From: an uncultured Pseudomonadota bacterium | Lineage (GTDB): Bacteria > Myxococcota_A > UBA796 > SXON01 | Length of the DNA: 64,000 nt | Assembly (NCBI GenBank): GCA_903921785.1 | Contig: CAIXRH010000181.1 | Coordinates: 1 to 64,000 of the forward strand | Reading direction: 5' to 3' | Shown here: positions 1 through 64,000 of the stretch, piece by piece | Layout: each line of letters begins with the position of its first letter | Position numbering within the stretch: position 1 is the stretch's first letter | Made by a program: the position numbers and the translations under genes | The notes under the pieces: generated by a model | The model's input: only the letters and a program-made list of their open reading frames with translations | What the model was told of the DNA's origin: nothing | The model's database searches: none

Positions 1-11
1 CGCCCGTCGCC

Positions 12-283
12 GAGCGCAACCCGCCGAGGTCGGGGCGACCGCGGCCACTTGCGAGCGGTTCGCGGCCTCCAGCCGCTCACAACTCGCCGAGGTTCACCAA
101 CCTCCGGGCGTTGTGCACGGCCGCGGGGGCGACCAAGGCGCGGCGCAGGCGCTTGGCGCCCGCCGGCGCCCGCCTCCGAGCACAACCCTCCGAGGTCGGG
201 GCAACCGCCGCCGCTTGTGAGCGGATCGCGGCCGTGGGCGCTCACAACTCGCCGAGGTTCACGAACCGCCGGGCGTTGTGCAC
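12..283. repeat. Four imperfect hairpin repeat units in two tandem pairs
   Basis: Four related units of about 45 bases lie at 12-57, 75-118, 178-222 and 240-283. Units 2 and 4 are nearly identical (gctcacaactcgccgaggtt...gttgtgcac) and units 1 and 3 resemble each other, giving a higher-order period of about 165 bases. Each unit is an imperfect inverted repeat: an outer CACAAC/GTTGTG-type arm (CGCAAC/TTGCG in unit 1) and an inner GGTT/AACC-type arm. The window starts inside or at the edge of the array, so its full length is unknown. ORFs called across it are low-complexity Arg/Pro/Ala translations and are not believed. Confidence 0.7.
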
Positions 284-428
284 GGCCGCGGCGGCCATCG
301 CCGCTGACCAACGCCGCGCTCGCCGCCACCACACCCGAGCGCCACAGCGGTGCCGACGGCGACTCGACCGCCGCGCCCGCCGCCGCGGCAACCGTGCCCG
401 CCGGAGCCTGGGCGCGGGGGGCGTTACG

Positions 429-445
429 GGGGGCCTGCGGCCCCC
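429..445 (-). terminator. GC hairpin just downstream of the 464-754 gene
   Basis: A perfect 7-bp stem (ggggg cc / gg ccccc) with a TGC loop lies 18 bases past the stop of the minus-strand lipoprotein gene. No T-run follows, so intrinsic termination is only plausible. It is the last element of a ten-gene minus-strand run, which is where a terminator is expected. Confidence 0.4.
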
Positions 446-463
446 TGTCCCAAGCTTCTAAGC

Positions 464-754
464 CTACTTCTTGGAGCCGGGCAGCTTGGTGCCGTTCACC
501 CCGTAGTCGTGCTCGCACTCGATGACCACCGCAATATCGCAGTTCGCAGCGTTGATGCACTCGCCCTGTTTCTTCACGTCTGCGCCCTCCTTCCGGGAGT
601 AGCCGCAGCCGGCCATGCACGAGTCGAACGAGGGGTACGCCGCGAACTCGCAGGTTTCGAAGAGGGTCTTGCAGGTGGCGTCGCACACTTCGTCGATCTC
701 GGCGGCAGAGTCGCAGCCGGCGGCGAAGAGCACGAGGAGGAGCAGAGATCGCAT
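464..754 (-). CDS. Small cysteine-rich lipoprotein, unknown function
   Basis: This gene encodes 96 aa. The N-terminus is a lipoprotein signal (hydrophobic LLLLVLFAAGC) with the lipidated Cys at about residue 14. The mature part has eight further cysteines in spaced pairs (CDATC, CMAGC, and single Cys near residues 35, 66, 73 and 80). This suggests a small disulfide-stabilised domain in the periplasm or on the outer membrane. It starts 9 bases after the stop of the IPT/TIG lipoprotein gene and is the last gene of the minus-strand run. I do not recognise a family. Confidence 0.75.
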   Translation of the reverse strand: MRSLLLLVLFAAGCDSAAEIDEVCDATCKTLFETCEFAAYPSFDSCMAGCGYSRKEGADVKKQGECINAANCDIAVVIECEHDYGVNGTKLPGSKK

Positions 755-763
755 GGGGGACTC

Positions 764-2008
764 CTAGTTCGCCAGCACGCCGGTGCCCAGCACGCCGAAG
801 GTGATCACGGTCTGAACATCGCTGCCGTTGTCGGGGCGGACGAAGCGGTCCACCGCGTAGCGGTACATCCCGATGACGAGCAGCGAGCCGCTCGGGAAGC
901 CGGAGAGGTAGTTGCTCGGCACGCGCATGCTGCCGCTGTCGCCGTCGTAGCAGAAGACCTCCCCGAGCGGCGCGCCCGAGGAGGCGTTGTAGGCGTCGAT
1001 CACCACGGCGAACCCGTCGTTCCCGCCGTTGGACGACCACGTGAAGTCCGCGGCCGACTTCTTGATCTTCGCAGCGAACGCCGATCGAGGGTCGGAGTAG
1101 AGCATCTCCATGGGGGTGAGCGCGGAGATCGAGTCGGGCGTGTAGAAGGCGTTCTCGGCGGTGAACGCGGGCACGTCCCCTCCCCCGGCCACCTCCACCC
1201 GGTAGCCGGCGGTGCGCACGAAGTCGTCGGCCGTGAGCCCGTCCGCGCCGTAGACCCCGGCGTCCTCGTCGAGCGCCACGGAGACGTCGGGGTGATCGTC
1301 GGGCCCGTACTCCAGCCAGAGCCGGGAGCCGGCGTCGAGGAACGCCGTCGACGCCTGGGTGGGCGCAGGGTCGGTGACGCAGGTGCCCTTGGCGGGCAGC
1401 CAGCTCACCCAGCTCTTCGGCGTCGGCTGGTGAAAACCCGCGGTGGCGACCACCTGCAGGTCGCTGGTGTACCCGAGGCAGCTCGGGCAGGCGATCTGCA
1501 GGAGGGAGAACTCCACGAGACCGCCGGTCTGCCCGGCGCCCGAGGTGTCCCCGGTGTCGCCCCCGCCGGTGTCCCCGGTGTCGACCGGCTCGTCGGCCGA
1601 CCAGGTGAAGCCGTCTGGGAGGGTGGCGTCGCCCAGGGCGGTGTGCACGGTGACGTCCACCGTGGTCTCCATCCCCGCCGCCGGAGCGGTGACCACGATC
1701 GTCTGGTCGTCGAGGACCGAGGCATCGGCCTCGGCACGGCCGAAGTCCACGGTCACGGCGCCCTGGAACCCGTGCCCGGTGATGGTGACGGCGGTGGCTT
1801 CGTCGGGGAGGCTCCAGTTGGGGTCGAGGGCGTCGATGCCGACGGGGGTGTCCGAGGCGGAGTCCTCCACCACGTCCGGGCGGTTGCTCAGCCCGGTGCG
1901 GCCGCAGCCCGAGAGGCCCCCGGCCAGGGCGAAGCTCCACCCCGCCGCGAGGACCGCAGCCCGACCGACCGCCGATCCGCGGCGAACGCCCGGACCGCCG
2001 ACGGTCAT
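764..2008 (-). CDS. Secreted lipoprotein with IPT/TIG domain
   Basis: This is 414 aa from the ATG at 2008. The track's start at 2038 would overlap the upstream stop by 17 bases, whereas 2008 leaves 13 bases and begins directly before the signal peptide. A hydrophobic segment ends in the lipobox GLSGC. About residues 55-130 look like an IPT/TIG immunoglobulin-like fold (VTITGHGFQGAVTVDFG, with later TIVVTAPA). A low-complexity DTGDTGGGDTGDTSG linker follows. The C-terminal ~250 residues include DVSVALDEDAGVYGADG and are unrecognised. It is probably a surface or periplasmic protein; the binding partner is unknown. Confidence 0.75.
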   Translation of the reverse strand: MTVGGPGVRRGSAVGRAAVLAAGWSFALAGGLSGCGRTGLSNRPDVVEDSASDTPVGIDALDPNWSLPDEATAVTITGHGFQGAVTVDFGRAEADASVLDDQTIVVTAPAAGMETTVDVTVHTALGDATLPDGFTWSADEPVDTGDTGGGDTGDTSGAGQTGGLVEFSLLQIACPSCLGYTSDLQVVATAGFHQPTPKSWVSWLPAKGTCVTDPAPTQASTAFLDAGSRLWLEYGPDDHPDVSVALDEDAGVYGADGLTADDFVRTAGYRVEVAGGGDVPAFTAENAFYTPDSISALTPMEMLYSDPRSAFAAKIKKSAADFTWSSNGGNDGFAVVIDAYNASSGAPLGEVFCYDGDSGSMRVPSNYLSGFPSGSLLVIGMYRYAVDRFVRPDNGSDVQTVITFGVLGTGVLAN

Positions 2009-2021
2009 CGACCCGCGCCGC

Positions 2022-3152
2022 TCACTCCTCGGCCGCACCCGAGTCCCCGTTGTCCTCGGCCTCGGCGCGGTCGGGATCGTAGAGGAAGTAGCCCACGGCG
2101 GTCTCGTCGCCGTAGTTGTCGGTGATCCACATGTGGATGCGGTTGCCGACGGTGAGCGCCTCGATGCCGCCCACCTCGCCCTCCGGCGTCATGTTCAGCG
2201 GCAGCGGGTCGGGCTCGCGGACCCACTTCCCGGCGTCCTGGTCGTAGGTGGCGAGGCCGAGGAAGGCGTGGGTCGCGAGCTGATAGTTGCCCGACTGCGT
2301 CCAGTCGCCGAAGCCGATGTAGTACATGTACCGGGTGCCGCCGAGCGTGGCGATGGACAGGCCGGTCATGCCGGTGTCGTCCCACGCGCCGTCCGCGCCC
2401 ACGGTGAGGACCGGGGTGTCGTCCGCGTCCCACTTTCCAAGAGAGCTGGCGTTGATCCGGTAGACCTGGCAGGTGCTCGAACGCCCCGACCCGCCGGCGA
2501 CGTAGCCCGTGTAGCCGGAGATGTCGCCGAGCGTGAGGTCCAGCGGCCAGCAGTAGCTGATGGCCTTGCCGCCCATCCCGAGGTCGAAGACCGGGTTCTT
2601 GGCGAAGCGGGTCCACTTCACGCCGTCGGGCGAGGTGCCGACGCCGAGGGCGTCGACGATCTTCGTGGGGTCCGTGTCGTCGTGGATGCCCTGCCAGATC
2701 ATCACGTACTGGGCGGTGGAGGGGTCCCACACCACCTGGTTGCCGGACATGTAGTCGCTGTCGAACGCGTCGCCCTTGGACTGCGCGAGCACCGGGTTGT
2801 CGGCGAACGGCGTGAACGTCGTGCCGTCGGCGCTCGCGGCGTACCCCATGGCGTACGGGGGGAAGCTCGACCCGTTGTCGGTGAGGCCGGTGTACCAGAG
2901 CTGGTACATCGGGTGGCCCATCACCTCGGTGACGTTGAAGCCGGTGGCCCCGATCGTCTCCGCCCAGCCTTCGCCGGTGGTGGTGAAGACCGGGTTGCAG
3001 TCGTACCGGTAGTACGCCGTGGCATCCACCCGGGTGAAGCCGCACTCGGTGATGTCCATCGGGTCGACGTCGGGCGGCTGCGGGTTGACCGTGTAGTCCT
3101 GGTCGCAGGCGGCCAGACCGAGGGCGAGGAGGGGGAGCAGTCGGAGGTTCAT
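2022..3152 (-). CDS. GH43/GH32-like beta-propeller lipoprotein
   Basis: This is 376 aa from the ATG at 3152. The earlier track start (3224) would run into glgA, while 3152 leaves 22 bases after the glgA stop and opens with MNLRLLPLLALGLAAC, a clean lipoprotein signal. The body has repeated blades of the type seen in five-bladed glycosidase propellers: MYQLWYTG, MGYAASADGTTFTPF, WDPSTAQYVMIWQG, GVGTSPDGVKWTRFAKNP and YMYYIGFGDW. This matches the GH32/43/68 superfamily pattern of observed-versus-source blades, but I cannot assign the catalytic acids. It could be a carbohydrate-binding or glycan-cleaving exported protein. Its position after glycogen synthase may be incidental. Confidence 0.7.
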   Translation of the reverse strand: MNLRLLPLLALGLAACDQDYTVNPQPPDVDPMDITECGFTRVDATAYYRYDCNPVFTTTGEGWAETIGATGFNVTEVMGHPMYQLWYTGLTDNGSSFPPYAMGYAASADGTTFTPFADNPVLAQSKGDAFDSDYMSGNQVVWDPSTAQYVMIWQGIHDDTDPTKIVDALGVGTSPDGVKWTRFAKNPVFDLGMGGKAISYCWPLDLTLGDISGYTGYVAGGSGRSSTCQVYRINASSLGKWDADDTPVLTVGADGAWDDTGMTGLSIATLGGTRYMYYIGFGDWTQSGNYQLATHAFLGLATYDQDAGKWVREPDPLPLNMTPEGEVGGIEALTVGNRIHMWITDNYGDETAVGYFLYDPDRAEAEDNGDSGAAEE

Positions 3153-3174
3153 CACGCGTTCACCATACATCGGA

Positions 3175-4614
3175 TCACCTGCCGTAGGCCGCGACATAAA
3201 GCGCTTCGTAGAGCTCGGCGGCACGATGCCACCCGAAGTCCCGCCGCATACCGTTGTCCTGGATGCGGCGCCACGCCTCCGGGTGCTCGCGGAAGGTCTG
3301 GAGCGCGAACGCGAGCGCTTGAATGAACGCGTCCACGGAGAAGTCGCGGAACGCCCAGCCCGTACCGGTTCCGTTGCCGGGCTCCCACGTGGGGACGGTG
3401 TCCGCGAGGCCGCCGGTGGCGTGCACGATGGGCACCGTGCCGTAGCGCATGGAGTACAGCTGGTTCAACCCACAAGGCTCGAAGCGCGACGGCATCAAGA
3501 AGGCGTCGGCGCCGGCCTCGATGCGGTGGGCGAGCGGCTCGGAGAAGCCGACGATGCCGCGGGCCCGGCTCGGGAACTCCCGGGCGAGCCGCCGCACGAA
3601 GTCTTCGTAGGCGGCGCCGCCGCTGCCGAGCATCACGAATTGCACGTCCTGCCGGAGCAGCCACGGGGCCGCGCCCATGACCAGCTCGATGCCCTTCTGG
3701 TGGTCGAGCCGAGAGACGAGGCCGAAGAGCGGCACGTCCGGGCGCACCGGCAGCCCGACCTCGCGCTGCAGCGCGGCCTTCGCGGCGTGCTTCCCCGAGA
3801 GATCGTCGGCGGTGAAGTTCGTCTCCAGGTGTTTGTCCGTGGCGGGGTTCCACTCCTCGCCGATGCCGTTGAGGATCCCCCACAGGTCCCGCGCGCGGTG
3901 CGAGAACAGGCCTTCGAGGCCGTGCCCGTGGTCGATGCAGAGCTGCCGCGCGTACGTCGGCGACACGGTGACCAGCTTCGCCGCCAGCACCACGCCCGCC
4001 TTCAGGCAGTTGAGCCGCCCGCCCATGTCGCAGGCGTTCCACCAGCGGGTGGAGACGTCCAACCCGGCGAACTCGTGCGCGTCGAACGCGCCGTGGTGGC
4101 CGGCGTTGTGGATGGCGAGCACGGCCGGGCTGGTGGGGTAACGCCCGACCGAGCGGTAGTTCGCTTCGAGGAACACGGGCAGGAGCCCGGTGTGCCAGTC
4201 GTTGGCGTGGAAGAGCACGTCTTCGCCCAGGACCGCGCCGTCGATCGGCACGCGGAGCGGCGCCTCCAGCGCGGCGCGGCAGAGCAACGCGAAGCGGAAG
4301 AGGTTGTCCCCGTACACGCCGTTGTCGTCCCCGTAGATGCCGGGGCGGCGGTAGCTCGGGTGGTCCACGAAGAGGTGGTGCACCCCATCCCGCTCGAGGT
4401 GGTAGTACGCGACCTCGTGGGTGTACCCGAAGAGGTGGACACGGGCGCGAACGCCGGTATCCCACGCGCCGTCGTAGGCTTTGTACCGGGGGCTCACGGT
4501 GACGACCCGGTGGCCGCGCTGCACCAGCGCCCGCGGGAGCGCGCCGCATACATCGCCGAGGCCGCCGGTCTTCGACCACGGGGCGAGCTCGGCGGAGACC
4601 TGCACGATGTTCAT
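3175..4614 (-). CDS. glgA: Glycogen synthase (ADP-glucose, GT5)
   Basis: At 479 aa this is normal for bacterial GlgA. It transfers glucose from ADP-glucose to the non-reducing end of an alpha-1,4-glucan in the cytoplasm. The ADP-glucose loop KTGGLGDV sits at residues 15-22. HANDWHTGLLPVF is near the middle of the first Rossmann domain, and the C-terminal GT-B domain has SRFEPCGLNQLYSMRYGT with the conserved EPCG nucleotide-binding glutamate. The normal TIHN-type site reads AIHNAGHHG. It starts 30 bases after the DUF2269 gene. No other glg gene is in the window, so branching enzyme and pyrophosphorylase must lie elsewhere. Confidence 0.95.
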   Translation of the reverse strand: MNIVQVSAELAPWSKTGGLGDVCGALPRALVQRGHRVVTVSPRYKAYDGAWDTGVRARVHLFGYTHEVAYYHLERDGVHHLFVDHPSYRRPGIYGDDNGVYGDNLFRFALLCRAALEAPLRVPIDGAVLGEDVLFHANDWHTGLLPVFLEANYRSVGRYPTSPAVLAIHNAGHHGAFDAHEFAGLDVSTRWWNACDMGGRLNCLKAGVVLAAKLVTVSPTYARQLCIDHGHGLEGLFSHRARDLWGILNGIGEEWNPATDKHLETNFTADDLSGKHAAKAALQREVGLPVRPDVPLFGLVSRLDHQKGIELVMGAAPWLLRQDVQFVMLGSGGAAYEDFVRRLAREFPSRARGIVGFSEPLAHRIEAGADAFLMPSRFEPCGLNQLYSMRYGTVPIVHATGGLADTVPTWEPGNGTGTGWAFRDFSVDAFIQALAFALQTFREHPEAWRRIQDNGMRRDFGWHRAAELYEALYVAAYGR

Positions 4615-4644
4615 GGGGTTGGGGTCTAACGTGCAGCGCCCCGT

Positions 4645-5112
4645 TCACCCCGCCCCCTTCCCCACCATCATCCACATCGCCCCGACCGAAGCCAGGAAGG
4701 CCGGGAACCCGAGGGCGGCCCAGATCCGCGTCCAGCGGTGGTACTCCGGCGGCAACGGAGCGCCGTCGCGCAGCGCCGCCTCGGCCACCCGCAGCATCTT
4801 GAACTGGAGGAACCACGCCGGCAACCAGGTGACCCCGGCGACGACGTACAGCACGATCCCGGTGGCGACCCAGCCGCTCGTCCACGGCCACTTGAACAAC
4901 CACACCATCCCGGCGCCGGTGAGCGGCAACAGGACGCCGGATGGGATCGTGAAGACCCAATCCGCGAAGACGACCGCGCGGTGGGCGAAGACCACGTTCC
5001 GCAGGTCGCCGGAGCGGTCGGCCTGGAGCTTGAGCACGACGGAGGCGAGGCCCGCGCCGAAGAACAGGGTCACCGCGACGATGTGCAGCACCTTGAGGGC
5101 GATGTACGTCAT
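4645..5112 (-). CDS. DUF2269-type four-helix membrane protein
   Basis: This is 155 aa, read from the ATG at 5112 that overlaps the upstream SDR-DoxX stop as ATGA. The much longer 1207-aa track ORF ending here is a shadow of other genes. Four hydrophobic segments are visible, beginning ALKVLHIVAVTLFFGAGLA, with IPSGVLLPLTGAGMVWL and a final GFPAFLASVGAMWMMVG. This resembles the DUF2269 family of predicted integral inner-membrane proteins. DUF2269 genes are often found next to SDR-DoxX genes, as here, which suggests a shared membrane redox role, but no reaction is established. Confidence 0.8.
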   Translation of the reverse strand: MTYIALKVLHIVAVTLFFGAGLASVVLKLQADRSGDLRNVVFAHRAVVFADWVFTIPSGVLLPLTGAGMVWLFKWPWTSGWVATGIVLYVVAGVTWLPAWFLQFKMLRVAEAALRDGAPLPPEYHRWTRIWAALGFPAFLASVGAMWMMVGKGAG

Positions 5113-6383
5113 CGCGCGCTCCGGTTCCGGGTGGCGATGAGCAGGAGGATCGCCCCGACGAGCGGAATGTTCTTGGTGAGCGGCCCGAACGGGTGCCCCC
5201 AGAGCGGCGAGCCGGTGACCGCGAGGATCACCGAGAAGCCGAGCACCAACGCGAGCTGCACCAGACCGACCCACGCGAGGCGCCACCCGAAGATCGTCGC
5301 CACGCCGACGCCGACCTCCAGCACGCAGGTCGCGTCGACGATCGGGCCCGCGAACGGGCCGCGGATGCCCGCTTCCGCGAGGAGGGCGAGGCTCTCGGCG
5401 CGCGGCCACCCGAACCAGGTCGCCCACGGCGTCGCCAGCCAGATGAACCCCACGGTGAGCCGGAGGAGCGGCACCGCGGCGTCCACCTCGGCGAGCATCG
5501 CCTCCCGGTCCGCGCCGGCCTCGGTGGACAGGCCCTCGGTGAAGCCGCGAGGAACAAAGCCGAACCGCTCGCGGAACGGGCCGAGCTCGCAGGTGGAGCC
5601 CCGCAGGAGCATCGAGAGTTCGTCCCGGGTGATCGGCCCGATCCCCGTGGCCGACCCCACGCCGGCGACGAGGCGCATCAGCGGCAGCGGCACGCACAGC
5701 TTCACCGCGGGAGAGCGCCGCCCGATCCGTCGCCGCAACGCGTCGAGGAGCTGGTTGAAGCTCAGGGATTCGGCCCCGCCCACGTCCCACTCCCCTCCCC
5801 GCTCGGACTCCGCCGCCGCCACGAGCGCCCGCACCACGTCCGCCACGTGGACCGGCTGCACCCGGTACGCGCCGTCCCCGACCACCGGGATCACCGGAAG
5901 CGCGGCCATGGAGCGGAACATCCGCATCGACAGGTCGCCGGGGCCCCACACGAACGACGGGCGGATCACCGAGCCGCCGAGCTGCACGACCAGCCGGTCG
6001 GCGACGCGGCGGGTGCGGAAGTACGGCTCGGGCGACACGTCGTCGCTCCCGAGCGCCGAGACCTGCACCAGCCGCCGCACCCCCGCGGCGTTCGCGGCGG
6101 TGAACAGCGCGACGGGCGCGCGCTCGTGGAGGTCCACGAAGCGCTGCCCCGGCACCTCCCGGATGATGCCCACGGCGTTCACCACGGCGTCCACCCCGGC
6201 GACCGCGGCGGCCCATGCCTCGGGGGTGTGCGCGGCGGAAAAGTCGCCGCGGACCCACTCGACGCCTGGGATGGCCGGCCCCTCGCGGCGGGCGACCGCG
6301 CGGACGGTGTGGCCGGCGGCGAGCAGCGCCCGGAGGAGGTGGCCGCCGATGAACCCGGTGGCGCCGGTGAGGAGGACAAGCAT
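5109..6383 (-). CDS. SDR-family NAD(P)-binding protein fused to DoxX-like membrane domain
   Basis: This is 424 aa. The N-terminal ~280 residues are an atypical extended SDR related to the complex I NDUFA9 group. It has a TGATGFIGGHLL dinucleotide loop at residues 7-18, DAVVNAVGII, and RPSFVWGPGDL, but no clear YxxxK catalytic pair. The C-terminal ~130 residues hold about four membrane spans (VGFIWLATPWATWFG, LVQLALVLGFSVILAVTG) typical of DoxX-like domains. The fusion suggests a membrane-tethered nucleotide sensor or oxidoreductase. It is coupled by an ATGA overlap to the DUF2269 gene and starts 9 bases after the polytopic membrane protein. Confidence 0.85.
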   Translation of the reverse strand: MLVLLTGATGFIGGHLLRALLAAGHTVRAVARREGPAIPGVEWVRGDFSAAHTPEAWAAAVAGVDAVVNAVGIIREVPGQRFVDLHERAPVALFTAANAAGVRRLVQVSALGSDDVSPEPYFRTRRVADRLVVQLGGSVIRPSFVWGPGDLSMRMFRSMAALPVIPVVGDGAYRVQPVHVADVVRALVAAAESERGGEWDVGGAESLSFNQLLDALRRRIGRRSPAVKLCVPLPLMRLVAGVGSATGIGPITRDELSMLLRGSTCELGPFRERFGFVPRGFTEGLSTEAGADREAMLAEVDAAVPLLRLTVGFIWLATPWATWFGWPRAESLALLAEAGIRGPFAGPIVDATCVLEVGVGVATIFGWRLAWVGLVQLALVLGFSVILAVTGSPLWGHPFGPLTKNIPLVGAILLLIATRNRSAR

Positions 6384-6392
6384 CGTGGGCGC

Positions 6393-8291
6393 TCAGCGCG
6401 GTCCGCCGCCGCGCCCCGCCGGCTTCACCTCGGCGGTGTTCGCCGGGCCGAGCGAGTCGTCCCCCGGCGCGGAGACGAAATTCTCCGCCGGGAGATCGTG
6501 GAGGTTCCAGCCGACGACGCCGTCGAAGTCGTAGGCGGGCGGCCCGAGGCCGGCGGTGAGCAACGTTCGGAGGTCCCCGCCCGCTTCCATGTCTTCGAGC
6601 AGCAGCACCGAGCTGTAGCCCTTGAGCATCAGCTCCACCGAGCCGTCGCGGAGGTACTCCACGTCGGCGGCGGTGGGGCCGGCCATCGGGGAATCGCCCG
6701 CCATGGACGCGCGGTTCGCCGTGCCCGTGTGCGCCTTCACCGCCGCGAGCTGCCGCGCCGCTACCTCCTGGCTCAGCTTCGAGCCCTCGGTGGCGTCGGT
6801 GGCGCCGAGGGCCCCGGCGCTGATCGGCCGATCGATGACGATCTGCCAGAGGTTCCACAGGCCGTGCTCCTCCAGCGAGGCTTCCCGGAGCCGGATGTCC
6901 AGCGGGTAGGTCACGACCGGACCGGGCGGCAGCACCTCCAGCGCGTCGCGGAGGTGCGCGGGCGGGGTGGGGTCGAAGGTGGCGGGGATCATCGACACCT
7001 TCTGGGGGTAGGTGGTGTTGTCCCAGAAGATGAAGCCGCCGGCGAGCAGCGAGAGCGGGATGGCGAGGCGGCCGAGCTTCGGCCAGATCGTGGCCGTGGC
7101 GACGATGACCGCGCCCGCGCCGAACGCCGACGCGATGACCATGATGCGCGTCCAGCTGCGCATGGCGCGGAGCGAGGGCACCAGCCAGTTCGCCAGCGCC
7201 AGCGGCGACGGCACCCCGGACTCGCAGGCCGCGAGGTTGGTGGGGTTCCAGGCGACCCGCCGGCCGAGCGCGAACGACAGGCAGAACAGCGCGACCAGGA
7301 GCCACGCCGCCTCGGACTTCGGCCGCCGAACCGCCACGAACAGCCCCGCCGCGAGCGGCAGGAGCCCGATGTACGGCTCGAAGTCGAGCTGGGGGAGCTG
7401 CGTGGTCTGGAAGACGCGCACGAGCGCCGCGCCGGCGATGCACCGCGCCGGCTCCATGGTCAGCCCGTTGAGGTCCACCGGAATGCCGAAATTCACCAGG
7501 GCCCACGCCGCCGGGAGGGTGATCGTGACGCTCAGCACCGCCACCAGGGCGACGCGCCCCACCGCCTCGCCGAAGCGCAGCCCGCGCATCCAGAGCAGGC
7601 CGAGCAGCCCGTCGGCCAGCGCCATAAACACCGCGAGGTACCATCCGCCCAGCGCCGCGGCGCCCAGCGAGAGGGCCGCGGCGAGCCCCACCCACAGCGG
7701 CGGCTTCTCGTCGAGCTTCACCTCGGGCCCCGCCAGCGGCGACGGGCGGCGCATCCACCGGTGGAAGAACGCCAGGTGCCAGGGGAAAAGCACCGCCGGC
7801 AGGTACTCGGTGCGCCCCATCTGCGGATAGAGCAGGAAGTAGGGGCTCACGACGAAGACGAGGGCGCCGAGCATCGCCGCCCAGGGCCGGCTCGGGTGGT
7901 CGCCGAGGAGCCGCCGAGTGAGCTGCCACACGCCCATCGCGCCGATGACCGGCACCGCCGCATGGAGCAGGTTCCACCCGAAGATCGCCCCGCGAAGCCC
8001 ACGCCCCCCCAGGAGGTACCCGGGGCCGAAGACCACGATGTTGATCGGGTCCATCAGGTGGGAGGAGAAGGTGTCGGGCCAGCCGACGTCGGCGTGGCGG
8101 AGGAACCCGTAGTGTTGCGGGAAGTCCATCGTCGCCAGCCAGAGGCCCCAGAGGTGGCCGGGGCCCTCGCTGTACAGGCTCGTCGCCGCGAGGGTGAACG
8201 GGTGGAACAGCGCCGGCCCACAGAGGAACCAGGCGCCGAGGAAGCCCACCAGCAAGGCGGGCAGCCACTGGACGCGGCGGAGCACGTTCAT
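6393..8291 (-). CDS. Polytopic membrane protein, GT-C/YfhO-like
   Basis: This is 632 aa with a cytoplasmic start and roughly 10-12 hydrophobic spans over the first ~430 residues, for example ALLVGFLGAWFLCGPALF and AMLGALVFVVSPYFLLYP. A soluble C-terminal domain follows. The overall plan, with polar residues in the first loop (HLMDPINIV), resembles GT-C glycosyltransferases and YfhO-like proteins that use lipid-linked sugars. No diagnostic Asp motif is certain. The start codon lies 1 base after the ceramidase-like stop, implying co-translation. Substrate is unknown. Confidence 0.7.
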   Translation of the reverse strand: MNVLRRVQWLPALLVGFLGAWFLCGPALFHPFTLAATSLYSEGPGHLWGLWLATMDFPQHYGFLRHADVGWPDTFSSHLMDPINIVVFGPGYLLGGRGLRGAIFGWNLLHAAVPVIGAMGVWQLTRRLLGDHPSRPWAAMLGALVFVVSPYFLLYPQMGRTEYLPAVLFPWHLAFFHRWMRRPSPLAGPEVKLDEKPPLWVGLAAALSLGAAALGGWYLAVFMALADGLLGLLWMRGLRFGEAVGRVALVAVLSVTITLPAAWALVNFGIPVDLNGLTMEPARCIAGAALVRVFQTTQLPQLDFEPYIGLLPLAAGLFVAVRRPKSEAAWLLVALFCLSFALGRRVAWNPTNLAACESGVPSPLALANWLVPSLRAMRSWTRIMVIASAFGAGAVIVATATIWPKLGRLAIPLSLLAGGFIFWDNTTYPQKVSMIPATFDPTPPAHLRDALEVLPPGPVVTYPLDIRLREASLEEHGLWNLWQIVIDRPISAGALGATDATEGSKLSQEVAARQLAAVKAHTGTANRASMAGDSPMAGPTAADVEYLRDGSVELMLKGYSSVLLLEDMEAGGDLRTLLTAGLGPPAYDFDGVVGWNLHDLPAENFVSAPGDDSLGPANTAEVKPAGRGGGPR

Positions 8292-8292
8292 C

Positions 8293-10071
8293 CTACTCGG
8301 CGAGCTCGCCGAAGGAGGCGAGGACGACGTCCGCGAAGCTCGCGGAGCAGGAGTTGGTCTCTTCGTAGTGGTCGCCGTTCTCGGTGGTCACGTTCACGAA
8401 GGTGTTGAAGTCCGGCCCCGGCACGATGTACCCGCAGTAGCCGTTGGTGATGCCCAGCGGCGCCTTGTAGGTGCCCGGGAGGAGGTCCATGACCGGCGTC
8501 GGGAGGGTGTCGGAGACGCGGTAAGGCGCGGCGTGGCTGTGCAGGCAGTCGCACGTGCCGTCGCAGAGGGGGCCGTCGCCGTCGCAGTCGCTGGCGACGC
8601 CGATCGACTCGGAGGACTTACACTCGGTGTCCCAGTCGATGGAGCCGCAGTCGGGATCGTACTGGACCCAGCGCCGATCGGTGCTGCGAAGCGACGGGTC
8701 CACCATGGCGGGCTCGTCGGGCACGCCCCAGAACAGCTCGGGGAAGAGCTCCCCGGGCACGCTGCCGAACGTGACCGGGCCGAGCCGTACGACGTTGCTG
8801 GAGACGGGCACACACCCGAAAACGTCGATGTCCTTGCCGTAGCCGGGGCAGCTGGAGTCGCGGACCACGTACTCGTTCGGGGTGTCGAGCAGGTGGAGCT
8901 GGAAGGCCAGCTTGAAGGAGATGTTGTCGACCGGCACGAGGTAGTCGGCGTGGCGGACGGAGATCGCGTCCCAGGGCTGGGCGTCGGTGGCGGAGGCGAG
9001 GCCCGCCTGGGCGACCTCGGTGCCGAAGACCCGCACGAACTCAAAACCGCCGGTGTCGTACCAGACCGGGCTGCCGTCCTCGTTGTACAGCCGGTTGCCG
9101 GCTTCGTCGATGTAGGGGAGCGTGGCGCCGCCGGCGGACTGCATGCCGCCGAGCGCGCCGCTGAGGAACATCGTGGTGCCGCCATCCACCGACCCGACCC
9201 AGTCGCGGATGGCGCCGGGGTAGTCGGCGCTGAGCTCGTTGTGGTCGGAGTCGCTCACCTCGGGGTGCCCCGAGGCGTTGACGATGGTGGCGAGGCGGCC
9301 GTTGGCCCCGTCGAGCTCGATCGTGAGTATCTGTCCGCCCACCACGATCGGGTCGCGGATGTCGTTGAGCCCCTCGAGCACGCTCGCGTCGGGGTTGATG
9401 CCTCCGAACGGCTCGCCGGAGAACTCCGGCGTGTCGAGGTGGGCGACGCCCACCTTCGGTGACACCGCCTCCATCGTGGACGACGCGGTGGCCACGGTCT
9501 CCTGGATCGCGGCGACGATCGACTCCAGGTACGCCGGGTCCGCCCCGGTGGTGACCTCGTCCGGGCCCCAGATGCCGACCGTGTCGGGGCCGGAGTGAAC
9601 GTGGGACGACGAGACGATGAGCCGATCCCGATCGAAGCCGTCGGCCTCCACGAGGTCCTTCACGTCGCGGATGCGGTTCTCGAGGATGCCGATCGCGTCC
9701 ACCCCGACCAGGGCGACGTACTCGCCATCGAGCGAGAAGACGACGGCTGTGACCGTGAGGGGATCGTGCACGCCGTTCGCCGGGCGGTTCGACTGGTAGC
9801 CGGCGATCCAGTAGGGGTCGAAGTGGCCGTTGCCATCGGCGTCGTCAAACGGCTCTTCGCACCCGCCGCGGGTGCCGCTGGGGTCGGTGAGGCAGCCGTC
9901 GAACTGGTGGTTGCCGTTGAGGTCCTGGAAGGTCTCCTGGATCTCCGGCGTGATCTCCACCTGGCTCACGCCCGCGTAGAGCTGCCCGTCGTTTTCCAGG
10001 ATCATCCCGTACGGCGGCGGCGCTTCACCGGAGTCGTCCGTGGCGCACGCGAGGAGCAGGGTGATCAGCAT
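8293..10071 (-). CDS. Neutral ceramidase-like lipoprotein (N-terminal domain type)
   Basis: This is 592 aa. A short lipoprotein signal, MLITLLLAC, places the Cys at residue 9. The protein follows the neutral/alkaline non-lysosomal ceramidase N-terminal domain: AGVSQVEITPE, then an expected VALVGVDAIG strand, then RLIVSSSHVHSGPDT carrying the HxHSGP metal-binding signature. Two inserted EF-hand-like loops (DLNGNHQFDG and DADGNGHFDPY) near residues 50-75 suggest calcium binding. The C-terminus has a Cys-rich DCDGDGPLCDGTCDC stretch instead of a standard ceramidase C-domain. It may hydrolyse an amide in ceramide-like lipids at the cell surface; many bacterial homologues have unproven substrates. 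Confidence 0.75.
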   Translation of the reverse strand: MLITLLLACATDDSGEAPPPYGMILENDGQLYAGVSQVEITPEIQETFQDLNGNHQFDGCLTDPSGTRGGCEEPFDDADGNGHFDPYWIAGYQSNRPANGVHDPLTVTAVVFSLDGEYVALVGVDAIGILENRIRDVKDLVEADGFDRDRLIVSSSHVHSGPDTVGIWGPDEVTTGADPAYLESIVAAIQETVATASSTMEAVSPKVGVAHLDTPEFSGEPFGGINPDASVLEGLNDIRDPIVVGGQILTIELDGANGRLATIVNASGHPEVSDSDHNELSADYPGAIRDWVGSVDGGTTMFLSGALGGMQSAGGATLPYIDEAGNRLYNEDGSPVWYDTGGFEFVRVFGTEVAQAGLASATDAQPWDAISVRHADYLVPVDNISFKLAFQLHLLDTPNEYVVRDSSCPGYGKDIDVFGCVPVSSNVVRLGPVTFGSVPGELFPELFWGVPDEPAMVDPSLRSTDRRWVQYDPDCGSIDWDTECKSSESIGVASDCDGDGPLCDGTCDCLHSHAAPYRVSDTLPTPVMDLLPGTYKAPLGITNGYCGYIVPGPDFNTFVNVTTENGDHYEETNSCSASFADVVLASFGELAE

Positions 10072-10114
10072 GGTTACTCCGGGGATCGCGGGCGGGGTAT
10101 CACGATCGCCACGC

Positions 10115-10627
10115 TCAATTCACCTCCCCTCCGTCCAGCTTCAGCGTGAGCCCCTCGAACCGCGCCCGCCGGAACCAGGCCCCCAACCCGGCCGGCTTCG
10201 GCGCGCCGTCGACCGCCCGCGTGAGGTCGGTCTCGACGCCCTCCAGGAGTTGACCGGTGGTGTCGAGCGGGTGCGCGGAGCACCACCACCGCCCGTCGGG
10301 CCACTCGACGAACGCGATCGCGAAGCGGCCGAGGACCTGGGCGCCGCGGCGACGGGTCATCACCCCGACGGTGGCGAGCGCCTCGACGCCCGGCTGAGAG
10401 GCGAAGGCGGCCGTGGCCTGGTGGACGTCCACGCCCGCGGCGAGGATCGGCGGCAGGTCGACGATCTGGGCGGCTTCCGGGAACAGCGTGAACAACGCCG
10501 GGCGGGGCACGCCGCGGGGGAGCTTGGACACGAGCATCTGCCACAACGACGCGCCGAGCGCGTCGTCTTCGGCGGGGAAGTCGGGGTCGCGGGCGGCGTG
10601 GGCCAGCCGCAGCTTGATCGTGGGCAT
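10115..10627 (-). CDS. Hypothetical protein, 170 aa
   Basis: I do not recognise this family. The protein is soluble, without a signal peptide or membrane span, and of mixed alpha/beta character. The start MPTIKLRLAHAARD and the end FEGLTLKLDGGEV look like paired edge strands. It lies 43 bases before the ceramidase-like gene and 4 bases after the ASH-type lipoprotein gene, so it belongs to the same transcriptional run. The antisense and alternate-frame ORFs over it are weaker. Confidence 0.6.
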   Translation of the reverse strand: MPTIKLRLAHAARDPDFPAEDDALGASLWQMLVSKLPRGVPRPALFTLFPEAAQIVDLPPILAAGVDVHQATAAFASQPGVEALATVGVMTRRRGAQVLGRFAIAFVEWPDGRWWCSAHPLDTTGQLLEGVETDLTRAVDGAPKPAGLGAWFRRARFEGLTLKLDGGEVN

Positions 10628-10631
10628 CGCC

Positions 10632-11075
10632 TCAGTCGCACCGGTCGTTGTCGTCGCGATCCTTGCAGCCGTCGCCCCGCATGGTGCGCCGCACTTCCTC
10701 GCCCGTGCCGGTGACCGCGACGAAGTTCGCGGAGTAGGCCCCCGCGCGGCTCGGGCGGAACCGCACCCGCACCCCGAACTGCTGCCCCGGGTTCAGCCGC
10801 CGGGGGACGCTGGGTTCAACGCCGATGGTGAACGCCCCGGTGTCTCCCTCCAGCCAGACGTCCTCCACGTCGATCGGGTTCTCCTGTCCTTGCGGCGCGA
10901 GCACGAAGTTCTCGAACTTGCTCTCCTCGCCGGGCATCAACTCCCCGAAGTTCGTGGTGGCCTGGGGCGTGATGGTGAGCCGCCCGTCGATCGCCGGGTC
11001 GATGGGCTCCAGGCCGAACTGTCCGCACCCCGGCAGGGCCAGGAACGGCAGCACGACGGCGAGGGGCCAGCGCAT
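10632..11075 (-). CDS. Lipoprotein with ASH/choice-of-anchor-D-like domain
   Basis: This is 147 aa from the ATG at 11075. The 93 upstream residues in the track are Arg/Ser-rich antisense noise over the acyltransferase gene. The signal MRWPLAVVLPFLALPGC ends in a lipobox. The mature part is one Ig-like domain with TTNFGELMPGEESKFENF, then FTIGVEP and VRVRFRPSRAGAYSANF. This is the pattern of ASPM/SPD-2/Hydin and choice-of-anchor-D repeats. It is the first gene of the minus-strand run and is divergent from the acyltransferase, with 43 bases between the starts. Confidence 0.75.
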   Translation of the reverse strand: MRWPLAVVLPFLALPGCGQFGLEPIDPAIDGRLTITPQATTNFGELMPGEESKFENFVLAPQGQENPIDVEDVWLEGDTGAFTIGVEPSVPRRLNPGQQFGVRVRFRPSRAGAYSANFVAVTGTGEEVRRTMRGDGCKDRDDNDRCD

Positions 11076-11118
11076 TCCCGAGGGGTCTAATTCGCCGCGC
11101 CGTGGGATACAGGATCGG

Positions 11119-12675
11119 GTGGCCGCCGACCCTCCGCTCTTCTCCGCCCCGCCTGTCGACGAGCTCCGCGCCGCCCTCGGCGGCCGGCTCCGCCGTCGCC
11201 TCGGCTCCATGCCCGACGCCGCCCTCGTCGACCTCCTGGCCGACACGGTCTTCACCGAACGAAAGCGGGTCTCCCACGATGGCGGCGCGCCCGAGTACCT
11301 CACCGCCGTGGAGCACGCGGCGCGCGCGCTCCACGCGGGGGATCGCCCCGGCATGGAGCGCGCGGCGGTCGCCCTGGTGGAGGCCTACGCCGGAGAGATC
11401 CACAACCCGTTCTCGGTGCGCACCTACCGCTTCGCCACGAAGCTCCTCCCCGGGCTGCTCACCCGGCTCCTGAGCACCACCCGGGCGCGGGACCTCGTCT
11501 CCAAGTCGACGGACCCGGCGCAGCGCATTCGCCTCCACGGCCCGATCGACCAGCTCCGGCGGCTCGCCGCCACCTCCACGCTGATCCTCGCGCCCACCCA
11601 CGTCTCCAACCTCGACTCGCCGCTCATCGGCTACGCGCTCTACGCCGCGGGCCTGCCCCCATTCGCGTACGGCGCCGGGCTCAACCTCTTCGAGAATCCC
11701 GTGATGGGGTTCTTCATGCAGCGCCTCGGCGCCTACACCGTAGATCGCCGGAAACGCAACCGTTTGTACAAGGACACGCTCAAGGACTACTCGGTGGAGA
11801 TCCTCGGGCGCGGCCACCACTCGCTCTTCTTCCCCGGCGGCACCCGCAGCCGCTCGGGGCGCCTGGAGGCGAAGCTCAAGAAGGGCCTCCTCGGCACCGG
11901 CCTCGACGCGTGGCAGGAGTCGCTCGCCGCCGGTCGCCCCCGCGACGTGTTCATCGTCCCCTGCACCCTCTCCATCGGCCTCGTGCTCGAAGCGGAGTCG
12001 CTCATCGCCGACTCGCTCGCGGAGGAGGGCAAGCAGCGGTACATCATGATGGACGACGAGTTCTCCGAGCCGCGGACGATCGCCACGTTCGTGCGGAAGC
12101 TCCTGGCGCTCGACGCCGCCGTGCACGTCCGCTTCGGCCAGCCGATGGACGTCACCGGCAACCCGATCGACGAAGCCGGCCAGAGCCTCGATCCCCACGG
12201 CCAGCCGGTGGACCGTCGCGGCTACGTCTGCGACCGCAACGGCGCCGTCGTCGCCGACGAACAACGCGACCACCTCTACACCCAGCGGGTGGCGGACCGC
12301 CTGGCCGAGGCCTACCAGCGCGACCTCGTCGCGCAGTCCACCCACCTCGCCGCGTGGGCCGCCTGGGCCACGCTGAAGAGTGCGCACGGCGCCAAGGACA
12401 CCTGGCAGCTCGTGCGGCTCTCGCCGGACGAAGCGCAGGTCCCGCGCACGAAGGTGCTCGCCCGCATCGAAGAGGGGCTCGCGAAGATCAAGGCGAAGGG
12501 CCGCTACCTCGCCATGCCGTCCACGGCCGAAGCGGTGCTCGACGAAGCGCTCGCCCGCTTCGCCTCCTTCCACCGCCAACGCGCGCTCGACCCGGTGGGC
12601 GGCCAGCTCCGCCTCGCGCCCGAGCTGGTGCTCTACTACCAGAACCGCCTCGTGGGCTGGAAGGAGCTCGCATGA
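11119..12675 (+). CDS. PlsC/PlsB-type glycerol-3-phosphate or lysophosphatidate acyltransferase
   Basis: This is 518 aa from a GTG at 11119. The 98 residues upstream in the track overlap the divergent gene and lack family similarity. ACAGGA upstream is a plausible ribosome site. The acyltransferase core has the catalytic HxxxxD as THVSNLD (about residue 160), GAGLNLFENPVMG, a third motif FFPGGTRSRSG (usually FPEGTRS) and the VPCTLSIG motif-4 region. A long N-terminal helical region and extra C-terminal part make it closer to large PlsB/DHAPAT-type enzymes than to 250-aa PlsC. It should acylate glycerol-3-phosphate or a relative at the inner membrane. It overlaps the next gene as ATGA. Confidence 0.85.
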   Translation: MAADPPLFSAPPVDELRAALGGRLRRRLGSMPDAALVDLLADTVFTERKRVSHDGGAPEYLTAVEHAARALHAGDRPGMERAAVALVEAYAGEIHNPFSVRTYRFATKLLPGLLTRLLSTTRARDLVSKSTDPAQRIRLHGPIDQLRRLAATSTLILAPTHVSNLDSPLIGYALYAAGLPPFAYGAGLNLFENPVMGFFMQRLGAYTVDRRKRNRLYKDTLKDYSVEILGRGHHSLFFPGGTRSRSGRLEAKLKKGLLGTGLDAWQESLAAGRPRDVFIVPCTLSIGLVLEAESLIADSLAEEGKQRYIMMDDEFSEPRTIATFVRKLLALDAAVHVRFGQPMDVTGNPIDEAGQSLDPHGQPVDRRGYVCDRNGAVVADEQRDHLYTQRVADRLAEAYQRDLVAQSTHLAAWAAWATLKSAHGAKDTWQLVRLSPDEAQVPRTKVLARIEEGLAKIKAKGRYLAMPSTAEAVLDEALARFASFHRQRALDPVGGQLRLAPELVLYYQNRLVGWKELA

Positions 12676-13514
12676 CCCCCCTCCCCTCGGTCGCCCTGGT
12701 CGGCAGCGGCGAGATGGTCGAGGCGCTGGCCACGCTGGTGGGCGCGTCCGGCGCCCAGCGGGTGGAGCAGGGCGCGGACGTGGAGCTGTGGGTCACCCCG
12801 ATCCAGGAGCTGCGGGCGCTGGTGCGGAGCCGAGCGCCCGGCCCGGCCGATCGTATCGTGCTCGCCACCCGGGGTCTGGAGCCCGGCACCGGCCTGCGCC
12901 CCACCGAGATCGTGCTCGCGGAGTCGGCCTGCTTGCGCGTCGGCGTGGTGGGCGGGCCGCTTTTGCCGGGAGAGCTGCGGCGGCGTTCGCCCTGCGCGGC
13001 GGTGGTGGCCTCAGCGTTTCACGAGGTCGGCTCGATCGCCTCCCGCGCGCTTCGTTCCCCCCTCTGCCGCGTGTACGCCACCACCGATCTCGCCGGAGTG
13101 GAGCTCGCGAGCGCGTTGGTCGACATCTTCGCGGTGGCCTTGGGGGCGGCACGGGGCCTCGGCCTGGGCACTGGCGCGGAGGCGCTGCTCGTGGCGCGGG
13201 CGGCGGTCGAAGGCGCCCGCCTCGCCGGGCGCACGGGCGGGGACGCGCGCACCTTCTCCGGCCTCGCCGGCGTCGGCGACCTCGTCGCGTGCGCCGCCAG
13301 CCCCGATCACCCCGGCCACCGCCGCGGCCTCGCCCTGGCGCGCGGGGAGCCCGCGCCCGAGGTCGTCGCCCTGTGCGACGCGCTGCTCGGCCGCGCGCCC
13401 AAGCTCCCCATCGTCAGCGGCGTACGCCGGGTCGCGCGCGGGGAGGTCCGGGTGGCCGACGCCTTGGACGTGCTGATGTCCAGCGCCCACGTGGGCGAGT
13501 GGGACGACGTTTGA
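12672..13514 (+). CDS. Degenerate GpsA-like glycerol-3-phosphate dehydrogenase paralogue
   Basis: This is 280 aa against about 330 for GpsA. It starts at the ATG overlapping the acyltransferase stop. The family is recognisable from VALVGSGEM, IVLATRGLEPGTG, and TFSGLAGVGDLVACAASP. Key positions have changed. The catalytic-lysine segment (normally GGALKN or GAVKN) reads SALVDIFAVALG, so the Lys and Asn are gone. SGPTFAKEL reads VGGPLLPGEL, the nucleotide loop lacks its last Gly, and the NAR substrate loop reads TGAEA. It probably cannot oxidise glycerol-3-phosphate. Tight coupling to a G3P-acyltransferase-like gene suggests a regulatory or scaffolding role, which is inference. Confidence 0.8.
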   Translation: MTPLPSVALVGSGEMVEALATLVGASGAQRVEQGADVELWVTPIQELRALVRSRAPGPADRIVLATRGLEPGTGLRPTEIVLAESACLRVGVVGGPLLPGELRRRSPCAAVVASAFHEVGSIASRALRSPLCRVYATTDLAGVELASALVDIFAVALGAARGLGLGTGAEALLVARAAVEGARLAGRTGGDARTFSGLAGVGDLVACAASPDHPGHRRGLALARGEPAPEVVALCDALLGRAPKLPIVSGVRRVARGEVRVADALDVLMSSAHVGEWDDV

Positions 13515-14356
13515 GCGGCCCCATCGGCGTCTACGACTCCGGCTTCGGCGGCCTGTCGGTCCTCCGGGAGCTGCGCCGCACCCTCCCCACGCACGACTTC
13601 GTGTACCTGGGCGACTCCGGGCGCGCCCCGTACGGCGGCCGCGACGTGCACACCATCCTCGACATGGCCGAGCAGTGTGTGGAGCGGCTGTTCCACGAGG
13701 GCTGCGCGGTGGTGGTGGTGGCGTGCCACACCGTGTCCAGCGTGGCGCTTCGGCACCTCCAACGCCGCTACGGCGCCGGCGAGCGCCGCGTGCTCGGGGT
13801 CACGATCCCCGCGGCGGAGTGCGCGGTCGGGGTCACGCGCGGGCACATCGGGCTCCTGGGCACCGCGCGCACGGTCGCGAGCGGCACGTTCGCCACCGAG
13901 GTGCACAAACTCTCGGGGGCCCGGGTCACCGAGCTGGCGGCGCCGCTCCTCGCCCCGATCGTGGAGGAGGGCTGGGAGGAGACCGAGGTCGCCCGCGCGG
14001 CGGTTCGCCGCTACGTCCACGCCCTCGGCGCGGTGGACACGTTGGTGCTCGGCTGCACCCACTACCCGCTGCTCCGGCAGGCGTTCGAAGGGGCGCTCGG
14101 CCCCGAGGTGACCCTCCTGGATCCCGCACCGTTCGTGGCCCGGCGCCTCGCGGACTGGCTGGAGCGGCACCCCGGCTTCGCCACGCCCGGCACCGGCCGG
14201 CTCCGCGCCCTCTCCACCGGCGACCCCGAGCGCTTCGCCCAGCTCGGCGAACGGTTCCTCGGCGAGCCGCTCCACGAGGTGGAGTACGTGGCGGAGGTCG
14301 ATGGGCGGCTGGTGCCCACCACGCGCGTCGTCCACGTGGGGCAGGTCGTCCGGTAG
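13511..14356 (+). CDS. murI: Glutamate racemase
   Basis: This is 281 aa, the usual length, starting at a TTG that overlaps the GpsA-like stop as TTGA and gives LSGPIGVYDSGFGGLSVL. MurI interconverts L- and D-glutamate for peptidoglycan in the cytoplasm. The conserved YDSGFGG, LGDSGRAPYG and LGCTHYPLL (second catalytic Cys and His) are all present. The first catalytic Cys lies in ACHTVSS, where most enzymes have ACNTA; the Asn-to-His change next to the catalytic Cys is unusual. It converges on era with one base between the stops. Confidence 0.9.
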   Translation: MSGPIGVYDSGFGGLSVLRELRRTLPTHDFVYLGDSGRAPYGGRDVHTILDMAEQCVERLFHEGCAVVVVACHTVSSVALRHLQRRYGAGERRVLGVTIPAAECAVGVTRGHIGLLGTARTVASGTFATEVHKLSGARVTELAAPLLAPIVEEGWEETEVARAAVRRYVHALGAVDTLVLGCTHYPLLRQAFEGALGPEVTLLDPAPFVARRLADWLERHPGFATPGTGRLRALSTGDPERFAQLGERFLGEPLHEVEYVAEVDGRLVPTTRVVHVGQVVR

Positions 14357-14357
14357 G

Positions 14358-15233
14358 TCAGTCCCCGGTGTACCCCAGGTCCCGCAACATCCGCGGGTTC
14401 GTCGTCCAGTCCGGCTCGACCGCGACGAAGAGCTTGAGCATCACGCGGGCGCCGAGCAGCGCCTCGATCTGCTTGCGGGCCGCAGTGCCGATGCGCTTGA
14501 CCATCTTGCCGCCCGCGCCGATGACGATCGCCTTCTGGCTGGGCTTCTCGATGACGATCCGGGCGAAGATGGTCACCTTCCCCTCGGCGCGCTCGCTCTC
14601 GTCGAACTTCTCGATCTCCACGGCGGCGACGTAGGGGATCTCCTGGCCGCACGCCACGAAGAGCTGCTCGCGGATGAGCTCGGCGCAGATGTCCTTCTCC
14701 CGCACGTCGGTGACGTGGTCCTCCGGGTAGAGCGGCTCGCCTTCCGGCAGGCTGCGCGCCCACTCCTGGAGCAGCTCCTCGGTGCCGTCGCCGGTGAGGG
14801 CCGAGATGGGCACGACCACGCCGGTCTGGGCGTAGATCGCCATGAGCGGGAGGAGGAGGCGCTTGTCCTCCAGCTCGTCGACCTTGTTGAGCGCGACGAC
14901 GACCTTCCGCCCGGCGAAGCGCGCGGCGAGCTCTTCGTCGTGGGGGCGCGTCGCGTCGACGATCCAGCAGAGCAGATCCACCTCGTCCATCGCGCCTTCC
15001 GCCGTCTTCACCATGCGGCGGTTGAGCTCGGAGCGCGGGCCGTGGAGCCCCGGCGTGTCGACCAGAACGGCCTGGAGCCCGGGCACATTGACGATGCCCA
15101 TGATCCGGGTGCGGGTGGTCTGGGGCTTGGGCGAGACCGCGGCGATGCGGACCCCGACCAGCCGGTTGAGCAGCGTGCTCTTCCCCGCGTTGGGGCGGCC
15201 GACGAGGGCGACGGTACCAGTGTGTGACGACAT
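14358..15233 (-). CDS. era: GTPase Era
   Basis: This is 291 aa from the ATG at 15233 (MSSHTGTVALVGRPNAGKST). The 447-aa track ORF extends into repeat DNA and is rejected. Era is a Ras-like GTPase needed for 16S rRNA maturation and 30S assembly. The P-loop GRPNAGKST, the switch-II DTPGLHGPR, NKVDELEDK for guanine recognition and PISALTGDG (G5) are intact. The C-terminal KH domain has VIGAGGKMVKRIGTAARK. The composite repeat lies directly upstream, in the promoter region. A GTPase normally found with rnc or recO is here alone. Confidence 0.95.
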   Translation of the reverse strand: MSSHTGTVALVGRPNAGKSTLLNRLVGVRIAAVSPKPQTTRTRIMGIVNVPGLQAVLVDTPGLHGPRSELNRRMVKTAEGAMDEVDLLCWIVDATRPHDEELAARFAGRKVVVALNKVDELEDKRLLLPLMAIYAQTGVVVPISALTGDGTEELLQEWARSLPEGEPLYPEDHVTDVREKDICAELIREQLFVACGQEIPYVAAVEIEKFDESERAEGKVTIFARIVIEKPSQKAIVIGAGGKMVKRIGTAARKQIEALLGARVMLKLFVAVEPDWTTNPRMLRDLGYTGD

Positions 15234-15285
15234 CGGCCGGCGGCTAACTCGCCGCGCCCCCCGCGCCCGGTGGCGGCCTCGAACC

Positions 15286-15380
15286 AATCCCGATGTCGAG
15301 GGGCTGGTGGCGCCGCACCGCCTTGCCGCCCGGACCCGTCGGCGGTCGAGGCGCCACGGTCGGCGAGAAGCGCGAGACCG
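15286..15380 (+). repeat. Dispersed element A, copy 1 (left arm of composite repeat)
   Basis: This begins aatcccgatgtcgagggg and includes ggtggcgccg, ccgtcggcggtcgagg and gtcggcgagaag. It resembles 33758-33850 in the same orientation and the reverse complements of 15640-15724 and 40790-40872. It lies between the era start and the 43-bp array. Confidence 0.65.
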
Positions 15381-15400
15381 AAGGAGGGGGCCGCCGCGGC

Positions 15401-15640
15401 GCACCCCCTCGCCTCGGGTCCGAGGCGGTGCCCTGCGCGTCCTGCACCCCCTCGCCTCAGGTCCGAGGCGGTGCCCCGCAGGGGCTGCACCCCCTCGCCT
15501 CGGGTCCGAGGCGGTGCCCTGCGCGTCCCGCACCCCTTCGCCTCGGGTCCGAGGCGGTGCCCTGCGCGTCCTGCACCCCCTCGCCTCGGGTCCGAGGGCG
15601 TGCCCCGCGGGCGCTGCACCCCACCGCCTCGGTCGCGCCG
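15401..15640. repeat. 43-bp tandem hairpin array (five full copies plus a partial)
   Basis: Units start at about 15401, 15444, 15487, 15530, 15573 and 15616, a constant 43-base period. Each opens gcaccccctcgcctcgg. Each unit contains the near-perfect inverted repeat CGCCTCGGGTCCGAGGCG, an 8-bp stem with a GT loop. The last unit is partial and degraded. Copies differ at only a few positions, mostly outside the stem. All six frames give Pro/Arg/Ala-rich peptides, so it is not coding. There are no unique spacers, which excludes CRISPR. Confidence 0.85.
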
Positions 15641-15724
15641 GCGCCCGCCTCGCCATTCTCCCCGCGGCGGCTCCTCGACCGCGGCGTCGGCTGCGGGGCA
15701 CGCCGGTGGAGGATCACCACCCCG
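15640..15724 (-). repeat. Dispersed element A, copy 2 (inverted right arm)
   Basis: The reverse complement reads ggggtggtgatcctccaccg, then gcggtcgaggagccgccg, then ggggagaatggcgagg. It aligns with copy 1 through ggggctggtgg, gcggtcgagg and ggcgagaag. It closes the 43-bp array on the side of the MopE-like gene, so the array is bracketed by inverted copies. Confidence 0.55.
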
Positions 15725-15756
15725 CGCTCATCCGGGTCGTCGACCGTCCGCGCGGT

Positions 15757-18700
15757 TCACGGCGCGATCCCGTAGAACAACCAGGCCGCGCCGGCGGCGC
15801 TGCCGCCCGGATCGGCCCCGGGCGCGCCCACGAGCACGTCCGCGAAGCCGTCGGCGTCGACGTCGCCGCCGAGGGCGACGCTGCTGCCGAGCTGGTCGGC
15901 CCGGCCGTCGCCGCGGAGCCGGCCGTCGGCAGCGGACAGCGACACGGCGCCGCTGAGCGGGCCGCGGAGGACGTAGACCGCGCCCGCCTCGGGGATCGTG
16001 GTGGAGTCCGACGGCGCGCCGATGAGCACGTCCCCGTGGCCGTCGCCGTCGATGTCGCCACCTCCTGCCAGTGCGGTGCCGACACGGGAGGCCGACGTCT
16101 CCTCGGTGAAGGTGGCGGTCGCCCGAGACAACGAGCCGCTGCTGAGCGCCCCGGCGCTGAGGAGATAGGCGTGGGTGCCGTAGGGCGCGCCGACGAGCAG
16201 GTCGTCGAGCCCGTCGCCGTCCACGTCGCCGGCCCCCGCGACCTTGCTGCCGGCGCGGTCGCCCGTGCGTTCCCCGAGCCACTTCACGTCCGCCGTGGTG
16301 AGGGACGCCGTCCCCGAGATCGGCCCGTATTCGAGGTAGACCGCGCCCGCGCGCAGCCCCACCGTCGACTCGCCCCACGCCCCGACGATCAGGTCCCCGA
16401 CACCGTCGCCGTCGAGGTCGCCGCCGAACGCCGCCGACGTGCCTGCACGGTCGAGGGACACCTGCCCGTACCGGGTGGCGGTGGCGGCGCTCAGCGACCG
16501 GGTGCCGATGAGCGATCCCGACATCACGTACACCGCGCCCGCCTTGCTCCCCCCGGAGTCTTCGTAGGGCGAACCCACCAGAAGATCGTCCACGCCGTCC
16601 CCCGTGACGTCGTGCCCCGCGTCGAGCGCGTAGCCCGCGAGGTCGCCCGCGGCGGCCCCGGTGACGGTGAGCGCGGCGGAGGTCACGTCCACGTCGCCCG
16701 CGAGCGGACCGGACAACAGGTAGGCCGCACCAGCCTGCACGCCGGCCGTGCCGTCCGCGCACGCGCTGACCCACACGTCGTCGAAGCCGTCGGCGTCCAG
16801 GTCGCCGGCGCCGGTGACGGCCCAGCCGACCCGGTCATCCGCGGCGTCGCCCACGAGGCGCGCGAGGGTCGTGGCGGGGTCAATCTGGCCCGCGCCCGGG
16901 TGACCGATGATCCAGACTGCGCCTGCGCCCACCGCACCCGCGTCGTTGCCCGTGGCGCCGACCGCGATGTCGTCGAGGCCGTCGCCGTCCACGTCGCCGA
17001 GGAACGCGACGCTGGTGCCCGCGGCGTCGGCGGCGAGCTCGCCGTCGAGCCAGGCGTCGCCGGCGGACGCGCTGCGGTCGCCCCACGGCCCGCAGACCTC
17101 CGAGAGGCCGTCGCAGTCGTTGTCGATGCCGTCGCCACACACCTCGGGGTTCCCCGGGAAGGACAAGGGCTCCGTGTCGTCGCAGTCGTCGTAGTCGGCG
17201 ACGTACCCGGCGGGCGCGTCGCAGGCGGCGGTCTTGCTGTGGCGGTCGCCCGCGCCATCCCCGTCGGCGTCGGCGTACCACTGGCTCTCGCCGCTGGCCC
17301 CGGCTTCGTCGACCGATCCGTCGCAGTCGTCGTCGATGCCGTTGCAGCTCTCACGGTGCCCCGGGTACACGGAAGCGCGGGTGTCGTCGCAGTCGGTGCC
17401 GTCGGCGATGTACCCGTCCGGCGTGGAGCAGCTCCAGGTGGCGGTCGTGGCGTCGCCGTGGTTGTCGCCGTCCGCGTCGGCGTACCACCAGCCCGCGCCC
17501 ACGCTGGTCCCGTCGTCGACGAGGCCGTTGCAGTCGTCGTCGGTGTCGTTGCAGACCTCCGGCGCCCCCGGGAAGACGGCGGCGTCCCCGTCGTCGCAGT
17601 CGTCGGACGTCGCCAACCCGTTGCTCGGCTGCGTGCAGGCGACGCGGGTCAGCGCGCCGGCGTGGCCGTCGCCGTCGCGATCGACGAACCAGGTCGCGGC
17701 GTCCACCGCGCTCACCTCATCGGCACCTTCGTCACAGTCGTTGTCGATGCCGTCGCAGCGCTCGATCGCGCCCGGGAAGACGTCCGCGTCGGCGTCGTCG
17801 CAGTCGCCAGTGGTGTCGGTGTAGCCGCCGGGGACCTCGCAGGCGCGGCGGAAGGAGGCCGCGGTGCCCACCCCGTCGCCGTCCGCGTCCGCGTACCAGA
17901 GCTGCGCGTCGGCGGCGCCGACGTCCACGGTGCCGTCACAGTCGTTGTCGAGGCCGTCGCACACCTCGGCGGCGTCGGGGTTCACCGTCGGGTCGAGGTC
18001 GTCGCAGTCGGAGGTGTCCTCGATCCAGGTCGGGTCCGGCTGGCAGCCCGTGACGACGGAGGCGGGATCGCCGAACCCGTCGCCGTCCACGTCCGCGGCC
18101 CAGGTGCCGGTGCAGTCCCCTCCCCCACCGCCGGTGTCTCCGGTGTCCGGTGGCGTCCCGGTGTCCGCGGGCGTGCCGGTGTCGACCGCGCCGGTGTCCC
18201 CCGTCGTGCAGCCTTCGTCCGCCACGCCGGTGCAGTCGTCGTCCACGCCGTTGCAGACCTCCGCCGCGGCCGGGGAGATCGTGTTGTCGGTGTCCACGCA
18301 GTCGGCGTCGTCCGGGACCCAGCCGGCCGGCGCTTCGCACTGGACGACCTCGGTGGCGGCGTTGCCGTACCCGTCGGCGTCGTCGTCCGCGTACCAGGGG
18401 AGCGCGTCGAGGGCGCCCGCGTCGAGGTCTCCGTCGCAGTTGGTGTCGATCTCGTCGCAGAACTCGTCCGCGTCGGGGTGGATCCAGTCCACGTCGTCGT
18501 CGCAGTCGCCGCCCTCGAGCACCAGCCCCGGATCGACGCCCGCGCACGAGCCGACCACGGCCTCGCCGCCCCAGCCGTCGCCGTCGAGGTCGACGTACCC
18601 CACGGGCACGTCCGCCGCGTCCAGGTCGACCTGCCCGTCGCAGTCGTCGTCCACGCCGTTGCACACCTCCACGGCGGCCGGGGAGATCGTCGCGTCGGTG

Positions 18701-19560
18701 TCCACGCAGTCGAACGGATCGGGCACCCAGCCTTCGGGCGCTTCGCACGCATAGACCTCGGTCGATGCGTCGCCGTACGCGTCCGCGTCTTCGTCGGCGT
18801 ACCAGGGGAGGGCGTCGAGGGCGTCGGCGTCGACGATGCCGTCGCAGTCGTCGTCCTCCCCATTGCAGAACTCGTCGGCGTCGGGGTGCACGGCCGCGCT
18901 GCCGTCGTCGCAGTCGAGCGCGTTCTCCACAAACCCCTCGGCCTCGGCGCAGAGCCACGCCGGCTCGACGGGGTCGCCGTAGCCGTCCCCGTCGCTGTCG
19001 GGGTACCGCAGGAGCCCGGGTTCGTCCTCGTCGACGAGGCCGTCGCCGTCGTTGTCGACGCCGTCGCAGAGGTCGGGGGTGGCCGCTGCGGTGTCGGTCG
19101 GCGGGGCGGCCGCGGTGTCGGCGGCCGAGTCGCCGGCGGTGTCGTCGCCGGGCGGGAATGGGGCGCCGGTGTCGACCGGGGGGTCGGGGACCGTGTCCGT
19201 CGGGTCGGTCGGGTCGGTGGTGCTCGTGCCGGTGTCGACGTCGCCGCTGTCCGCGGCCGAGTCCCCCGCCGGGTCCACGCCGCCGCTGTCGGTCGGGTCG
19301 CCGGTGCTCATGCCGCTGTCGACGTCGCCGCTGTCCGCTGCAGCGTCCCCGGTGTCGTCGTCGCCACCCAGGCCGTGCCAGTGCCAGCCCCCGATGTTCG
19401 GCCAGTCCTTCGAGCTCACCGGGTGATCCGGGATGATCACCGAGCCGTGGCCGCGAAGCCCCGCGTCCGTCGTGGTCGTCGGCGGGTCCTCGGGCGGGGC
19501 CGCCCGGCAGGCGGAGGCCACGAAGGCAAGCGAGACGACCAGCGAAAACGATGCGCGCAT
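15757..19560 (-). CDS. MopE-like metal-binding repeat lipoprotein with FG-GAP propeller
   Basis: This is 1267 aa. A lipoprotein signal ends in FVASAC. Residues ~50-160 are Asp/Thr/Ser/Gly/Ala linkers (DSGDVDSG, DTGTSTTDPT). Residues ~165-830 carry about a dozen putative metal-binding repeats in two alternating forms: a DSDGDGYGD-type calcium loop, and an EVCNGVDDDCDG-type Cys pair, as in MopE-like proteins. Residues ~850-1267 are FG-GAP/integrin-alpha repeats (GDVDGDGLDDIAVGA, GDLDGDGVGDLIVGA) ending AAWLFYGIAP, which should form a seven-bladed propeller. It is probably anchored on the cell surface and binds many calcium ions. It is divergent from a diguanylate cyclase gene, with 55 bases between. 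Confidence 0.9.
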   Translation of the reverse strand: MRASFSLVVSLAFVASACRAAPPEDPPTTTTDAGLRGHGSVIIPDHPVSSKDWPNIGGWHWHGLGGDDDTGDAAADSGDVDSGMSTGDPTDSGGVDPAGDSAADSGDVDTGTSTTDPTDPTDTVPDPPVDTGAPFPPGDDTAGDSAADTAAAPPTDTAAATPDLCDGVDNDGDGLVDEDEPGLLRYPDSDGDGYGDPVEPAWLCAEAEGFVENALDCDDGSAAVHPDADEFCNGEDDDCDGIVDADALDALPWYADEDADAYGDASTEVYACEAPEGWVPDPFDCVDTDATISPAAVEVCNGVDDDCDGQVDLDAADVPVGYVDLDGDGWGGEAVVGSCAGVDPGLVLEGGDCDDDVDWIHPDADEFCDEIDTNCDGDLDAGALDALPWYADDDADGYGNAATEVVQCEAPAGWVPDDADCVDTDNTISPAAAEVCNGVDDDCTGVADEGCTTGDTGAVDTGTPADTGTPPDTGDTGGGGGDCTGTWAADVDGDGFGDPASVVTGCQPDPTWIEDTSDCDDLDPTVNPDAAEVCDGLDNDCDGTVDVGAADAQLWYADADGDGVGTAASFRRACEVPGGYTDTTGDCDDADADVFPGAIERCDGIDNDCDEGADEVSAVDAATWFVDRDGDGHAGALTRVACTQPSNGLATSDDCDDGDAAVFPGAPEVCNDTDDDCNGLVDDGTSVGAGWWYADADGDNHGDATTATWSCSTPDGYIADGTDCDDTRASVYPGHRESCNGIDDDCDGSVDEAGASGESQWYADADGDGAGDRHSKTAACDAPAGYVADYDDCDDTEPLSFPGNPEVCGDGIDNDCDGLSEVCGPWGDRSASAGDAWLDGELAADAAGTSVAFLGDVDGDGLDDIAVGATGNDAGAVGAGAVWIIGHPGAGQIDPATTLARLVGDAADDRVGWAVTGAGDLDADGFDDVWVSACADGTAGVQAGAAYLLSGPLAGDVDVTSAALTVTGAAAGDLAGYALDAGHDVTGDGVDDLLVGSPYEDSGGSKAGAVYVMSGSLIGTRSLSAATATRYGQVSLDRAGTSAAFGGDLDGDGVGDLIVGAWGESTVGLRAGAVYLEYGPISGTASLTTADVKWLGERTGDRAGSKVAGAGDVDGDGLDDLLVGAPYGTHAYLLSAGALSSGSLSRATATFTEETSASRVGTALAGGGDIDGDGHGDVLIGAPSDSTTIPEAGAVYVLRGPLSGAVSLSAADGRLRGDGRADQLGSSVALGGDVDADGFADVLVGAPGADPGGSAAGAAWLFYGIAP

Positions 19561-19615
19561 GGCGCCGCAATCGGTGGAGATGCAGGGACCTTGAGGAGGA
19601 AGCGCGGGCCGCCGC

Positions 19616-20845
19616 GTGTCGACGCGCCCGGTGACTCTCCATCAAGTCGAGGACCCCCGCACCCGATCGAAGGCGCCCCTTCGCATGCTCGCCACCGTCG
19701 ATCGATCCCCCGAATTCCGAGAGGCCTACGACGAGAGCCTCATGGGGCGGGTGCCGTGGGTGGCCGGGGGGTTGGTCCCGCTCCATCTGCTCCAGCTCGT
19801 CGTGTTCGGGAGTGCGTCCTTCACCGACCCCTCGGAGAAGACCTGGCGCGCCGGGGTGCTCACCCTCCACGCGGCGCAGGGCACGCTCACCCTGTGCCTG
19901 GCGCTGTGGGCCGCCGTGGTCTGGCCGCGGCATCGGTCGGCCTTCGCTGCGCGCTGGCTCCTGCTGGCCATCGGCGTCTCCTACCTCACCTTCGGGACCC
20001 TGCTCAGCGGCGTCGACCAGCTCCGCGACCTGTCGATCATCGCCATGCTCAGCGCCTACGTCGGCGTAGCGCTGCTCCTCGACGCAGGCGCCGTCACCGC
20101 CGCGCTGCTGTTCGGGACCGCCACCGCCATCGGCGTGGGCCTCATCCTGCGGCTCCAGGACGACGAAGACCGGAGGTTGGCTGAGGCGGTCCAGGCGGTG
20201 GCCAGCGGCGTGCTGGCGTACCTCGTCAACCTGGTCACCGCCCATTGGCGCCGGCAGAGCTGGACCCGTCAACACGCCGCGGAGACACTCGCCGCGGAGC
20301 TGGGCGTGCTCAACCAGCGGCTCCGGGAGGAGGTGGCGCGGCGCGCCGAGGCGGAGGCGGAGCTGGCCGCGCTCGCGATGCGCGACCCGCTCACGGACCT
20401 CCCCAACCGCCGCTTCTTCCTCGCCTCCTTGTCAACGGCCCGCGCAGCGTCGCCCGAGACGGCGCTCCTCCTGCTGGATCTCGACGACTTCCGCGCCGTC
20501 AACACCGCGCTCGGGCACCCCGCGGGTGACGAGGTGCTCCGCCGGGTCAGCGCCGTCTTGCTGGCGGCGGTGCGCACCGACGACGTGGTCGCGCGCCTCG
20601 GCGGAGAAGAATTCGCGGCGATCCTCCCCAGGGCGCCGGCGGCCGAGGCCAGCCGGCTGGCCGAGCGACTCCGGTCGTCCATCGAGCAGGCCGGCCTGGG
20701 GCGGGCGGACGCGCCGCTCACCGTGAGCATCGGCGTCTGCTCGGCGCGCCCCGAGGACACGGCGGACGATCTGCTCCGCCGCGCGGACGCCGCCTTGTAT
20801 CGGGCGAAGGACGAAGGGAAGAACCGGGTGTCCGTCGCTGGATGA
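19616..20845 (+). CDS. Membrane-bound diguanylate cyclase (GGDEF)
   Basis: This is 409 aa from a GTG at 19616. GAGGAGGA lies 15 bases upstream, a little far, so the ATG at 19685 (MLATVDRSPEF) is an alternative. Residues ~45-215 hold about six membrane spans (VAGGLVPLHLLQLVVFG, AVTAALLFGTATAIGVGL). A coiled coil (LNQRLREEVARRAEAEAEL) leads into the GGDEF domain at ~250-405, with DPLTDLPNRR, LLLLDLDDFRAVN and the active-site variant RLGGEEF. An RxxD inhibitory site is not obvious. It should make cyclic-di-GMP from two GTP. The sensed signal is unknown. Confidence 0.9.
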   Translation: MSTRPVTLHQVEDPRTRSKAPLRMLATVDRSPEFREAYDESLMGRVPWVAGGLVPLHLLQLVVFGSASFTDPSEKTWRAGVLTLHAAQGTLTLCLALWAAVVWPRHRSAFAARWLLLAIGVSYLTFGTLLSGVDQLRDLSIIAMLSAYVGVALLLDAGAVTAALLFGTATAIGVGLILRLQDDEDRRLAEAVQAVASGVLAYLVNLVTAHWRRQSWTRQHAAETLAAELGVLNQRLREEVARRAEAEAELAALAMRDPLTDLPNRRFFLASLSTARAASPETALLLLDLDDFRAVNTALGHPAGDEVLRRVSAVLLAAVRTDDVVARLGGEEFAAILPRAPAAEASRLAERLRSSIEQAGLGRADAPLTVSIGVCSARPEDTADDLLRRADAALYRAKDEGKNRVSVAG

Positions 20846-20854
20846 GCGGCCGTA

Positions 20855-21586
20855 TCAGGCCCGCTTGGGCACGAACGTCCGGTACGTGAGCACGTCGAAC
20901 GCCTCCAGCAGCGGGAAGGTGATCGCCCCGCCGATGAGCGGGATCGCCGAGCCGATCATGCTCACCACGAAGACGACCAGCAGGGCCAGCACGTGGTCCT
21001 TCATCCGGGAGCGAAAAAGCGCCCAGGCGCGGCCGTACGCTTCGACCACCCCGACCTCCTGATCCACCGCGATCAAGAAGACGAAGCGGAACGGGATCGT
21101 GACGAAGAACACCCCGAAGTAGCAGCAGAGCAGCCCGACGAAGCTCAGCCCGCAGCCGGCGGCGATCACCCCGAGCACCGTGGCGATCGACCCCCACCCC
21201 AGGTGACCGATGCGGGCGAGGCTCACCGGATCGCCCCCATCGACCTCGAGGAGCAGCGCCTTCTGGTACCCGTACCAGAAGATCGAGACGATCGGCACCA
21301 GGAGCACGGTGACCCCGAAGATCCCGCCGTAAAGCAGCGCGATCCCGGTGCCCGGGTCGATCGCCCGGGTCTCCATCCCCACCACGAAGCCCACCGTGAG
21401 CACGACGTTGACGACCATCAAGCTGATGAACATCACGAACCACGCCGCCATCACCTGCCCGTGGCCGCGGATGTGGGCGAAGATGTGCTGGAAGGCCGCC
21501 TGCATCGTGTCGATCGGGCTGTAGGCCTTGCCGGGCCCCCCCGGAGGGATCGGCGAGCTCGGGGCGGTGGGGAGCGGTTCGTACAT
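20855..21586 (-). CDS. Polytopic membrane protein, unknown function
   Basis: This is 243 aa. A proline-rich 25-residue head (PSSPIPPGGPG) precedes an amphipathic helix and about five or six membrane spans, including MAAWFVMFISLMVVNVVLTVG, GIFGVTVLLVPIVSIF, and VLALLVVFVVSMIGSAIPL. The layout recalls DUF975-type and glycerophosphoryl-diester-phosphodiesterase-associated membrane domains, with EAYGRAWALFRSR before the last helices. I cannot assign a function. The end converges on the diguanylate cyclase with 9 bases between; the start is only 26 bases from the divergent GalT-like start. Confidence 0.7.
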   Translation of the reverse strand: MYEPLPTAPSSPIPPGGPGKAYSPIDTMQAAFQHIFAHIRGHGQVMAAWFVMFISLMVVNVVLTVGFVVGMETRAIDPGTGIALLYGGIFGVTVLLVPIVSIFWYGYQKALLLEVDGGDPVSLARIGHLGWGSIATVLGVIAAGCGLSFVGLLCCYFGVFFVTIPFRFVFLIAVDQEVGVVEAYGRAWALFRSRMKDHVLALLVVFVVSMIGSAIPLIGGAITFPLLEAFDVLTYRTFVPKRA

Positions 21587-21612
21587 GCCGGGGAAGTTAC
21601 CATCCGGCGGGC

Positions 21613-22419
21613 ATGCGTGAGCTCCGTACCTGCCCGGTCACCGGGGTCAACGTCCTCCTCAACGACGCCTGGCCCGATCGGCCGGCGCCGGCCCCGCCGT
21701 CGCCCGCCACCTGCTGGGCCTGCGCGCCGACGACCACGGAGATCGTGAGGTCGGGCGGCGTCTTCGCCGTTCCCCACCCCGTCCCCGCCCTGGGGGTCGA
21801 GGGCGACGTGCGCCCCCGGGTCACTCCCTCCGGCGTGCAGCGCGACGCCGTCGGTGCTCATGAGCTCCTCGTGGGCGCCCACGCCGGTCCGGACGCGCCG
21901 CTGCTGCACCTCGCCGCGGCGCGGGTCGCCGACCTGCGCCGAGACACCCGCCTCCGTGGCTTCGCCCTGCTTCGCGAGGCCGTCCCCGGCGCGCACGTCG
22001 CGTGGCAGCTCTTCGCGCTCCCCTACGACGTCGCGACGACCGACGCGCGCGGCTGGCGCGCCGCCGAGCTCGCGGCGAACGTGCGGGTCGTCGCCTCGCG
22101 CGGCACCGCCGTGGCGATCGCCGCGTGGGCGCCGACCACCCCGTTTGAGACCTGGGTGCTCGCTCGGGAAGGCGCTGGCGAGCTCCCCGAGGCCGTGGAC
22201 GACGTCGCCGCCCTCGCCGAGGACGTGCTCCGCGCCCAACAGCGTCTGCTCGGCGGCGCGCGCGTGAACCTCACGGTCGCGTTCGGCGAGCCCTGGCGGC
22301 TGGTGCTCCGTCCGCACGTGGACGCGACCGCGCCGACCGCGGCCGTGGGGCTCCCCGCCCACGGGGTGACCCCCGAGCGCGCCGCCCGGCTGCTCCGCGC
22401 CGAACCCGCGCTCCGGTGA
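21613..22419 (+). CDS. GalT-like protein lacking the HxH catalytic motif
   Basis: This is 268 aa, shorter than the ~340 of galactose-1-phosphate uridylyltransferase. Family features remain: a Cys pair CWAC near residue 35, GAHELLVGAHAG (normally GAHEVIV), APTTPFETWVLAREG (the PFE-W motif) and a C-terminal WRLVLRPH where GalT has a metal-site WHxH-type strand. The nucleophilic HPHSQ site, expected before the strand IIALP, is replaced by AHVAWQLFALP: both the uridylylated His and its Pro-His context are missing. It is therefore probably not a nucleotidylyltransferase. No gal genes are near. Confidence 0.65.
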   Translation: MRELRTCPVTGVNVLLNDAWPDRPAPAPPSPATCWACAPTTTEIVRSGGVFAVPHPVPALGVEGDVRPRVTPSGVQRDAVGAHELLVGAHAGPDAPLLHLAAARVADLRRDTRLRGFALLREAVPGAHVAWQLFALPYDVATTDARGWRAAELAANVRVVASRGTAVAIAAWAPTTPFETWVLAREGAGELPEAVDDVAALAEDVLRAQQRLLGGARVNLTVAFGEPWRLVLRPHVDATAPTAAVGLPAHGVTPERAARLLRAEPALR

Positions 22420-22425
22420 GCCCCG

Positions 22426-22611
22426 CTACTCCTCGCCGCCCGACCCTTCTTTCGGACGGTTGAGCCGCGCCCACTTGATTTTCGCGTTGGGGTCGGGCGC
22501 GCCCGGCCGGTCCATCGGCTTGATCTCCTCGGGCGCCGCCGAGGAGTGCTCACCGCTGAGCCGGTTCACCACGCCCTGCACGCCCTTCTTCAAACGATCT
22601 CGGAGTCCCAT
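22426..22611 (-). CDS. Small charged protein, 61 aa
   Basis: This reads from the ATG at 22611. The 436-aa track ORF extending upstream covers the cyclic-nucleotide-binding gene in antisense and is rejected. The sequence MGLRDRLKKGVQGVVNRLSG suggests an N-terminal amphipathic helix, followed by a Pro/Lys/Glu-rich tail with KIKWARLNRP. It has no signal or membrane span and I do not recognise a family. It converges on the GalT-like gene with 6 bases between. It could be a membrane-surface-associated or RNA-binding small protein. Confidence 0.5.
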   Translation of the reverse strand: MGLRDRLKKGVQGVVNRLSGEHSSAAPEEIKPMDRPGAPDPNAKIKWARLNRPKEGSGGEE

Positions 22612-22675
22612 GCGGCAACGATAGCGCCCGGCGCGGCGCTCCACAAGGGCGGACGCGCCCACCGCTGACGCGCCC

Positions 22676-22707
22676 TTGGCAGCGATCCGCGGAGCCTGTG
22701 GTATGAA
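22676..22707 (+). promoter_or_regulatory. Possible promoter for the cyclic-nucleotide-binding gene
   Basis: TTGGCA (22676-22681) and TATGAA (22702-22707, preceded by TGG as an extended -10) lie 20 bases apart, longer than the usual 17. The -10 ends 9 bases before the ATG and no Shine-Dalgarno site is visible, so a transcript from here would be nearly leaderless. This is a weak call made by eye in GC-rich DNA. Confidence 0.25.
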
Positions 22708-22716
22708 TGTTCCACC

Positions 22717-23253
22717 ATGACCACCATCACGCTGGAACAGATCATCACCTTCCTGCTCGAAGCGCCGATGTTCGGCGACCTCGATCCGGCCCAACTCTCC
22801 GAGATCGTCCACATCATGCAGGTGCGGCGCATCCGGGACGGCCAGCCGATCTTCAAGGAGGGCGACCCGGGCGACGCCTGGTTCGTGGTCTTCGAAGGCG
22901 AAGCGGACGTCTCGAAGATGGGCGACTTTGGGCCGCCCAAGGTGATCGCGCAGATCGGGCCGCGCTCGTGCTTCGGAGAGATGGCGATCCTCGACCACTC
23001 CCCGCGCTCCGCCTCGGTGACCGCCAAGGGCGACACCACGGTTTTCCGCTTCCCGCGCGACGAGTTCGAGGCGCTCCTCGCCGACGACAACCTCGCGGCC
23101 TACAAGCTGGTCTACCAGATGGCAAAGGTGCTCACGGTGCGCGCGCGCACCACCACCCAGCGCCTCTCCGACGCCCTGGCGGATCGCGAGAAGCCGCACC
23201 GGCTGCGCGAGACCAGCACCGCCGTGGTCGAGGGGCAGTCGCTCAGCGAGTAG
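22717..23253 (+). CDS. Cyclic nucleotide-binding domain protein
   Basis: This is 178 aa, one CRP/PKA-type cNMP-binding beta-roll with no DNA-binding or kinase domain. Features in order: an N-terminal helix, PIFKEGDPGDAWFVVFEGEA, and the phosphate-binding cassette CFGEMAILDHSPRSASV with the conserved Glu and Arg that hold the cyclic phosphate. A long C-terminal helix (KVLTVRARTTTQRLSDAL) may dimerise or contact a partner. Stand-alone cNMP domains often gate partner proteins; nothing adjacent is an obvious effector. The next gene, thioredoxin-like, follows after 22 bases. Confidence 0.9.
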   Translation: MTTITLEQIITFLLEAPMFGDLDPAQLSEIVHIMQVRRIRDGQPIFKEGDPGDAWFVVFEGEADVSKMGDFGPPKVIAQIGPRSCFGEMAILDHSPRSASVTAKGDTTVFRFPRDEFEALLADDNLAAYKLVYQMAKVLTVRARTTTQRLSDALADREKPHRLRETSTAVVEGQSLSE

Positions 23254-23275
23254 TCGCCGGGATAGCAGCCGGGCA

Positions 23276-24031
23276 ATGGCCCTCCCTCGCTTCGCCCGGA
23301 ACGTCGCCCTCGTGGTGGCCCGCCTCGTCGCCCAGAACGACCTCTTCGAGAAGCCCGGCGAGCGGCCGCGCACGGCGCCGCTGCCGCCGCCCGGGGGTTT
23401 GGCCGCGAAGGCGGGACTCTCACCTTTGTCGGCGGGTTCCCGAGTGCCGTCCAGCGCGGCCGGGTCGCCGCCGGCGGGTGTGTCCCCCGCGCCTGTGGGC
23501 GCGAGCGCACCCGCGGCCGCCAAGGTGCCGCGCGGCAAGGCCAAGAAGGTCGCGCTCCCCGCGCTCAACCCGCCACGGCCGGTCACGGGCTGCCACCCGG
23601 TGGACCTCGATGGCCTCCACCGGGCGCTGAAGCCCTCCGGCAAGCCCCTCGTGGTCAACCACTGGGCTTCGTGGTGCGACCCGTGCGTGGACGAGCTCCC
23701 GCGCCTCGTCCGCGCCGCGGCCGGCGTGGCCGACATCGGCGAGTTCGTGGGCGTGAGCTGGGACCTGTTCGATCACCCGAGCGACCCCGTGGTGGTCGCG
23801 AAGAAGGTCGCCACCTTCGCGGACAGCGTCGGGGTCGGGTACGGCAGCGTGCTCTTCGTGGGAGAGCCCAAGGAGCTCTTCACTGCGCTGGGCCTCGACA
23901 GCGAGCTCATCCCCCAGACGGTGGTCCTCGCGCCCGACGGCACGGTGGTGTGGAAGAAGAACGGGGTGCTCGAGCACGACGACGTCTTCCCGCTCATCCG
24001 GGCGGTGAAGCAGGCGGCGGGAGTGGCGTGA
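23276..24031 (+). CDS. TlpA/thioredoxin-like protein with long Pro/Ala-rich head
   Basis: This is 251 aa. Residues ~35-100 are Pro/Ala/Ser-rich with a Lys patch (RGKAKK). From ~105 a thioredoxin fold appears, with GKPLVVNHWASWCDPCVDEL containing a CxxC site (WCDPC) as in the TlpA/ResA group, then LIPQTVVLAPDGTVVWKKNG with the conserved cis-Pro. There is no signal peptide or lipobox, so it may act in the cytoplasm, unlike most TlpA proteins. It lies one base before the 5'-nucleotidase-like gene. Confidence 0.85.
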   Translation: MALPRFARNVALVVARLVAQNDLFEKPGERPRTAPLPPPGGLAAKAGLSPLSAGSRVPSSAAGSPPAGVSPAPVGASAPAAAKVPRGKAKKVALPALNPPRPVTGCHPVDLDGLHRALKPSGKPLVVNHWASWCDPCVDELPRLVRAAAGVADIGEFVGVSWDLFDHPSDPVVVAKKVATFADSVGVGYGSVLFVGEPKELFTALGLDSELIPQTVVLAPDGTVVWKKNGVLEHDDVFPLIRAVKQAAGVA

Positions 24032-24032
24032 G

Positions 24033-25586
24033 ATGACGTACCGCCGTTCGTTCGCCGTGCTCTGCTTCGCGGCCGCCGCGACGCTCGCCGCCACGGGCTG
24101 CCCGCACAAGCCCGCCGAGCCCCTCTCGGCGGCGGGCCACGTCACGGTGATGCACACCAACGACCTGCACGGGCACTACCTCCCCGAGCGCGCCGACTGG
24201 CTGCCGGGCACCCCGGAGATCGGCGGCTTCGTGCGCATCGAGCAGGAGGTCCGGGCCGTCCGGGCCGCGCGCGGCAAGGAGAACACCCTGCTGCTCGACG
24301 CCGGCGACATCCTCACCGGAACCCCGCTCACCGCGATGAGAGAAGAAGGCGCCTGGGGCACGCCCATGCTGCGCTTCATGGAGGCGTTGAGCTACGACGG
24401 GTGGGCCATCGGCAACCACGAGTTCGACCGCGGGCTCGACAACCTCGGCGTGCTCACCGCCAAGGCGCCCTTCGCCGCGCTCAGCGCGAACCTCCGCGTC
24501 AAGGGCGGGAAGGAGCCGCTGCTCCCCAGCCAGGCGTTCAGCCGCGTGTTCACCGTCAACGGGGTGCGCATCGGGCTCATCGGCGCCACGACAGACGCGC
24601 TCAAGGGCCTCGTCTCCCCCAAGGATTGGGCGCGCATGGAGCCCACCCACGCGGTCGACGCGGTGCGCGCCGAGGTGGCCGCCCTCGACCCGCAGACCGA
24701 CATCCTCATCGCGCTGACCCACCTCGGGGTCGACGACGATCGGAAGCTCGCGGCCGCCGTCCCGGGGATCGACCTCATCGTCGGCGGCCACAGCCACACC
24801 CGCCTCACCGAAGCGGTCCAGGTCGGCACCACCTACATCGTGCAGACCGGCTCCTACGGCCGCAGCCTCGGCGTCCTGGAGTTCGACGCGAAGGACGACG
24901 CCATCGCCGACTTCCACTACGAGCTGCGCGACCTGCTCCCCGACACCGCGCCGGTGGAGCCCGACCCCTCGCTCAAGGGCATGGCGGACCACTACCGCAC
25001 CCTCATCGACCAGGAGTACGGCGAGATCGTGGCCCGCGCCCCGAGCATCCTGGGCAAGGAGTACGCCAAGGAGAGCCCGCTCGGGCGCTGGATCAGCGAC
25101 GCCCTGCGGGTGGAAGCCAAGGCCGACATCGGCATCTACAACGGCGGCGGGCTGCGCAGCCCCATCGTGGCGGGCGACGTCGCCAAGCGGCAGATCTTCG
25201 AGGCTTTCCCCTTCGAGAACGCGGTGATCCGCTTCTCGATGACCGGGGAGCAGCTCGTGGGGGTCGTCCTCCGGGACGTCGGCGCCGAGCTCGACGGCAA
25301 ACACGGCTACCTCTCCCTGGGCGGCGTCACCTACACGTGGCACGTCACGCCCGGGGGCGCGCCCGAGGTGGTGTCGCTGTCCGTGGGCGGGCAGCCGGTC
25401 GATCTCAGCCACGTCTACACCGCCGCATCTACCTCGTACATCACCGAGCAGTGGGAGAAGCACCTCGGTTTCGAGCCGAAGGACACCGCGATCGTGGGCA
25501 TGAACGACTTCGAGGTGGCGGTGGCCTACGCCAAGGCGCGCGGGCTCATCGACGACGGGGTGGCGCGGTCGGTGCGGGTGGAGTGA
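24033..25586 (+). CDS. 5'-nucleotidase/UshA-family lipoprotein
   Basis: This is 517 aa. A lipoprotein signal ends LAATGC. The calcineurin-like metallophosphoesterase domain (~35-320) has all metal motifs: VMHTNDLHGH, LLLDAGDIL, AIGNHEFDRG, ALTHLG and VGGHSHT. The C-terminal 5'-nucleotidase domain (~340-515) has NGGGLRSPI and IFEAFPFENAVI for base stacking. It probably dephosphorylates nucleotides, or cleaves UDP-sugars, in the periplasm or outside the outer membrane. It begins one base after the thioredoxin-like stop and converges on the pentapeptide-repeat gene with 3 bases between. Confidence 0.92.
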   Translation: MTYRRSFAVLCFAAAATLAATGCPHKPAEPLSAAGHVTVMHTNDLHGHYLPERADWLPGTPEIGGFVRIEQEVRAVRAARGKENTLLLDAGDILTGTPLTAMREEGAWGTPMLRFMEALSYDGWAIGNHEFDRGLDNLGVLTAKAPFAALSANLRVKGGKEPLLPSQAFSRVFTVNGVRIGLIGATTDALKGLVSPKDWARMEPTHAVDAVRAEVAALDPQTDILIALTHLGVDDDRKLAAAVPGIDLIVGGHSHTRLTEAVQVGTTYIVQTGSYGRSLGVLEFDAKDDAIADFHYELRDLLPDTAPVEPDPSLKGMADHYRTLIDQEYGEIVARAPSILGKEYAKESPLGRWISDALRVEAKADIGIYNGGGLRSPIVAGDVAKRQIFEAFPFENAVIRFSMTGEQLVGVVLRDVGAELDGKHGYLSLGGVTYTWHVTPGGAPEVVSLSVGGQPVDLSHVYTAASTSYITEQWEKHLGFEPKDTAIVGMNDFEVAVAYAKARGLIDDGVARSVRVE

Positions 25587-25589
25587 GCG

Positions 25590-28130
25590 TCAAGCCAGGA
25601 TCATCCTCGTATACGCCCCCACGAAGAACGTGAGGATGATCACGCCCAGGAACGTGTGGGCGGTGTTGAGGTAGCGGAAGCGGGTGTTCGACGCCCCGAA
25701 GTCCCAGCCGGTGTTGAAGCCGCCGAGCGACTGCAGCGAGATGTAGAGCAGGCCGGGCCAGGGGATGTCGCGGATGGCCACGTCGTCGCCGGAGTAGCTC
25801 ATCACCGTGTCTCCGCAGAAGCGGCGGTAGAGCCAGGCGAAGACCAGACAGACGAGCATCGCGGTGACCGCGAGGTTGCCGAGGCGCACCCCCCAGCCAA
25901 ACGCCAGCTCGAAGATGAAGAAGCGGACGGGGAACGCCACCCAGCCCGCCAGCCCGCCGGCGCGGAGCCCCTGGAACGTGCCGCTGTGCTTGATCCACCA
26001 GTAGGCCCAGTCTTCGTCCTCGGTCATCGAACGATCATCAAAGCTCTGCTTGAGCGAGGTGTATTCGTCGAGCACCTTGTCGCCGCAGCCCGCGCGGAAC
26101 GCCTTCGGGTCGGCCGCGCCAGTCAGCGCGCTACGGGCGAAGCGGACGTCGCCCTCGACGGGCGTGACGCCGCTCGCACACTGGCCGTACCACAGACGGT
26201 GCCCGCCGGTCGACGGGTCCTCGATCTGCTCGCGGGCCACCTGGAAGCTCCCGATCTCCGCGCCGTAGAACGAGAGCGTGGCCCCCGGGGCGAACGTCGC
26301 GTCGGTGAGCGTGACCCGCCCGGGCACGTTGGCGTCGTCGAGCACCAGGGTGCGGTGCAGCTCCGCCTCGTTCAGCGCCAGCTCCTCCGCGTAGATCGTG
26401 GTGAAGTCTGCGGTGCTGTACCAGGTGGTGCGCTCGAAGTGGGTCTCGCCGCCGAACTGGGTGTTGTAGAACTCCGCCGTGGTGTCGGCGCCCGGGCGAC
26501 CGAAGACGACCCGCTCGAAGATCACGAAGCCGTTGAGCACCGCGTTGTCGAAGCGAAGGTTCCCCGCCACTTGCGCGGTGAGATCGTCCACCGAGAGCAC
26601 GCCGTAGCTGCTCCGGGTGGCCAGCGGCTCGGCGGCGTCGTCGTCGCCCTGGTAGTCGCGGTAGAGGCCGAGGAGCGGGGCGGGGTCGGCGAGGTGGCGG
26701 GCGCGAGTCACACCGTCCACCGAGAAGCGGACCTTCCCTGCGACCTTCGCGTCCACGAACTCGGCGTCGGCGTCGAGGGTGGCGCCGAAGAGGTCGAGCC
26801 CGCCCAGGTTCACCTCGGTCATCGCGAGGGGCCCGTGCATGCGGGTGCGGCTGAGGTTCACCCGACCGGCGACCCGGGAGGTGTCGAAGCGGATCTCACC
26901 GAGGAACTCGGCGTTCTCGAAGGAGGCGCCGTGATTGAACTCGCAGGCGTCGAAGTGGACGGGGGCCTCGAACCGGGCGGAGTCGAAGTAGACGGTCTGC
27001 TCCGAGAAGAGCTCGGTGAACCGCGTCTCCTTCGTGAAGCGGGTGTGGCCGAAGTAGACCGACTTCCCGAGGCGTGCGCGCTTGAAGTTGGCGCCGGCCG
27101 CGAACGTGGAGAAGCGGAAGTCCACGTCCCCCGCCATCTTCGTGCCGCGAAAGTCGGCGTCGCCTTCAAAGATCGTGAAGGGAAAGCGGGCCACCCGCCC
27201 GCTCACGGTGACGTCCTGGAAGTTCGCGTTCCCCAAGAACACGGTCTCCCGCGTGCTGAGCTCGGAGAAGTGGCTTCCCGGGATGACCTTGCCGGTGTTC
27301 ACCTCCCCGTCCCAGGTCTTGCCCACGGCGAAGTCGCCAAGGACGAAGCCCTTGATCGAGAACGCGCCCATGTCCCGGTTGGGGATGAGCACCCGGCCGA
27401 CCACGCAGCGGTCGAGGATGATGCGCGGCGCGAGCGTGGAGGTGTCCACCCCGGTGAGATCGAGCGCGTCGATGTAGCAGTAGCGGAGCCGGGCTTCGCC
27501 GTTTTCGTCGGCCTCCTGCAGCCGGGCAAGCACCTTCTCCGGCGGGATGACCTCGAGGAACCGATCCTCGCCCTTGCTCGTGACGTAGATCGGAACCTGC
27601 TCGCCGGCCTTCGCCCGCTCGGCCCGCGCGCGCACGTCGGCGGCGACCTCCGCGAAGAGCGCGTCCCGGTTCGGGAGGTGGCTCTGGATACGCAGCGCCA
27701 TCGCGGTGTGCAGGGGGTCCTTCTTCGCCAGCGCCCGATACTCGGCTTCGGCGGAGGCAGAGTCGCCCATCGCCTCGTCGATGCTCGCGGCCCGGAGCTC
27801 CTTCTCCTTGCCGAAGTACAACGCCATCTCGCCCTTGTCGTACGCGATCCCGAAAAGCGTACGTGCGAGCTCGGCGTTGCCGTGCGCGGCGTGCCATGCG
27901 GCGGCGCGACGGATGACGTCGGGGTCTTCCGCGGCCTTCGCCGCAGCTTCATCGACGAGGGCGCCGGGGGGGGCGTCAGGGTCCGGGGAAGCCGCCGGGG
28001 CGACGGGGGCGCTCGGCGCGGCGGGCTCCGTCGCGCTGGATCGTCCAGGAACGAAGCTGCCGATCACCGTGACGACGAACGCCACGGCGAGCAGGGCGCG
28101 GGTGGACCAGGAGAGCCGGGGCGGCGTCAC
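25590..28130 (-). CDS. Pentapeptide-repeat protein with C-terminal channel-like membrane domain
   Basis: This is 846 aa. A signal anchor sits at ~10-28, then an Ala/Pro linker and a helical region (~60-190). The middle (~220-650) carries spaced pentapeptide-like repeats forming a right-handed beta-helix: ANFQDVTVSG, ADFRGTKMAGDVDF, ANFKRARLG, ASFENAEFLG. The C-terminal ~130 residues have two membrane helices (NLAVTAMLVCLVFAWLY, TFLGVIILTFFVGAYTRMIL) flanking a re-entrant-like loop, LLYISLQSLGGFNTGWDFG, placed like a K+ channel pore (LYFSxVTxTTxGYGD). The filter TVGYG is not conserved. It may be a channel-derived sensor. It is the last gene of a minus-strand run. Confidence 0.8.
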   Translation of the reverse strand: MTPPRLSWSTRALLAVAFVVTVIGSFVPGRSSATEPAAPSAPVAPAASPDPDAPPGALVDEAAAKAAEDPDVIRRAAAWHAAHGNAELARTLFGIAYDKGEMALYFGKEKELRAASIDEAMGDSASAEAEYRALAKKDPLHTAMALRIQSHLPNRDALFAEVAADVRARAERAKAGEQVPIYVTSKGEDRFLEVIPPEKVLARLQEADENGEARLRYCYIDALDLTGVDTSTLAPRIILDRCVVGRVLIPNRDMGAFSIKGFVLGDFAVGKTWDGEVNTGKVIPGSHFSELSTRETVFLGNANFQDVTVSGRVARFPFTIFEGDADFRGTKMAGDVDFRFSTFAAGANFKRARLGKSVYFGHTRFTKETRFTELFSEQTVYFDSARFEAPVHFDACEFNHGASFENAEFLGEIRFDTSRVAGRVNLSRTRMHGPLAMTEVNLGGLDLFGATLDADAEFVDAKVAGKVRFSVDGVTRARHLADPAPLLGLYRDYQGDDDAAEPLATRSSYGVLSVDDLTAQVAGNLRFDNAVLNGFVIFERVVFGRPGADTTAEFYNTQFGGETHFERTTWYSTADFTTIYAEELALNEAELHRTLVLDDANVPGRVTLTDATFAPGATLSFYGAEIGSFQVAREQIEDPSTGGHRLWYGQCASGVTPVEGDVRFARSALTGAADPKAFRAGCGDKVLDEYTSLKQSFDDRSMTEDEDWAYWWIKHSGTFQGLRAGGLAGWVAFPVRFFIFELAFGWGVRLGNLAVTAMLVCLVFAWLYRRFCGDTVMSYSGDDVAIRDIPWPGLLYISLQSLGGFNTGWDFGASNTRFRYLNTAHTFLGVIILTFFVGAYTRMILA

Positions 28131-28178
28131 GACCGGCGATTAACCCGGCGGCCCGGCGGCAGGGGTGCCGAGCCTGTT

Positions 28179-28216
28179 TGTCCCCCCTCCCGGCCCTCCT
28201 CGACCCTCGCGAGCCA
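28179..28216 (-). repeat. Dispersed element C, copy 1
   Basis: Read on the minus strand this is tggctcgcgagggtcgagg followed by agggccgggaggggggaca. It matches 63469-63507 at about 35 of 38 positions and 46928-46965 through most of its length. It sits in the 157-base gap between the SMR-like and pentapeptide-repeat genes. Confidence 0.75.
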
Positions 28217-28287
28217 GGACCCGCCTCATCGCGGACGCCGCCGGGCGAGCGCGGCGAGGCCCGACCCCGCGCGCCGCCACCCCACCC

Positions 28288-28599
28288 TCACGCCGTCCGC
28301 AACACCCCGGCCCCCGCGAGGATGAGCACGATCCCCGCGATCTTCTGCGCGGTGACCGCCTCGTTGAGCCACCAGAAGCCCAGGCAGGCCGCCAGCACGC
28401 CCTCCAACCCAAGCACCAGCAGGTAGGTCACCGCCATCTCCTTGTCACGCATCGCCCACGCCTGGAGCAGGCTCCCGGCGGTGAACGCCAGCGCGGTGGC
28501 CAGCGACCAGCGCAGGTCCTGGAGGCCCTCCGCGTGTTTCATGCAGATCCCGCCGACCGCGTAGATGGCGGCGGCGACGGCGAGGGCGGCGAGCTTCAT
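28288..28599 (-). CDS. SMR/EmrE-like small membrane protein lacking the TM1 glutamate
   Basis: This is 103 aa from the ATG at 28599, with four membrane spans of SMR length. GGICMKHAEGL corresponds to the EmrE GTTLMKFSEGF region, and the end KIAGIVLILAGAGVL matches the last SMR helix. The essential Glu-14 position (AEVIG in EmrE) reads IYAVG here, a Tyr. An acidic residue instead sits in TM3 (VLGLEGVLAACLGF). It is therefore unlikely to be a classical proton-coupled multidrug exporter. The gene follows the zinc-ribbon gene by 62 bases. Confidence 0.75.
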   Translation of the reverse strand: MKLAALAVAAAIYAVGGICMKHAEGLQDLRWSLATALAFTAGSLLQAWAMRDKEMAVTYLLVLGLEGVLAACLGFWWLNEAVTAQKIAGIVLILAGAGVLRTA

Positions 28600-28661
28600 C
28601 CGCGCGCTGCTAATGCGCCGGCTCCCGCCGGGCGATCCGCTCCGGTGCCAAGGCGGCGACC

Positions 28662-29387
28662 CTACGTGAACATCCGCAGGAGGGCCACCAGCAGGTCCCC
28701 GGTGGCAGGCTCGTACCGCTCCCCTCCCCCGTAGCCACCTCGTCCGCCCGGCGGCGTCGCCGCCATCGTGATCTTGTGCAGCCGCTGCTCCTCCCGCAGC
28801 CGCTCCACCTCCGCGGCCCGGCTCTTCGACAAGCCGCCTTCCTGGACGAACCGCACCACCCGCCCCAGCTCCTCCCGGTCGAACCAGGTGCCGTGATCGT
28901 GGCACACGTCCACGATCACGCCCGAGACCCGTGCGAAGTTCAGCCGGTTCATCAGCTTGCCGCAGCGTACGCAAGGCGCGTAGCGCACGGGGTCGGGGCG
29001 CGGCGCCCGCTCCGCCTCCGAGCGCCAGGCGATCACCGCCGCCTGTGCTTCCTGATCCGCGAGGAGGCGCTCGAAGTCCGCGGCGAACATCCACACCCCG
29101 CCGCAGGGCGCGCACTCCAGCAGCTCGACCGCCCCCACGTTCACCCACGACACCGCCCCCCGGCACCGCGGGCAGCTCAGCCCCTCCACCGGGGGACGCT
29201 CCTCCCGCGCCGTCGCCGCCCCACAGGCGGGGCAGTGGTTCATCCCCGCGAAAACCGGCGCCAAGCACGCCGGGCACGCGATCTTCGCCAGCGGCGACCC
29301 GCAGAACGGGCACGCAGGCGCGTCGGGCGACGCAGCGGCGCCGCAGCTCGGGCAGCGGAGGACGCCGGGATCGACGGGAATGGCCAT
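28662..29387 (-). CDS. Zinc-ribbon protein with zf-TFIIB-like repeats
   Basis: This is 241 aa. Residues 1-60 have two double-zinc-ribbon units (CPSCGAAASPDAPACPFCG and CPACLAPVFAGMNHCPACG). Residues ~72-105 (CPRCRGAVSW...CAPCGGVWM) and ~140-180 (CVRCGKLMNRLNF...CHDHGTWFDREEL) are two zf-TFIIB-type units, whose second half normally reads CxxCxGxWLDxxEL. A coiled segment and a Gly-rich tail (GGRGGYGGGERY) follow. No signal peptide. Function in nucleic-acid or protein binding is inferred only. It starts 24 bases after the unknown lipoprotein gene. Confidence 0.8.
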   Translation of the reverse strand: MAIPVDPGVLRCPSCGAAASPDAPACPFCGSPLAKIACPACLAPVFAGMNHCPACGAATAREERPPVEGLSCPRCRGAVSWVNVGAVELLECAPCGGVWMFAADFERLLADQEAQAAVIAWRSEAERAPRPDPVRYAPCVRCGKLMNRLNFARVSGVIVDVCHDHGTWFDREELGRVVRFVQEGGLSKSRAAEVERLREEQRLHKITMAATPPGGRGGYGGGERYEPATGDLLVALLRMFT

Positions 29388-29411
29388 GCCCCCAGGGTAG
29401 CCCGACGGCCT

Positions 29412-30407
29412 CTACTCCGGCACGACCACCGTGAGCAGCAGCGGCGCCGGCACGGCGCAGGTCTCACAGAGCAGCGCCAGCACCCAGGTTCCGTCGTCGG
29501 TGAAGCCGGGGAACGCGCTGCCGTCTTCCACGTCGGTGAGCGCGGAGAGGTCCTCGGTGGTGCCGAAGGCGTGGCGGACGGACCACCGGCGATCGGCGAG
29601 GTTGGCGAGGTCGAGGAAGTCCGCTTCGAGGTCGGGGAGCGTCCGGTCGGCGAACCACGCGAGCGTGACTTCGCTCACCTTGGTCGGGAAGAACGGGTTC
29701 TGCATCCCGTTCACCGTCAGGCGGGTCCAGTCGAGGAGCCACGGGCCGTCTCGGAGCACGGGCGCGGGCGTGAGCGCCTCCAGGTCGACGGTGAAGTCGA
29801 GCGCGCCGCACTGGGAGTCGATCGCGGCCGAGGTCTCCGTGGCGTCGTCCTCCGGGCTCAGGAGCGCGAGCACGCGGGTGCCGACCCCCACCGTCTCCCC
29901 CGTGGCCATGAGGAGCAACCACTCTCCGGTGCCCGCCTTGAACTGCTTCTCGATGTCCGCGTCGGTGCCGAAGAAGGTGAGATCGCTCAGGTGCACCGTC
30001 GTGGCCGACCCCGGCGGCCAGCTCAGGTAGACCGCGGAGTCCGCCTGCTGCAACGTGTCGTGGGCGAGCCCGGTCTCCACCTCGGCTTCGCTGAGGCGGG
30101 GGAACGTCAGGAGGGAGACGTTGTCCACGTCGCCCACCGGATCCAACGGCTGGCACTGCACGTCCTCGACCGCGGCACCCCACGAGAGCGCGGCGTCACG
30201 GTTGGCGCGCAGCGGGAAGCGGGGCACGTCCAGCTCGCCCTCGAACAGGTAGTTGTTGGCGTTGACGATGGGGATCACCCCGCTCTCCGCCGCCTCCGTC
30301 GCCGGCGCATCGTCCTCCGGGTGAAACGGAGATCGGGCGCATCCCGAGGGCGCAAACGCCACCCCGACCGCCACCACCACCCCGCTGAACCGCTCAGCGA
30401 TCCTCAT
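29412..30407 (-). CDS. Unknown lipoprotein, 331 aa
   Basis: A signal peptide ends with the lipobox-like PSGC at ~23. The mature protein is acidic and beta-rich with three further Cys (QCQPLD region, SQCGALDF, CETCAVP), the last two forming a likely CxxC. I do not recognise a domain. The sole plausible Met start overlaps the arylsulfotransferase-like stop by 14 bases, so the two are co-transcribed and perhaps act together at the surface. Confidence 0.65.
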   Translation of the reverse strand: MRIAERFSGVVVAVGVAFAPSGCARSPFHPEDDAPATEAAESGVIPIVNANNYLFEGELDVPRFPLRANRDAALSWGAAVEDVQCQPLDPVGDVDNVSLLTFPRLSEAEVETGLAHDTLQQADSAVYLSWPPGSATTVHLSDLTFFGTDADIEKQFKAGTGEWLLLMATGETVGVGTRVLALLSPEDDATETSAAIDSQCGALDFTVDLEALTPAPVLRDGPWLLDWTRLTVNGMQNPFFPTKVSEVTLAWFADRTLPDLEADFLDLANLADRRWSVRHAFGTTEDLSALTDVEDGSAFPGFTDDGTWVLALLCETCAVPAPLLLTVVVPE

Positions 30408-31809
30408 AGAAGCTCATCACCGGCTGCACGAAGGTGAACGCCTGGCCCAGCGGGGAGTTGAGCTGCCAAAGCAGCGTGCCCGCCGCGTCCACCATCTGGA
30501 TTTCCCCCGCCGTGGACCACGTGACCTGCGTCGCGCCGTCGGCGTACCGCTGCACATCTCCCTTCGCGAAGACGAAGATCGGCGGCACGCTGGAGTAGCT
30601 CCAGAGCTCCTTCGCCGTGCGCGCCGCCACGTCGAGCTGAAGCTCGACCGCGCGCGAATACCCACGATCCATCGAGCCGTTGTCGAACAGCAGCAGGTGG
30701 CCGTCCCCGAGGACCTCGAACTGGTGCTGGAGCACGCCCGGCACCGCGCCGTCGAGGAACGCGAACTGGTTGAGGCGCCCGTTGAGGAGCCACTCCACGG
30801 TGGCGGTGGACCGGGGGATCTTCGCCACCGTGCCCGGCCCCTTCATCGCCAGGTAGTACGCGTCCTCCGAGGGCACGTACTCGATGCCGTTGGCGTGCGT
30901 CCAGTTGCCCTGCTGGTCCAAGCCCAGCTCCACCGGATCAAACGCGTCCCAGGCGTTCCAGATCGTGGTCATCTCCCCCGCCGGGGTGACCTCCACGATC
31001 TTGTCGGCGGACCACGGCTGGCCGTTCTTGTCGCGCTCGTCCACCACGATGCACGCGAGGTCGCCGTTGGGCAGCTCGGTGAGGTCGTGGTCGAAGTACG
31101 GCACCGCGAGCTCCTGCACGTCCGCGCCGTCCAGGGAGATCCACAGGACCCGGGACGTCTCCAGCTCCCCCTGGTTGCCGGCAAAGCCAAGGATGACGTG
31201 CTGGCGGTCGTGGGCGAGGACCGCCTTCATCAGGTTTCCCCCGCCCACCGGCACGTAGTACCAGACGACGCGGCCGAGCGCGTCCACGATGGGGACGACG
31301 GCGGCGGTGCCCTGGGTGGGCATCACCATGTACCGCCAGCGCCCGCCGAGGTCGCCGTTGACGGTGAAGGTCGGGAACCCGGAAGGCAGGCTCTGGGTGG
31401 TGATCGTATGATCGGTGGAGGCGACGAGCCCCTCGGCGGTGCGCACCACGACCCGGAAGTGGACCTCGGTATCGGGAGGCGTGCCGAGGAGGAACGTCCG
31501 ATGGACCGTGCCCGTCGCCGTCACCACCGTCTCGTCGGTGTACTCCACGCCCGGGCCAAACTGCACGTAGCCCGTGGTCTCTTCCTCGGTGCGCCACTCC
31601 ACGACCACGACCGTGTGCACCTTCTCGGCGATGGTGGCGGTGAGGTCCAGCGCGGCGTCGCCGACCACGATCTCCCCGTCGTCGCCGGAGTCGGTGAGGA
31701 CCACGGAGTCGGCACCCGCGTCCGGGTCGCCTCCGACGATCGGGTCGGTGCAGGCGGAGAGGCAGAGGGAGAGCTGGAGCCCGAGGCTCGCGGCGAGGGT
31801 CACGCGCAT
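30394..31809 (-). CDS. Arylsulfotransferase (ASST)-like lipoprotein
   Basis: This is 471 aa from the ATG at 31809; the ten residues before it in the track precede a good signal, MRVTLAASLGLQLSLCLSAC. An Asp-rich linker and a fibronectin-like domain (~55-140) are followed by a six-bladed propeller (~150-465). This carries ASST hallmarks: YFDHDLTELPNGDLACIV, then GNWTHANGIEYVPSEDAYYL where family members read DWxHxNSIxYxPxxDxLLVS. ASST enzymes move sulfate between phenols in the periplasm through a sulfated His; THAN supplies the candidate His. Many family members lack tested activity. Confidence 0.8.
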   Translation of the reverse strand: MRVTLAASLGLQLSLCLSACTDPIVGGDPDAGADSVVLTDSGDDGEIVVGDAALDLTATIAEKVHTVVVVEWRTEEETTGYVQFGPGVEYTDETVVTATGTVHRTFLLGTPPDTEVHFRVVVRTAEGLVASTDHTITTQSLPSGFPTFTVNGDLGGRWRYMVMPTQGTAAVVPIVDALGRVVWYYVPVGGGNLMKAVLAHDRQHVILGFAGNQGELETSRVLWISLDGADVQELAVPYFDHDLTELPNGDLACIVVDERDKNGQPWSADKIVEVTPAGEMTTIWNAWDAFDPVELGLDQQGNWTHANGIEYVPSEDAYYLAMKGPGTVAKIPRSTATVEWLLNGRLNQFAFLDGAVPGVLQHQFEVLGDGHLLLFDNGSMDRGYSRAVELQLDVAARTAKELWSYSSVPPIFVFAKGDVQRYADGATQVTWSTAGEIQMVDAAGTLLWQLNSPLGQAFTFVQPVMSFYEDR

Positions 31810-31934
31810 CCCCCGAATGTACGAGCCTCCGGCCGCCACCGCGACCCTTCTCCGCGCAACGGTGCGTTCGGGTACGGGAACGCGCGGCGCGCCCGCCCGC
31901 CCCCGGTTAGCGGGCCTCCCCCGGAGGTTCCCCC

Positions 31935-32294
31935 GTGCTGCTGCTCACCTGGCTCGTCTCGATGGCCCACGCCGAGGACATGTGGATCACCTCCACCGTG
32001 TCCGCCCTCCGCTGGCCCGACAAGGCGTACCCCGCGATGAGCCTCAGCAAGGGCGATCTCGTGCATGTCCTGCTTCGCGATGGCGATCAGGTGCGGGTCC
32101 GCAAGGACGACGACTTCGGGTGGGTGCCGGCGGCCGAGCTCAGCGTGGTGCCCGTCGAGCCCGACCTGTCGTTCGACCCGTCCAATCCTTTCCCCGGGCT
32201 CTCCACGATGCCGATGGTGCCGTCCACGGCCCCCGCCGGCATGCCCCCCGCGCCCGGCAGCGCCCCCCTCCCCGGCGCGCCCGCGCCCCAGTAG
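31935..32294 (+). CDS. Small exported SH3-like protein with Pro-rich tail
   Basis: This is 119 aa from a GTG at 31935, with GGAGG 9-13 bases upstream. A signal peptide MLLLTWLVSMAHA is followed by a ~55-residue SH3-like beta-barrel (VHVLLRDGDQVRVRKDDDFGWVPAAEL). The last ~45 residues are Pro/Ala/Met-rich (PSTAPAGMPPAPGSAPLP). It probably sits in the periplasm and may bind peptidoglycan or a partner protein. It is divergent from the arylsulfotransferase-like gene with 125 bases between; the metallo-hydrolase gene follows. Confidence 0.7.
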   Translation: MLLLTWLVSMAHAEDMWITSTVSALRWPDKAYPAMSLSKGDLVHVLLRDGDQVRVRKDDDFGWVPAAELSVVPVEPDLSFDPSNPFPGLSTMPMVPSTAPAGMPPAPGSAPLPGAPAPQ

Positions 32295-32327
32295 CCGCCC
32301 CCGGCTCCGTCCCCCGAGGTCCCGCCC

Positions 32328-33152
32328 GTGAGCCTGTTCGCCCGCGACGTCCACGTGTGTGTGCTCGGGTCGGGCTCCGCGGGAAACTGCACCTACATCG
32401 GCGACGGGAAGGCCGGCGTGCTCATCGACGCGGGCGTGAACACCAAGCAGGTGATGACCCGGCTGGCCGACGCCGGCCTCGCCGACGCCCCGATCGACGC
32501 CGTGCTCATCACGCACGAACACTCCGACCACGTCGGCGCCGCCGCCATCCTCGGCCGCGCCCTGCAGAAGCGCGGCAAGCCCGTCCCCTTCTGGATGACC
32601 GCGGGCACCGCCGGCGGGATTCACCCCAAGGCCGTTCCCGAGGGCATCGAGCTCGTGGAGGCGGGCGGCACCGTGCCCGTTCGGCACCTCCGCGCCGAGT
32701 GTTTCCCGATCCCCCACGACACGGCCGACCCCATCGCGTGGCGGGTGCACGTCGGCAGCCTCACCATCGGGGTGATCACGGACCTCGGGCGGCCCACCCG
32801 GCTCGTCGCCGACAAGCTCGCCGGCTGCGACCTTGCCGTTCTTGAGTTCAACCACGACGAAGAGCGACTGCTCAACGGCCCCTATCCCTACTGGTTGAAG
32901 CAGCGGATCAAGGGCAACCACGGGCACCTCAGCAACCGGCAGGCCGGCACCCTCCTCTCCGACGGCCTCACACCCCGACTCCGCACGTTGGTCCTCGCCC
33001 ATCTGAGCGAAGAGAACAACACGCCGGTCGAGGCGCTCGCCGTCGCGACGGACACGCTGAAAGCACACGGCGCGCTGGGCGACGTCGCCGTGCACGTCGG
33101 CCGGCAGCACGGCGCCCTGCCGCCCATCACCCTGCGCACCGAGACCTGGTAG
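32328..33152 (+). CDS. YycJ/WalJ-like metallo-beta-lactamase-fold hydrolase
   Basis: This is 274 aa starting at a GTG. The start VCVLGSGSAGNCTYI and the metal motif LITHEHSDHVGA (HxHxDH) identify a single-domain MBL hydrolase of the YycJ/WalJ type, with GVITDLGRPT providing the metal Asp and LAHLSEENNTP the final His. Members are linked to DNA repair or cell-wall control in Firmicutes and act in the cytoplasm; substrates are unsettled. A 176-base gap with no recognisable feature separates it from gspG. Confidence 0.88.
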   Translation: MSLFARDVHVCVLGSGSAGNCTYIGDGKAGVLIDAGVNTKQVMTRLADAGLADAPIDAVLITHEHSDHVGAAAILGRALQKRGKPVPFWMTAGTAGGIHPKAVPEGIELVEAGGTVPVRHLRAECFPIPHDTADPIAWRVHVGSLTIGVITDLGRPTRLVADKLAGCDLAVLEFNHDEERLLNGPYPYWLKQRIKGNHGHLSNRQAGTLLSDGLTPRLRTLVLAHLSEENNTPVEALAVATDTLKAHGALGDVAVHVGRQHGALPPITLRTETW

Positions 33153-33328
33153 CGCGCTCCTCGGCGGACAGGCTGTCGTTTCACCCTGTCGCGCGCGGTC
33201 ACCGGTCACGGCGACCGTCGACGCACCGTTCGGAGTCGTCGAGCGTCGTCGGCCGGGGCGGCCGGGCCTGAAGCCACGGGCGAAGCTGGAGTGTCGGCGG
33301 CTCCACGCCGACGTCACCCGGAGAGTCC

Positions 33329-33727
33329 ATGCGCCTTCATTCGCGCCGTCGCGGCCAGTCCCTCATCGAGATCATGGTGGTCATCGCCATCATCGGAATC
33401 CTCACCACCGTCACCGCCGTGGGGGTGATGGAATTCCTTGGCAACGCCAAGGTCGACGCCACGAAGATCGCCATGTCCAACGTCGACAAGGTCATCTTGG
33501 CCTACACCGCTCGCCACGGTCATCCTCCGACCACCGCCGAAGGACTCCAGGCCGCCGCTACGTTCTTTCCCGAACACCTCGTCCCCACCGACGCCTGGGA
33601 CCACGCGCTCCTCTACCAGTCCCCCGGTCCCGACGGCCACGACTACGAAGTGCGCTCGCTCGGCGCGGACGGCCTCGAAGGGGGGACCGGGAACGACGCC
33701 GATCTGAGCAGCATTCGCGGGCGGTGA
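33329..33727 (+). CDS. gspG: Type II secretion major pseudopilin GspG, orphan
   Basis: This is 132 aa, typical for GspG. The prepilin leader MRLHSRRRG is followed by QSLIEIMVVIAIIGIL, with cleavage after Gly and Glu at mature position 5. The C-terminal domain has TTAEGLQAA, DAWDHALLYQSPG and YEVRSLGADGLEGGTGNDADL, matching the GspG calcium-site loop (GADGxxGGxGxxADI). GGAGA lies before the ATG. No other gsp gene is adjacent, so it is either a relocated component or a second pseudopilin. It builds the periplasmic pseudopilus of the secretion machine. Confidence 0.92.
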   Translation: MRLHSRRRGQSLIEIMVVIAIIGILTTVTAVGVMEFLGNAKVDATKIAMSNVDKVILAYTARHGHPPTTAEGLQAAATFFPEHLVPTDAWDHALLYQSPGPDGHDYEVRSLGADGLEGGTGNDADLSSIRGR

Positions 33728-33757
33728 GGCGTCAAACGCGACCCTCGCCGCGCTCCG

Positions 33758-33850
33758 AATCACGATGTCAAGGGGCGGCGGCCGGGTCCCGGTCCTGCCG
33801 CCCCGCCCCCGTCGTGCCGAGCGGAGCCACCGTCCGCGAGAAGGCCTCGA
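33758..33850 (+). repeat. Dispersed element A, copy 3
   Basis: This starts aatcacgatgtcaaggggcg and ends near ccaccgtccgcgagaagg, parallel to the copy at 15286-15380. It fills much of the 182-base gap between gspG and the glycosyltransferase gene. No associated 43-bp tandem array is seen. Confidence 0.55.
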
Positions 33851-33909
33851 CGGGCGGCGTGGCGTCCGGTGGCCCTCCAGCCTGCGCGCCGCGGACCGAT
33901 GAAGGCTCA

Positions 33910-35097
33910 ATGCGCCCGCGCCTGAGCCTCTGCATGATCGTCCGCGACGAGGCCGCGATGCTCCCTGGCCTCCTCGACTCCGTCGACGGCCTCTGGGACG
34001 ACTTCGTCGCCGTGGACACCGGCTCCCGCGATGACACGCCCACCCTCCTCGCCCAAGCCGGCGCTCGCGTCGTGCACGAACCCTGGGCCGACGACTTCGC
34101 CGCCGCCCGCAACACCGCCCTTGCCCACGCCGCCGGCGACGTGGTCCTCGTGCTCGACGCCGACGAGCGCCTGCAGCCCGGCGCGGCCGCGGCCATCCGC
34201 GCCGCCGTGGACAAGGGGATCGCCGTCGCCACCCTACGGTTCCAGAACCCCCTGGCCTCCGGGCTGGTGCGCGAGTCGCGGCTGTTGCGCCTGCTCCCGC
34301 ACGACCCGCATGTACGCTTCCGGCACCGCATCCACGAAGACCCGTGGGAGTCGGTGCAGGACTGGCTCGAGCGCACCGGGCAGCCGCTGGCTCACCTCGA
34401 CGCCGCCGTGCTCCACCTCGGCTACCAACGCGACGTGGCCGCCGAGCGCAACAAACGCGACCGCGACTGGACGCTCCTCGGCCGGCTGCTCGACGACGAT
34501 CCGGACGATCTCTATGCCCACTACAAACGCCTGCAGGTCGCCCGGTTCTGGGACGACGCCACGCGGTGGCGGGAGGCCGCCGCGGCGGCCGAGGCCGCGA
34601 TCGGCAGGGTGCCCGCCGCGTTCGCCCGGCTGCACACCGCCGACGAGCTCCTGGTGATGATCGCCAGGGCTCCCGGCGGCGCGCACGCCGCCGACGCCCG
34701 CGCCTTCCTCGACGCCCGCGCCCCCCTCCTCCCGCCGAGCGGCCTCCTCGACTACTGGCGCGCCTGGCTGGCCGAAGCGGCCGGCGACCTCCCGGTCGCC
34801 GGTGCCCTGTACGCCGCCGCGCTGACGCGCGGCGGCTCCCGCGATCCGCAGTACGATCGGGTCCGTCCCCGCCTGGGGCTCGCGCGGATCGCGCTCGCCG
34901 CCGGTGAGGTCGCGAACGCGGCCGGGCTCGCGCTTGCCGCGTGCGAAGAAGCGCCCCGCGATACCGAGGCGCTCGCGCTGACGCTCTACACCGCGAAGGT
35001 GCTCGGGCGGCTGCCCGACGTCGCGGCCGCGCTGGTCGCCCGCGCGGACGTGGGGACCGTGCGGCGGGCGGGGGCGCAGGTGGGCGTCGCCGTGTGA
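33910..35097 (+). CDS. Family 2 glycosyltransferase with helical C-terminal region
   Basis: This is 395 aa from the ATG at 33910 (MRPRLSLCMIVRDEAAML); the 62 upstream track residues translate repeat DNA. The GT-A domain (~1-200) has the typical SLCMIVRDE start, DDFVAVDTGSRDDT, ARNTALAHAAGD and the DxD motif VLDADERL. The C-terminal half (~205-395) is alpha-helical with TPR-like paired helices. This resembles bacterial GT2-TPR proteins that glycosylate surface or cell-wall targets; donor and acceptor cannot be read from sequence. It converges on the next gene with 4 bases between. Confidence 0.88.
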   Translation: MRPRLSLCMIVRDEAAMLPGLLDSVDGLWDDFVAVDTGSRDDTPTLLAQAGARVVHEPWADDFAAARNTALAHAAGDVVLVLDADERLQPGAAAAIRAAVDKGIAVATLRFQNPLASGLVRESRLLRLLPHDPHVRFRHRIHEDPWESVQDWLERTGQPLAHLDAAVLHLGYQRDVAAERNKRDRDWTLLGRLLDDDPDDLYAHYKRLQVARFWDDATRWREAAAAAEAAIGRVPAAFARLHTADELLVMIARAPGGAHAADARAFLDARAPLLPPSGLLDYWRAWLAEAAGDLPVAGALYAAALTRGGSRDPQYDRVRPRLGLARIALAAGEVANAAGLALAACEEAPRDTEALALTLYTAKVLGRLPDVAAALVARADVGTVRRAGAQVGVAV

Positions 35098-35101
35098 GCG
35101 T

Positions 35102-36442
35102 TCAGCCTCCCAGCCACCCCTTCACATACGGCGTCCAGTCGTCGAGGCTCACGTCCGACCCGGAGATGGTCCGCGAGGACTCGATCGAGTCCGGGCAGCC
35201 CCCGGGCATCTCCCCGTAGACCTCCTGGCGGCCGTAGCCCTGCCCCGTCCGGGCGTTCACGAGCTCGCCGAACTGGTGGGACCGTTTGCGGGTCACCGTG
35301 AGGCCGCCGTCGTAGTCGCAGGTCTCCGCCACCACGTCCTCCGCGTCGTCGAGGCAGAGCACGAAGCTCGTCTCCGCGGTGGTGTCGCCGGCCACCAGGC
35401 CGGGCAGACTGGCGATCTTCGGCGTCCACCCCGAGCTGTCCCGCTCAAAGACCGCCACGTGCGCGCCGGGCCCCGGCGGCTCGGCGGCGGCCGCCGCGAC
35501 CGGCTGACCGGAGCACGCGGGCGCGAGCGCCTGACGCTGCGCCTTCTCCTTCTGGCTGAAGTACACCGAGCCGCCGCAGATGGCGGCGCAGCACCCGAGC
35601 AGCACGAACATCGCGAGGAGCCCGCCCACGATGAGCGTGCCCTTGTTGCCCTTGTCGGAGCTCGCGGACGGGGACGACAGCCCAGGGATCGGCGAAGACG
35701 TGCTCATCCCCGGGATCGGCGACGAGGACGACGAGGACGACGACACGCCGATCGCCGCCGGCTCGGTCTGCCGGCGCACGGCGTTGTCGCCGAGCGACGC
35801 CCAGCGGTCGTCGACCAGCTTGGCGAGCGCCCCGTCGCTCAGCCGCTCCCGCTGGGCGTCGTAGCCGTAGAAGGCCGCTGGCGCGGAGCGATGGATGAAA
35901 GCGATGATCTCGGGGGTGTTCGCCTCGCTCGCGGGCAGCTCCACCTTGGTGTGGCGGGTCTTGAGGACCACCTGCACTGTGGTGCTGACGGTGATCCCGT
36001 ACCGCTTCCGGGTGGTGACCAGCTTGTACGCCCAGAGGACGTCGCGCGTCGCGGTGAGGAAGAGGTTGCTGCCGTGCCGCACCAGCCAGTGCGGGGTGGC
36101 CGTGAGGAAGTCGCCGCTCGCGAGGGTGTAGCTCTCCGCGTCGGGGGACCGCAGCTCGCGCTCGATCTCGTCGATCGCCCGCGATCGGGCCTCCGGGGTG
36201 GGCCCGAGGCGGCGGAGCGAGCTGTGGGAGAGCGGGTTGTACCACTGGTAGGCCCCGATCGGCACCATCACCATGCCGGCGAGGACGACCAGCGGCCCCA
36301 GGAACAGGAAGCAGGTGGCCACGGCGCCGATCGCGGTGAGCAGCGCCCCGCCGGGCACGCACACCAGGCCGAGGATGAACATGTTGCGCGCTTCGCGCGC
36401 AGCGCTGGCGATGAGGTCGGGAGGGGGAGGAGTCTCGGCCAT
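35102..36442 (-). CDS. Membrane protein with poly-Ser linker, unknown function
   Basis: This is 446 aa from the ATG at 36442 (MAETPPPPDLIAS); the 32 upstream track residues are rejected. Two membrane spans lie at ~18-70 (ILGLVCVPGGALLTAIGAVAT). A cytoplasmic beta-rich domain at ~90-190 (FLTATRDVLWAYKLVTTRKR) resembles a PH-like fold. After a Ser-rich linker with a doubled SSPIPG motif comes a third span (LLAMFVLLGCCAAICGGSVYF) and an extracytoplasmic domain of ~130 residues with several Cys. I do not recognise a family. Confidence 0.7.
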   Translation of the reverse strand: MAETPPPPDLIASAAREARNMFILGLVCVPGGALLTAIGAVATCFLFLGPLVVLAGMVMVPIGAYQWYNPLSHSSLRRLGPTPEARSRAIDEIERELRSPDAESYTLASGDFLTATPHWLVRHGSNLFLTATRDVLWAYKLVTTRKRYGITVSTTVQVVLKTRHTKVELPASEANTPEIIAFIHRSAPAAFYGYDAQRERLSDGALAKLVDDRWASLGDNAVRRQTEPAAIGVSSSSSSSSPIPGMSTSSPIPGLSSPSASSDKGNKGTLIVGGLLAMFVLLGCCAAICGGSVYFSQKEKAQRQALAPACSGQPVAAAAAEPPGPGAHVAVFERDSSGWTPKIASLPGLVAGDTTAETSFVLCLDDAEDVVAETCDYDGGLTVTRKRSHQFGELVNARTGQGYGRQEVYGEMPGGCPDSIESSRTISGSDVSLDDWTPYVKGWLGG

Positions 36443-36586
36443 GGTCCGCCTTCTATGGGCGCAGCCGGCGCGTCGTCCACCCGACGGAGCGGATTCGGGG
36501 GCCCGCGTCGCCAGACAATCCGCGACAAACCGCACCACGCCGTGGTTGTCCCGTAAGCGATGTCTCCGGTCCGCCGTTGCGGCGTC

Positions 36587-37846
36587 ATGCGCCGCTCCCT
36601 CCCCTCGCTCGCCGTCGTCACCGTCCTACTGCTCGTCGCGTGCCTCCGCCCCGCCGCGCTCCACTCCGGCGGGCTCAGCGGCGGGGGTCGCGTCGAGCGG
36701 CTCTACCGGGTGGCCTTCGGCGACACCCTCTCGGGCATCGCGTCGAGCTGGGCCGTTCCCGGCGGGTACGTCGCGCTCGCCCGTCAGAACCACGTCGCCG
36801 ACCCCAACCTCATCTTCGAGGGCGACAAGCTGCGGATCACGTCCAGCGACCCGGCGTTGCCGGAGGTGCCCCGCACCCTCCCGGCGCCCGCGATGGAGGC
36901 CTGCCCGATGCAGCCGGTGGCGAGCCGCCCCACCTCCCTGAGCGGGTGTGTGGCGGCCAGCTGCGTCGACACGGGCCGCGGCGGCCGCGCCTGCGCCTGC
37001 CAGGGCGCCGCCGCGGCGGGCGACGCCCTCCTGGTGCTCCGTCCCGGCGCGCCCGCCGAGCGGCTCGCCCTACGCACCGAAACCCCCTGGTGGTACGACG
37101 CCTCCACCGCGCCCGAGCCCGAACGCTCGCCCCGCACCCTCCTCGGCGTGCACGTCCAGCTCGACGCCGACGCGCCCCTGGAGACCCTCGTGGCCTGGCG
37201 CACCCAGCTCGGCGATCTCGGCATGGCCCACGGCACCGCCCTCGTGGTCGACGACGACGGCCGCCCCGGCGCCCTCTTCCCCGCCGACAACTTCGGCGTC
37301 GGCTCCGCCGTCCGCGCCGGCGACCACTGCGACGTGCTCGCCACCGAGTGGGCGCTCACCGACCAGCCGGGATGGCGCTCCGCGGGCTGGTACCTCGAGG
37401 GGCGGCGCTACGGCGTCGGCGGCGGGGCGCTCGTCCCCGGAGCCACCGCGCTCACCATGCGCCGCCTCTTCCAGAACTTCCACCCCGCGACGACCGCGGT
37501 CGGCGGGCTGCGGATGGGCGCGCCCGCCGTCGACCTCACCGAGAAGCGGGCTTTCGCCCGAACCACCGACCCGGCCGTCGAGTACACGGCCTACGGGGTC
37601 CAATCCGGAACGATCCGCGCGGCCCGCCGCGAGGACGGCAAGTTGGTCGTCGACCTCGACGGCCGCGTGGAGCCCGTGGACCCGGACGCCGGCACCCTCC
37701 GCCGTGTCGGCGACGCCGCCACCGGGCTCCTGTACCCCACCGGCTACGCCCCCGCCGACGACACGACACTCCGGGGTCACCCGTATGAGCTGCGCGGATA
37801 CCTCACCGAGTGGGGCGAGTCCTGGCAGGTGCTGTGGGTGCGGTAG
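36587..37846 (+). CDS. LysM-domain lipoprotein
   Basis: This is 419 aa from the ATG at 36587; the signal MRRSLPSLAVVTVLLLVAC supports it over the start nine codons upstream. A LysM domain spans about residues 36-85 (LYRVAFGDTLSGIASSW...LIFEGDKLRI), which should bind peptidoglycan glycans. A Cys-rich segment (GCVAASCVDTGRGGRACACQG) follows, then a ~280-residue C-terminal domain (YLEGRRYGVGGGALVPG, LLYPTGYAPADDTT) that I do not recognise. Its stop touches the convergent lipoprotein stop with no intervening base. Confidence 0.8.
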   Translation: MRRSLPSLAVVTVLLLVACLRPAALHSGGLSGGGRVERLYRVAFGDTLSGIASSWAVPGGYVALARQNHVADPNLIFEGDKLRITSSDPALPEVPRTLPAPAMEACPMQPVASRPTSLSGCVAASCVDTGRGGRACACQGAAAAGDALLVLRPGAPAERLALRTETPWWYDASTAPEPERSPRTLLGVHVQLDADAPLETLVAWRTQLGDLGMAHGTALVVDDDGRPGALFPADNFGVGSAVRAGDHCDVLATEWALTDQPGWRSAGWYLEGRRYGVGGGALVPGATALTMRRLFQNFHPATTAVGGLRMGAPAVDLTEKRAFARTTDPAVEYTAYGVQSGTIRAARREDGKLVVDLDGRVEPVDPDAGTLRRVGDAATGLLYPTGYAPADDTTLRGHPYELRGYLTEWGESWQVLWVR

Positions 37847-38611
37847 TCAGCGCGGCGCGACCGCCCAGCTGAACCGGTCCGGGAGGTCCGTGCACACGGC
37901 GTGCACCCAGGTCTCCGCGCCGAGGGCGTACACCGTGAGCGCGGAAGCACCCACGTCGAGGTCGGCCGTGGCGAACGGAGTGAGCTCCACGGTGGTGTCG
38001 CCCGCGAAGACCATCGTGTGATCGGCGACCGTGCCGCAGTTGTCCTCGTACTGGCCCAGCTCCGCGCCAGCCGAAACGGTGAGCCCGGGCGTGGCGGACG
38101 CGTCGAGCGCCTCCCCCCAGTAGCCATCCGCCACCGCGCCCACGATCACGTCGTCACGGACGACGGAGAACGCGTAGCCGCAGCCCTCGCCGCACTGCGA
38201 GGCCACGTGGAGGTCCACGGGGTCGCCGGGCTGCAGCGCCAGCGTGGGCGTGAGGTCGCCGTCGGGGCCGGTGACGGTCCAGCCGACCGCGACCTGGCCC
38301 TCCGCCGTCACGACGAGGAGGCTGCGAGCGGGGGTGGCCGCGTAGCAGCCGGCCTGCGGCAGCGGCGTGTAGCCTTCGGCCTCTTCCACCACGGTGCCCG
38401 TGTACACCCCGTCGAACCCCCAGGCTTCGCCGAAGTCACGGCTGACGCAGACCGTCGCGCTGCCTTTGGCCGCCGGCACGTAGTCGCCGGTGTCGGCGGT
38501 ATCCGCCGTGTCGAGGGTGTCGGCGGTGTCTGCCGTGTCGGTGATCGGGGCGCGGCAGGCCACGGCGAAGAGCGGGAGCGCCGAGAGGAGGGTGATCACG
38601 ATGTCGCGCAT
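37847..38611 (-). CDS. Lipoprotein with (DTA)n linker, unknown function
   Basis: This is 254 aa from the ATG at 38611, embedded in a 653-aa track ORF whose upstream part is antisense noise. The signal MRDIVITLLSALPLFAVAC is followed by TDTADTADTLDTADTADTGD, a flexible acidic linker shared with other lipoproteins in the window. The rest is beta-rich with Cys pairs (CGEGC, NCGTV, AVCTD). It probably sits on the outer membrane. A terminator-like hairpin at 38642-38687 separates it from the carboxylase genes. Confidence 0.75.
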   Translation of the reverse strand: MRDIVITLLSALPLFAVACRAPITDTADTADTLDTADTADTGDYVPAAKGSATVCVSRDFGEAWGFDGVYTGTVVEEAEGYTPLPQAGCYAATPARSLLVVTAEGQVAVGWTVTGPDGDLTPTLALQPGDPVDLHVASQCGEGCGYAFSVVRDDVIVGAVADGYWGEALDASATPGLTVSAGAELGQYEDNCGTVADHTMVFAGDTTVELTPFATADLDVGASALTVYALGAETWVHAVCTDLPDRFSWAVAPR

Positions 38612-38641
38612 GGGGACTCCGGCAGGGATGGACGAGCGGAA

Positions 38642-38687
38642 GTGCAAAAGGTGTGCCGGTCGGGACGTCACCGACCGCGCCTTGCAC
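38642..38687 (-). terminator. Hairpin terminator downstream of the carboxylase pair
   Basis: On the minus strand the sequence forms a perfect 7-bp inner stem (CGGTCGG/CCGACCG) around TGACGTC, with an outer GTGCAA/TTGCAC pairing. A TTTT run lies in the outer arm after the inner stem. It lies 56 bases past the biotin-carrier stop and before the next lipoprotein gene, where termination would uncouple the two. Confidence 0.55.
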
Positions 38688-38742
38688 CTCCCGTGCCCCA
38701 GACCTAAGCACCGACCGTGCCGGCTGAGACGCGGCGCCCCGA

Positions 38743-39234
38743 CTACCCGATGCGCACCAGCTTCGAGCCGGTCTCCACCGCCTGCCCTTCGACGACGAGC
38801 ACCTCGGCGACGTTGCCGTCGACCGGGGTCTTGATCTCGTTCTCCATCTTCATCGCCTCCACCACCAGGAGCGGCTGCCCCTTGGTGACCACGTCGCCCA
38901 CCTTCGCCATCACCCGCACCACCCGGCCGGGCATCTGTGCGTTGATGGTGCCGCCGTGGGTGCCGCTGGCGAGGCGCAGGGCCTTGCGGCGCGGGTCCAC
39001 GACCTGCACGTCGGTGGTGAGGCTCATCACGTCCACCAGCCAGCCGCCCTCGGTGGCCACCGCGCCGGCCTCCCAGCTCGCGCCGTCGATGAGCATCTGG
39101 AACGCTTCGGGGGTGGGATGGGTGAGGTCCACCACGTGGGTGGCGCCGTCGAAGCTCACGACAAACTTCCCGTCTTTGCGCTGATCCACGTCCACGAGGC
39201 GGGTGGTGCCATGCACGGTCACTTCGTACTTCAC
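38743..39234 (-). CDS. Biotin carboxyl carrier subunit of an acyl-CoA or pyruvate carboxylase
   Basis: This is 163 aa from a GTG at 39234 that overlaps the biotin carboxylase stop as GTGA. The C-terminal ~75 residues are a biotinyl domain (MPGRVVRVMAKVGDVVTKG and EAMKMENEIKTP, where the Lys of MKM is biotinylated). The N-terminal ~80 residues (YEVTVHGTTRLVDVDQR) resemble the BT domain of acyl-CoA carboxylases rather than AccB. With AccC it forms the alpha half of a carboxylase; the carboxyltransferase beta subunit is not in the window. Confidence 0.88.
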   Translation of the reverse strand: MKYEVTVHGTTRLVDVDQRKDGKFVVSFDGATHVVDLTHPTPEAFQMLIDGASWEAGAVATEGGWLVDVMSLTTDVQVVDPRRKALRLASGTHGGTINAQMPGRVVRVMAKVGDVVTKGQPLLVVEAMKMENEIKTPVDGNVAEVLVVEGQAVETGSKLVRIG

Positions 39235-40739
39235 GCGGCACCTCCCGGGCGGCCGGAACGTTTCCAGGCGCTCTCCGTGGGCGCGGCGGCGGCGCTCCGC
39301 GTGAGCTGGTGATCCCGCTGGTACTGGGCGATGGCGGCGGCGATCGTGGTGATCTCGTCGTGCCGGGCGCCCTCGGTGAGCTTCGTGAGCCGCTCCGGCG
39401 AGAGGAACCCCGTGGAGTAGGTGCCCGCCTGGAAGTCGGGGTCGCGGAGGAGCGCGCCGAAGAACGGGATCGACGTGCGGATGCCGCGGACGCGGTACTC
39501 GCGCAGGGCCCGGATGCTCCGGCTGATCGCCTCCTCCCGGTCGGCGCCCCAGCAGATGAGCTTCGCCACCATCGGATCGTAGTGGATCGGCACTTCGTAG
39601 CCGGCATACACGCCGGAATCCACCCGCACCCACGGGCCGCCGGGCTCGCGGAGGCCGGTGATCTTCCCCGGGGCCGGAGCGAAGTTGTTGCTTGGGTCCT
39701 CGGCGTAGACGCGGCACTCGATCGCGTGGCCGGTCTGGCGGAGGTCTTCCTGGCGGAACCACAGCTTCTCGCCGGCGGCGATGCGGAGCTGGGCCCGCGC
39801 CAGATCAATCCCGGTGACCAGCTCGGTGATCGGGTGCTCGACCTGCAGGCGGGTGTTCATCTCCAGGAAGTAGAACTCCCCAGAGGCCTGCGAATAGAGG
39901 AATTCGCAGGTTCCCGCTCCCACGTAGCCGACGGCCTCGGCGGCCTGCACCGCGACCTTCGCCATGGCCTGGCGGGTGGTCTCCGGGAGGACCGGGCAGG
40001 GCGTCTCCTCCACGACCTTCTGGTTGCGGCGCTGCACCGAGCAGTCGCGCTCGAAGAGGTGCACGGTGGTGCCGTGGGTGTCCGCGAGCACCTGGATCTC
40101 CACGTGCTTGGGGTTCTCCACGAACTTCTCGAGGTACACCGCATCGTCCTTGAAGCTCTTGGCCGCTTCGCTGCGGGTGGAGCGCCAGGCGCTCGAGAAG
40201 TCTTCTTCGCGGTCCACCCGGCGCATGCCCTTGCCACCGCCGCCCGCGGCGGCCTTGAGCATCACCGGGAAGCCGAATTGTTTAGCCAGGACCAGCGCTT
40301 CGGCCTCGGTGGCGATGGGCTCGGCGGTGCCGGGGACGACGGGCACGCCGGCGGCGATCATCCGCTGACGGGCGCCGGTCTTGCTGCCCATGGAGTCGAT
40401 GGCGCTCGGCGGCGGGCCGATCCACACCAGACCGGCGTCGAGCACCGCCTGGGCGAACGCCGCGTTCTCGGAGAGAAAACCGTAGCCGGGGTGGATCGCC
40501 TCGGCGCCGCACGTCTTCGCGACCTCGACGATCACCTCGCCGCGGAGGTAGCTCTCCGCGGAGGGGGCGGGCCCGATGTTGTAGGCCTCCCCGGCGTTTC
40601 GCACGTGGAGGGCGTGCCGGTCGGCATCGGAGTACACCGCGACGGTGCGGACGCCGAGCTCGTGACAGGCGCGGATGATCCGCACCGCGATCTCGCCCCG
40701 ATTGGCGACGAGGACCTTCTGGAAGGGGGGAGCGCGCAT
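39231..40739 (-). CDS. accC: Biotin carboxylase subunit
   Basis: This is 502 aa from the ATG at 40739 (MRAPPFQKVLVANRGEIAVR), which removes 44 repeat-derived residues from the track ORF. ATP-grasp signatures are intact: IHPGYGFLSENAAFAQ, the Gly-rich loop KAAAGGGGKGMR, ERDCSVQRRNQKV, and EMNTRLQVEHPITE. It carboxylates biotin using ATP and bicarbonate. It is about 50 residues longer than E. coli AccC, with a C-terminal extension (QRDHQLTRSAAAAPTES) typical of acyl-CoA carboxylase alpha chains. A copy of dispersed element A lies upstream. Confidence 0.93.
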   Translation of the reverse strand: MRAPPFQKVLVANRGEIAVRIIRACHELGVRTVAVYSDADRHALHVRNAGEAYNIGPAPSAESYLRGEVIVEVAKTCGAEAIHPGYGFLSENAAFAQAVLDAGLVWIGPPPSAIDSMGSKTGARQRMIAAGVPVVPGTAEPIATEAEALVLAKQFGFPVMLKAAAGGGGKGMRRVDREEDFSSAWRSTRSEAAKSFKDDAVYLEKFVENPKHVEIQVLADTHGTTVHLFERDCSVQRRNQKVVEETPCPVLPETTRQAMAKVAVQAAEAVGYVGAGTCEFLYSQASGEFYFLEMNTRLQVEHPITELVTGIDLARAQLRIAAGEKLWFRQEDLRQTGHAIECRVYAEDPSNNFAPAPGKITGLREPGGPWVRVDSGVYAGYEVPIHYDPMVAKLICWGADREEAISRSIRALREYRVRGIRTSIPFFGALLRDPDFQAGTYSTGFLSPERLTKLTEGARHDEITTIAAAIAQYQRDHQLTRSAAAAPTESAWKRSGRPGGAA

Positions 40740-40789
40740 GGCGCGGGGGGCTAACCGGGCGCGGGGAGCGCCGCCGTCCGCGCGGACGC

Positions 40790-40872
40790 TCGGAGAGCCA
40801 GGCTCGCCGACGGCGGCTCCTCGACCGCCGACGGCTCCGGTGGGCAAGGCGGGTCCCCGGCGCCACCCCATG
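40790..40872 (-). repeat. Dispersed element A, copy 4
   Basis: The reverse complement reads ggggtggcgccggggacccg, then ccgtcggcggtcgaggagcc, then gtcggcgag, closely matching copy 1 at 15286-15380. It lies upstream of accC in a 238-base gap that otherwise holds nothing recognisable. Confidence 0.65.
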
Positions 40873-40977
40873 GGCAGGTGAGCGACAGAACGTCACACGG
40901 GGGCGATCCTCCGCTCCGTCCCAGCCCTCATGGACAGAATCGCGCCGGCCGATCCTGGTTGTGGAGGCACTCCCCAT

Positions 40978-41109
40978 ATGCCAACCAAGCTCACCGTGTC
41001 TGAACTGGCCATCGCCATCGCCGAAGCGCTCTACGGGGCCGTTCCCGACGTCACCGACGCCCTCGAAGTCGACGAGGAGTACCCATGCTCGTTCCGACTG
41101 CTCCCGTAG
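40978..41109 (+). CDS. 43-aa small protein
   Basis: This ORF is too short for the track. ATG at 40978 follows GGAGG by 10 bases. The product, [20 protein letters not shown] and then [14 protein letters not shown], is acidic and likely one amphipathic helix. It overlaps the next ORF (start 41085) by 25 bases in another frame, consistent with translational coupling. No family is recognised. It precedes the rubrerythrin operon by ~450 bases on the same strand. Confidence 0.45.
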
Positions 41110-41474
41110 CCCGTGTGGTGTGGTTACCGGGCGGCGCCACCTTCGTGACGGTCCGCCGCGTGCCCACCCGAACTCCCCTGCCGCCGTTCCCGGTCGACGA
41201 CGACCCCACCGACGAGGTGCCCCCCTTCGAGCGTGCGATGCGGAAACACGCGTCGTCCGCCGAGCCGGAGCTCACGATCGAAGAGGAGATCGAGCGGGAG
41301 GGCATCGAAGATCGCGATCCGTTCGAGCTCTTCGACGCCGTGCCAGAACGCGAGCTCACCGACCCGGGGTTCTTGAGCCCCGAGGAGGAGGCGCTGCCGG
41401 AGCTCGACCCCGAGGCCCTCGTGGGGGTCGACGAGCCTGAACCGCGGCCGCACGGGCGTTCACCCAAACGGTGA
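41085..41474 (+). CDS. Acidic hypothetical protein, 129 aa
   Basis: ATG at 41085 is preceded by GAGGAG at about 5-10 bases. The first ~25 residues ([18 protein letters not shown]) form a beta hairpin-like segment. The remainder is Glu/Asp/Pro-rich and probably disordered ([18 protein letters not shown]). I do not recognise it. It may be the second gene of a two-gene unit with the 43-aa ORF; 86 bases separate it from rubrerythrin. Confidence 0.5.
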
Positions 41475-41560
41475 ACCCGGGCACTGGATTTCAGACTGAG
41501 TCCGGATAATGGGCAGCGGTCGGCGGGTCGACCCGTCGCCGCACCCCCCGGAGAGCTCCC

Positions 41561-41977
<417 letters not shown>

Positions 41978-42000
41978 GCTGACCTGGCGGGTCGTGTCAG

Positions 42001-42130
42001 GGGAAACCCGGATGACGCGGCCCGCCGTCCCGTCCCCTCCGGGTCCGGCACGGCGCCGGGCTCTCCACGGCTCGCGGCCAAGCCGCTCGGTCCCTCCGGG
42101 ACCGGCCTGTCGGCCGCCGTTCCGATCCCT
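42001..42130 (+). repeat. Dispersed element B, copy 1, with triloop hairpins
   Basis: This lies 24 bases after the rubrerythrin stop. It contains GGGGAAACCC, a cacggctcgc segment, and the hairpin CGGTCCC-TCC-GGGACCG (42088-42104). It aligns with 57906-58020 in the same orientation, where the hairpin is CGGTCC-TTC-GGACCG. It occupies most of the 199-base gap before the iron-sulfur gene and could attenuate or stabilise the operon mRNA. Confidence 0.6.
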
Positions 42131-42176
42131 GGCCGGGCGCCTCCGTGGCGCCGGTCCGCCACCCCAGGTCCCCCCG

Positions 42177-43631
42177 ATGTCGATCTCCCTCCCCGGCCCC
42201 CGCGACGACGCCTACTGGTCGCGCGAGCAGCTCGTCGCCGAGGAGAAGCGCGTCTTCGAGATCTGCAACGGCTGTCGCCTCTGCTTCAACCTCTGCCCGA
42301 GCTTCCCCGCGTTGTTCGACGCCGTGGACGCGCTCGATCCCACCGCCGTCCTCACCGGCGCCGAGCCCGCCGTCCGCCACGAGGTGGATGCGCTGGGGAA
42401 CCACGCCGGCGCCACCGGCGGCGACCACGCCGCGCCCCCGCGGGAGGACATCCTCGGGCAGGCCGAGGCGCTGGAGAAGCTCCCGCTCTCCGTGCACCAG
42501 AAGGTCGTCGACCTCTGCTACCAGTGCAAGCTGTGCGACCCCATCTGCCCCTACACCCCGCCCCACGAGTTCGCGGTGGACTTCCCGCGGCTCATGCTCC
42601 GCCACAAGGCGATCGACGCACGGGAGAAGGGAGTTCCCCTTCAAGATCGGGTACTTGGGGACCCTGACCTCATCGGGAAGCTCGGCACCATCGTGCCCGG
42701 GATCGCCAACGCCGTCACCAACCTGCGGCCCAACCGCGTGGCGATGGAGATGACGGTGGGCATCCACCGGGACCGCCAGCTCCCCGCCTTCGCGAACGAG
42801 ACGTTCCTGAGCTGGTTCCAGAAGCGCCACCCCACGCAGCCCGACCCGAAGACGGTCGCCGGGCCCAAGGTGGTGTTGTTCTACACCTGCTCCGTCCAGT
42901 GGAACGAGCCCCAGGTCGGCCGCGCCGCGGTCGAGGTGCTCGAGCACAACGGCGTCACCGTCTTCGCGCCGCCGATGCAGTGCTGCGGGATGCCCGCGCT
43001 CGACGGCGGCGACGTCCCCCGCGCCACCGCCTGGGCCACCGCCAACATCGAGACGCTGCTGCCCTACGTGGAGGCCGGCTGCGCCATCGTGAGCCCCGGC
43101 CCCACCTGCTCGTTCATGCTCAAGAAGGAGTGGTTCGACTACGTGGGCAGCGACGCGGCAAAGCGCGTGGGCGCCGCCGGGTACGACCTGATGGAGTTCC
43201 TGTTCAAGCTCCGGAAGGAGGGGCGGCTCCGCGAGGACTACACCACCGACGTCGGCAGCGTGGGGTACCACCTCCCCTGCCACCTCAAGGTGCAGAAGAT
43301 CGGCTTCCGCAGCCGCGACATCCTCAAGAAGCTCCCCGGCGCCACCGTCACCCTGGTGGACCAGTGTTCGTGCATGGACGGCACGTGGGGCATGAAGAAA
43401 GAGTATTACGCCCTCTCCAAACAAGGCAGCCAGAAGCTGATGAACGGGCTGAAGGACAGCGAGGCGAAGACCTACAGCTCCGATTGCCTCATCGCCAAGC
43501 TGCAGATCGAAGAGCAGAGCGGGAAGAAGGTGAAGCACCCCATCGAGCTGATGTGGGAGGCGTACGGCGGCGTCGCGGGCCCGCTCAAGGTGTTGCCCGC
43601 CGTGGTCCCGCCGCCCCCCGAGGAGTCGTGA
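42177..43631 (+). CDS. GlpC/HdrD-type iron-sulfur oxidoreductase subunit
   Basis: This is 484 aa from the ATG at 42177; the longer track start is rubrerythrin in another frame. Two [4Fe-4S] motifs are at ~30 ([12 protein letters not shown]) and ~120 ([12 protein letters not shown]). Two CCG domains follow: YTCSVQWNE...QCCGMP, and LPCHLKV...[10 protein letters not shown], the second a variant of CCG. This is the plan of GlpC and heterodisulfide-reductase-D subunits, which pass electrons without a flavin. It may reduce rubrerythrin. TGATG couples it to the DUF3501 gene. Confidence 0.9.
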
Positions 43632-44209
43632 TGCTCACCCTCGCCGACGTCCTGCCCATCCCCACGTTCGTCGCCCAGCGCCGCAAGCTCGAGGCCGAGG
43701 TGGTGGCCGCGAAGACCATGCGGCGCCTCGCCGCGGGCCCGCAGATGACCTGGCTTTTTGAGAACCGGGCGACGTGTCTGTGGCAGGTGCAGGAGATGTG
43801 CCGGGTCGAGAACATCACCGCCCCGGCCGCCGTCCAGCACGAGCTCGACACGTACAACGCGCTCCTCCCCTCCCCGAGCGACCTCAGCGCCACCCTCCTC
43901 ATCGAGATCGACGATCCTGCCGAGCGCGCCGTGCAGCTCCGCGCGCTCCTCGGCCTCCACGAGCACGTGCGCCTCACGTTCGCCGGCGCGCCAGATGCCC
44001 TCGCGCGCTTCGATGGCGCCCAGTTCGACGGCGAGCGGGTGTCGTCGGTGCAATTCGTCCGCTTTCCGCTGAGCAGCTCACAGATCGAGGCCCTCCGCGA
44101 TCTCGGCCGGCCGGCTACGCTCGCCATCACTCATCCCGCCTACCCGGTCTCCACCCCGCTCCCGCTCACCTTGCGGGCCGCCCTGGTGGAGGACCTCGCT
44201 TCCGCCTGA
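43631..44209 (+). CDS. DUF3501 protein
   Basis: This is 192 aa, the usual DUF3501 length. Its start overlaps the iron-sulfur gene stop by one base. The pattern LADVLPIPTFVAQRRKLEAEV, then FENRATCLWQVQEMCRVENI, then ELDTYNALLP and QFVRFPLSSSQIEAL fits the family. The biochemical role is unknown; DUF3501 genes are regularly seen with rubrerythrin and GlpC-like iron-sulfur genes, as here, so a role in electron delivery or metal handling is inferred. No cofactor motif is visible apart from two Cys in TCLWQVQEMC. Confidence 0.88.
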   Translation: MLTLADVLPIPTFVAQRRKLEAEVVAAKTMRRLAAGPQMTWLFENRATCLWQVQEMCRVENITAPAAVQHELDTYNALLPSPSDLSATLLIEIDDPAERAVQLRALLGLHEHVRLTFAGAPDALARFDGAQFDGERVSSVQFVRFPLSSSQIEALRDLGRPATLAITHPAYPVSTPLPLTLRAALVEDLASA

Positions 44210-44231
44210 ACCCCCTCCCTTCGGAGTCCAT

Positions 44232-44693
44232 ATGTCCCTCCTCGGCAAGACCGCCCCTGACTTCACCCTGTTCAACCACAAGAAGGAGCAGGTCACCCTC
44301 TCCGCGTCCCGCGGCAAGAAGGTCGTCCTCGCGTTCTACCCGGCCGCCTTCACCGGCGTCTGCGAGAAGGAGCTCTGCACCCTCGCCGGCCAGTTCGCCG
44401 GCCTCGCGGGCGCCAGCGCCCAGGTGTACGGCATCTCGGTGGACATGCCCTTCTCCAACGCGGCCTTCGCCGTGAAGACCCAGGCGGGCTTCCCCCTGCT
44501 TTCCGACGTGCACCGCGAGGCCACCCGCGCCTACGGCGTGAGCTGGCCGAACTTCGCCGGCATCGCCGGCCTCGAAGTCAGCAACCGCTCGGTCTTCGTC
44601 GTCGACGAGAACGGCACCGTGGTCTACGAGTGGATCGCCCCGAACCCCGGCGTCGAGCCGGACTACGCGGCCGTCCAGGCGGCGCTCGGCTAG
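44232..44693 (+). CDS. Peroxiredoxin (AhpE/BCP-like)
   Basis: This is 153 aa of the AhpC/TSA family. The start MSLLGKTAPDFTLFNHKKE is standard. The peroxidatic Cys sits in YPAAFTGVCEKELC, a PxxxTxxC motif, with a second Cys five residues later. The usual Arg is in SNRSVFVVDENG. It reduces peroxides in the cytoplasm using thioredoxin or another thiol. GGAGT precedes the ATG, and the stop overlaps the regulator start as TAGTG. Confidence 0.93.
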   Translation: MSLLGKTAPDFTLFNHKKEQVTLSASRGKKVVLAFYPAAFTGVCEKELCTLAGQFAGLAGASAQVYGISVDMPFSNAAFAVKTQAGFPLLSDVHREATRAYGVSWPNFAGIAGLEVSNRSVFVVDENGTVVYEWIAPNPGVEPDYAAVQAALG

Positions 44694-45118
44694 TGTCCCC
44701 GGCGGCGGCCGAGGCGCTGCTCCGCGGCAAGGGCCACTCGATCACCGCCCCCCGGCGGGCGATCTTGAGGTTCTTCCACGGCAACACGTCCCACCCGACG
44801 GCGGGGGACGTGTACGCGGCGGTCTCGGCCGACCACCCTGAAGCGAGCCGCGCCACGGTGTATGCCACCCTGGCGCTGCTCACCGAGGTCGGCGCGGTGC
44901 GCGCGCTCCGCACCGCGGAGGCGGAGACCCGCTACGACCCCAACGTCGAAGCCCACCACCACGCGGTGTGCCCGACCTGCGGCGCCCTCGCCGACATCCC
45001 CGCCGAGGCGGTGGCGGTCACGCTGCATGGCCGGGTGATCCAGGCGGAAGTCCGGATCGAAGAGCCTTGCGAGGCTTGTCAGGAAATTGTGGAGCGGTCC
45101 CTGCGGCAGTTCGGCTAA
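44693..45118 (+). CDS. Fur/PerR-family regulator
   Basis: This is 141 aa from the GTG at 44693, overlapping the peroxiredoxin stop. The winged-helix domain has ITAPRRAILRFFHG and EASRATVYATLALLTEVGAV (recognition helix RATVY). The metal domain has HHHAVCPTCGAL and EEPCEACQEIV, so both CxxC structural-zinc pairs are present. Such proteins repress peroxide or iron genes when metal-bound. Placement at the end of the rubrerythrin-peroxiredoxin cluster suggests it controls this operon, in the PerR manner. Confidence 0.93.
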   Translation: MSPAAAEALLRGKGHSITAPRRAILRFFHGNTSHPTAGDVYAAVSADHPEASRATVYATLALLTEVGAVRALRTAEAETRYDPNVEAHHHAVCPTCGALADIPAEAVAVTLHGRVIQAEVRIEEPCEACQEIVERSLRQFG

Positions 45119-45139
45119 GCTCCAGGCCACGGAGGCCCC

Positions 45140-45205
45140 ATGCCCGAGACTGTCCCCCTGGAAGAGCTGATTGAGGTGCTCGCGCGGCTGGTGGGCGAGG
45201 CCTAG
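45140..45205 (+). CDS. Putative 21-aa peptide
   Basis: ATG at 45140 follows GGAGG by 4-8 bases. The product MPETVPLEELIEVLARLVGE ends after one more residue and would form a single amphipathic helix. It lies 21 bases after the regulator stop. It may be a real small protein of the operon or a chance ORF; the good ribosome site is the main support. Confidence 0.3.
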   Translation: MPETVPLEELIEVLARLVGEA

Positions 45206-45240
45206 CAGCCCGGGTCGCCGCGCGCGGCCGGGCAAGGGCA

Positions 45241-45330
45241 ACCACAGAGGTCGTGGAGAACACGGAGGGACACCGGGAGGGAGGTTCTCCCATGTCTTCT
45301 CTCCGCGTCCTCCGCGTCCTCCGCGGTGGA
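45241..45330. repeat. CCACAGAGG-type inverted repeat
   Basis: The left arm accacagaggtcgtggagaa is followed by cacggaggga, and the right arm tctccgcgtcctccgcgtcc by tccgcggtgga. Its reverse complement aligns with the left arm across ~30 bases with several mismatches. The arms flank about 30 bases. Sequences of this type (ccacagagg...ctctgtgg) recur in many unrelated bacterial genomes. It occupies a 305-base gap that holds no gene; the rest shows only a short duplicated acgatcgg..gacgcc segment. Confidence 0.6.
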
Positions 45331-45510
45331 TTCATCGTCGTCCGTCGCGGCGAACGGCGCGGGCTTGGCCGCGGAGGAAAAAACGATCGGCCCGACGCCG
45401 TCGATGGATCGCCACGCTGTCGGGGTCCGGTCAAGGCCGCGGAGGCGGAAGCCGCCTGAACGACGATCGGTCTGACGCCCTCCGGAAGGTCCCGGTGATA
45501 CCCGGGCCCG

Positions 45511-46503
45511 ATGCTGCTCCTGCTCGCGTGTGCCCCCGGCGTGCTCCCCGCCTCCAGCGGCGCCGTCGACGCCGCGACCGACACCGCAGACACCGCCGCT
45601 CCGGACACGGCGGACTCCGCCGACTCCAGCCCGAACGACTCCGCGGCGGATAGCGCCGACAGCGGCGACACCGCCGACTCCGGCGACACGGCCGACACCG
45701 CTCGCCCGGAGCCCACCACCGGCCCCTGCGCCGCCTACGCCGCCGCCGTCGCGATGGGCGACGTGGACGACCCCGCCCTGGACGAGCTCTCCGGTCTCGC
45801 CGTGAGCCGCCAGAACCCCGGCATCCTCTGGACCCACGAAGACTCCGGCGGCGCCGCCGAGCTCTACGCCCTGGACTTCACGGGCGCGACCGTGGCCACG
45901 ATCCACGTCGACGGCGTGGAGAACCACGACTGGGAGGACATCGCCATCGGTCCCTGCAGCGCCGGCTGGTGCCTGGTGGTCGGGGAGATCGGCACGGCGA
46001 ACTACGAGCATGCGCTGCTCGTCGTGGAGGAGCCCCTGCTCACCGGCGCCATGGAATTCACCCTCACGCCTGACGTCGAGCCCTTCACCTTCCCGGGCGA
46101 CCCCGAGGACGCCGAGGGGCTCGCGCTGTTCCCCGACGGCACGCCGCTCGTCGTCTCCAAGCGCGACGACGCCACCGCCGGGCTCTACACCTTGCCCGCT
46201 GGGGCGTCCGGCTTGGTGTGGCAGGCGGACATCGCCACCGGCGCGCCCGGTGAATCCCTTACGGCGATGGCCACGGCGGCCGATCTCTCCACCGACGGCG
46301 CCACCCTGCTCGTCCGCACCTACCTGCACCTCTACTCGGTGGACGTCGCCGACTTGACCGCGCCTGGAACGCCCGACTCCCTGGCCTTCGCGATCGAGCT
46401 CCAGGGCGAGGCCGTGGCCTGGGACCCGAACCAGGGCGGGTTCTGGCAGGTCGGCGAAGGCACAGGGCGAACCTTGTATTACACTGGGTGCGCGGCGGAG
46501 TAG
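45511..46503 (+). CDS. Propeller-like lipoprotein with (DTA/DS)n linker
   Basis: This is 330 aa. A very short lipoprotein signal, MLLLLAC, gives Cys at 7. Residues ~18-70 are an Asp/Thr/Ser/Ala linker (ATDTADTAAPDTADSADSS). The mature domain has DDPALDELSGLAVSRQNPGI, LWTHEDSGG, YALDFTGATVATIHVDGVEN, and DWEDIAIGPC, resembling esterase-like or phytase-like propellers in which Asp/Glu residues bind calcium. The closing residues carry YYTGCAAE. No enzyme is assigned. It converges on the MazG-like gene with 8 bases between. Confidence 0.75.
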   Translation: MLLLLACAPGVLPASSGAVDAATDTADTAAPDTADSADSSPNDSAADSADSGDTADSGDTADTARPEPTTGPCAAYAAAVAMGDVDDPALDELSGLAVSRQNPGILWTHEDSGGAAELYALDFTGATVATIHVDGVENHDWEDIAIGPCSAGWCLVVGEIGTANYEHALLVVEEPLLTGAMEFTLTPDVEPFTFPGDPEDAEGLALFPDGTPLVVSKRDDATAGLYTLPAGASGLVWQADIATGAPGESLTAMATAADLSTDGATLLVRTYLHLYSVDVADLTAPGTPDSLAFAIELQGEAVAWDPNQGGFWQVGEGTGRTLYYTGCAAE

Positions 46504-46511
46504 GTGAGGCC

Positions 46512-46975
46512 TCAGCCCTCGTCTGCGGGCCGCGCCGCGAGCTCCGCCGCCTTCTCCAGCCGTCCCCTCGCCTGCTCCACCGGGTACTTCTCCCCGTTGC
46601 GCTTCAGCTTCGCCTCGACGGCCGCTGCCAGATCGATCCCGGCCCGGTCCGCGAAGTTCAAGAGCGTGATGAGCACGTCCGCCGCCTCCGCGGCCACGTT
46701 CGGCTCGCGCGACGCGACCGGCGGCTGGGGCCCCCCGTCGGCGCTCCAGAGGTAGAGCTCCAAGAGTTCGTTCGCCTCCACCGAGAGCGCCATCGCGAGG
46801 TTGCGGGGGCTGTGGTAACGGCCCCAGTCACGTTCGGCGTTGAACGCTTGGATCGAGGCCTTGATCTCCTCGATCGTGGTCTGCGCGTCGGACCAGGGCT
46901 GCGGCAGCGCCTCGCCGACGTCTGTCCCGGCTCGCGAGGATGGAGGAGGGCCGGGAGGTGAACCCACCTTCGTCG

Positions 46976-46979
<4 letters not shown>
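46512..46979 (-). CDS. MazG-like nucleotide pyrophosphohydrolase
   Basis: This is 155 aa from the ATG at 46979, which overlaps the ABC-F stop as ATGA. The all-alpha NTP-PPase core has SVEANELLELYLW (ExxExxE) and EAADVLITLLNFADR (ExxD), as in the RS21-C6/dCTPase branch, which hydrolyses (d)NTPs to monophosphates. An unusual Pro/Ser-rich head (VGSPPGPPPSSRAGTDVGE) is encoded over a copy of dispersed element C (46928-46965), so the repeat seems to have inserted into or become the gene's 5' end. Confidence 0.9.
46928..46965 (+). repeat. Dispersed element C, copy 2, inside the MazG-like gene
   Basis: This reads cggctcgcgaggatggagg followed by agggccgggaggtgaaccc. It matches the copies at 28179-28216 and 63469-63507 in core and order. 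It lies antisense to, and in frame with, codons 5-17 of the MazG-like gene. Confidence 0.6.
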
Positions 46980-48835
<1,856 letters not shown>

Positions 48836-50503
48836 CTACTGGATGACCAGTTCGACGCGCCGATTCTTCGCCTTGCCTTCGGCGGTCTGGTTGGTGTCGA
48901 TCGGGCGGGTCTCGCCGTAGCCGACGCCGGAGAGCCGCGCGGCGTCCACGTGGCCCTGCTCGACGAGGTACTTCACCACCGCGTCGGCCCGGCCCTGGGA
49001 GAGCTTGGTGTTCTTCTTGTCGTCGCCGTCGCTGTCGGTGTGCCCGCCGATCTCGATCTTGCTGATCTCGGGGTGGGCGTTGAGCACCTTCGCCACCTCA
49101 TCGAGCAGCGAGTAGCTCACCGGCTTGATGGTGGTCTTTCCCGTGTCGAAGTACACAGACTCGTTGAGCTCCACGCGCTTGCTGGTGACCACCACGCGGT
49201 GGGGGCAGCCGTCGGACTTCGCGGGGTCCTCCCGGGGGTCCTTCGGCTCGGTCGGGCACAGGTCGCGGGCATCAGGGACGAGGTCGGCGTCCGTGTCGGG
49301 GCAACCGCCGCTCTTCGCGGGGCCGGCCACGGCGGGGCAGGCGTCGTCGCGATCGGCCACGCCGTCTTTGTCCTTGTCCGGGCAGCCGTCGGTGGACTGC
49401 GGACCGGGGGCGGTGGGGCAGCTGTCGTCGCCGTCGGTGAGCCCGTCCTTGTCGTTGTCCGTCTCGGGGCACCCGTCGCGGTCCTCGAAGCCGTCCATGT
49501 CTTCGGCCTGATCCGGGCAGGTGTCGGCGGAGTCGAGCAGGCCGTCGCCATCGTTGTCGGAGTCGGGGCAGCCGTCGGTGTCCTTGTACCCGTCGACGTC
49601 CTCGGCGCGATCCTTACACTGGTCGAGCTTGTCCTCGATGCCGTCCTTGTCCTTGTCCGGGGGCGCGCCGTGGTGGTAGCCGGCGGCGAGCACCAGCCGG
49701 AAGTCCGGCGCGCCCACGCCGGCGACGATGCCGGTGCCGAGGCCGAGGGTCCCGATGAACCCGGACTCGTGGGCGTAGGTGCCGTATACGTCGAGCTCGG
49801 TGGGGTTCTTGTTGAAGGTGCCGATGCCGTTGACGAGGCCGATGTTGCTGTTGAGCTCACCGCCGACACGGAGCTGCTCGTTCACCAGGTAGGCGAGGCC
49901 GAGCCCCCAGTCGAGGGTGCTGCCGAACTCGTAGCTGCCCAGGGTGGACGACGGCGCGAGCGTGGTGCCGAAGTTGCCGGAGATCACCAGGTTGTCGGCG
50001 AGCTTCGCCTCAGCGCTCGCGACAAGGCCGGCGGAGAACCCGTCCACGCCGACGAGCCCTTCCTTGCTCGCGGTGGGCAGAGCGATGAACGGCTTGAACC
50101 CCAGGCCAACCGGGGAGCCATCCTCCAGGCGCATCACCGGGAGCATGCCGCCGATCCGCAGATCGCCGAACGCGCCGCCTTCGTAGTCGGTGCCCGGCAC
50201 CGCCACGTCGGGGTACGTAGGGATGTCGAGGTCCAACCGGACGATGCTGCCGATGGTGTAGCCGCCGACGAGATGGATGCCGAACTGGTCGCTCACATAC
50301 GACGTGGTGCCGCTGTCGCTCGTGGTGACGACGGGGTTGTGCGCGTAGACGAGCTGGAGCCCGCCGTAGTAGGCACCCGGGGCGGACAACGTGGGGGATT
50401 CGACCTGGAGGCCGCCCGCGCCGTCGAGCGTGGAGCCGGCGGGATCATAGGTGTCGGCGTCCACGGCCAGGGCGGACGAGGCGAGGAGGAGGACGAGCGA
50501 CAT
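48836..50503 (-). CDS. OmpA-family outer-membrane protein with thrombospondin-3 repeats
   Basis: This is 555 aa. Signal peptide MSLVLLLASSALA. Residues ~20-270 form a beta-barrel-like region (YGGLQLVYAHNP, LDWGLGLAYLVNEQLRVGG). Residues ~275-430 carry calcium-binding TSP3 repeats (DKDKDGIEDKLDQCKD, DSDNDGDGLLDSADTCPD). Residues ~440-555 are the OmpA peptidoglycan-binding domain (YFDTGKTTIKP, IGGHTDSDGDDKKNTKLSQG, then GYGETRPI). It links the outer membrane to peptidoglycan. It lies 36 bases after the sulfatase stop. Confidence 0.93.
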   Translation of the reverse strand: MSLVLLLASSALAVDADTYDPAGSTLDGAGGLQVESPTLSAPGAYYGGLQLVYAHNPVVTTSDSGTTSYVSDQFGIHLVGGYTIGSIVRLDLDIPTYPDVAVPGTDYEGGAFGDLRIGGMLPVMRLEDGSPVGLGFKPFIALPTASKEGLVGVDGFSAGLVASAEAKLADNLVISGNFGTTLAPSSTLGSYEFGSTLDWGLGLAYLVNEQLRVGGELNSNIGLVNGIGTFNKNPTELDVYGTYAHESGFIGTLGLGTGIVAGVGAPDFRLVLAAGYHHGAPPDKDKDGIEDKLDQCKDRAEDVDGYKDTDGCPDSDNDGDGLLDSADTCPDQAEDMDGFEDRDGCPETDNDKDGLTDGDDSCPTAPGPQSTDGCPDKDKDGVADRDDACPAVAGPAKSGGCPDTDADLVPDARDLCPTEPKDPREDPAKSDGCPHRVVVTSKRVELNESVYFDTGKTTIKPVSYSLLDEVAKVLNAHPEISKIEIGGHTDSDGDDKKNTKLSQGRADAVVKYLVEQGHVDAARLSGVGYGETRPIDTNQTAEGKAKNRRVELVIQ

Positions 50504-50539
50504 CAGGGCTCCGAAAGTGGCCGCGACGGTTAACCCCGC

Positions 50540-53056
50540 TCAGTCCTCCGCGCCCGGGTCCCCCTTCAGCGCGGGATCGAGCGCCGGGGTGGCCCGATCG
50601 TCGCTCACCGGCGGCTCCACGTCGAGGTCCCCCTCCGGCTCCGCCGCGTTTCCCGCCGTTCCCGCCGGAGCGAGCGGGGGCAGCGACCACTCTTCGCCGA
50701 GCACCGGTGGGTTGTCCTCGGCGATCCCCTCCAGCTTGGCCGGGTCCTGCTTCGGGCGAGGGAGGATGGCGACGGAGGCCACATCCACGAATTCGTCGCC
50801 CTTGTCGGTGAGGACGGTGTTGCCGGTGACCCCTTGCCACGAGACCCGGATCACGCCGTCCCCAGCCCGGGTGTACGCCGGGGCGGAGACGCGAAAAGTG
50901 TCGGAGACGGCATGGCCGATCTTCCAGTTCCACATCCGCAGCGCGCCCATCAGGGGCGTCCACTTCACCTGCCCTGTGCGCTTGCTCGCCACGAGCTGGG
51001 CCACGAGCGTCCACGCGTCGTTGATCTGGCGCTCGGCGCGCCAATCACACTGGACCCAGACCTCTTCCGCGGGGATCGCTTCAGCCTGCTCCGCGCGGCA
51101 ACCGAGCAGGGAGAGCTCTCCGCCGCCCCACGAGGCGATCGCCGCTCGGTCATCGGGGTGTTGGAGGCCGTCAAGCACCTGCGCCTGCCGCGCTTCGTAA
51201 CGACCGCGCACCCGGCCATACCAGGCGCGGGTCTCCTCTTGCCACCTGCCCCGCTCCTTCTGGAACTTCCGCCCCAGATCGGACTTCTCCCCCGGGTCTT
51301 CGGCCACGTCGAACACCTGGCTGGACGCTTCCCCGTAATGATCGAGGAACACGGTGTTCCCCTCCCGACGGGCGAGGCACCGATGCGAGCGCCAGCAGGA
51401 GTGGAACAAGACCCGCCCCTCCGGCGGCGGCGAGAACAACGAGCTCCCCCGAAGTTTTCCCTCGGTGACCGGGGCCCCGATGGCCTCCAGGATGGTGGGC
51501 ACGACGTCGATCTGCTGGCGATTGCCCTCGATCTTCCCGGTGCGTCCCGCCAACGCCTCCTTCCCGACCATCACGAACGGGATGTGAAGCCCCTCCTCGT
51601 AGATCGTCAGGTCGTGCTGATAGCGGCCGTGCTCGCCAAACCCCTCGCCGTGATCGCCGAGGATCACGAACAGCGTGTGGTCCGCGAGACCGCGCTGTTC
51701 GTAGGCGCGGATGAGGCGGCCCGTGAAGTCGTCGACATATCGGACGGCGTTGAGGTACTTCTCGAGGCGCCCACCGATCCCCGGAAAGTCCAGGAGCTGC
51801 ACGTGCTTGGGCAGCGTGTAGTCATGGTGGGACGCCAGGGTGAGGTAGGTGGCGAAGAACGGCTTCTCCGGCGCCTCCTGCGACCATTCCAGGCCCGGCG
51901 CGAGCATCGAGCGGTCGTCGATCCCGAAGTAGTTGTTCTTCTCCCAGATGGGCTGGGAGAGAGTGTCCCGACTACGGAAATGTTCGTACCCCATCTGGTG
52001 CACGAGATCCACGCGGTCTTCGAAGTCTTCTCGGGCAGGCTGGAAGAACGCGGTGCGGTACCCCTGCCCCCGCAGCATCCCGGGGAGACAGTTCCCCGGG
52101 AGTCCGCCGGGCTTGGCCTCCCGCGCGTCGCCCACGAGGTTGGGCCAGTCCCCGCAGAGGGTGGTGATGAGCGCCTTGGTCGTGTGGGTGACCGCGGCGT
52201 ACATGTTCGTGGCGTACACCCCCTCCCCTGCGTACTTCACAAGGTTCGGCGTGGTCTTGAGCTCAGGTTCGTAGAGCGTGGTGCGGTTGGCCCCCACGCT
52301 CTCCATCAGGATCACCACCACATTGTACGGCTGAGCAGGCGCGCCGATCTTCACCGGCACGAGGTCCGCCGGATCGGGGACCGTGAACACGTCCTGCCGA
52401 CGATCCATCGCTTCCCAGAAGAGCTTCTCGGCGATGGTGGGCTGGAGGTCCCGCACCGCCTTGCTCGGCTTCACCCGCCCCTGGGACTCAAACCAGATCA
52501 CGGGGAGGAGGGCGAGGATCCACAGGCGGGAGTACCAGGTGCGGGTCTCACGCTTCGGAGTCCACACCACGGGGAGCAAGGTGAGGCTGACCAGGCCGAG
52601 CACGGCGTAGACGTGCCAGGGCCGAAGCTCACTCTTGATGACCGGCCAGACCCGGGCGAAGTCCTCCACGCCAAACAGGATCGTGTCGAGGTCCGTGCGC
52701 CCGCCGGTGACCAGGAAGAAGTTCAGGTCGGCGAGGGTGGGCGCGAGCACCAGCATGATGCAGACATGGAGGAGCACGCGCAGGACGCTGCGCCAACGCC
52801 GCCACGGCACGCGGCCGAGGAGGACGAAGACCATGACCCAGACGCCCCAGAACTCCATCTCGCCGATCTGCACCGAGAGCGTGTCCCAACCCTGCGGCGG
52901 CGAGGTCCGCTGCTTCATCACGAAGATGCGGCCGCCCACGAGCACGAGGAAGGGCACCAACGAGCCCACCCCATACACCCACGCCTCGCGCACGGTCGGG
53001 GTGAGCCAGTCCAAGAATCGGAGGACCCGAAGGGCCCAGGTGCGCGCTCGGATCAA
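50540..53056 (-). CDS. LtaS-like membrane sulfatase-fold phosphotransferase or hydrolase
   Basis: This is 838 aa. About four or five membrane spans occur in the first 190 residues (LVPFLVLVGGRIFVM, VWVMVFVLLGRVPW). An alkaline-phosphatase-fold sulfatase domain (~235-560) has VVVILMESVGANRTT (metal Glu), VTHTTKALITTLCGD with a candidate nucleophilic Thr, FFATYLTLASHHDYTLP and VILGDHGEGFGEHGR (metal Asp-His). This layout matches LtaS/phosphoethanolamine-transferase-like enzymes. The C-terminal ~250 residues are Pro/Glu-rich and unrecognised. A divergent lipid-kinase gene starts 53 bases away, hinting at lipid head-group metabolism. Confidence 0.85.
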   Translation of the reverse strand: MIRARTWALRVLRFLDWLTPTVREAWVYGVGSLVPFLVLVGGRIFVMKQRTSPPQGWDTLSVQIGEMEFWGVWVMVFVLLGRVPWRRWRSVLRVLLHVCIMLVLAPTLADLNFFLVTGGRTDLDTILFGVEDFARVWPVIKSELRPWHVYAVLGLVSLTLLPVVWTPKRETRTWYSRLWILALLPVIWFESQGRVKPSKAVRDLQPTIAEKLFWEAMDRRQDVFTVPDPADLVPVKIGAPAQPYNVVVILMESVGANRTTLYEPELKTTPNLVKYAGEGVYATNMYAAVTHTTKALITTLCGDWPNLVGDAREAKPGGLPGNCLPGMLRGQGYRTAFFQPAREDFEDRVDLVHQMGYEHFRSRDTLSQPIWEKNNYFGIDDRSMLAPGLEWSQEAPEKPFFATYLTLASHHDYTLPKHVQLLDFPGIGGRLEKYLNAVRYVDDFTGRLIRAYEQRGLADHTLFVILGDHGEGFGEHGRYQHDLTIYEEGLHIPFVMVGKEALAGRTGKIEGNRQQIDVVPTILEAIGAPVTEGKLRGSSLFSPPPEGRVLFHSCWRSHRCLARREGNTVFLDHYGEASSQVFDVAEDPGEKSDLGRKFQKERGRWQEETRAWYGRVRGRYEARQAQVLDGLQHPDDRAAIASWGGGELSLLGCRAEQAEAIPAEEVWVQCDWRAERQINDAWTLVAQLVASKRTGQVKWTPLMGALRMWNWKIGHAVSDTFRVSAPAYTRAGDGVIRVSWQGVTGNTVLTDKGDEFVDVASVAILPRPKQDPAKLEGIAEDNPPVLGEEWSLPPLAPAGTAGNAAEPEGDLDVEPPVSDDRATPALDPALKGDPGAED

Positions 53057-53109
53057 CTCTACCGCCGCCGTTGAGCGCGCGCGCGTAACCGAAAGGATAC
53101 GACAACGGC

Positions 53110-54126
53110 ATGCAACTGTTGGTCGGAAATCCGACGGCGCAGTCCGGGCGCAACGCTCGCCGGATCGACGAAGCCCGCCGTCTCCTCCATCTCGCGGGGG
53201 TGGACCACGACTTCCTCCCCACCCGCCCCGCCGGGCAGACCGTCGCCGACGTGGCGAGGGCCCTCTCGGGCGGCGCGTACACCGCCGTCATCGCGATGGG
53301 CGGGGACGGCACCTTCGCCGAGGTCGCCAAGGGCCTCCTCCGCGCCGGCGCGACGATCCCGCTCGCGATGCTCCCCACCGGCACGGCGAACGACCAGGGC
53401 AAGTCGTTCGGGATGGAGAGCTCCGCCGCCGCCCTCCCCCGAAACGTGGAGATCGTCGCCGCCGGCCACACCACCCCGTTCGACGCGGGCCGGATCACCG
53501 CCTACGGCGCGGTGGACGATGAGCTCGGACAGGACTACTTCTTCGACAGCGCCGGCTGGGGCTTCTCGGCGTTGGTCCTTCGGATGCGCAACGAAGACCG
53601 CAAGCTCGTCGGGGGCATCCCGCTGCTCCGGGAGCTCTACCGGGATCACGCGGTGTACGCCGGCGCCGTGGTGCGGGCCCTGGCGCTCTCGGCGGTGCAC
53701 GAGCAGCCCTTCGAGGCCGAGGTGCACACCTCCGCCGGCGCCACGTTCTTCGAGGACCTCCTCGATCTGGTGGTGAAGAACACCCGGGTGTACGCGGGGA
53801 GCTGGGTATTGGACCCGACGGGCTCCCCGGAGGACGGGGAGATGGACCTCGTGCCCTTCCGCGGGCGCGAGGAGATGATCACCCGGAGCGTGGTGCACCT
53901 GGAGCAGGTCCCGTTGCAGGAACGTCACCTGGCGGCGGTCGGCCGGCCGCTCTCCGAGGGGCTCCGTTCTTCCTGGTTCGACGTACATCTCCGCCCCCGA
54001 CCGTTGGCGCAGGCGCCCGAAGCCCAGCTCGACGGCGAGGAGTGGATCCGCGCCGAACGGTACCGGATCGACGTCATCCGCCACGCGCTGCGCCTGGTGG
54101 TCCCGGTCGCGATTGAGGGACCGTGA
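53110..54126 (+). CDS. Diacylglycerol kinase-family lipid kinase
   Basis: This is 338 aa. The DAGK catalytic signature GGDGTFAEVAKGL and PTGTANDQGKSFGM are intact, preceded by LVGNPTAQSGRNARR. This is the DgkB/YegS/sphingosine-kinase-like fold, which phosphorylates a lipid hydroxyl with ATP at the membrane face. The C-terminal beta-sandwich (FFDSAGWGFSALV) follows. Its stop overlaps the next gene as GTGA. Lipid substrate is unknown. Confidence 0.9.
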   Translation: MQLLVGNPTAQSGRNARRIDEARRLLHLAGVDHDFLPTRPAGQTVADVARALSGGAYTAVIAMGGDGTFAEVAKGLLRAGATIPLAMLPTGTANDQGKSFGMESSAAALPRNVEIVAAGHTTPFDAGRITAYGAVDDELGQDYFFDSAGWGFSALVLRMRNEDRKLVGGIPLLRELYRDHAVYAGAVVRALALSAVHEQPFEAEVHTSAGATFFEDLLDLVVKNTRVYAGSWVLDPTGSPEDGEMDLVPFRGREEMITRSVVHLEQVPLQERHLAAVGRPLSEGLRSSWFDVHLRPRPLAQAPEAQLDGEEWIRAERYRIDVIRHALRLVVPVAIEGP

Positions 54127-55757
54127 ACACGTGGTTGGAGCTCCACGTCGACGACGTGCTGCTCTCGCTCGATCCCGGCGCCTGGCCGGAGGTGGCGGCG
54201 CTGCTCGACGGCGCGGCGCGCGCCGCGGAAGCCGAAGGCGGGCGGCTGTCGTTCCGGGTCCGGGCCGCCTTCGCAGAGGGAGATCGTACGGGCTTCCTCC
54301 GCGGCCTGATGGCGCGTGGGCACGAGGTGGGGGCCCACGCGCACGGAAAGGACCTCGACGCCGCCGTGGCGGCGCTGCGAGGAGCGGGCATCGCTCCTTC
54401 GGTCTTCGCGCCCGGCCTCGTGCAGGCCGGCGTCGCGGGCGAGGCGGCGCTGGTGGCCCGGGCCGTCGCGCTGGGCGCGACCGGGATCACCGATCGCCTG
54501 GAACTGCGGCGGTGGACCTACCAGGGGTGGCTGCCGCGGCGGCACCCCGCCGGCCCCTGGATGCTCGACGTCTCGGTGTCGCCGTGGGCGTGGGGCGTGA
54601 TCCGCGACGGCCCGGAGGGGCCCGAGCCCACCCACGCCCTCGACTGGGCCGCCCTGGATCGATGCGCGCGCGTGCAGGCGCGCTGGCGCGCGCCCGCGGG
54701 ACGAACCCCCTTCTTCGGCGCCACCTTCCACGAGCACGATCTCTGCCCCCCTCGCGCCCTCGCCCCGTCAGACCCCAGCTTCGACGGGCTTCGTCGCTGG
54801 GTGGCGGCGTGGAAGCCGGGGCCGAGTACGTCCTCCGCAGTAGGCCCCGAGGTGGAGGGAGCCGCGCCGGCGGGAGCTGCCGGGGCGCCCGACGGCCTGC
54901 CGGCGCCGCCCCCGTCCACCCCACCCCGGCTCCACCTCCCCTGGCCTCGCCGCGCCCCCGATCCCACGGATCGCCACCCCCTCCTCCATGCCGCGCTCCG
55001 CCGCACCCGCGCCGCCGCGCTCACCTGGGCGGGCGCCCGCTTCGGCGCCCACGAGCTGCCGCCGCATCAGGTGATCCGCGGCGCCACACCCCGCGCCACA
55101 GTCGTCTGCGTCCACGCAGGGGAAGGCGGCCTGGTCGAGCGGCTGCGCTTCCTCGGCCTCGGTGACGAGGGCTTCGGCCCCGACGTCGACCTCTGGCTCT
55201 ACGCCCGCCGCCCCGCTGGCTGGGCGGCCCCCGGCAACCCGGCGCACGTAGACGACGCCCGGCGGGTGCTCGCGGCCGCGGCCCGGTCGGGGCTGCCGGT
55301 GATCGTGCTGACGTGGAGCGGCGGCTGCGTCCCGGGCGCACGCGCGATCCTCGAGCTTGCTGAGGCCGAACCTGCGCTCTGCGCCCGGGTCGCCGCCCTG
55401 GTGGACGTGGAGGGGCCGCCCGACCGGCTCGCCCTGGTCAAACCGGGTGCCGACGCTGAGTGGGCCGCCTTCTCCCCCCATGACGATGCGCCTTGGGTGG
55501 GTCGCGAGCTCGTCGCCCTGCTCCCCGAGCTGGCCCGCCTCCCCTCCCCTCCGGAGTACCACCGATGGCAGGGTCGGCCGGACCACGTACACGGCGAATG
55601 TACGCTGCACGCGGATGTGGCGATGGCCGCCGCGCGGGCGGCGGGCCTGCGCGCGGAGCTGGTCCGCGTCGACGGCGAGATCGGGCGCCAAGGGGGGCGA
55701 TGGAGCGCTTCGCTCGCCGAGATCCTCGATCGTGTCGCTCGCGAGGCGCGGCGGTGA
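54123..55757 (+). CDS. NodB-like polysaccharide deacetylase fused to alpha/beta-hydrolase-like domain
   Basis: This is 544 aa from the GTG overlapping the lipid-kinase stop. Residues 1-220 resemble a NodB deacetylase barrel: LELHVDDVLLSLDPG (DD motif), LMARGHEVGAHAHGKDL (His motif) and FFGATFHEHDLCPP. A Pro/Ala linker (~230-290) leads to a C-terminal domain (~300-540) with ATVVCVHAGEGG, VIVLTWSGGCVPGARAIL (Ser in a nucleophile-elbow-like WSGG) and HGECTLHADVAMAAA. No signal peptide, so it acts in the cytoplasm. The two halves and the kinase suggest stepwise work on one lipid-linked substrate, which is inference. Confidence 0.65.
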   Translation: MNTWLELHVDDVLLSLDPGAWPEVAALLDGAARAAEAEGGRLSFRVRAAFAEGDRTGFLRGLMARGHEVGAHAHGKDLDAAVAALRGAGIAPSVFAPGLVQAGVAGEAALVARAVALGATGITDRLELRRWTYQGWLPRRHPAGPWMLDVSVSPWAWGVIRDGPEGPEPTHALDWAALDRCARVQARWRAPAGRTPFFGATFHEHDLCPPRALAPSDPSFDGLRRWVAAWKPGPSTSSAVGPEVEGAAPAGAAGAPDGLPAPPPSTPPRLHLPWPRRAPDPTDRHPLLHAALRRTRAAALTWAGARFGAHELPPHQVIRGATPRATVVCVHAGEGGLVERLRFLGLGDEGFGPDVDLWLYARRPAGWAAPGNPAHVDDARRVLAAAARSGLPVIVLTWSGGCVPGARAILELAEAEPALCARVAALVDVEGPPDRLALVKPGADAEWAAFSPHDDAPWVGRELVALLPELARLPSPPEYHRWQGRPDHVHGECTLHADVAMAAARAAGLRAELVRVDGEIGRQGGRWSASLAEILDRVAREARR

Positions 55758-55848
55758 GCGCCCGGGGAAGGGCAGCGGGCCCGGCGCCTCGCCCAGATGG
55801 TCGGCCCCTCCCCTCGACATCGCCCCGGCCCGCCCATAAACGGCGCCG

Positions 55849-57897
55849 ATGCGCAACCTCCTCGTCCTCCTCTTCGTCGCCTGCACGCCCAAGCCCGCGC
55901 CCCCGGTGGAGAACGCCGCCCCGCCGCCGCCCCCGCCGCCGCCGGCCTGGGCCACCGATCTGCTGAGCTCGATGGACCCGAGCGTGGACGCATGTAGCGA
56001 CTTCTACCAGTACGCCTGCGGCTCCTGGATCAAGGCCACGCCGCTGCCGGCTGACAAGCCCGCCTGGGGCCGCAGCTTCTCCACCATCCGCGACCGGAAC
56101 CTCGCCACCCTGCGCACGATCGTGGAAGAGTCCGCCGCCAACCCGGGTGCGAAGGACGCCGACTGGCAGAAGATGGGCGACACCTACAAGAGCTGTATGG
56201 ACGAGCCGGCCGTCGAGGTCGCCGGCGTCACGCCGTTGCAGCCCTGGTTCGACCAGATCGCCAAGGTGAAGGACGTGAAGGGCTTCATGCGCACCTCCGG
56301 CACGCTCTCCGCCGCGGGCGTGGGCGGGCTCGTGGAGTGGGGCGTCGAGGGCGACTTCAAGGACCCCAACACCAACATCCTCTACCTGGGCGAGGCGGGC
56401 CTCACCCTGCCCGACAAGGACTACTACGCCCCGAAGGACGACAAGGGCAAGGCCACGCTCACCGCCTTCCAGGCCCACGTCGAGAAGATGCTCGCGCTCG
56501 CGGGCGACAAGCCGGCCGACGCCAAGACCGAGGCCGCCAACATCGTCGCCTTCGAGACCAAGCTGGCGGACGCCTGGGTCGACAAGGCCACCCTTCGCGA
56601 TCCGGACAAGAGCTACCATAAGATCGATCGCGACGGGCTGGTGAAGCTCACCCCGAAGCTCGACTGGGGCGGCTGGCTCGACAACCTCGGCATGGGCAAG
56701 GCGACCGCCCTCTCGGTGGACTCCCCGGACACCCTGAAGAAGTTCGAGACCATCGTCGCCGCCACCCCGATGCCCACGCTCAAGGCGTGGCTGCGGTTCA
56801 AGGCGCTGCACTCGATGGCGCCGAGCCTGAACAAGGCGGTGTTCGACGAAGACTTCGACATGTTCCAGCGCACGCTGATCGGTCGCCAGCAGCCCGAAGA
56901 TCGGTGGAAGCGCTGCCTCGGCACGGTCAACGGCGTCGTCGGCGAGGTGGCCGGCCGCTACTACGTCGAGAAGGCGTTCCCGGGCGACAGCAAGGAGGTC
57001 GCCCGCTCCATGCTCACCGACATCCAGGCCGCCTTCGTGGCCGGCCTGCCGACCCTGGCGTGGATGGACGACCCGACGCGCGAGCGCGCCCGCGAGAAGT
57101 CGTCGAAGATCACCAAGAAGATCGGCTACCCGGACGCCTGGCGTGACTACAGCCAGCTCACCGTGAAGCCGGGCGACTTCGCGGGCACCGTGATGGCCGG
57201 CACCGCCTTCGAGAGCCGCCGCAACCTGGTGAAGGTCGGCAAGCCGGTGGACAAGACCGAGTGGTACATGACCCCCCAGGTGGTCAACGCCTACTACAAT
57301 CCCCTGAACAACGAGTTCGCCTACCCGGCGGGCATCCTCCAGGCGCCGTTCTTCGACCGCTCCTTCCCGTCCGCCCGCAACTACGGCGGCATCGGCGCCG
57401 TCATGGGCCATGAGCTCTCCCACGGCTTTGACGATCAAGGCCGGAAGTTCGACGGCGACGGCAAGCTCACCGAGTGGTGGACCCCCGAGGTGAGCACCCG
57501 CTTCGAGGAGCGCACGAAGTGTGTGGTCTCCGAGTTCGACGCGTTCACCATCAACGACGGAACGCACGTGAAGGGCGATCTCACCCTCGGCGAGAACATC
57601 GGCGATCTCGGCGGCGTCCGCACCGCCTACCGCGCGTTCCAGGGAACGCCGGGAGCGAAGGAGCCCACGGGCATCCAGGGGATGACCCAGGACCAGCTCT
57701 TCTTCGTCAGCTACGCGCAGAACTGGTGCTCGGTCCAGTCCGACGCCTACGAGCACATGATCGCCACGAGCAACCCGCACAGTCCCAACCGGTTCCGCGT
57801 CATCGGCCCGCTCCAGAACCTCCCGGAATTCCACAAGGCGTTCAACTGCGCGGAGGGCACCCCGATGCACCCGAAGAACACCTGCGAGGTCTGGTAG
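55849..57897 (+). CDS. M13-family metallopeptidase lipoprotein (neprilysin/PepO-like)
   Basis: This is 682 aa, normal for M13. Signal MRNLLVLLFVAC ends in a lipidated Cys; a run of eight prolines follows. SMDPSVDACSDFYQYACGSW opens the family domain. NYGGIGAVMGHELSHGFDDQG carries the HExxH zinc site and ENIGDLGGVRTAYRAF supplies the third ligand. The C-terminal HPKNTCEVW is the typical CxVW end. It degrades peptides outside the inner membrane. Dispersed element B follows 8 bases after the stop. Confidence 0.95.
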   Translation: MRNLLVLLFVACTPKPAPPVENAAPPPPPPPPAWATDLLSSMDPSVDACSDFYQYACGSWIKATPLPADKPAWGRSFSTIRDRNLATLRTIVEESAANPGAKDADWQKMGDTYKSCMDEPAVEVAGVTPLQPWFDQIAKVKDVKGFMRTSGTLSAAGVGGLVEWGVEGDFKDPNTNILYLGEAGLTLPDKDYYAPKDDKGKATLTAFQAHVEKMLALAGDKPADAKTEAANIVAFETKLADAWVDKATLRDPDKSYHKIDRDGLVKLTPKLDWGGWLDNLGMGKATALSVDSPDTLKKFETIVAATPMPTLKAWLRFKALHSMAPSLNKAVFDEDFDMFQRTLIGRQQPEDRWKRCLGTVNGVVGEVAGRYYVEKAFPGDSKEVARSMLTDIQAAFVAGLPTLAWMDDPTRERAREKSSKITKKIGYPDAWRDYSQLTVKPGDFAGTVMAGTAFESRRNLVKVGKPVDKTEWYMTPQVVNAYYNPLNNEFAYPAGILQAPFFDRSFPSARNYGGIGAVMGHELSHGFDDQGRKFDGDGKLTEWWTPEVSTRFEERTKCVVSEFDAFTINDGTHVKGDLTLGENIGDLGGVRTAYRAFQGTPGAKEPTGIQGMTQDQLFFVSYAQNWCSVQSDAYEHMIATSNPHSPNRFRVIGPLQNLPEFHKAFNCAEGTPMHPKNTCEVW

Positions 57898-57905
57898 GTC
57901 GATCG

Positions 57906-58020
57906 GTCGGAAACCGACGACGGCGGCCGCCCGGCGAAGCCGGGCGCCGGGTGCTGCACGGCTCGCTGCGCTCGGTCCTTCGGACCGGCCGGCCGGCGGC
58001 CGTCCGCCGTTCCGCCCCCT
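57906..58020 (+). repeat. Dispersed element B, copy 2, three triloop hairpins
   Basis: Three perfect short hairpins stand in series: GTCGG-AAA-CCGAC (57906-57918), GCCCGGC-GAA-GCCGGGC (57929-57945) and CGGTCC-TTC-GGACCG (57973-57987). The block aligns with 42001-42130. It lies between the convergent M13 peptidase and alpha/beta hydrolase genes, a position suited to a terminator, although no T-run is present. Confidence 0.65.
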
Positions 58021-58057
58021 GCCGCGGGGGCCGCGGCGGCGGTAGACGGGAGGGCGG

Positions 58058-58936
58058 TCAGCCTCCCCCGCCCGGCAACATCCCTTGCGCGACGAGGAAC
58101 CCCGTCACCAGCCGGCTCCACCGCTGCCCGTCTGCGTCCCGCATCGCCACGTGACCGGCGTGCGGGAAGAGCTCGACGGTGTGCGGTCCCGCCAGCGCGT
58201 CGCCCACCCGCCGGGTGTCCTCGGGGCGGACCCGCTCGTCCGCGTCGCCCGCGAGGAGGAGCGTGGGCGCCGTCACGCCGCGAGCGTACTCGGCAGGGTT
58301 CAGGGCGAAGCCGTCGAACCCAAGCTCCAACCCGCCGAAGAGCACCAGGAGCTCGGCGCCCGGCCAGCGCGGGAGGTGGAGCTTCTCGAACCGGTTGCCG
58401 ACCGTCCGCACGAGGTTGTCATACGGGTTCTCGAGCACCAGCGCGTTCGCGTGCAGCCCCTCCGCCCCGACCGCGCGCAGGATCGCCGCCGAGCCCATGC
58501 TCTGGCCGAAGAGCAGCACCCTTCCCCGCGGCGCATCCCCATCCACCGCGCCGCGCACCGTGTCGGCCTCTCGCCACCCGAGCGTCGTCCCGGTCTGCTC
58601 GCTCCCACCCGAGTTCGGGAAGTCGACGCAGACCGCCGTGAACCCGCGCGCCTGGAACCACGCCGCCTCGTCGAGCACGTTCGACGCGCTCCCGCCGTAG
58701 CCGTGGAACAAGAAGACGGTATCAGGCCCGCGGCCCGGCAGCCGCCACGCGAACGTGCTCCCGTAGTGGACCTCCTCGGCGTCGAGATGCCGCCGCTCCG
58801 GCGTCGTCCAGTGATGACCGGGGCGGAGGTGCGTCGCGGCCCAGGCGAACCCGGCGAGCGCCGCCAGCGCGAGCGCCGCGGAGGCGAGCGCGCCCGCCGC
58901 GAGCCGACGGAGCCGCCGCGGCCAGCGCGTGCTCAC
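58058..58936 (-). CDS. Membrane-anchored alpha/beta hydrolase
   Basis: This is 292 aa. An N-terminal anchor (GALASAALALAALAGFAWAA) precedes the fold. FLFHGYGGSASNV forms the oxyanion loop, GQSMGSAAILRAVG holds the nucleophile Ser, LLLAGDADERV the acid, and FPHAGHVAM the His. It resembles DUF1749/BAAT-like serine hydrolases of unknown substrate facing the periplasm. Its start overlaps the YceI-like stop as ATGA. Confidence 0.85.
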   Translation of the reverse strand: MSTRWPRRLRRLAAGALASAALALAALAGFAWAATHLRPGHHWTTPERRHLDAEEVHYGSTFAWRLPGRGPDTVFLFHGYGGSASNVLDEAAWFQARGFTAVCVDFPNSGGSEQTGTTLGWREADTVRGAVDGDAPRGRVLLFGQSMGSAAILRAVGAEGLHANALVLENPYDNLVRTVGNRFEKLHLPRWPGAELLVLFGGLELGFDGFALNPAEYARGVTAPTLLLAGDADERVRPEDTRRVGDALAGPHTVELFPHAGHVAMRDADGQRWSRLVTGFLVAQGMLPGGGG

Positions 58937-59409
58937 CCGGGCGGCTCCGCGACATCGAACTCCACCCGCACCCGGTCCTGGAGCCGGAGCTGCCCGAAGA
59001 GCGCCGAGTAGGGCTTGATGCCCCAGCGGCTCGGCGCGAGCTCCGCGTTGCCCCGCACCCGGCCGCCCTCCCGGACGATCACCACCTCGAGCGGGGCGGT
59101 GCGCCCGGCGAGCTGGAGCATGCCCCGCACGGACGTCGCCCCGACCTCACCGCGGAACACGATCTCCGGGTGGTGCGCCACGTCGAGCACCTTGTCTCGG
59201 GTCGTCGCTTCGATGTCCCGGTGATCGCGGTCGCTCATCGGCTCGACGCGGCCGCCGACCACCTTGCCCCACACCGTCAACGTGGCCGCGGCGATCCGCA
59301 CCTCCACCGCTCCGCTTTGGACCGCAACCCGCGGCTCCACGCGGAACACGAGGTCGTGGGCGATGGGGGAGAAGAGGCTCTTGTCCTTGAAGGTGAAGAT
59401 CTGGAGCAC
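58933..59409 (-). CDS. YceI-like lipocalin-fold protein
   Basis: This is 158 aa. The pattern SPIAHDLVFRVE (YceI usually S.v.F...H), TRDKVLDVAHHPEIVFRGE, MLQLAGRTAPLEV, and WGIKPYSALFGQLRLQDRV fits the YceI family, which binds isoprenoid-like lipids in a beta-barrel. There is no signal peptide, whereas most YceI proteins are periplasmic, so a cytoplasmic role or a missed start is possible. It follows the TPR gene by 32 bases. Confidence 0.85.
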   Translation of the reverse strand: MLQIFTFKDKSLFSPIAHDLVFRVEPRVAVQSGAVEVRIAAATLTVWGKVVGGRVEPMSDRDHRDIEATTRDKVLDVAHHPEIVFRGEVGATSVRGMLQLAGRTAPLEVVIVREGGRVRGNAELAPSRWGIKPYSALFGQLRLQDRVRVEFDVAEPPG

Positions 59410-59441
59410 GGAGGATCGCTAACGCGCCGACCGGGGCGCGC

Positions 59442-61580
59442 TCACCCCCCCTTCGCCGCCTTCACCACCTCGTCGATCGCCGGACCGAGCTTGCCCGCGT
59501 GGGGCTTCGCGAGGGTGCCGAGCTCGATCGCGAGGGCGTTGTCGCCGGCGTTGTAGGCGTCCACCGCGACGGCGTAGAGGGCATAGACACCGGCGGCGCC
59601 CTCCGGCGCGAGGTGGAACGCCGCCCGGGCGTGGCCGGCGCGGTCCTTCAGATCGTGGCTCTGATCCTCGGCGAGGGCGCCGTGGCACCGCGCGCCGACG
59701 TCCCCGAGGCCGGCCTTCTCCGCCACCCGGGTACATTCTTCGAGGCGCATGTCGAGCCCGGTCACCTTCTGGGACACGGAGGCCATGACCGCGGCGCCGT
59801 AGGTCCGGGCGTAGAGCTCGGCGTCCTCCACCTTGGCGTTCTCCTCGACCAACGCCTGCCAGCTCGGGAGCGCCTTCTCCACCGGGGTGCTCACCAGGGC
59901 GTTGTACCCGGCCCACCCGGCGCCGCGGCGCGAACGGAGCGAATACTCCTTCTCCCCGAGGGTGTCGAACGCGGCGGCGGCCTGCTTGAAGGTGGCGCGC
60001 GCTTCGTCGTAGTGCGCGGCCGCGTACGCCGCGAGCCCCGCGTCGTACCGGGCGGAGGCGATCTCGAGGTCCTGCTCACGCTTGACGAGCTCCCCCAGGC
60101 CCGCTTGGGAGGCGAGCGCGGCGAGGTCCTTGTCGTGGCCGAGCATGACGAGGGTGGCGGCAGCGTCTTCCCGGGCGACCTTGGCGAGCGCCGTGGCCCG
60201 GCCCCCGCCGACCTTCTCCGCGAGGTCCGCGGCGGCAGCGAAGCCGGTGAGCGCCTCGGGCAGGCGCTTGGCGCGGCCGTCACCGAGGGCGCGGGCCAGC
60301 GCGACGTGCGCGGCGCCGAGCGGGTCACCCGCCGCGGCGAAGTAGCCTTCGGCGGCCTTCACCGCGCCGTCCACCGTGGCGGGGTCCACCTGCTGCCACG
60401 CCCCGACCAGCGCGGTCTGGGCACGCGCTGCGTCGAGGTTGCGGCCCTTCCCGGCGTAGTACGTGGCGGCCTGACCGAGCGCGGACTTCGCCGTGGGGAG
60501 GTCGCCGCGGGCGGCCGCGATGACCCCGCCGAGCACCGCCTGCCGCGCGATCCCCTGGGGGTAGCTCATCTTGGTGAGCAGCGTGCCGGCGGTGCGCTGC
60601 TCGGACTCGGCCGCGGCGAGGTCCCCCTTGCGGGCGAGCACGATGCCCAGCTCACAGCGCGCGTCCACCTCGACGACCCGGTAGCCGCCCGCCTGGGCGG
60701 ACTTCGCCGCGGCGCGGAGCGTGTCCTCCGCGACGCCGGAGCGCCCGCCGAGCGACTGCACCAGCCCGAGCTCCACGAGCGCGACCGCGTGCTCCCGGAC
60801 GAGGCCGCCTTCGCGCGCCTTTTTTGCCGCCGTGGCGAGCCGGCTGGACGCGCCGTCGAGGTTGCCCTCGGCGCGCTCCACCGCCGCGAGATCGAGGCCC
60901 GCCTGCAGCTCCTGCCGGGGCGTCTTCGCCGCGGACAACGCGGCCTCCGCGCTCTTCCGGGCCGACTTCGTCTGCCCCTTGCCGAGCATCCCGCCGACCG
61001 CCGAGTCCGTGCCGTTGAACGCGGCGACCGCGGCCTTCACCTGAGCAGCGGCGCCCGCCACGTCCGGCTCGCCGGCCTCGGCGGCGAGCGCGACCGCACC
61101 TTCCGCCTCCGCCAAGGCGGACTTCGTGTCCCCGAGGTCGAGGTAGGCGAGCCCGAGGTTCACCTGCGCCCGGGCTTCGCTCGCCTTGCGCCCGGCGCTG
61201 TGCGCCGCCGCCTTCGCGGCCTTGAGCGTCTCGATGCCCTTGAGCACGTCCCCGCCGTCGACCTGCACGAGGCCGAGTACGTTGAGCGCGGCGGGGTCCT
61301 TGGGCGTGGCGTCGATGGCGAGCTGCACGGCGTACTTCGCGCTGTTGAGGTCGCCGACCTCGTAGTAGGCGATGGCCTCGGCCACGCGCGCCGGCGCGCC
61401 GCCGCCGGACTCGGCGATGGCGCGGTAGAGCCCGGCGGCGTCCGCGAAGCGGCCGGCGGTGAGCGCGGCGCGGGCGTCGGTCACCGTCTCCTGGGCGTCG
61501 GTGGCCACGGTGATCTCGCCGACCTCCACGGTGGCGTCGAGGGCGAACGCACGGGCGATCAAGAACAAGAAGAAGGTCAT
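59442..61580 (-). CDS. Exported TPR-repeat protein
   Basis: This is 712 aa. Signal peptide MTFFLFLIARAFA, then TPR helices over nearly the full length (AAGLYRAIAESGGGAPARVA, NVLGLVQVDGGDVLKGIE, QVNLGLAYLDLGDTKSALAE). The sequence is Ala-rich. It is probably a periplasmic scaffold. It begins 13 bases after the AstE-like gene and ends before the YceI-like gene, so it belongs to the six-gene minus-strand run. Confidence 0.85.
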   Translation of the reverse strand: MTFFLFLIARAFALDATVEVGEITVATDAQETVTDARAALTAGRFADAAGLYRAIAESGGGAPARVAEAIAYYEVGDLNSAKYAVQLAIDATPKDPAALNVLGLVQVDGGDVLKGIETLKAAKAAAHSAGRKASEARAQVNLGLAYLDLGDTKSALAEAEGAVALAAEAGEPDVAGAAAQVKAAVAAFNGTDSAVGGMLGKGQTKSARKSAEAALSAAKTPRQELQAGLDLAAVERAEGNLDGASSRLATAAKKAREGGLVREHAVALVELGLVQSLGGRSGVAEDTLRAAAKSAQAGGYRVVEVDARCELGIVLARKGDLAAAESEQRTAGTLLTKMSYPQGIARQAVLGGVIAAARGDLPTAKSALGQAATYYAGKGRNLDAARAQTALVGAWQQVDPATVDGAVKAAEGYFAAAGDPLGAAHVALARALGDGRAKRLPEALTGFAAAADLAEKVGGGRATALAKVAREDAAATLVMLGHDKDLAALASQAGLGELVKREQDLEIASARYDAGLAAYAAAHYDEARATFKQAAAAFDTLGEKEYSLRSRRGAGWAGYNALVSTPVEKALPSWQALVEENAKVEDAELYARTYGAAVMASVSQKVTGLDMRLEECTRVAEKAGLGDVGARCHGALAEDQSHDLKDRAGHARAAFHLAPEGAAGVYALYAVAVDAYNAGDNALAIELGTLAKPHAGKLGPAIDEVVKAAKGG

Positions 61581-61593
61581 CGACGCTCCGAGG

Positions 61594-62481
61594 TCAGGGC
61601 TGGGTCGCCACGCGCACGACCAGCTCGCGGGCGTGCACCACCGGGTACACCCGAACCGCGAGCACCACCCCCGCGGCCCCCGAGACTATCTCTTCCAACC
61701 CGGTCCCGCCGAGCGGGGCGCGGACCGTGCCGAGCAGCTGCCCGGCGCGGACCCTGTCCCCTGGACGGAGCTCGGGCACGAAGAAGCCGCCGACGGTGGT
61801 GCGGTGGTCGTGCACCTCGGTGGTGACCACGCCCGGCGCCGCCGGTTCCGTCCGCGTGAGCACCCCCACCTCGCCGAGCACCCGCACCAGCGCCCGGGCG
61901 AGCACCCGCGCCTCCTCCAGGTCGAGGGCGCCGCCGCGGCCGCCACGCAACGCCAGCGCGGGTTGACCACGCCGGTGCCACGCGCCGACCAGCCCATCTG
62001 CGAGGCGCTCGGCCGGCCGGGCCCAGGTGACGGGCAGCCCGGCGGCGCGGCCGAGGTCATGGGCGAGCCCCGCTTCGGGCATCCGCGCGTGGGGGACCTC
62101 GTGTACGGTCGCCGAGCCGGTCTGCACGTCGATGCCAACCGCGCCGGCGGTGGCCTCGACAACGGCGGCCGCGACCCGTTGCACGGGAGAGCCTTCGGGG
62201 TCGCCGGGGAAGGCCTCGTTGAGGTCCCGGTCGTCGAACGGCCAGCGTTTCTGGGCCGCCTCCGCGCCGAAGACGTTCACGCATGGCAGGAGGTGGACGG
62301 TGCCCCGGGGGGGCTGCATCCGCAGCACGCCGGCCACCAGGTTCAACGCGTAGACCCCGTTGACCTCGTTCCCGTGGATGCCCGCCACGACGGAGACGAC
62401 GGGGTCGCCGGCGCCGAACGTGAGCCGGTGGAGCTGGTACTCGCCCCGGTAGGGCGACTCGAGGCGGAAGACGACGCTCAT
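61594..62481 (-). CDS. AstE/AspA-family zinc deacylase-like protein
   Basis: This is 295 aa from the ATG at 62481, which overlaps the upstream stop as ATGA; the track start is two codons earlier. The zinc site reads VVAGIHGNEVNG (HxxE), RDLNEAFPGDPEGSPVQR is the expected DLNRxFPG segment, and the third His is in TVHEVPHARM. A C-terminal biotinyl-like beta-domain (GDRVRAGQLLGTV) is present. The family removes acyl groups from amino-acid or aminoacyl substrates. It pairs with a degenerate paralogue immediately upstream. Confidence 0.85.
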   Translation of the reverse strand: MSVVFRLESPYRGEYQLHRLTFGAGDPVVSVVAGIHGNEVNGVYALNLVAGVLRMQPPRGTVHLLPCVNVFGAEAAQKRWPFDDRDLNEAFPGDPEGSPVQRVAAAVVEATAGAVGIDVQTGSATVHEVPHARMPEAGLAHDLGRAAGLPVTWARPAERLADGLVGAWHRRGQPALALRGGRGGALDLEEARVLARALVRVLGEVGVLTRTEPAAPGVVTTEVHDHRTTVGGFFVPELRPGDRVRAGQLLGTVRAPLGGTGLEEIVSGAAGVVLAVRVYPVVHARELVVRVATQP

Positions 62482-63413
62482 GCGCACACCAGCCGCGCGG
62501 CGAGGTTCCCCGGGTACACCACCGGCTCTTCGCGAAGCGCCAGAACCCGCCCGTCGCGGGGCGCGCGGAGCTCCTCCCGGACCTCCCCCGAGATCGGCTC
62601 GATCACCTCCCCAAGGAGGTCCCCGGCCTGCACCTCCCCCCAGCCCCCGACCGCGGGCAGGAAGAGGCCGCCGCGATCGGTTCGTACATCCTCGAACGCG
62701 TCGTCTCCGGCGACGATGGGGCGCTGGATCGCCGCCCAGTGGAACGGCAGGCGCGCTTCGGGGAGCACCCCGAGGTGCGAGAGGAGGTTCAGCAGGCCGT
62801 CGCCAAGCTCCAGCGACACCCCCTCGGTGAGGCGATTGCCCGCACCACCCTGCAAAACCACGAGATCCGGCACGCAGCTCTCCAGGCTCCCGGGCAGCAC
62901 CCCCGACTCCAGGCGTACGCAGCGGACGTTGAGCAGCTCCGCCCGTTCGCGAGCCAACGGCCGCTCGGCCCGCACCCGCGCCTGGGGAGCGAGCCGGAAC
63001 GCCGGATGGGCGCCCCGAAGCTCCACCACCTGCGCCGCGCCCTCCACCGCGGCGACGAACGCGGCGGCGACCCGATCGGGGGCATGGCTGTCCTCCCGGC
63101 CGGGGAACCGCCGAGAGAGGTCCACATCAAGGCCGGGCCACGCGCGCACGCCGAGGTGCGCGGCGAGCGGGTTGAGGCAGGGGTAGAGCTCCACGGTGCC
63201 CCGAAGCTCTTCGGCGCAGGACGCCAGAAACTTGCCGACGACGTGCAGCAGCCGCGTCCCTTCGGGCGTGTCCCCGCCCAGGCCGGCGACGAAGACGACG
63301 CGCGGCCCCTCCCCGCCCCCGAACCGCCGGCGCACCACAGGCACCGCTTCCCCGGTAGGGAGCTCGATCTCGCAGAGCGTGTCGAGGGTGACGGCCACGG
63401 ACCCCGAGATCAT
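62478..63413 (-). CDS. AstE/AspA-like paralogue lacking zinc ligands
   Basis: This is 311 aa from the ATG at 63413 (MISGSVAVTLDTLCEIELP); the track's 58 extra residues translate non-coding DNA. The fold parallels its downstream neighbour: VVFVAGLGGDTPEGTRLL, TVELYPCLNPLAAHLG, and DVDLSRRFPGRED. The HxxE zinc motif reads GLGGDT, without His or Glu, and the third His context differs (ELRGAHPAFRL). The C-terminal barrel (GEVQAGDLLGEVIEP) remains. It is likely non-catalytic and may form a heteromer with the intact partner. Confidence 0.75.
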   Translation of the reverse strand: MISGSVAVTLDTLCEIELPTGEAVPVVRRRFGGGEGPRVVFVAGLGGDTPEGTRLLHVVGKFLASCAEELRGTVELYPCLNPLAAHLGVRAWPGLDVDLSRRFPGREDSHAPDRVAAAFVAAVEGAAQVVELRGAHPAFRLAPQARVRAERPLARERAELLNVRCVRLESGVLPGSLESCVPDLVVLQGGAGNRLTEGVSLELGDGLLNLLSHLGVLPEARLPFHWAAIQRPIVAGDDAFEDVRTDRGGLFLPAVGGWGEVQAGDLLGEVIEPISGEVREELRAPRDGRVLALREEPVVYPGNLAARLVCA

Positions 63414-63468
63414 AGCAGACCGGACGTCCGGGCGGAGCGGCCGCAGCGGGAGACGCCGACGCCGGTCA

Positions 63469-63507
63469 TGGCTCGCGAGGGTGGCGGAGGGACGGGAGGG
63501 GGGACAC
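63469..63507 (+). repeat. Dispersed element C, copy 3
   Basis: This reads tggctcgcgagggtggcgga followed by gggacgggaggggggacac. It matches the reverse complement of 28179-28216 at about 35 of 38 positions. It sits in a 234-base gap upstream of the AstE-like paralogue; nothing else is recognised there. Confidence 0.75.
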
Positions 63508-63647
63508 GTGAACGCACATTGAGAGGGAGAGGGGGTCCCACCTCCCAGCCCCGCTACGCCTGGCCCACTCCGGACGTCGTGAGCCAAGACAACCGTCGGC
63601 GCGCGGCGAAGGGGCGGAGAACGTGGGAGGGGCCGCAGTTGGCCGCC

Positions 63648-64000
63648 TCAGGGCAACGGACGCACACACCGGAAGCCGATCCCGTTGCTCGTGCCCCCCT
63701 CGGGCTCAGGCACCCTCGCGAATGTACTTAGTCGATCCGCCGACTGGGCCCAGTTTCCCCCGCGAGAGATCCGCGCCACGTAGGTGCCCACGCCGTCGTC
63801 GAACGGCTCGCCGGCGGGGGGACCGGTGGGATCGGTGAGGTCCGGGTCATCGTAGGCCGTCGGGGAGAACCAGTCGCTCACCCACTCGCCCGCGTTCCCG
63901 GCCATGCCGATCGCGCCGTAGGGAGAGACGTTCTCGGGCAGGCTATAGACCGGAACAGTCAGATCGTAGCAGAGCTTGGCTTCTACGCCAGGAGAGGGCA
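63648..64000 (-). CDS. Formylglycine-generating-enzyme-like protein (C-terminal part, cut by window end)
   Basis: The track shows 85 aa from an internal Met, but the frame stays open to the window edge (NVSPYGAIGMAGNAGEWVSD), so about 117 residues of a longer gene are visible. The pattern GMAGNAGEWVSDWF, ARISRGGNWAQSADRLSTF, GIGFRCVRPL is that of the FGE/SUMF1 fold, where RGGSW and GFRCVR are hallmarks. The active-site Cys pair cannot be judged from the partial sequence. It may activate sulfatases or be one of many FGE-fold proteins with other roles. Confidence 0.85.
   Translation of the reverse strand, partial: PSPGVEAKLCYDLTVPVYSLPENVSPYGAIGMAGNAGEWVSDWFSPTAYDDPDLTDPTGPPAGEPFDDGVGTYVARISRGGNWAQSADRLSTFARVPEPEGGTSNGIGFRCVRPLP

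Follow-up and report, generated by a model that had tools for sequence, protein, structure and literature searches.

Prokaryotic MITEs are short, non-coding, high-copy elements that are presumably moved in trans (PMC10969869). The REP and REPIN sequences associated with RAYT genes are also short, reach hundreds of copies, lie between genes with enrichment at convergent gene ends, and are lineage-specific (PMC3116915, PMC3733652). REPINs are over-represented inverted doublets (PMC3116915), and REPs of the CGTC kind have stems of 8-9 bp and loops of 4-5 nt (PMC3733652). The BOX elements of Streptococcus pneumoniae are small, interspersed and biased towards convergent gaps, and are built as boxA-(boxB)n-boxC, with fixed boxA and boxC ends, a stem, terminal inverted repeats and a tandem middle of variable copy number; the same convergent bias of BOX, RUP and SPRITE has been interpreted as pointing to parasitic mobile entities (PMC3049150). 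In the neisserial intergenic mosaic elements and dRS3/RS arrays, short families crowd in gaps and inverted copies lie around other repeats, and dRS3 itself, an inverted repeat of 20 bp, serves as a target for phage integration (PMC3898611).

Here, we describe a repeat cluster upstream of era in a 64,000-nucleotide stretch of DNA from an uncultured bacterium (the window), in which two copies of a repeat, named family A, enclose a 43-bp tandem array, named B. Family A resembles MITEs in being short, non-coding and high-copy, but it has neither terminal inverted repeats nor a detectable target duplication. It shares with REP/REPIN sequences the small size, the hundreds of copies, the intergenic position, the enrichment at convergent ends and the lineage specificity, whereas it is not palindromic, does not occur mainly as a doublet and has no RAYT gene carrying matching flanks. 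The combination of a small interspersed repeat, a convergent bias and a tandem middle of variable copy number recalls BOX, yet the order of the modules differs at all three arrays that we know of. As in the neisserial elements, short families crowd together in the gaps and some copies flank other repeats in inverted orientation, but family A measures 92 bp and lacks the inverted ends of dRS3. We favor, with a probability of roughly 0.7, the reading that the gap upstream of era holds a cluster of unrelated pieces, namely independent A copies and a locally grown minisatellite B, and that A has spread as a non-autonomous mobile element. Repeat family A is real and apparently undescribed.

The repeat cluster upstream of era

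The gap between era and its upstream neighbor is 524 bp long and holds one A copy, array B and one inverted A copy. The features of the window are as follows.

14358..15233, minus strand: era, encoding GTPase Era, downstream of the repeat cluster (NCBIfam NF000908, 332 bits; TIGR00436)
15292..15389, plus strand: family A, copy 1 (88% identical to the consensus; nhmmer E=2.5e-21; covariance model 98.6 bits)
15401..15632, plus strand: 43-bp tandem array B, 5.4 units (TRF; unit profile)
15635..15732, minus strand: family A, copy 2, inverted (85% identical to the consensus; nhmmer E=3.4e-11)
15757..19560, minus strand, as era: upstream neighbor, a long gene of secreted type with Asp-rich repeats, FG-GAP/MopE-like by eye (ORF list; codon-based gene call)
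33764..33869, plus strand: family A, lone diverged copy (nhmmer E=1.1e-8)
40774..40878, minus strand: family A, lone diverged copy (nhmmer E=1.2e-13; covariance model E=6.7e-7)

The first-pass annotation had placed an array enclosed by two inverted arms at 15286-15724; both arms and the array were confirmed by TRF and nhmmer, with coordinates correct to about 10 bp, and the lone A copies that it had put at 33758-33850 and 40790-40872 were likewise borne out. The two arms are 73% identical to each other, which is far above shuffled sequence (z = 7.0). An NCBIfam search returned no match for the upstream neighbor, and Rfam gave no gathering-level match in the window. A scan of the era region with the sigma-70 consensus revealed no promoter, which means little in DNA of 72% GC.

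The gene order around era differs from that in its relatives. An RNase III-like gene, identified from translations, ends about 10 bp before era in four of ten same-genus genomes and lies some 90-190 bp before it in a fifth genus mate. In the genome of the window, the single rnc match is found on another contig (C161), and era follows an unrelated gene. The split of rnc from era, the unrelated upstream gene and the 524-bp gap together place the cluster at a site of past rearrangement. The closest relative was considered as an empty site and rejected; its gap upstream of era is 54 bp, but a different gene lies upstream. Era relatives of 79-83% identity come from MAG records labeled Proteobacteria, Deltaproteobacteria and Klebsiella pneumoniae, the last being an implausible submitter label.

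Array B has a period of 43 (TRF score 352) and a higher-order period of 129 bp (score 410). Units 1, 3 and 4 are nearly identical and units 2 and 5 share another tail, a higher-order arrangement typical of local duplication. A profile of the 43-bp unit detected 16 units in 1.9 Mb, all within three arrays (the era array, C313:10711-10965 and C332:16103-16317), and none in the reversed control. The likeness of units is 0.88-0.89 within the arrays on C181 (era) and C332 and 0.78-0.81 between arrays, as local duplication predicts. The 8-bp stem with a GT loop that had been ascribed to every unit is perfect in three of the five; it contains a single mismatch in unit 2, and two of its pairs are broken in unit 5. 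A hairpin with a 2-nt GT loop is physically impossible, the realistic form being a 7-bp stem with a 4-nt loop. Across 15 units of the three arrays no stem covariation was found (82.7% of variable stem cells paired vs 83.6% in shuffled data), and we therefore do not treat the stem as a selected hairpin. Array B as coding sequence was also rejected: the unit length of 43 bp is not divisible by three, Era of the relatives starts from the same methionine, and no gene was called in the region by the codon-based caller. One B-like match occurs in the viral collection IMG/VR.

Family A and other repeats in the genome

The genome of the window is a draft of 7.48 Mb in 362 contigs, about a quarter of which was read directly, and a search of it located family A on many contigs. 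The first-pass annotation had regarded element A as a dispersed, non-autonomous-looking repeat. A covariance model built from an alignment of 31 copies identified at least 150 (all E<=5.8e-5), which supports this view. Contigs totaling 843 kb contain 54 copies at E<0.01, and the reversed control of this set gave no match at that threshold. The unbiased sample of 1.59 Mb, formed by these contigs and a further 749 kb, contains 98 copies at E<=1e-3, or about one per 16 kb, and extrapolation yields roughly 460 copies per genome. When the full 1.9 Mb was searched in reversed form as a control, no match reached E<=1e-3 and two marginal ones lay at E 0.6-1. The same model detected no A copy in ten same-genus genomes. 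No exact match to the A core was returned by other collections of genomes and viruses, from which the window's own genome was possibly left out; a viral origin of A was rejected on the absence of the core from IMG/VR.

Element A spans about 92 bp (92 columns) between a sharp left edge, TGTCGAGGGGC, and a sharp right edge, AATGGCGGGGCGGGCG. Conservation begins abruptly at TGTCGAGG and ends after GGCGGGCG, and the copies share no flanks beyond these edges. Identity to the consensus ranges from 70 to 93%, with a median of 83%. Conservation is very uneven along the element, with a column variance about 17 times the binomial value; even when the older half of the copies is taken alone, 43 of 91 columns show almost no variation and the blocks GGTCGAGG and GGCGAGAATGG are near-constant. 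Either a recognized core or descent from several source subfamilies would fit this pattern, to which detection also contributes.

Several features of known mobile elements were looked for in A. There is no complementarity between the edges TGTCGAGGGG... and ...GGCGGGGCGGGCG, and hence no terminal inverted repeat. A k-mer test of the flanks of 127 copies found no target duplication (best z 2.7 of 1900 tests), and no recurrent transposase gene was present among 245 genes neighboring A. Flank joining found no A copy cleanly nested inside another repeat; the numerous spanning matches that it gave in GC-rich DNA were of low identity and were discarded, the best (C14) being an A copy adjoining the end of a family E copy. 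RNAalifold gave an energy of 0 over 126 copies and a weak result on 31 copies, and the strongest linked columns resemble subfamilies rather than base pairs. GTAG is absent from the A ends by eye. An internal CGTC precedes GGCGG..CCGCC, which could pair as a 5-bp stem with an 8-nt loop; compared with the CGTC REPs, the stem is shorter and the loop longer, which places A outside the REP tag definition.

The placement of A was analyzed with gene calls from a purpose-written codon-usage caller, by which about 90% of the sample is coding. Most unbiased copies are intergenic (89 of 98, about 91%), three lie in called genes and six at edges. Convergent gaps account for 28 of the 86 gaps occupied by A vs 89 of the 598 remaining gaps (excess p=1.7e-4), and divergent gaps are depleted of A (p=8.5e-4). 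This placement fits that of a tolerated parasitic repeat.

Other repeat families were observed in the same genome. Family E is intergenic and about 340-400 bp long, for example at C242:62525-62932 (L124:2525-2932), with 51 genome matches; its ends are 20-bp terminal inverted repeats, TSATACGGTYTGACCCTGAT, and it is a good MITE candidate that is absent from the 10 genus relatives. Family C (GGTCCTGGCTCGCGAGGGTGGAGGAGGGCCGGGAGG) occurs in the window at 28185-28220, 46914-46960, 63455-63500 and 63539-63600, and has 27 copies in 843 kb. At C252:26645-26709 and C242:30800-30900, units of about 16 bp (GGGCCAGCCCGAAAGT) form a short tandem array inside family E copies and occur singly as insertions in family C copies. 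Family D is a hairpin, GCCAAGGAAC..GTTCCTTGGGC, with two adjacent copies at C332:15945-16080, and its hairpins also lie beside some A copies.

Four RAYT-like tyrosine transposase genes (on C252, C184, C21 and C125) were identified, with 39.8-40.5 bits to PF01797; one of them scored 73.6 bits to NF047646, just below the cut-off of 80. Each has its own inverted 19-bp GGGTCAGGCCGATCGNATT pair (GGGTCAGGCCGATCG) just upstream, unrelated to A. There are 37 such RAYT-linked sites in the genome, many of them inverted pairs about 90 bp apart. Because the RAYT genes carry their own GGGTCAGGCCGATCG pairs, they would account for those repeats and not for A.

Alternative readings of the locus

Family A might be a selected functional site, protein-binding, RNA-level or chromosome-organizing, that sets or tunes the expression of era. 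The near-constant blocks within very uneven conservation are in line with such a role, as is the RNA folding of array B, which beats shuffled sequence (z=-4.8). However, A is absent from all ten genus relatives tested, is depleted in the divergent, promoter-bearing gaps and has no conserved structure, and subfamilies, visible as linked columns, together with detection bias also yield uneven conservation. We therefore consider a functional site improbable.

A modular repeat of the BOX type, with A and family C as end modules and B as the tandem middle, has a precedent in boxA-(boxB)n-boxC with its variable middle (PMC3049150). Family C directly follows two of the three B arrays, those on C313 and C332, and in four of the six gaps shared by A and C the two lie on one strand with A first. 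The modules are nonetheless inconsistent: the left one is A at era, no recognizable A on C313 and two D hairpins on C332, and the right one at era is the inverted A copy instead of C. The sharing of gaps by A and C is at the chance level (6 vs 6.5), and B is present at three sites only, which leaves this arrangement with a small probability.

The first-pass annotation had read the two arms and the array as one composite element, that is, a non-autonomous transposon with inverted A ends and the 43-bp array inside. The array is indeed bracketed exactly by inverted arms. Moreover, the close A pairs in unbiased sequence (on C181, C25, C53 and, at 540 bp, C174) are all inverted, in numbers that are tiny; further pairs from the other set are not countable, as inversion was part of the reason for their selection. 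Chance alone would not predict such a uniform orientation, which hints at some ordering. On the other hand, only the era array is bracketed by A, and no A arm was detected at the arrays on C313 and C332 at E<=10 apart from noise. A degenerate A copy read by eye beside the C313 array was rejected, as the profile gives it no support. Between the inverted A pairs at other places lie 8-654 bp of unrelated DNA, in one case (C174) with a predicted gene. The 73% identity of the arms is below the mean of 83% among random good copies of the family. Gaps that already hold one A copy contain three further copies in all, vs 11.2 expected by gap length and 5.5 per gap, so that co-occupancy is at or below chance. 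The role of A as a transposon-type end also finds no match in the element, which is without terminal inverted repeats or a target duplication. A composite is thus very improbable, and the "composite mobile element" at era looks like a chance neighborhood.

Least probable is a REP/REPIN-type nature of A with movement by the RAYTs of this genome, since the four RAYT-like genes, one of which has a partial A copy downstream, all carry their own inverted repeat unrelated to A, and A has no conserved fold over 126 copies and is mostly single vs the inverted doublets of REPINs (PMC3116915).

Origin of the cluster and its meaning

In the reading that we prefer, a cluster of unrelated pieces, two A copies would have arrived independently and in opposite orientation in the gap upstream of era. 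Minisatellite B would have grown between them by local duplication, presumably through slippage or unequal exchange. Family A would most likely have spread as a non-autonomous mobile element, with some enzyme acting in trans to copy it, and it may persist where it is least harmful, in intergenic and preferably convergent gaps and rarely in the divergent gaps that bear promoters. We infer this mobility from the distribution of A only. The column variance of A counts against the reading, as simple neutral decay does not give it.

It is conceivable, though unlikely, that A represents a kind of interspersed repeat that reaches hundreds of copies without terminal inverted repeats, a palindrome or a target duplication. 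If true, this would imply a copying route unlike those of DDE-driven MITEs and RAYT-driven REPINs, one that recognizes an internal conserved core, GGTCGAGG..CC..GGCGAGAATGG. The intergenic DNA of this one genome is crowded with unrelated repeats, including A, C, E, the RAYT-linked repeats and the tandem repeats B and F, which makes it a good system for studying the spread of non-palindromic repeats and the limits on it. The era locus also carries a caution: where hundreds of copies have only few tolerated gaps to settle in, it is to be expected that some repeats bracket others.

Follow-up and report, generated by a model that had tools for sequence, protein, structure and literature searches.

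The window, by which we mean the whole 64,000-nt stretch analysed here, spans positions 1 to 64,000 of contig CAIXRH010000181.1 (assembly GCA_903921785.1) and derives from an uncultured member of the GTDB lineage Bacteria; Myxococcota_A; UBA796; SXON01, whose genome is 96% complete. The locus of interest comprises a divergent gene pair and a third, fused gene, with the following features:

50540..53056, minus strand: LtaS-like membrane enzyme of the sulfatase superfamily, 838 aa (Pfam Sulfatase), a candidate phospholipid-headgroup transferase
53057..53109, no strand: divergent intergenic region, 53 bp, which the kinase operon shares with the LtaS-like gene
53110..54126, plus strand: soluble DAGK_cat-type lipid kinase, 338 aa (Pfam DAGK_cat)
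54123..55757, plus strand: fusion gene (open reading frame) with a NodB-like half and an alpha/beta-hydrolase half
54123..54860, plus strand: NodB/CE4-like half of the fusion, residues ~1-245 (AlphaFold and Foldseek; HVDD, GHEVG-AHAH, HEH)
54861..55064, plus strand: low-complexity linker of variable length, residues ~246-313 (low pLDDT)
55065..55757, plus strand: alpha/beta-hydrolase half, residues ~314-544 (Foldseek; WSGG with S399, DxExPxDR, YxRxQxxxDH)

The first-pass annotation had tied the kinase to the fusion through a GTGA overlap, and the coordinates bear this out: the kinase stop codon (TGA, 54124-54126) and the fusion start codon (GTG, at 54123) share four nucleotides. Membrane-segment prediction found hydrophobic segments at the N terminus of the LtaS-like protein, the catalytic domain of which would lie in the periplasm, and none in the kinase or the fusion; lacking a predicted membrane segment, the fusion is probably cytoplasmic. 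Directly behind the LtaS-like gene lies a gene for an OmpA protein with thrombospondin type 3 repeats (48836-50503, minus strand), a position kept in most genomes of the window's genus, and next after it one for an ABC-F-type ATPase (46976-48835, minus strand).

The kinase had been called a DAGK-type enzyme, and the Pfam DAGK_cat model matched it at 2.5e-22 (79.2 bits against a cut-off of 23.6). Its closest solved relative among PDB sequences was DgkB (1.8e-9), followed by YegS (2.4e-8), with the GGDGT, PTGTAND and C-terminal LDGE motifs evident in the alignments. It scored under every lipid-kinase subfamily cut-off, the best being TIGR00147, the DgkB / YegS subfamily, at 72 bits against 118.65. 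These scores would suit a kinase that phosphorylates a sphingolipid or some other lipid, in which case the product of the trio would be a special phospho-sphingolipid or phosphoglycolipid. Activities overlap among the kinases of ceramide, sphingoid bases and phosphatidylglycerol, and the Caulobacter ceramide kinase CpgB, to which we liken the window enzyme by description, is also a soluble bacterial lipid kinase (PMC10331486); no cpg-like neighbours were seen at the window kinase. We regard this explanation as quite unlikely, given that DgkB is the nearest structure and that diacylglycerol would be the by-product of the kinase's conserved partner, the candidate headgroup transferase. The membrane kinase DgkA (PF01219) was not found in the window's genome, which encodes four DAGK_cat proteins, so that it must be a DAGK_cat enzyme that recycles diacylglycerol.

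The divergent gene, first described as LtaS/phosphoethanolamine-transferase-like, encodes a protein that matched Pfam Sulfatase (PF00884) at 2.5e-48. LTA synthase was its best named transferase model in NCBIfam (2.4e-18), below the cut-off, and the LtaS equivalog threshold lay far above its score (66 bits against 970); arylsulfatase models scored the protein equally well. Its PDB relatives were VP1736, LtaS and LtaP. Seventeen orthologues share the invariant residues E252, T292, H410/H411, D468 and H469, among which, presumably, are the Thr nucleophile and the metal-binding Glu, Asp and His, roles that we assign from LtaS. With the membrane anchor, these are features of a headgroup transferase. 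From its sequence, the protein belongs to the sulfatase superfamily, closest to LtaS among the named transferases, and headgroup transfer is its candidate function.

Across the 22 genomes of the window's family that were compared, the LtaS-like and kinase genes form an adjacent divergent pair in 18, in 9 of which the fusion is absent or elsewhere; the full trio occurs in 9 genomes. Every one of the 13 fusion-bearing genomes in genera g1, g2, g4 and g5 carries the kinase-fusion tandem, the two genes being -4 to +76 nt apart; it occurs in none of the four genomes of genus g3 and in no other family. The LtaS homologue sits on another contig in four genomes (G041, G043, G044 and G029), and in the first three of these the tandem is kept without an adjacent LtaS gene. 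Conversely, five genomes (G046, G047, G049, G030 and G039) have the LtaS/kinase pair and no detected fusion. Conservation of the trio, which had been put forward as a check, is therefore upheld for the pair and for the tandem, but not as a fixed unit, since each pairing occurs without the third gene: the arrangement is more than chance, and it is modular. Trees of both proteins track genus and family lines, with several deeper forks unresolved, which makes it more likely that the tandem was gained and the fusion lost within the family than that transfer occurred repeatedly.

The pairing itself resembles known systems. LtaS releases diacylglycerol, which DgkB returns to phosphatidic acid, and in Escherichia coli DgkA recycles the diacylglycerol left after MDO synthesis (PMC10865820); close linkage to dgkA is described for mcr-3, which encodes a headgroup transferase (PMC7559476). 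In LtaS-DgkB of Firmicutes, as in MdoB/EptA/MCR-DgkA, a diacylglycerol-releasing transferase is likewise paired, functionally or genetically, with a diacylglycerol kinase (PMC10865820, PMC7559476). The present case differs in that the genome is of the Gram-negative type, with LpxC and with neither MdoG nor DgkA, and in that the genes form a divergent pair with an extra deacylase fusion in the operon. An Opg-type glucan was considered as the acceptor and judged unlikely, because MdoG is absent from this 96% complete genome; together with the presence of LpxC, that absence means that an OpgG-dependent periplasmic glucan is probably not the acceptor. Considered jointly, the missing DgkA and MdoG, the four DAGK_cat proteins and LpxC make a transferase and a diacylglycerol recycler the most likely identity of the pair. 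By analogy with the characterized families, the ancestral, family-wide divergent pair would consist of an LtaS-like transferase in the cytoplasmic membrane, which would pass a phospholipid head group (glycerophosphate or phosphoethanolamine) to a periplasmic acceptor and leave diacylglycerol, and a soluble DAGK-type kinase, which would convert this diacylglycerol to phosphatidic acid.

The third gene is harder to place by sequence comparison. No Pfam, NCBIfam or PHROGs model matched the fusion, it had no significant match to PDB sequences, and a profile of 21 homologues reached 0.1 at best against the same set. Given the lack of any family-model match, the window sequence by itself was insufficient to confirm the protein. 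Homologues occur in 26 of the 71 genomes of the class, and in a sample of 284 genomes from the phylum full-length fusions are confined to that class. No paralogue of the whole fusion is present in the window's genome, where the one relative is a stand-alone protein related to the C-half. Literature searches for the architecture of NodB joined to an alpha/beta hydrolase returned nothing relevant. The full-length AlphaFold model has a pLDDT of 70.1, which falls below 50 over residues 241-314. In three genomes (G041, G043 and G044) this linker is replaced by a stop and restart, the N-half ORF ending at 238 residues and the C-half lying in another, overlapping frame (in G043 the C-half is cut by the contig end). 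The halves of the G045 fusion lie on two contig ends, which reflects an assembly break and not a split gene. The split-gene versions suggest that the two domains are functional partners. Divergent from the kinase in these three split-gene genomes is a gene for a protein of ~430 aa that is not LtaS-like (L044:4694, minus strand; L045:2265-3560, minus strand; L046:8758, plus strand), with only a weak linalool dehydratase/isomerase-like match.

Both folds proposed for the fusion in the first-pass annotation were recovered. An AlphaFold model of the N-half, built with eight sequences (pLDDT 83.1, pTM 0.85), has the distorted beta/alpha-barrel of the NodB fold, and its top 25 Foldseek matches were mainly CE4/NodB-fold entries, including 3RXZ (E 3.8e-6), Salmonella ArnD (8t0j, 1.1e-4) and the CE4 structure 2cc0 (4.5e-4); the query TM-score against ArnD was 0.59, joint highest among the best matches. 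Residues H8, V9, D10, G66, H67, G70, H72, H74, P97, G98, D124, W157, H203, E204 and H205 are invariant over 23 N-halves, in the motifs HVD, GH-x-x-G-x-H-x-H, PG, TD, PxxWG and HEH. Set against the published NodB motif definitions (PMC10967932), the tandem Asp of MT1 appears as HVDD (D10 invariant, D11 in at least 90%), the GHEVG that precedes MT2 is exact, and the MT5 His is H203, at the end of strand 197-203 and within HEH. MT2 itself, canonically H-[ST]-x-x-H, is altered: the His pair is H72-A-H74, and no conserved His occupies the canonical second place. In the MT3 (RPPYG) region, P97-G98 is invariant without an adjacent Arg, for which the invariant R45/R47 might substitute. The CE4/NodB model PF01522 matched none of the 21 homologues at E <= 1. 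The NodB1.2 CE4-like proteins (3RXZ, 1Z7A, 3S6O) and PuuE allantoinase share the fold, and GHEVG before MT2, the MT1 Asp-Asp and the MT5 His are points of comparison with this group; the fusion differs from the group in being joined to an alpha/beta hydrolase, and from PuuE in retaining the MT1 Asp pair, which PuuE lacks. Three larger proteins (L102:2266-4179, plus strand; L103:1301-2458, minus strand; L104:2973-4535, plus strand) match just the start of the NodB-like half, for example RVSFQLN...GHSVGVHFH; two have lipoprotein-like segments, and the two that were scanned had no Pfam match.

For the C-half, the top 50 Foldseek PDB matches of the full-length model were all alpha/beta hydrolases (e.g., 3u0v, 2.1e-5), and Pfam Hydrolase_4 was found in 7 of 21 fusion homologues (best 9.4e-6), the window's own hydrolase half falling under all Pfam cut-offs. 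Residues S399, D428, E430, P432, D434, Y479, R481, Q483, D487 and H488 are invariant, and R435 nearly so, over 21 fusion C-halves and 9 stand-alone paralogues. S399, at the nucleophile elbow, is thus present in 30 of 30 sequences. Unlike S15/S33-type hydrolases, the fusion half has no conserved His after the last strand (none beyond residue 518), and an invariant D487-H488 is placed after the preceding strand. The simplest reading of the model would be a hydrolase triad with its His after strand 7. The S-x-G elbow is shared with these hydrolases and with the stand-alone paralogues (L092, L096, L107), and DxEGPxDR and YxRLQxxxDH with the paralogues.

Such stand-alone relatives of ~300 aa occur across most of the class (L092:4880-5866, plus strand; L095-L101; L107; E ~1e-18 to 1e-29) and carry the signature SxSLG, DWEGPxDRE and YxRLQxxPDHAQP with a partial Peptidase_S15 match, the cut-off of which was passed by two of the three scanned. 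They are an unannotated class-wide hydrolase family. Longer relatives from other families of the phylum (L105:3338-4741, minus strand; L106:1175-2446, minus strand) keep the DVEGP and RxQ...DH region; that of L105 looks lipoprotein-like, and the nucleophile Ser seems to have disappeared from both (TIGTG, SFGYG), so that from their sequences they are possible pseudoenzymes.

These departures from the canonical motifs could mean that the fusion has lost catalytic activity in one half or in both and serves to regulate or scaffold the kinase. The H-x-H form of MT2 and the last hydrolase strand with no conserved histidine after it fit such a role, as does the half-degenerate homologue of G028 (L058:7763-9373, minus strand), which has lost H72 and the HEH motif and kept the hydrolase Ser. 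We nevertheless hold it to be very improbable, since D10, H72, H74, H203, S399, D428 and H488 show little or no variation among sequences of 30-45% identity, and the hydrolase signature is retained in the stand-alone S15-like paralogues. The NodB and alpha/beta-hydrolase fusion is an unannotated, conserved two-domain enzyme family with candidate catalytic residues.

What the fusion acts on can be approached through ArnD, which deformylates undecaprenyl-phosphate-4-formamido-L-arabinose, a lipid-linked sugar. ArnD and the N-half have a NodB1-like fold in common, and the proposed analogy is amide hydrolysis of a lipid-linked head group at the cytoplasmic face. Unlike ArnD, the fusion is joined to a serine hydrolase and has H-x-H spacing at MT2, and hhalign found no significant match of the N-half profile to Escherichia coli ArnD (E 0.038 at a probability of 1.4%, against 0.85 and 0.097 for the negative controls), so that the link is one of fold only; no arn genes were seen adjoining the fusion. 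Since the fold resembles that of ArnD and the gene is tightly coupled to one for a lipid kinase, our best guess is that the substrate is a lipid-linked head group in the cytoplasm. In most genera of the family, then, the fusion, translationally coupled to the kinase, would be a cytoplasmic two-domain deacylase, in which a NodB-type metal-dependent amidohydrolase is joined through a flexible linker to an S15/S33-like serine hydrolase. It would most likely strip acyl groups, both N- and O-linked, from a head group that is linked to a lipid or derived from one, as ArnD acts at the cytoplasmic face. We infer this substrate, the direction of the reaction and the activity of both halves from fold, motifs and coupling.

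The wider neighbourhoods of the fusion bear on an alternative, in which its substrate is a soluble sugar, nucleotide-sugar or small molecule, outside lipid chemistry, and it merely shares the kinase promoter in some genera. In g3 and other families, its neighbours are unrelated and partly housekeeping (MoxR/DUF58-like, a zinc transporter, LeuRS, RelA, and a glycosyltransferase-radical SAM protein, the last in family f2), and beyond g1, g2, g4 and g5 no lipid genes were seen among the neighbours examined. A lipid role is therefore not forced, and this mobility makes a soluble substrate a serious rival, as does the LtaS/kinase pair persisting in the five genomes with no detected fusion. Against it stands the tandem, which is invariable and closely spaced in the fusion-bearing genomes of four genera, even where LtaS has moved, and we think this alternative on balance improbable. 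In two f2 genomes, the protein near the fusion is a glycosyltransferase fused to radical SAM-SPASM (L056:1759-4056, minus strand; L057:11006-13288, plus strand), and an AhpC/TSA-like gene lies between the two.

The best explanation as a whole, in which our confidence is evenly balanced, is a transferase and diacylglycerol-recycling kinase pair plus a coupled cytoplasmic deacylase fusion. A bolder version, in which a new class of dual deacylase would mature a lipid-linked head group with the kinase and the LtaS-like transferase, to yield an undescribed envelope lipid, and would use a shifted triad (Ser, acid and His following strands 5, 6 and 7, respectively), we consider unlikely. The first-pass annotation had staked its proposal on both folds and on a conserved neighbourhood; with the folds confirmed and the neighbourhood conserved, neither ground for setting it aside applies, and it is plausible that the three proteins build or trim an unusual lipid head group. 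Given the known pairing, diacylglycerol recycling explains the relation of LtaS to the kinase more simply.

Pairs of a headgroup transferase and a diacylglycerol kinase are known to take part in the synthesis of teichoic acids in Gram-positive bacteria and in the modification of lipid A. Our comparison points to such a pair, conserved as a module, in a large lineage of uncultured bacteria and, if the substrate of the fusion is indeed lipid-linked, to an envelope lipid of theirs that has yet to be described.
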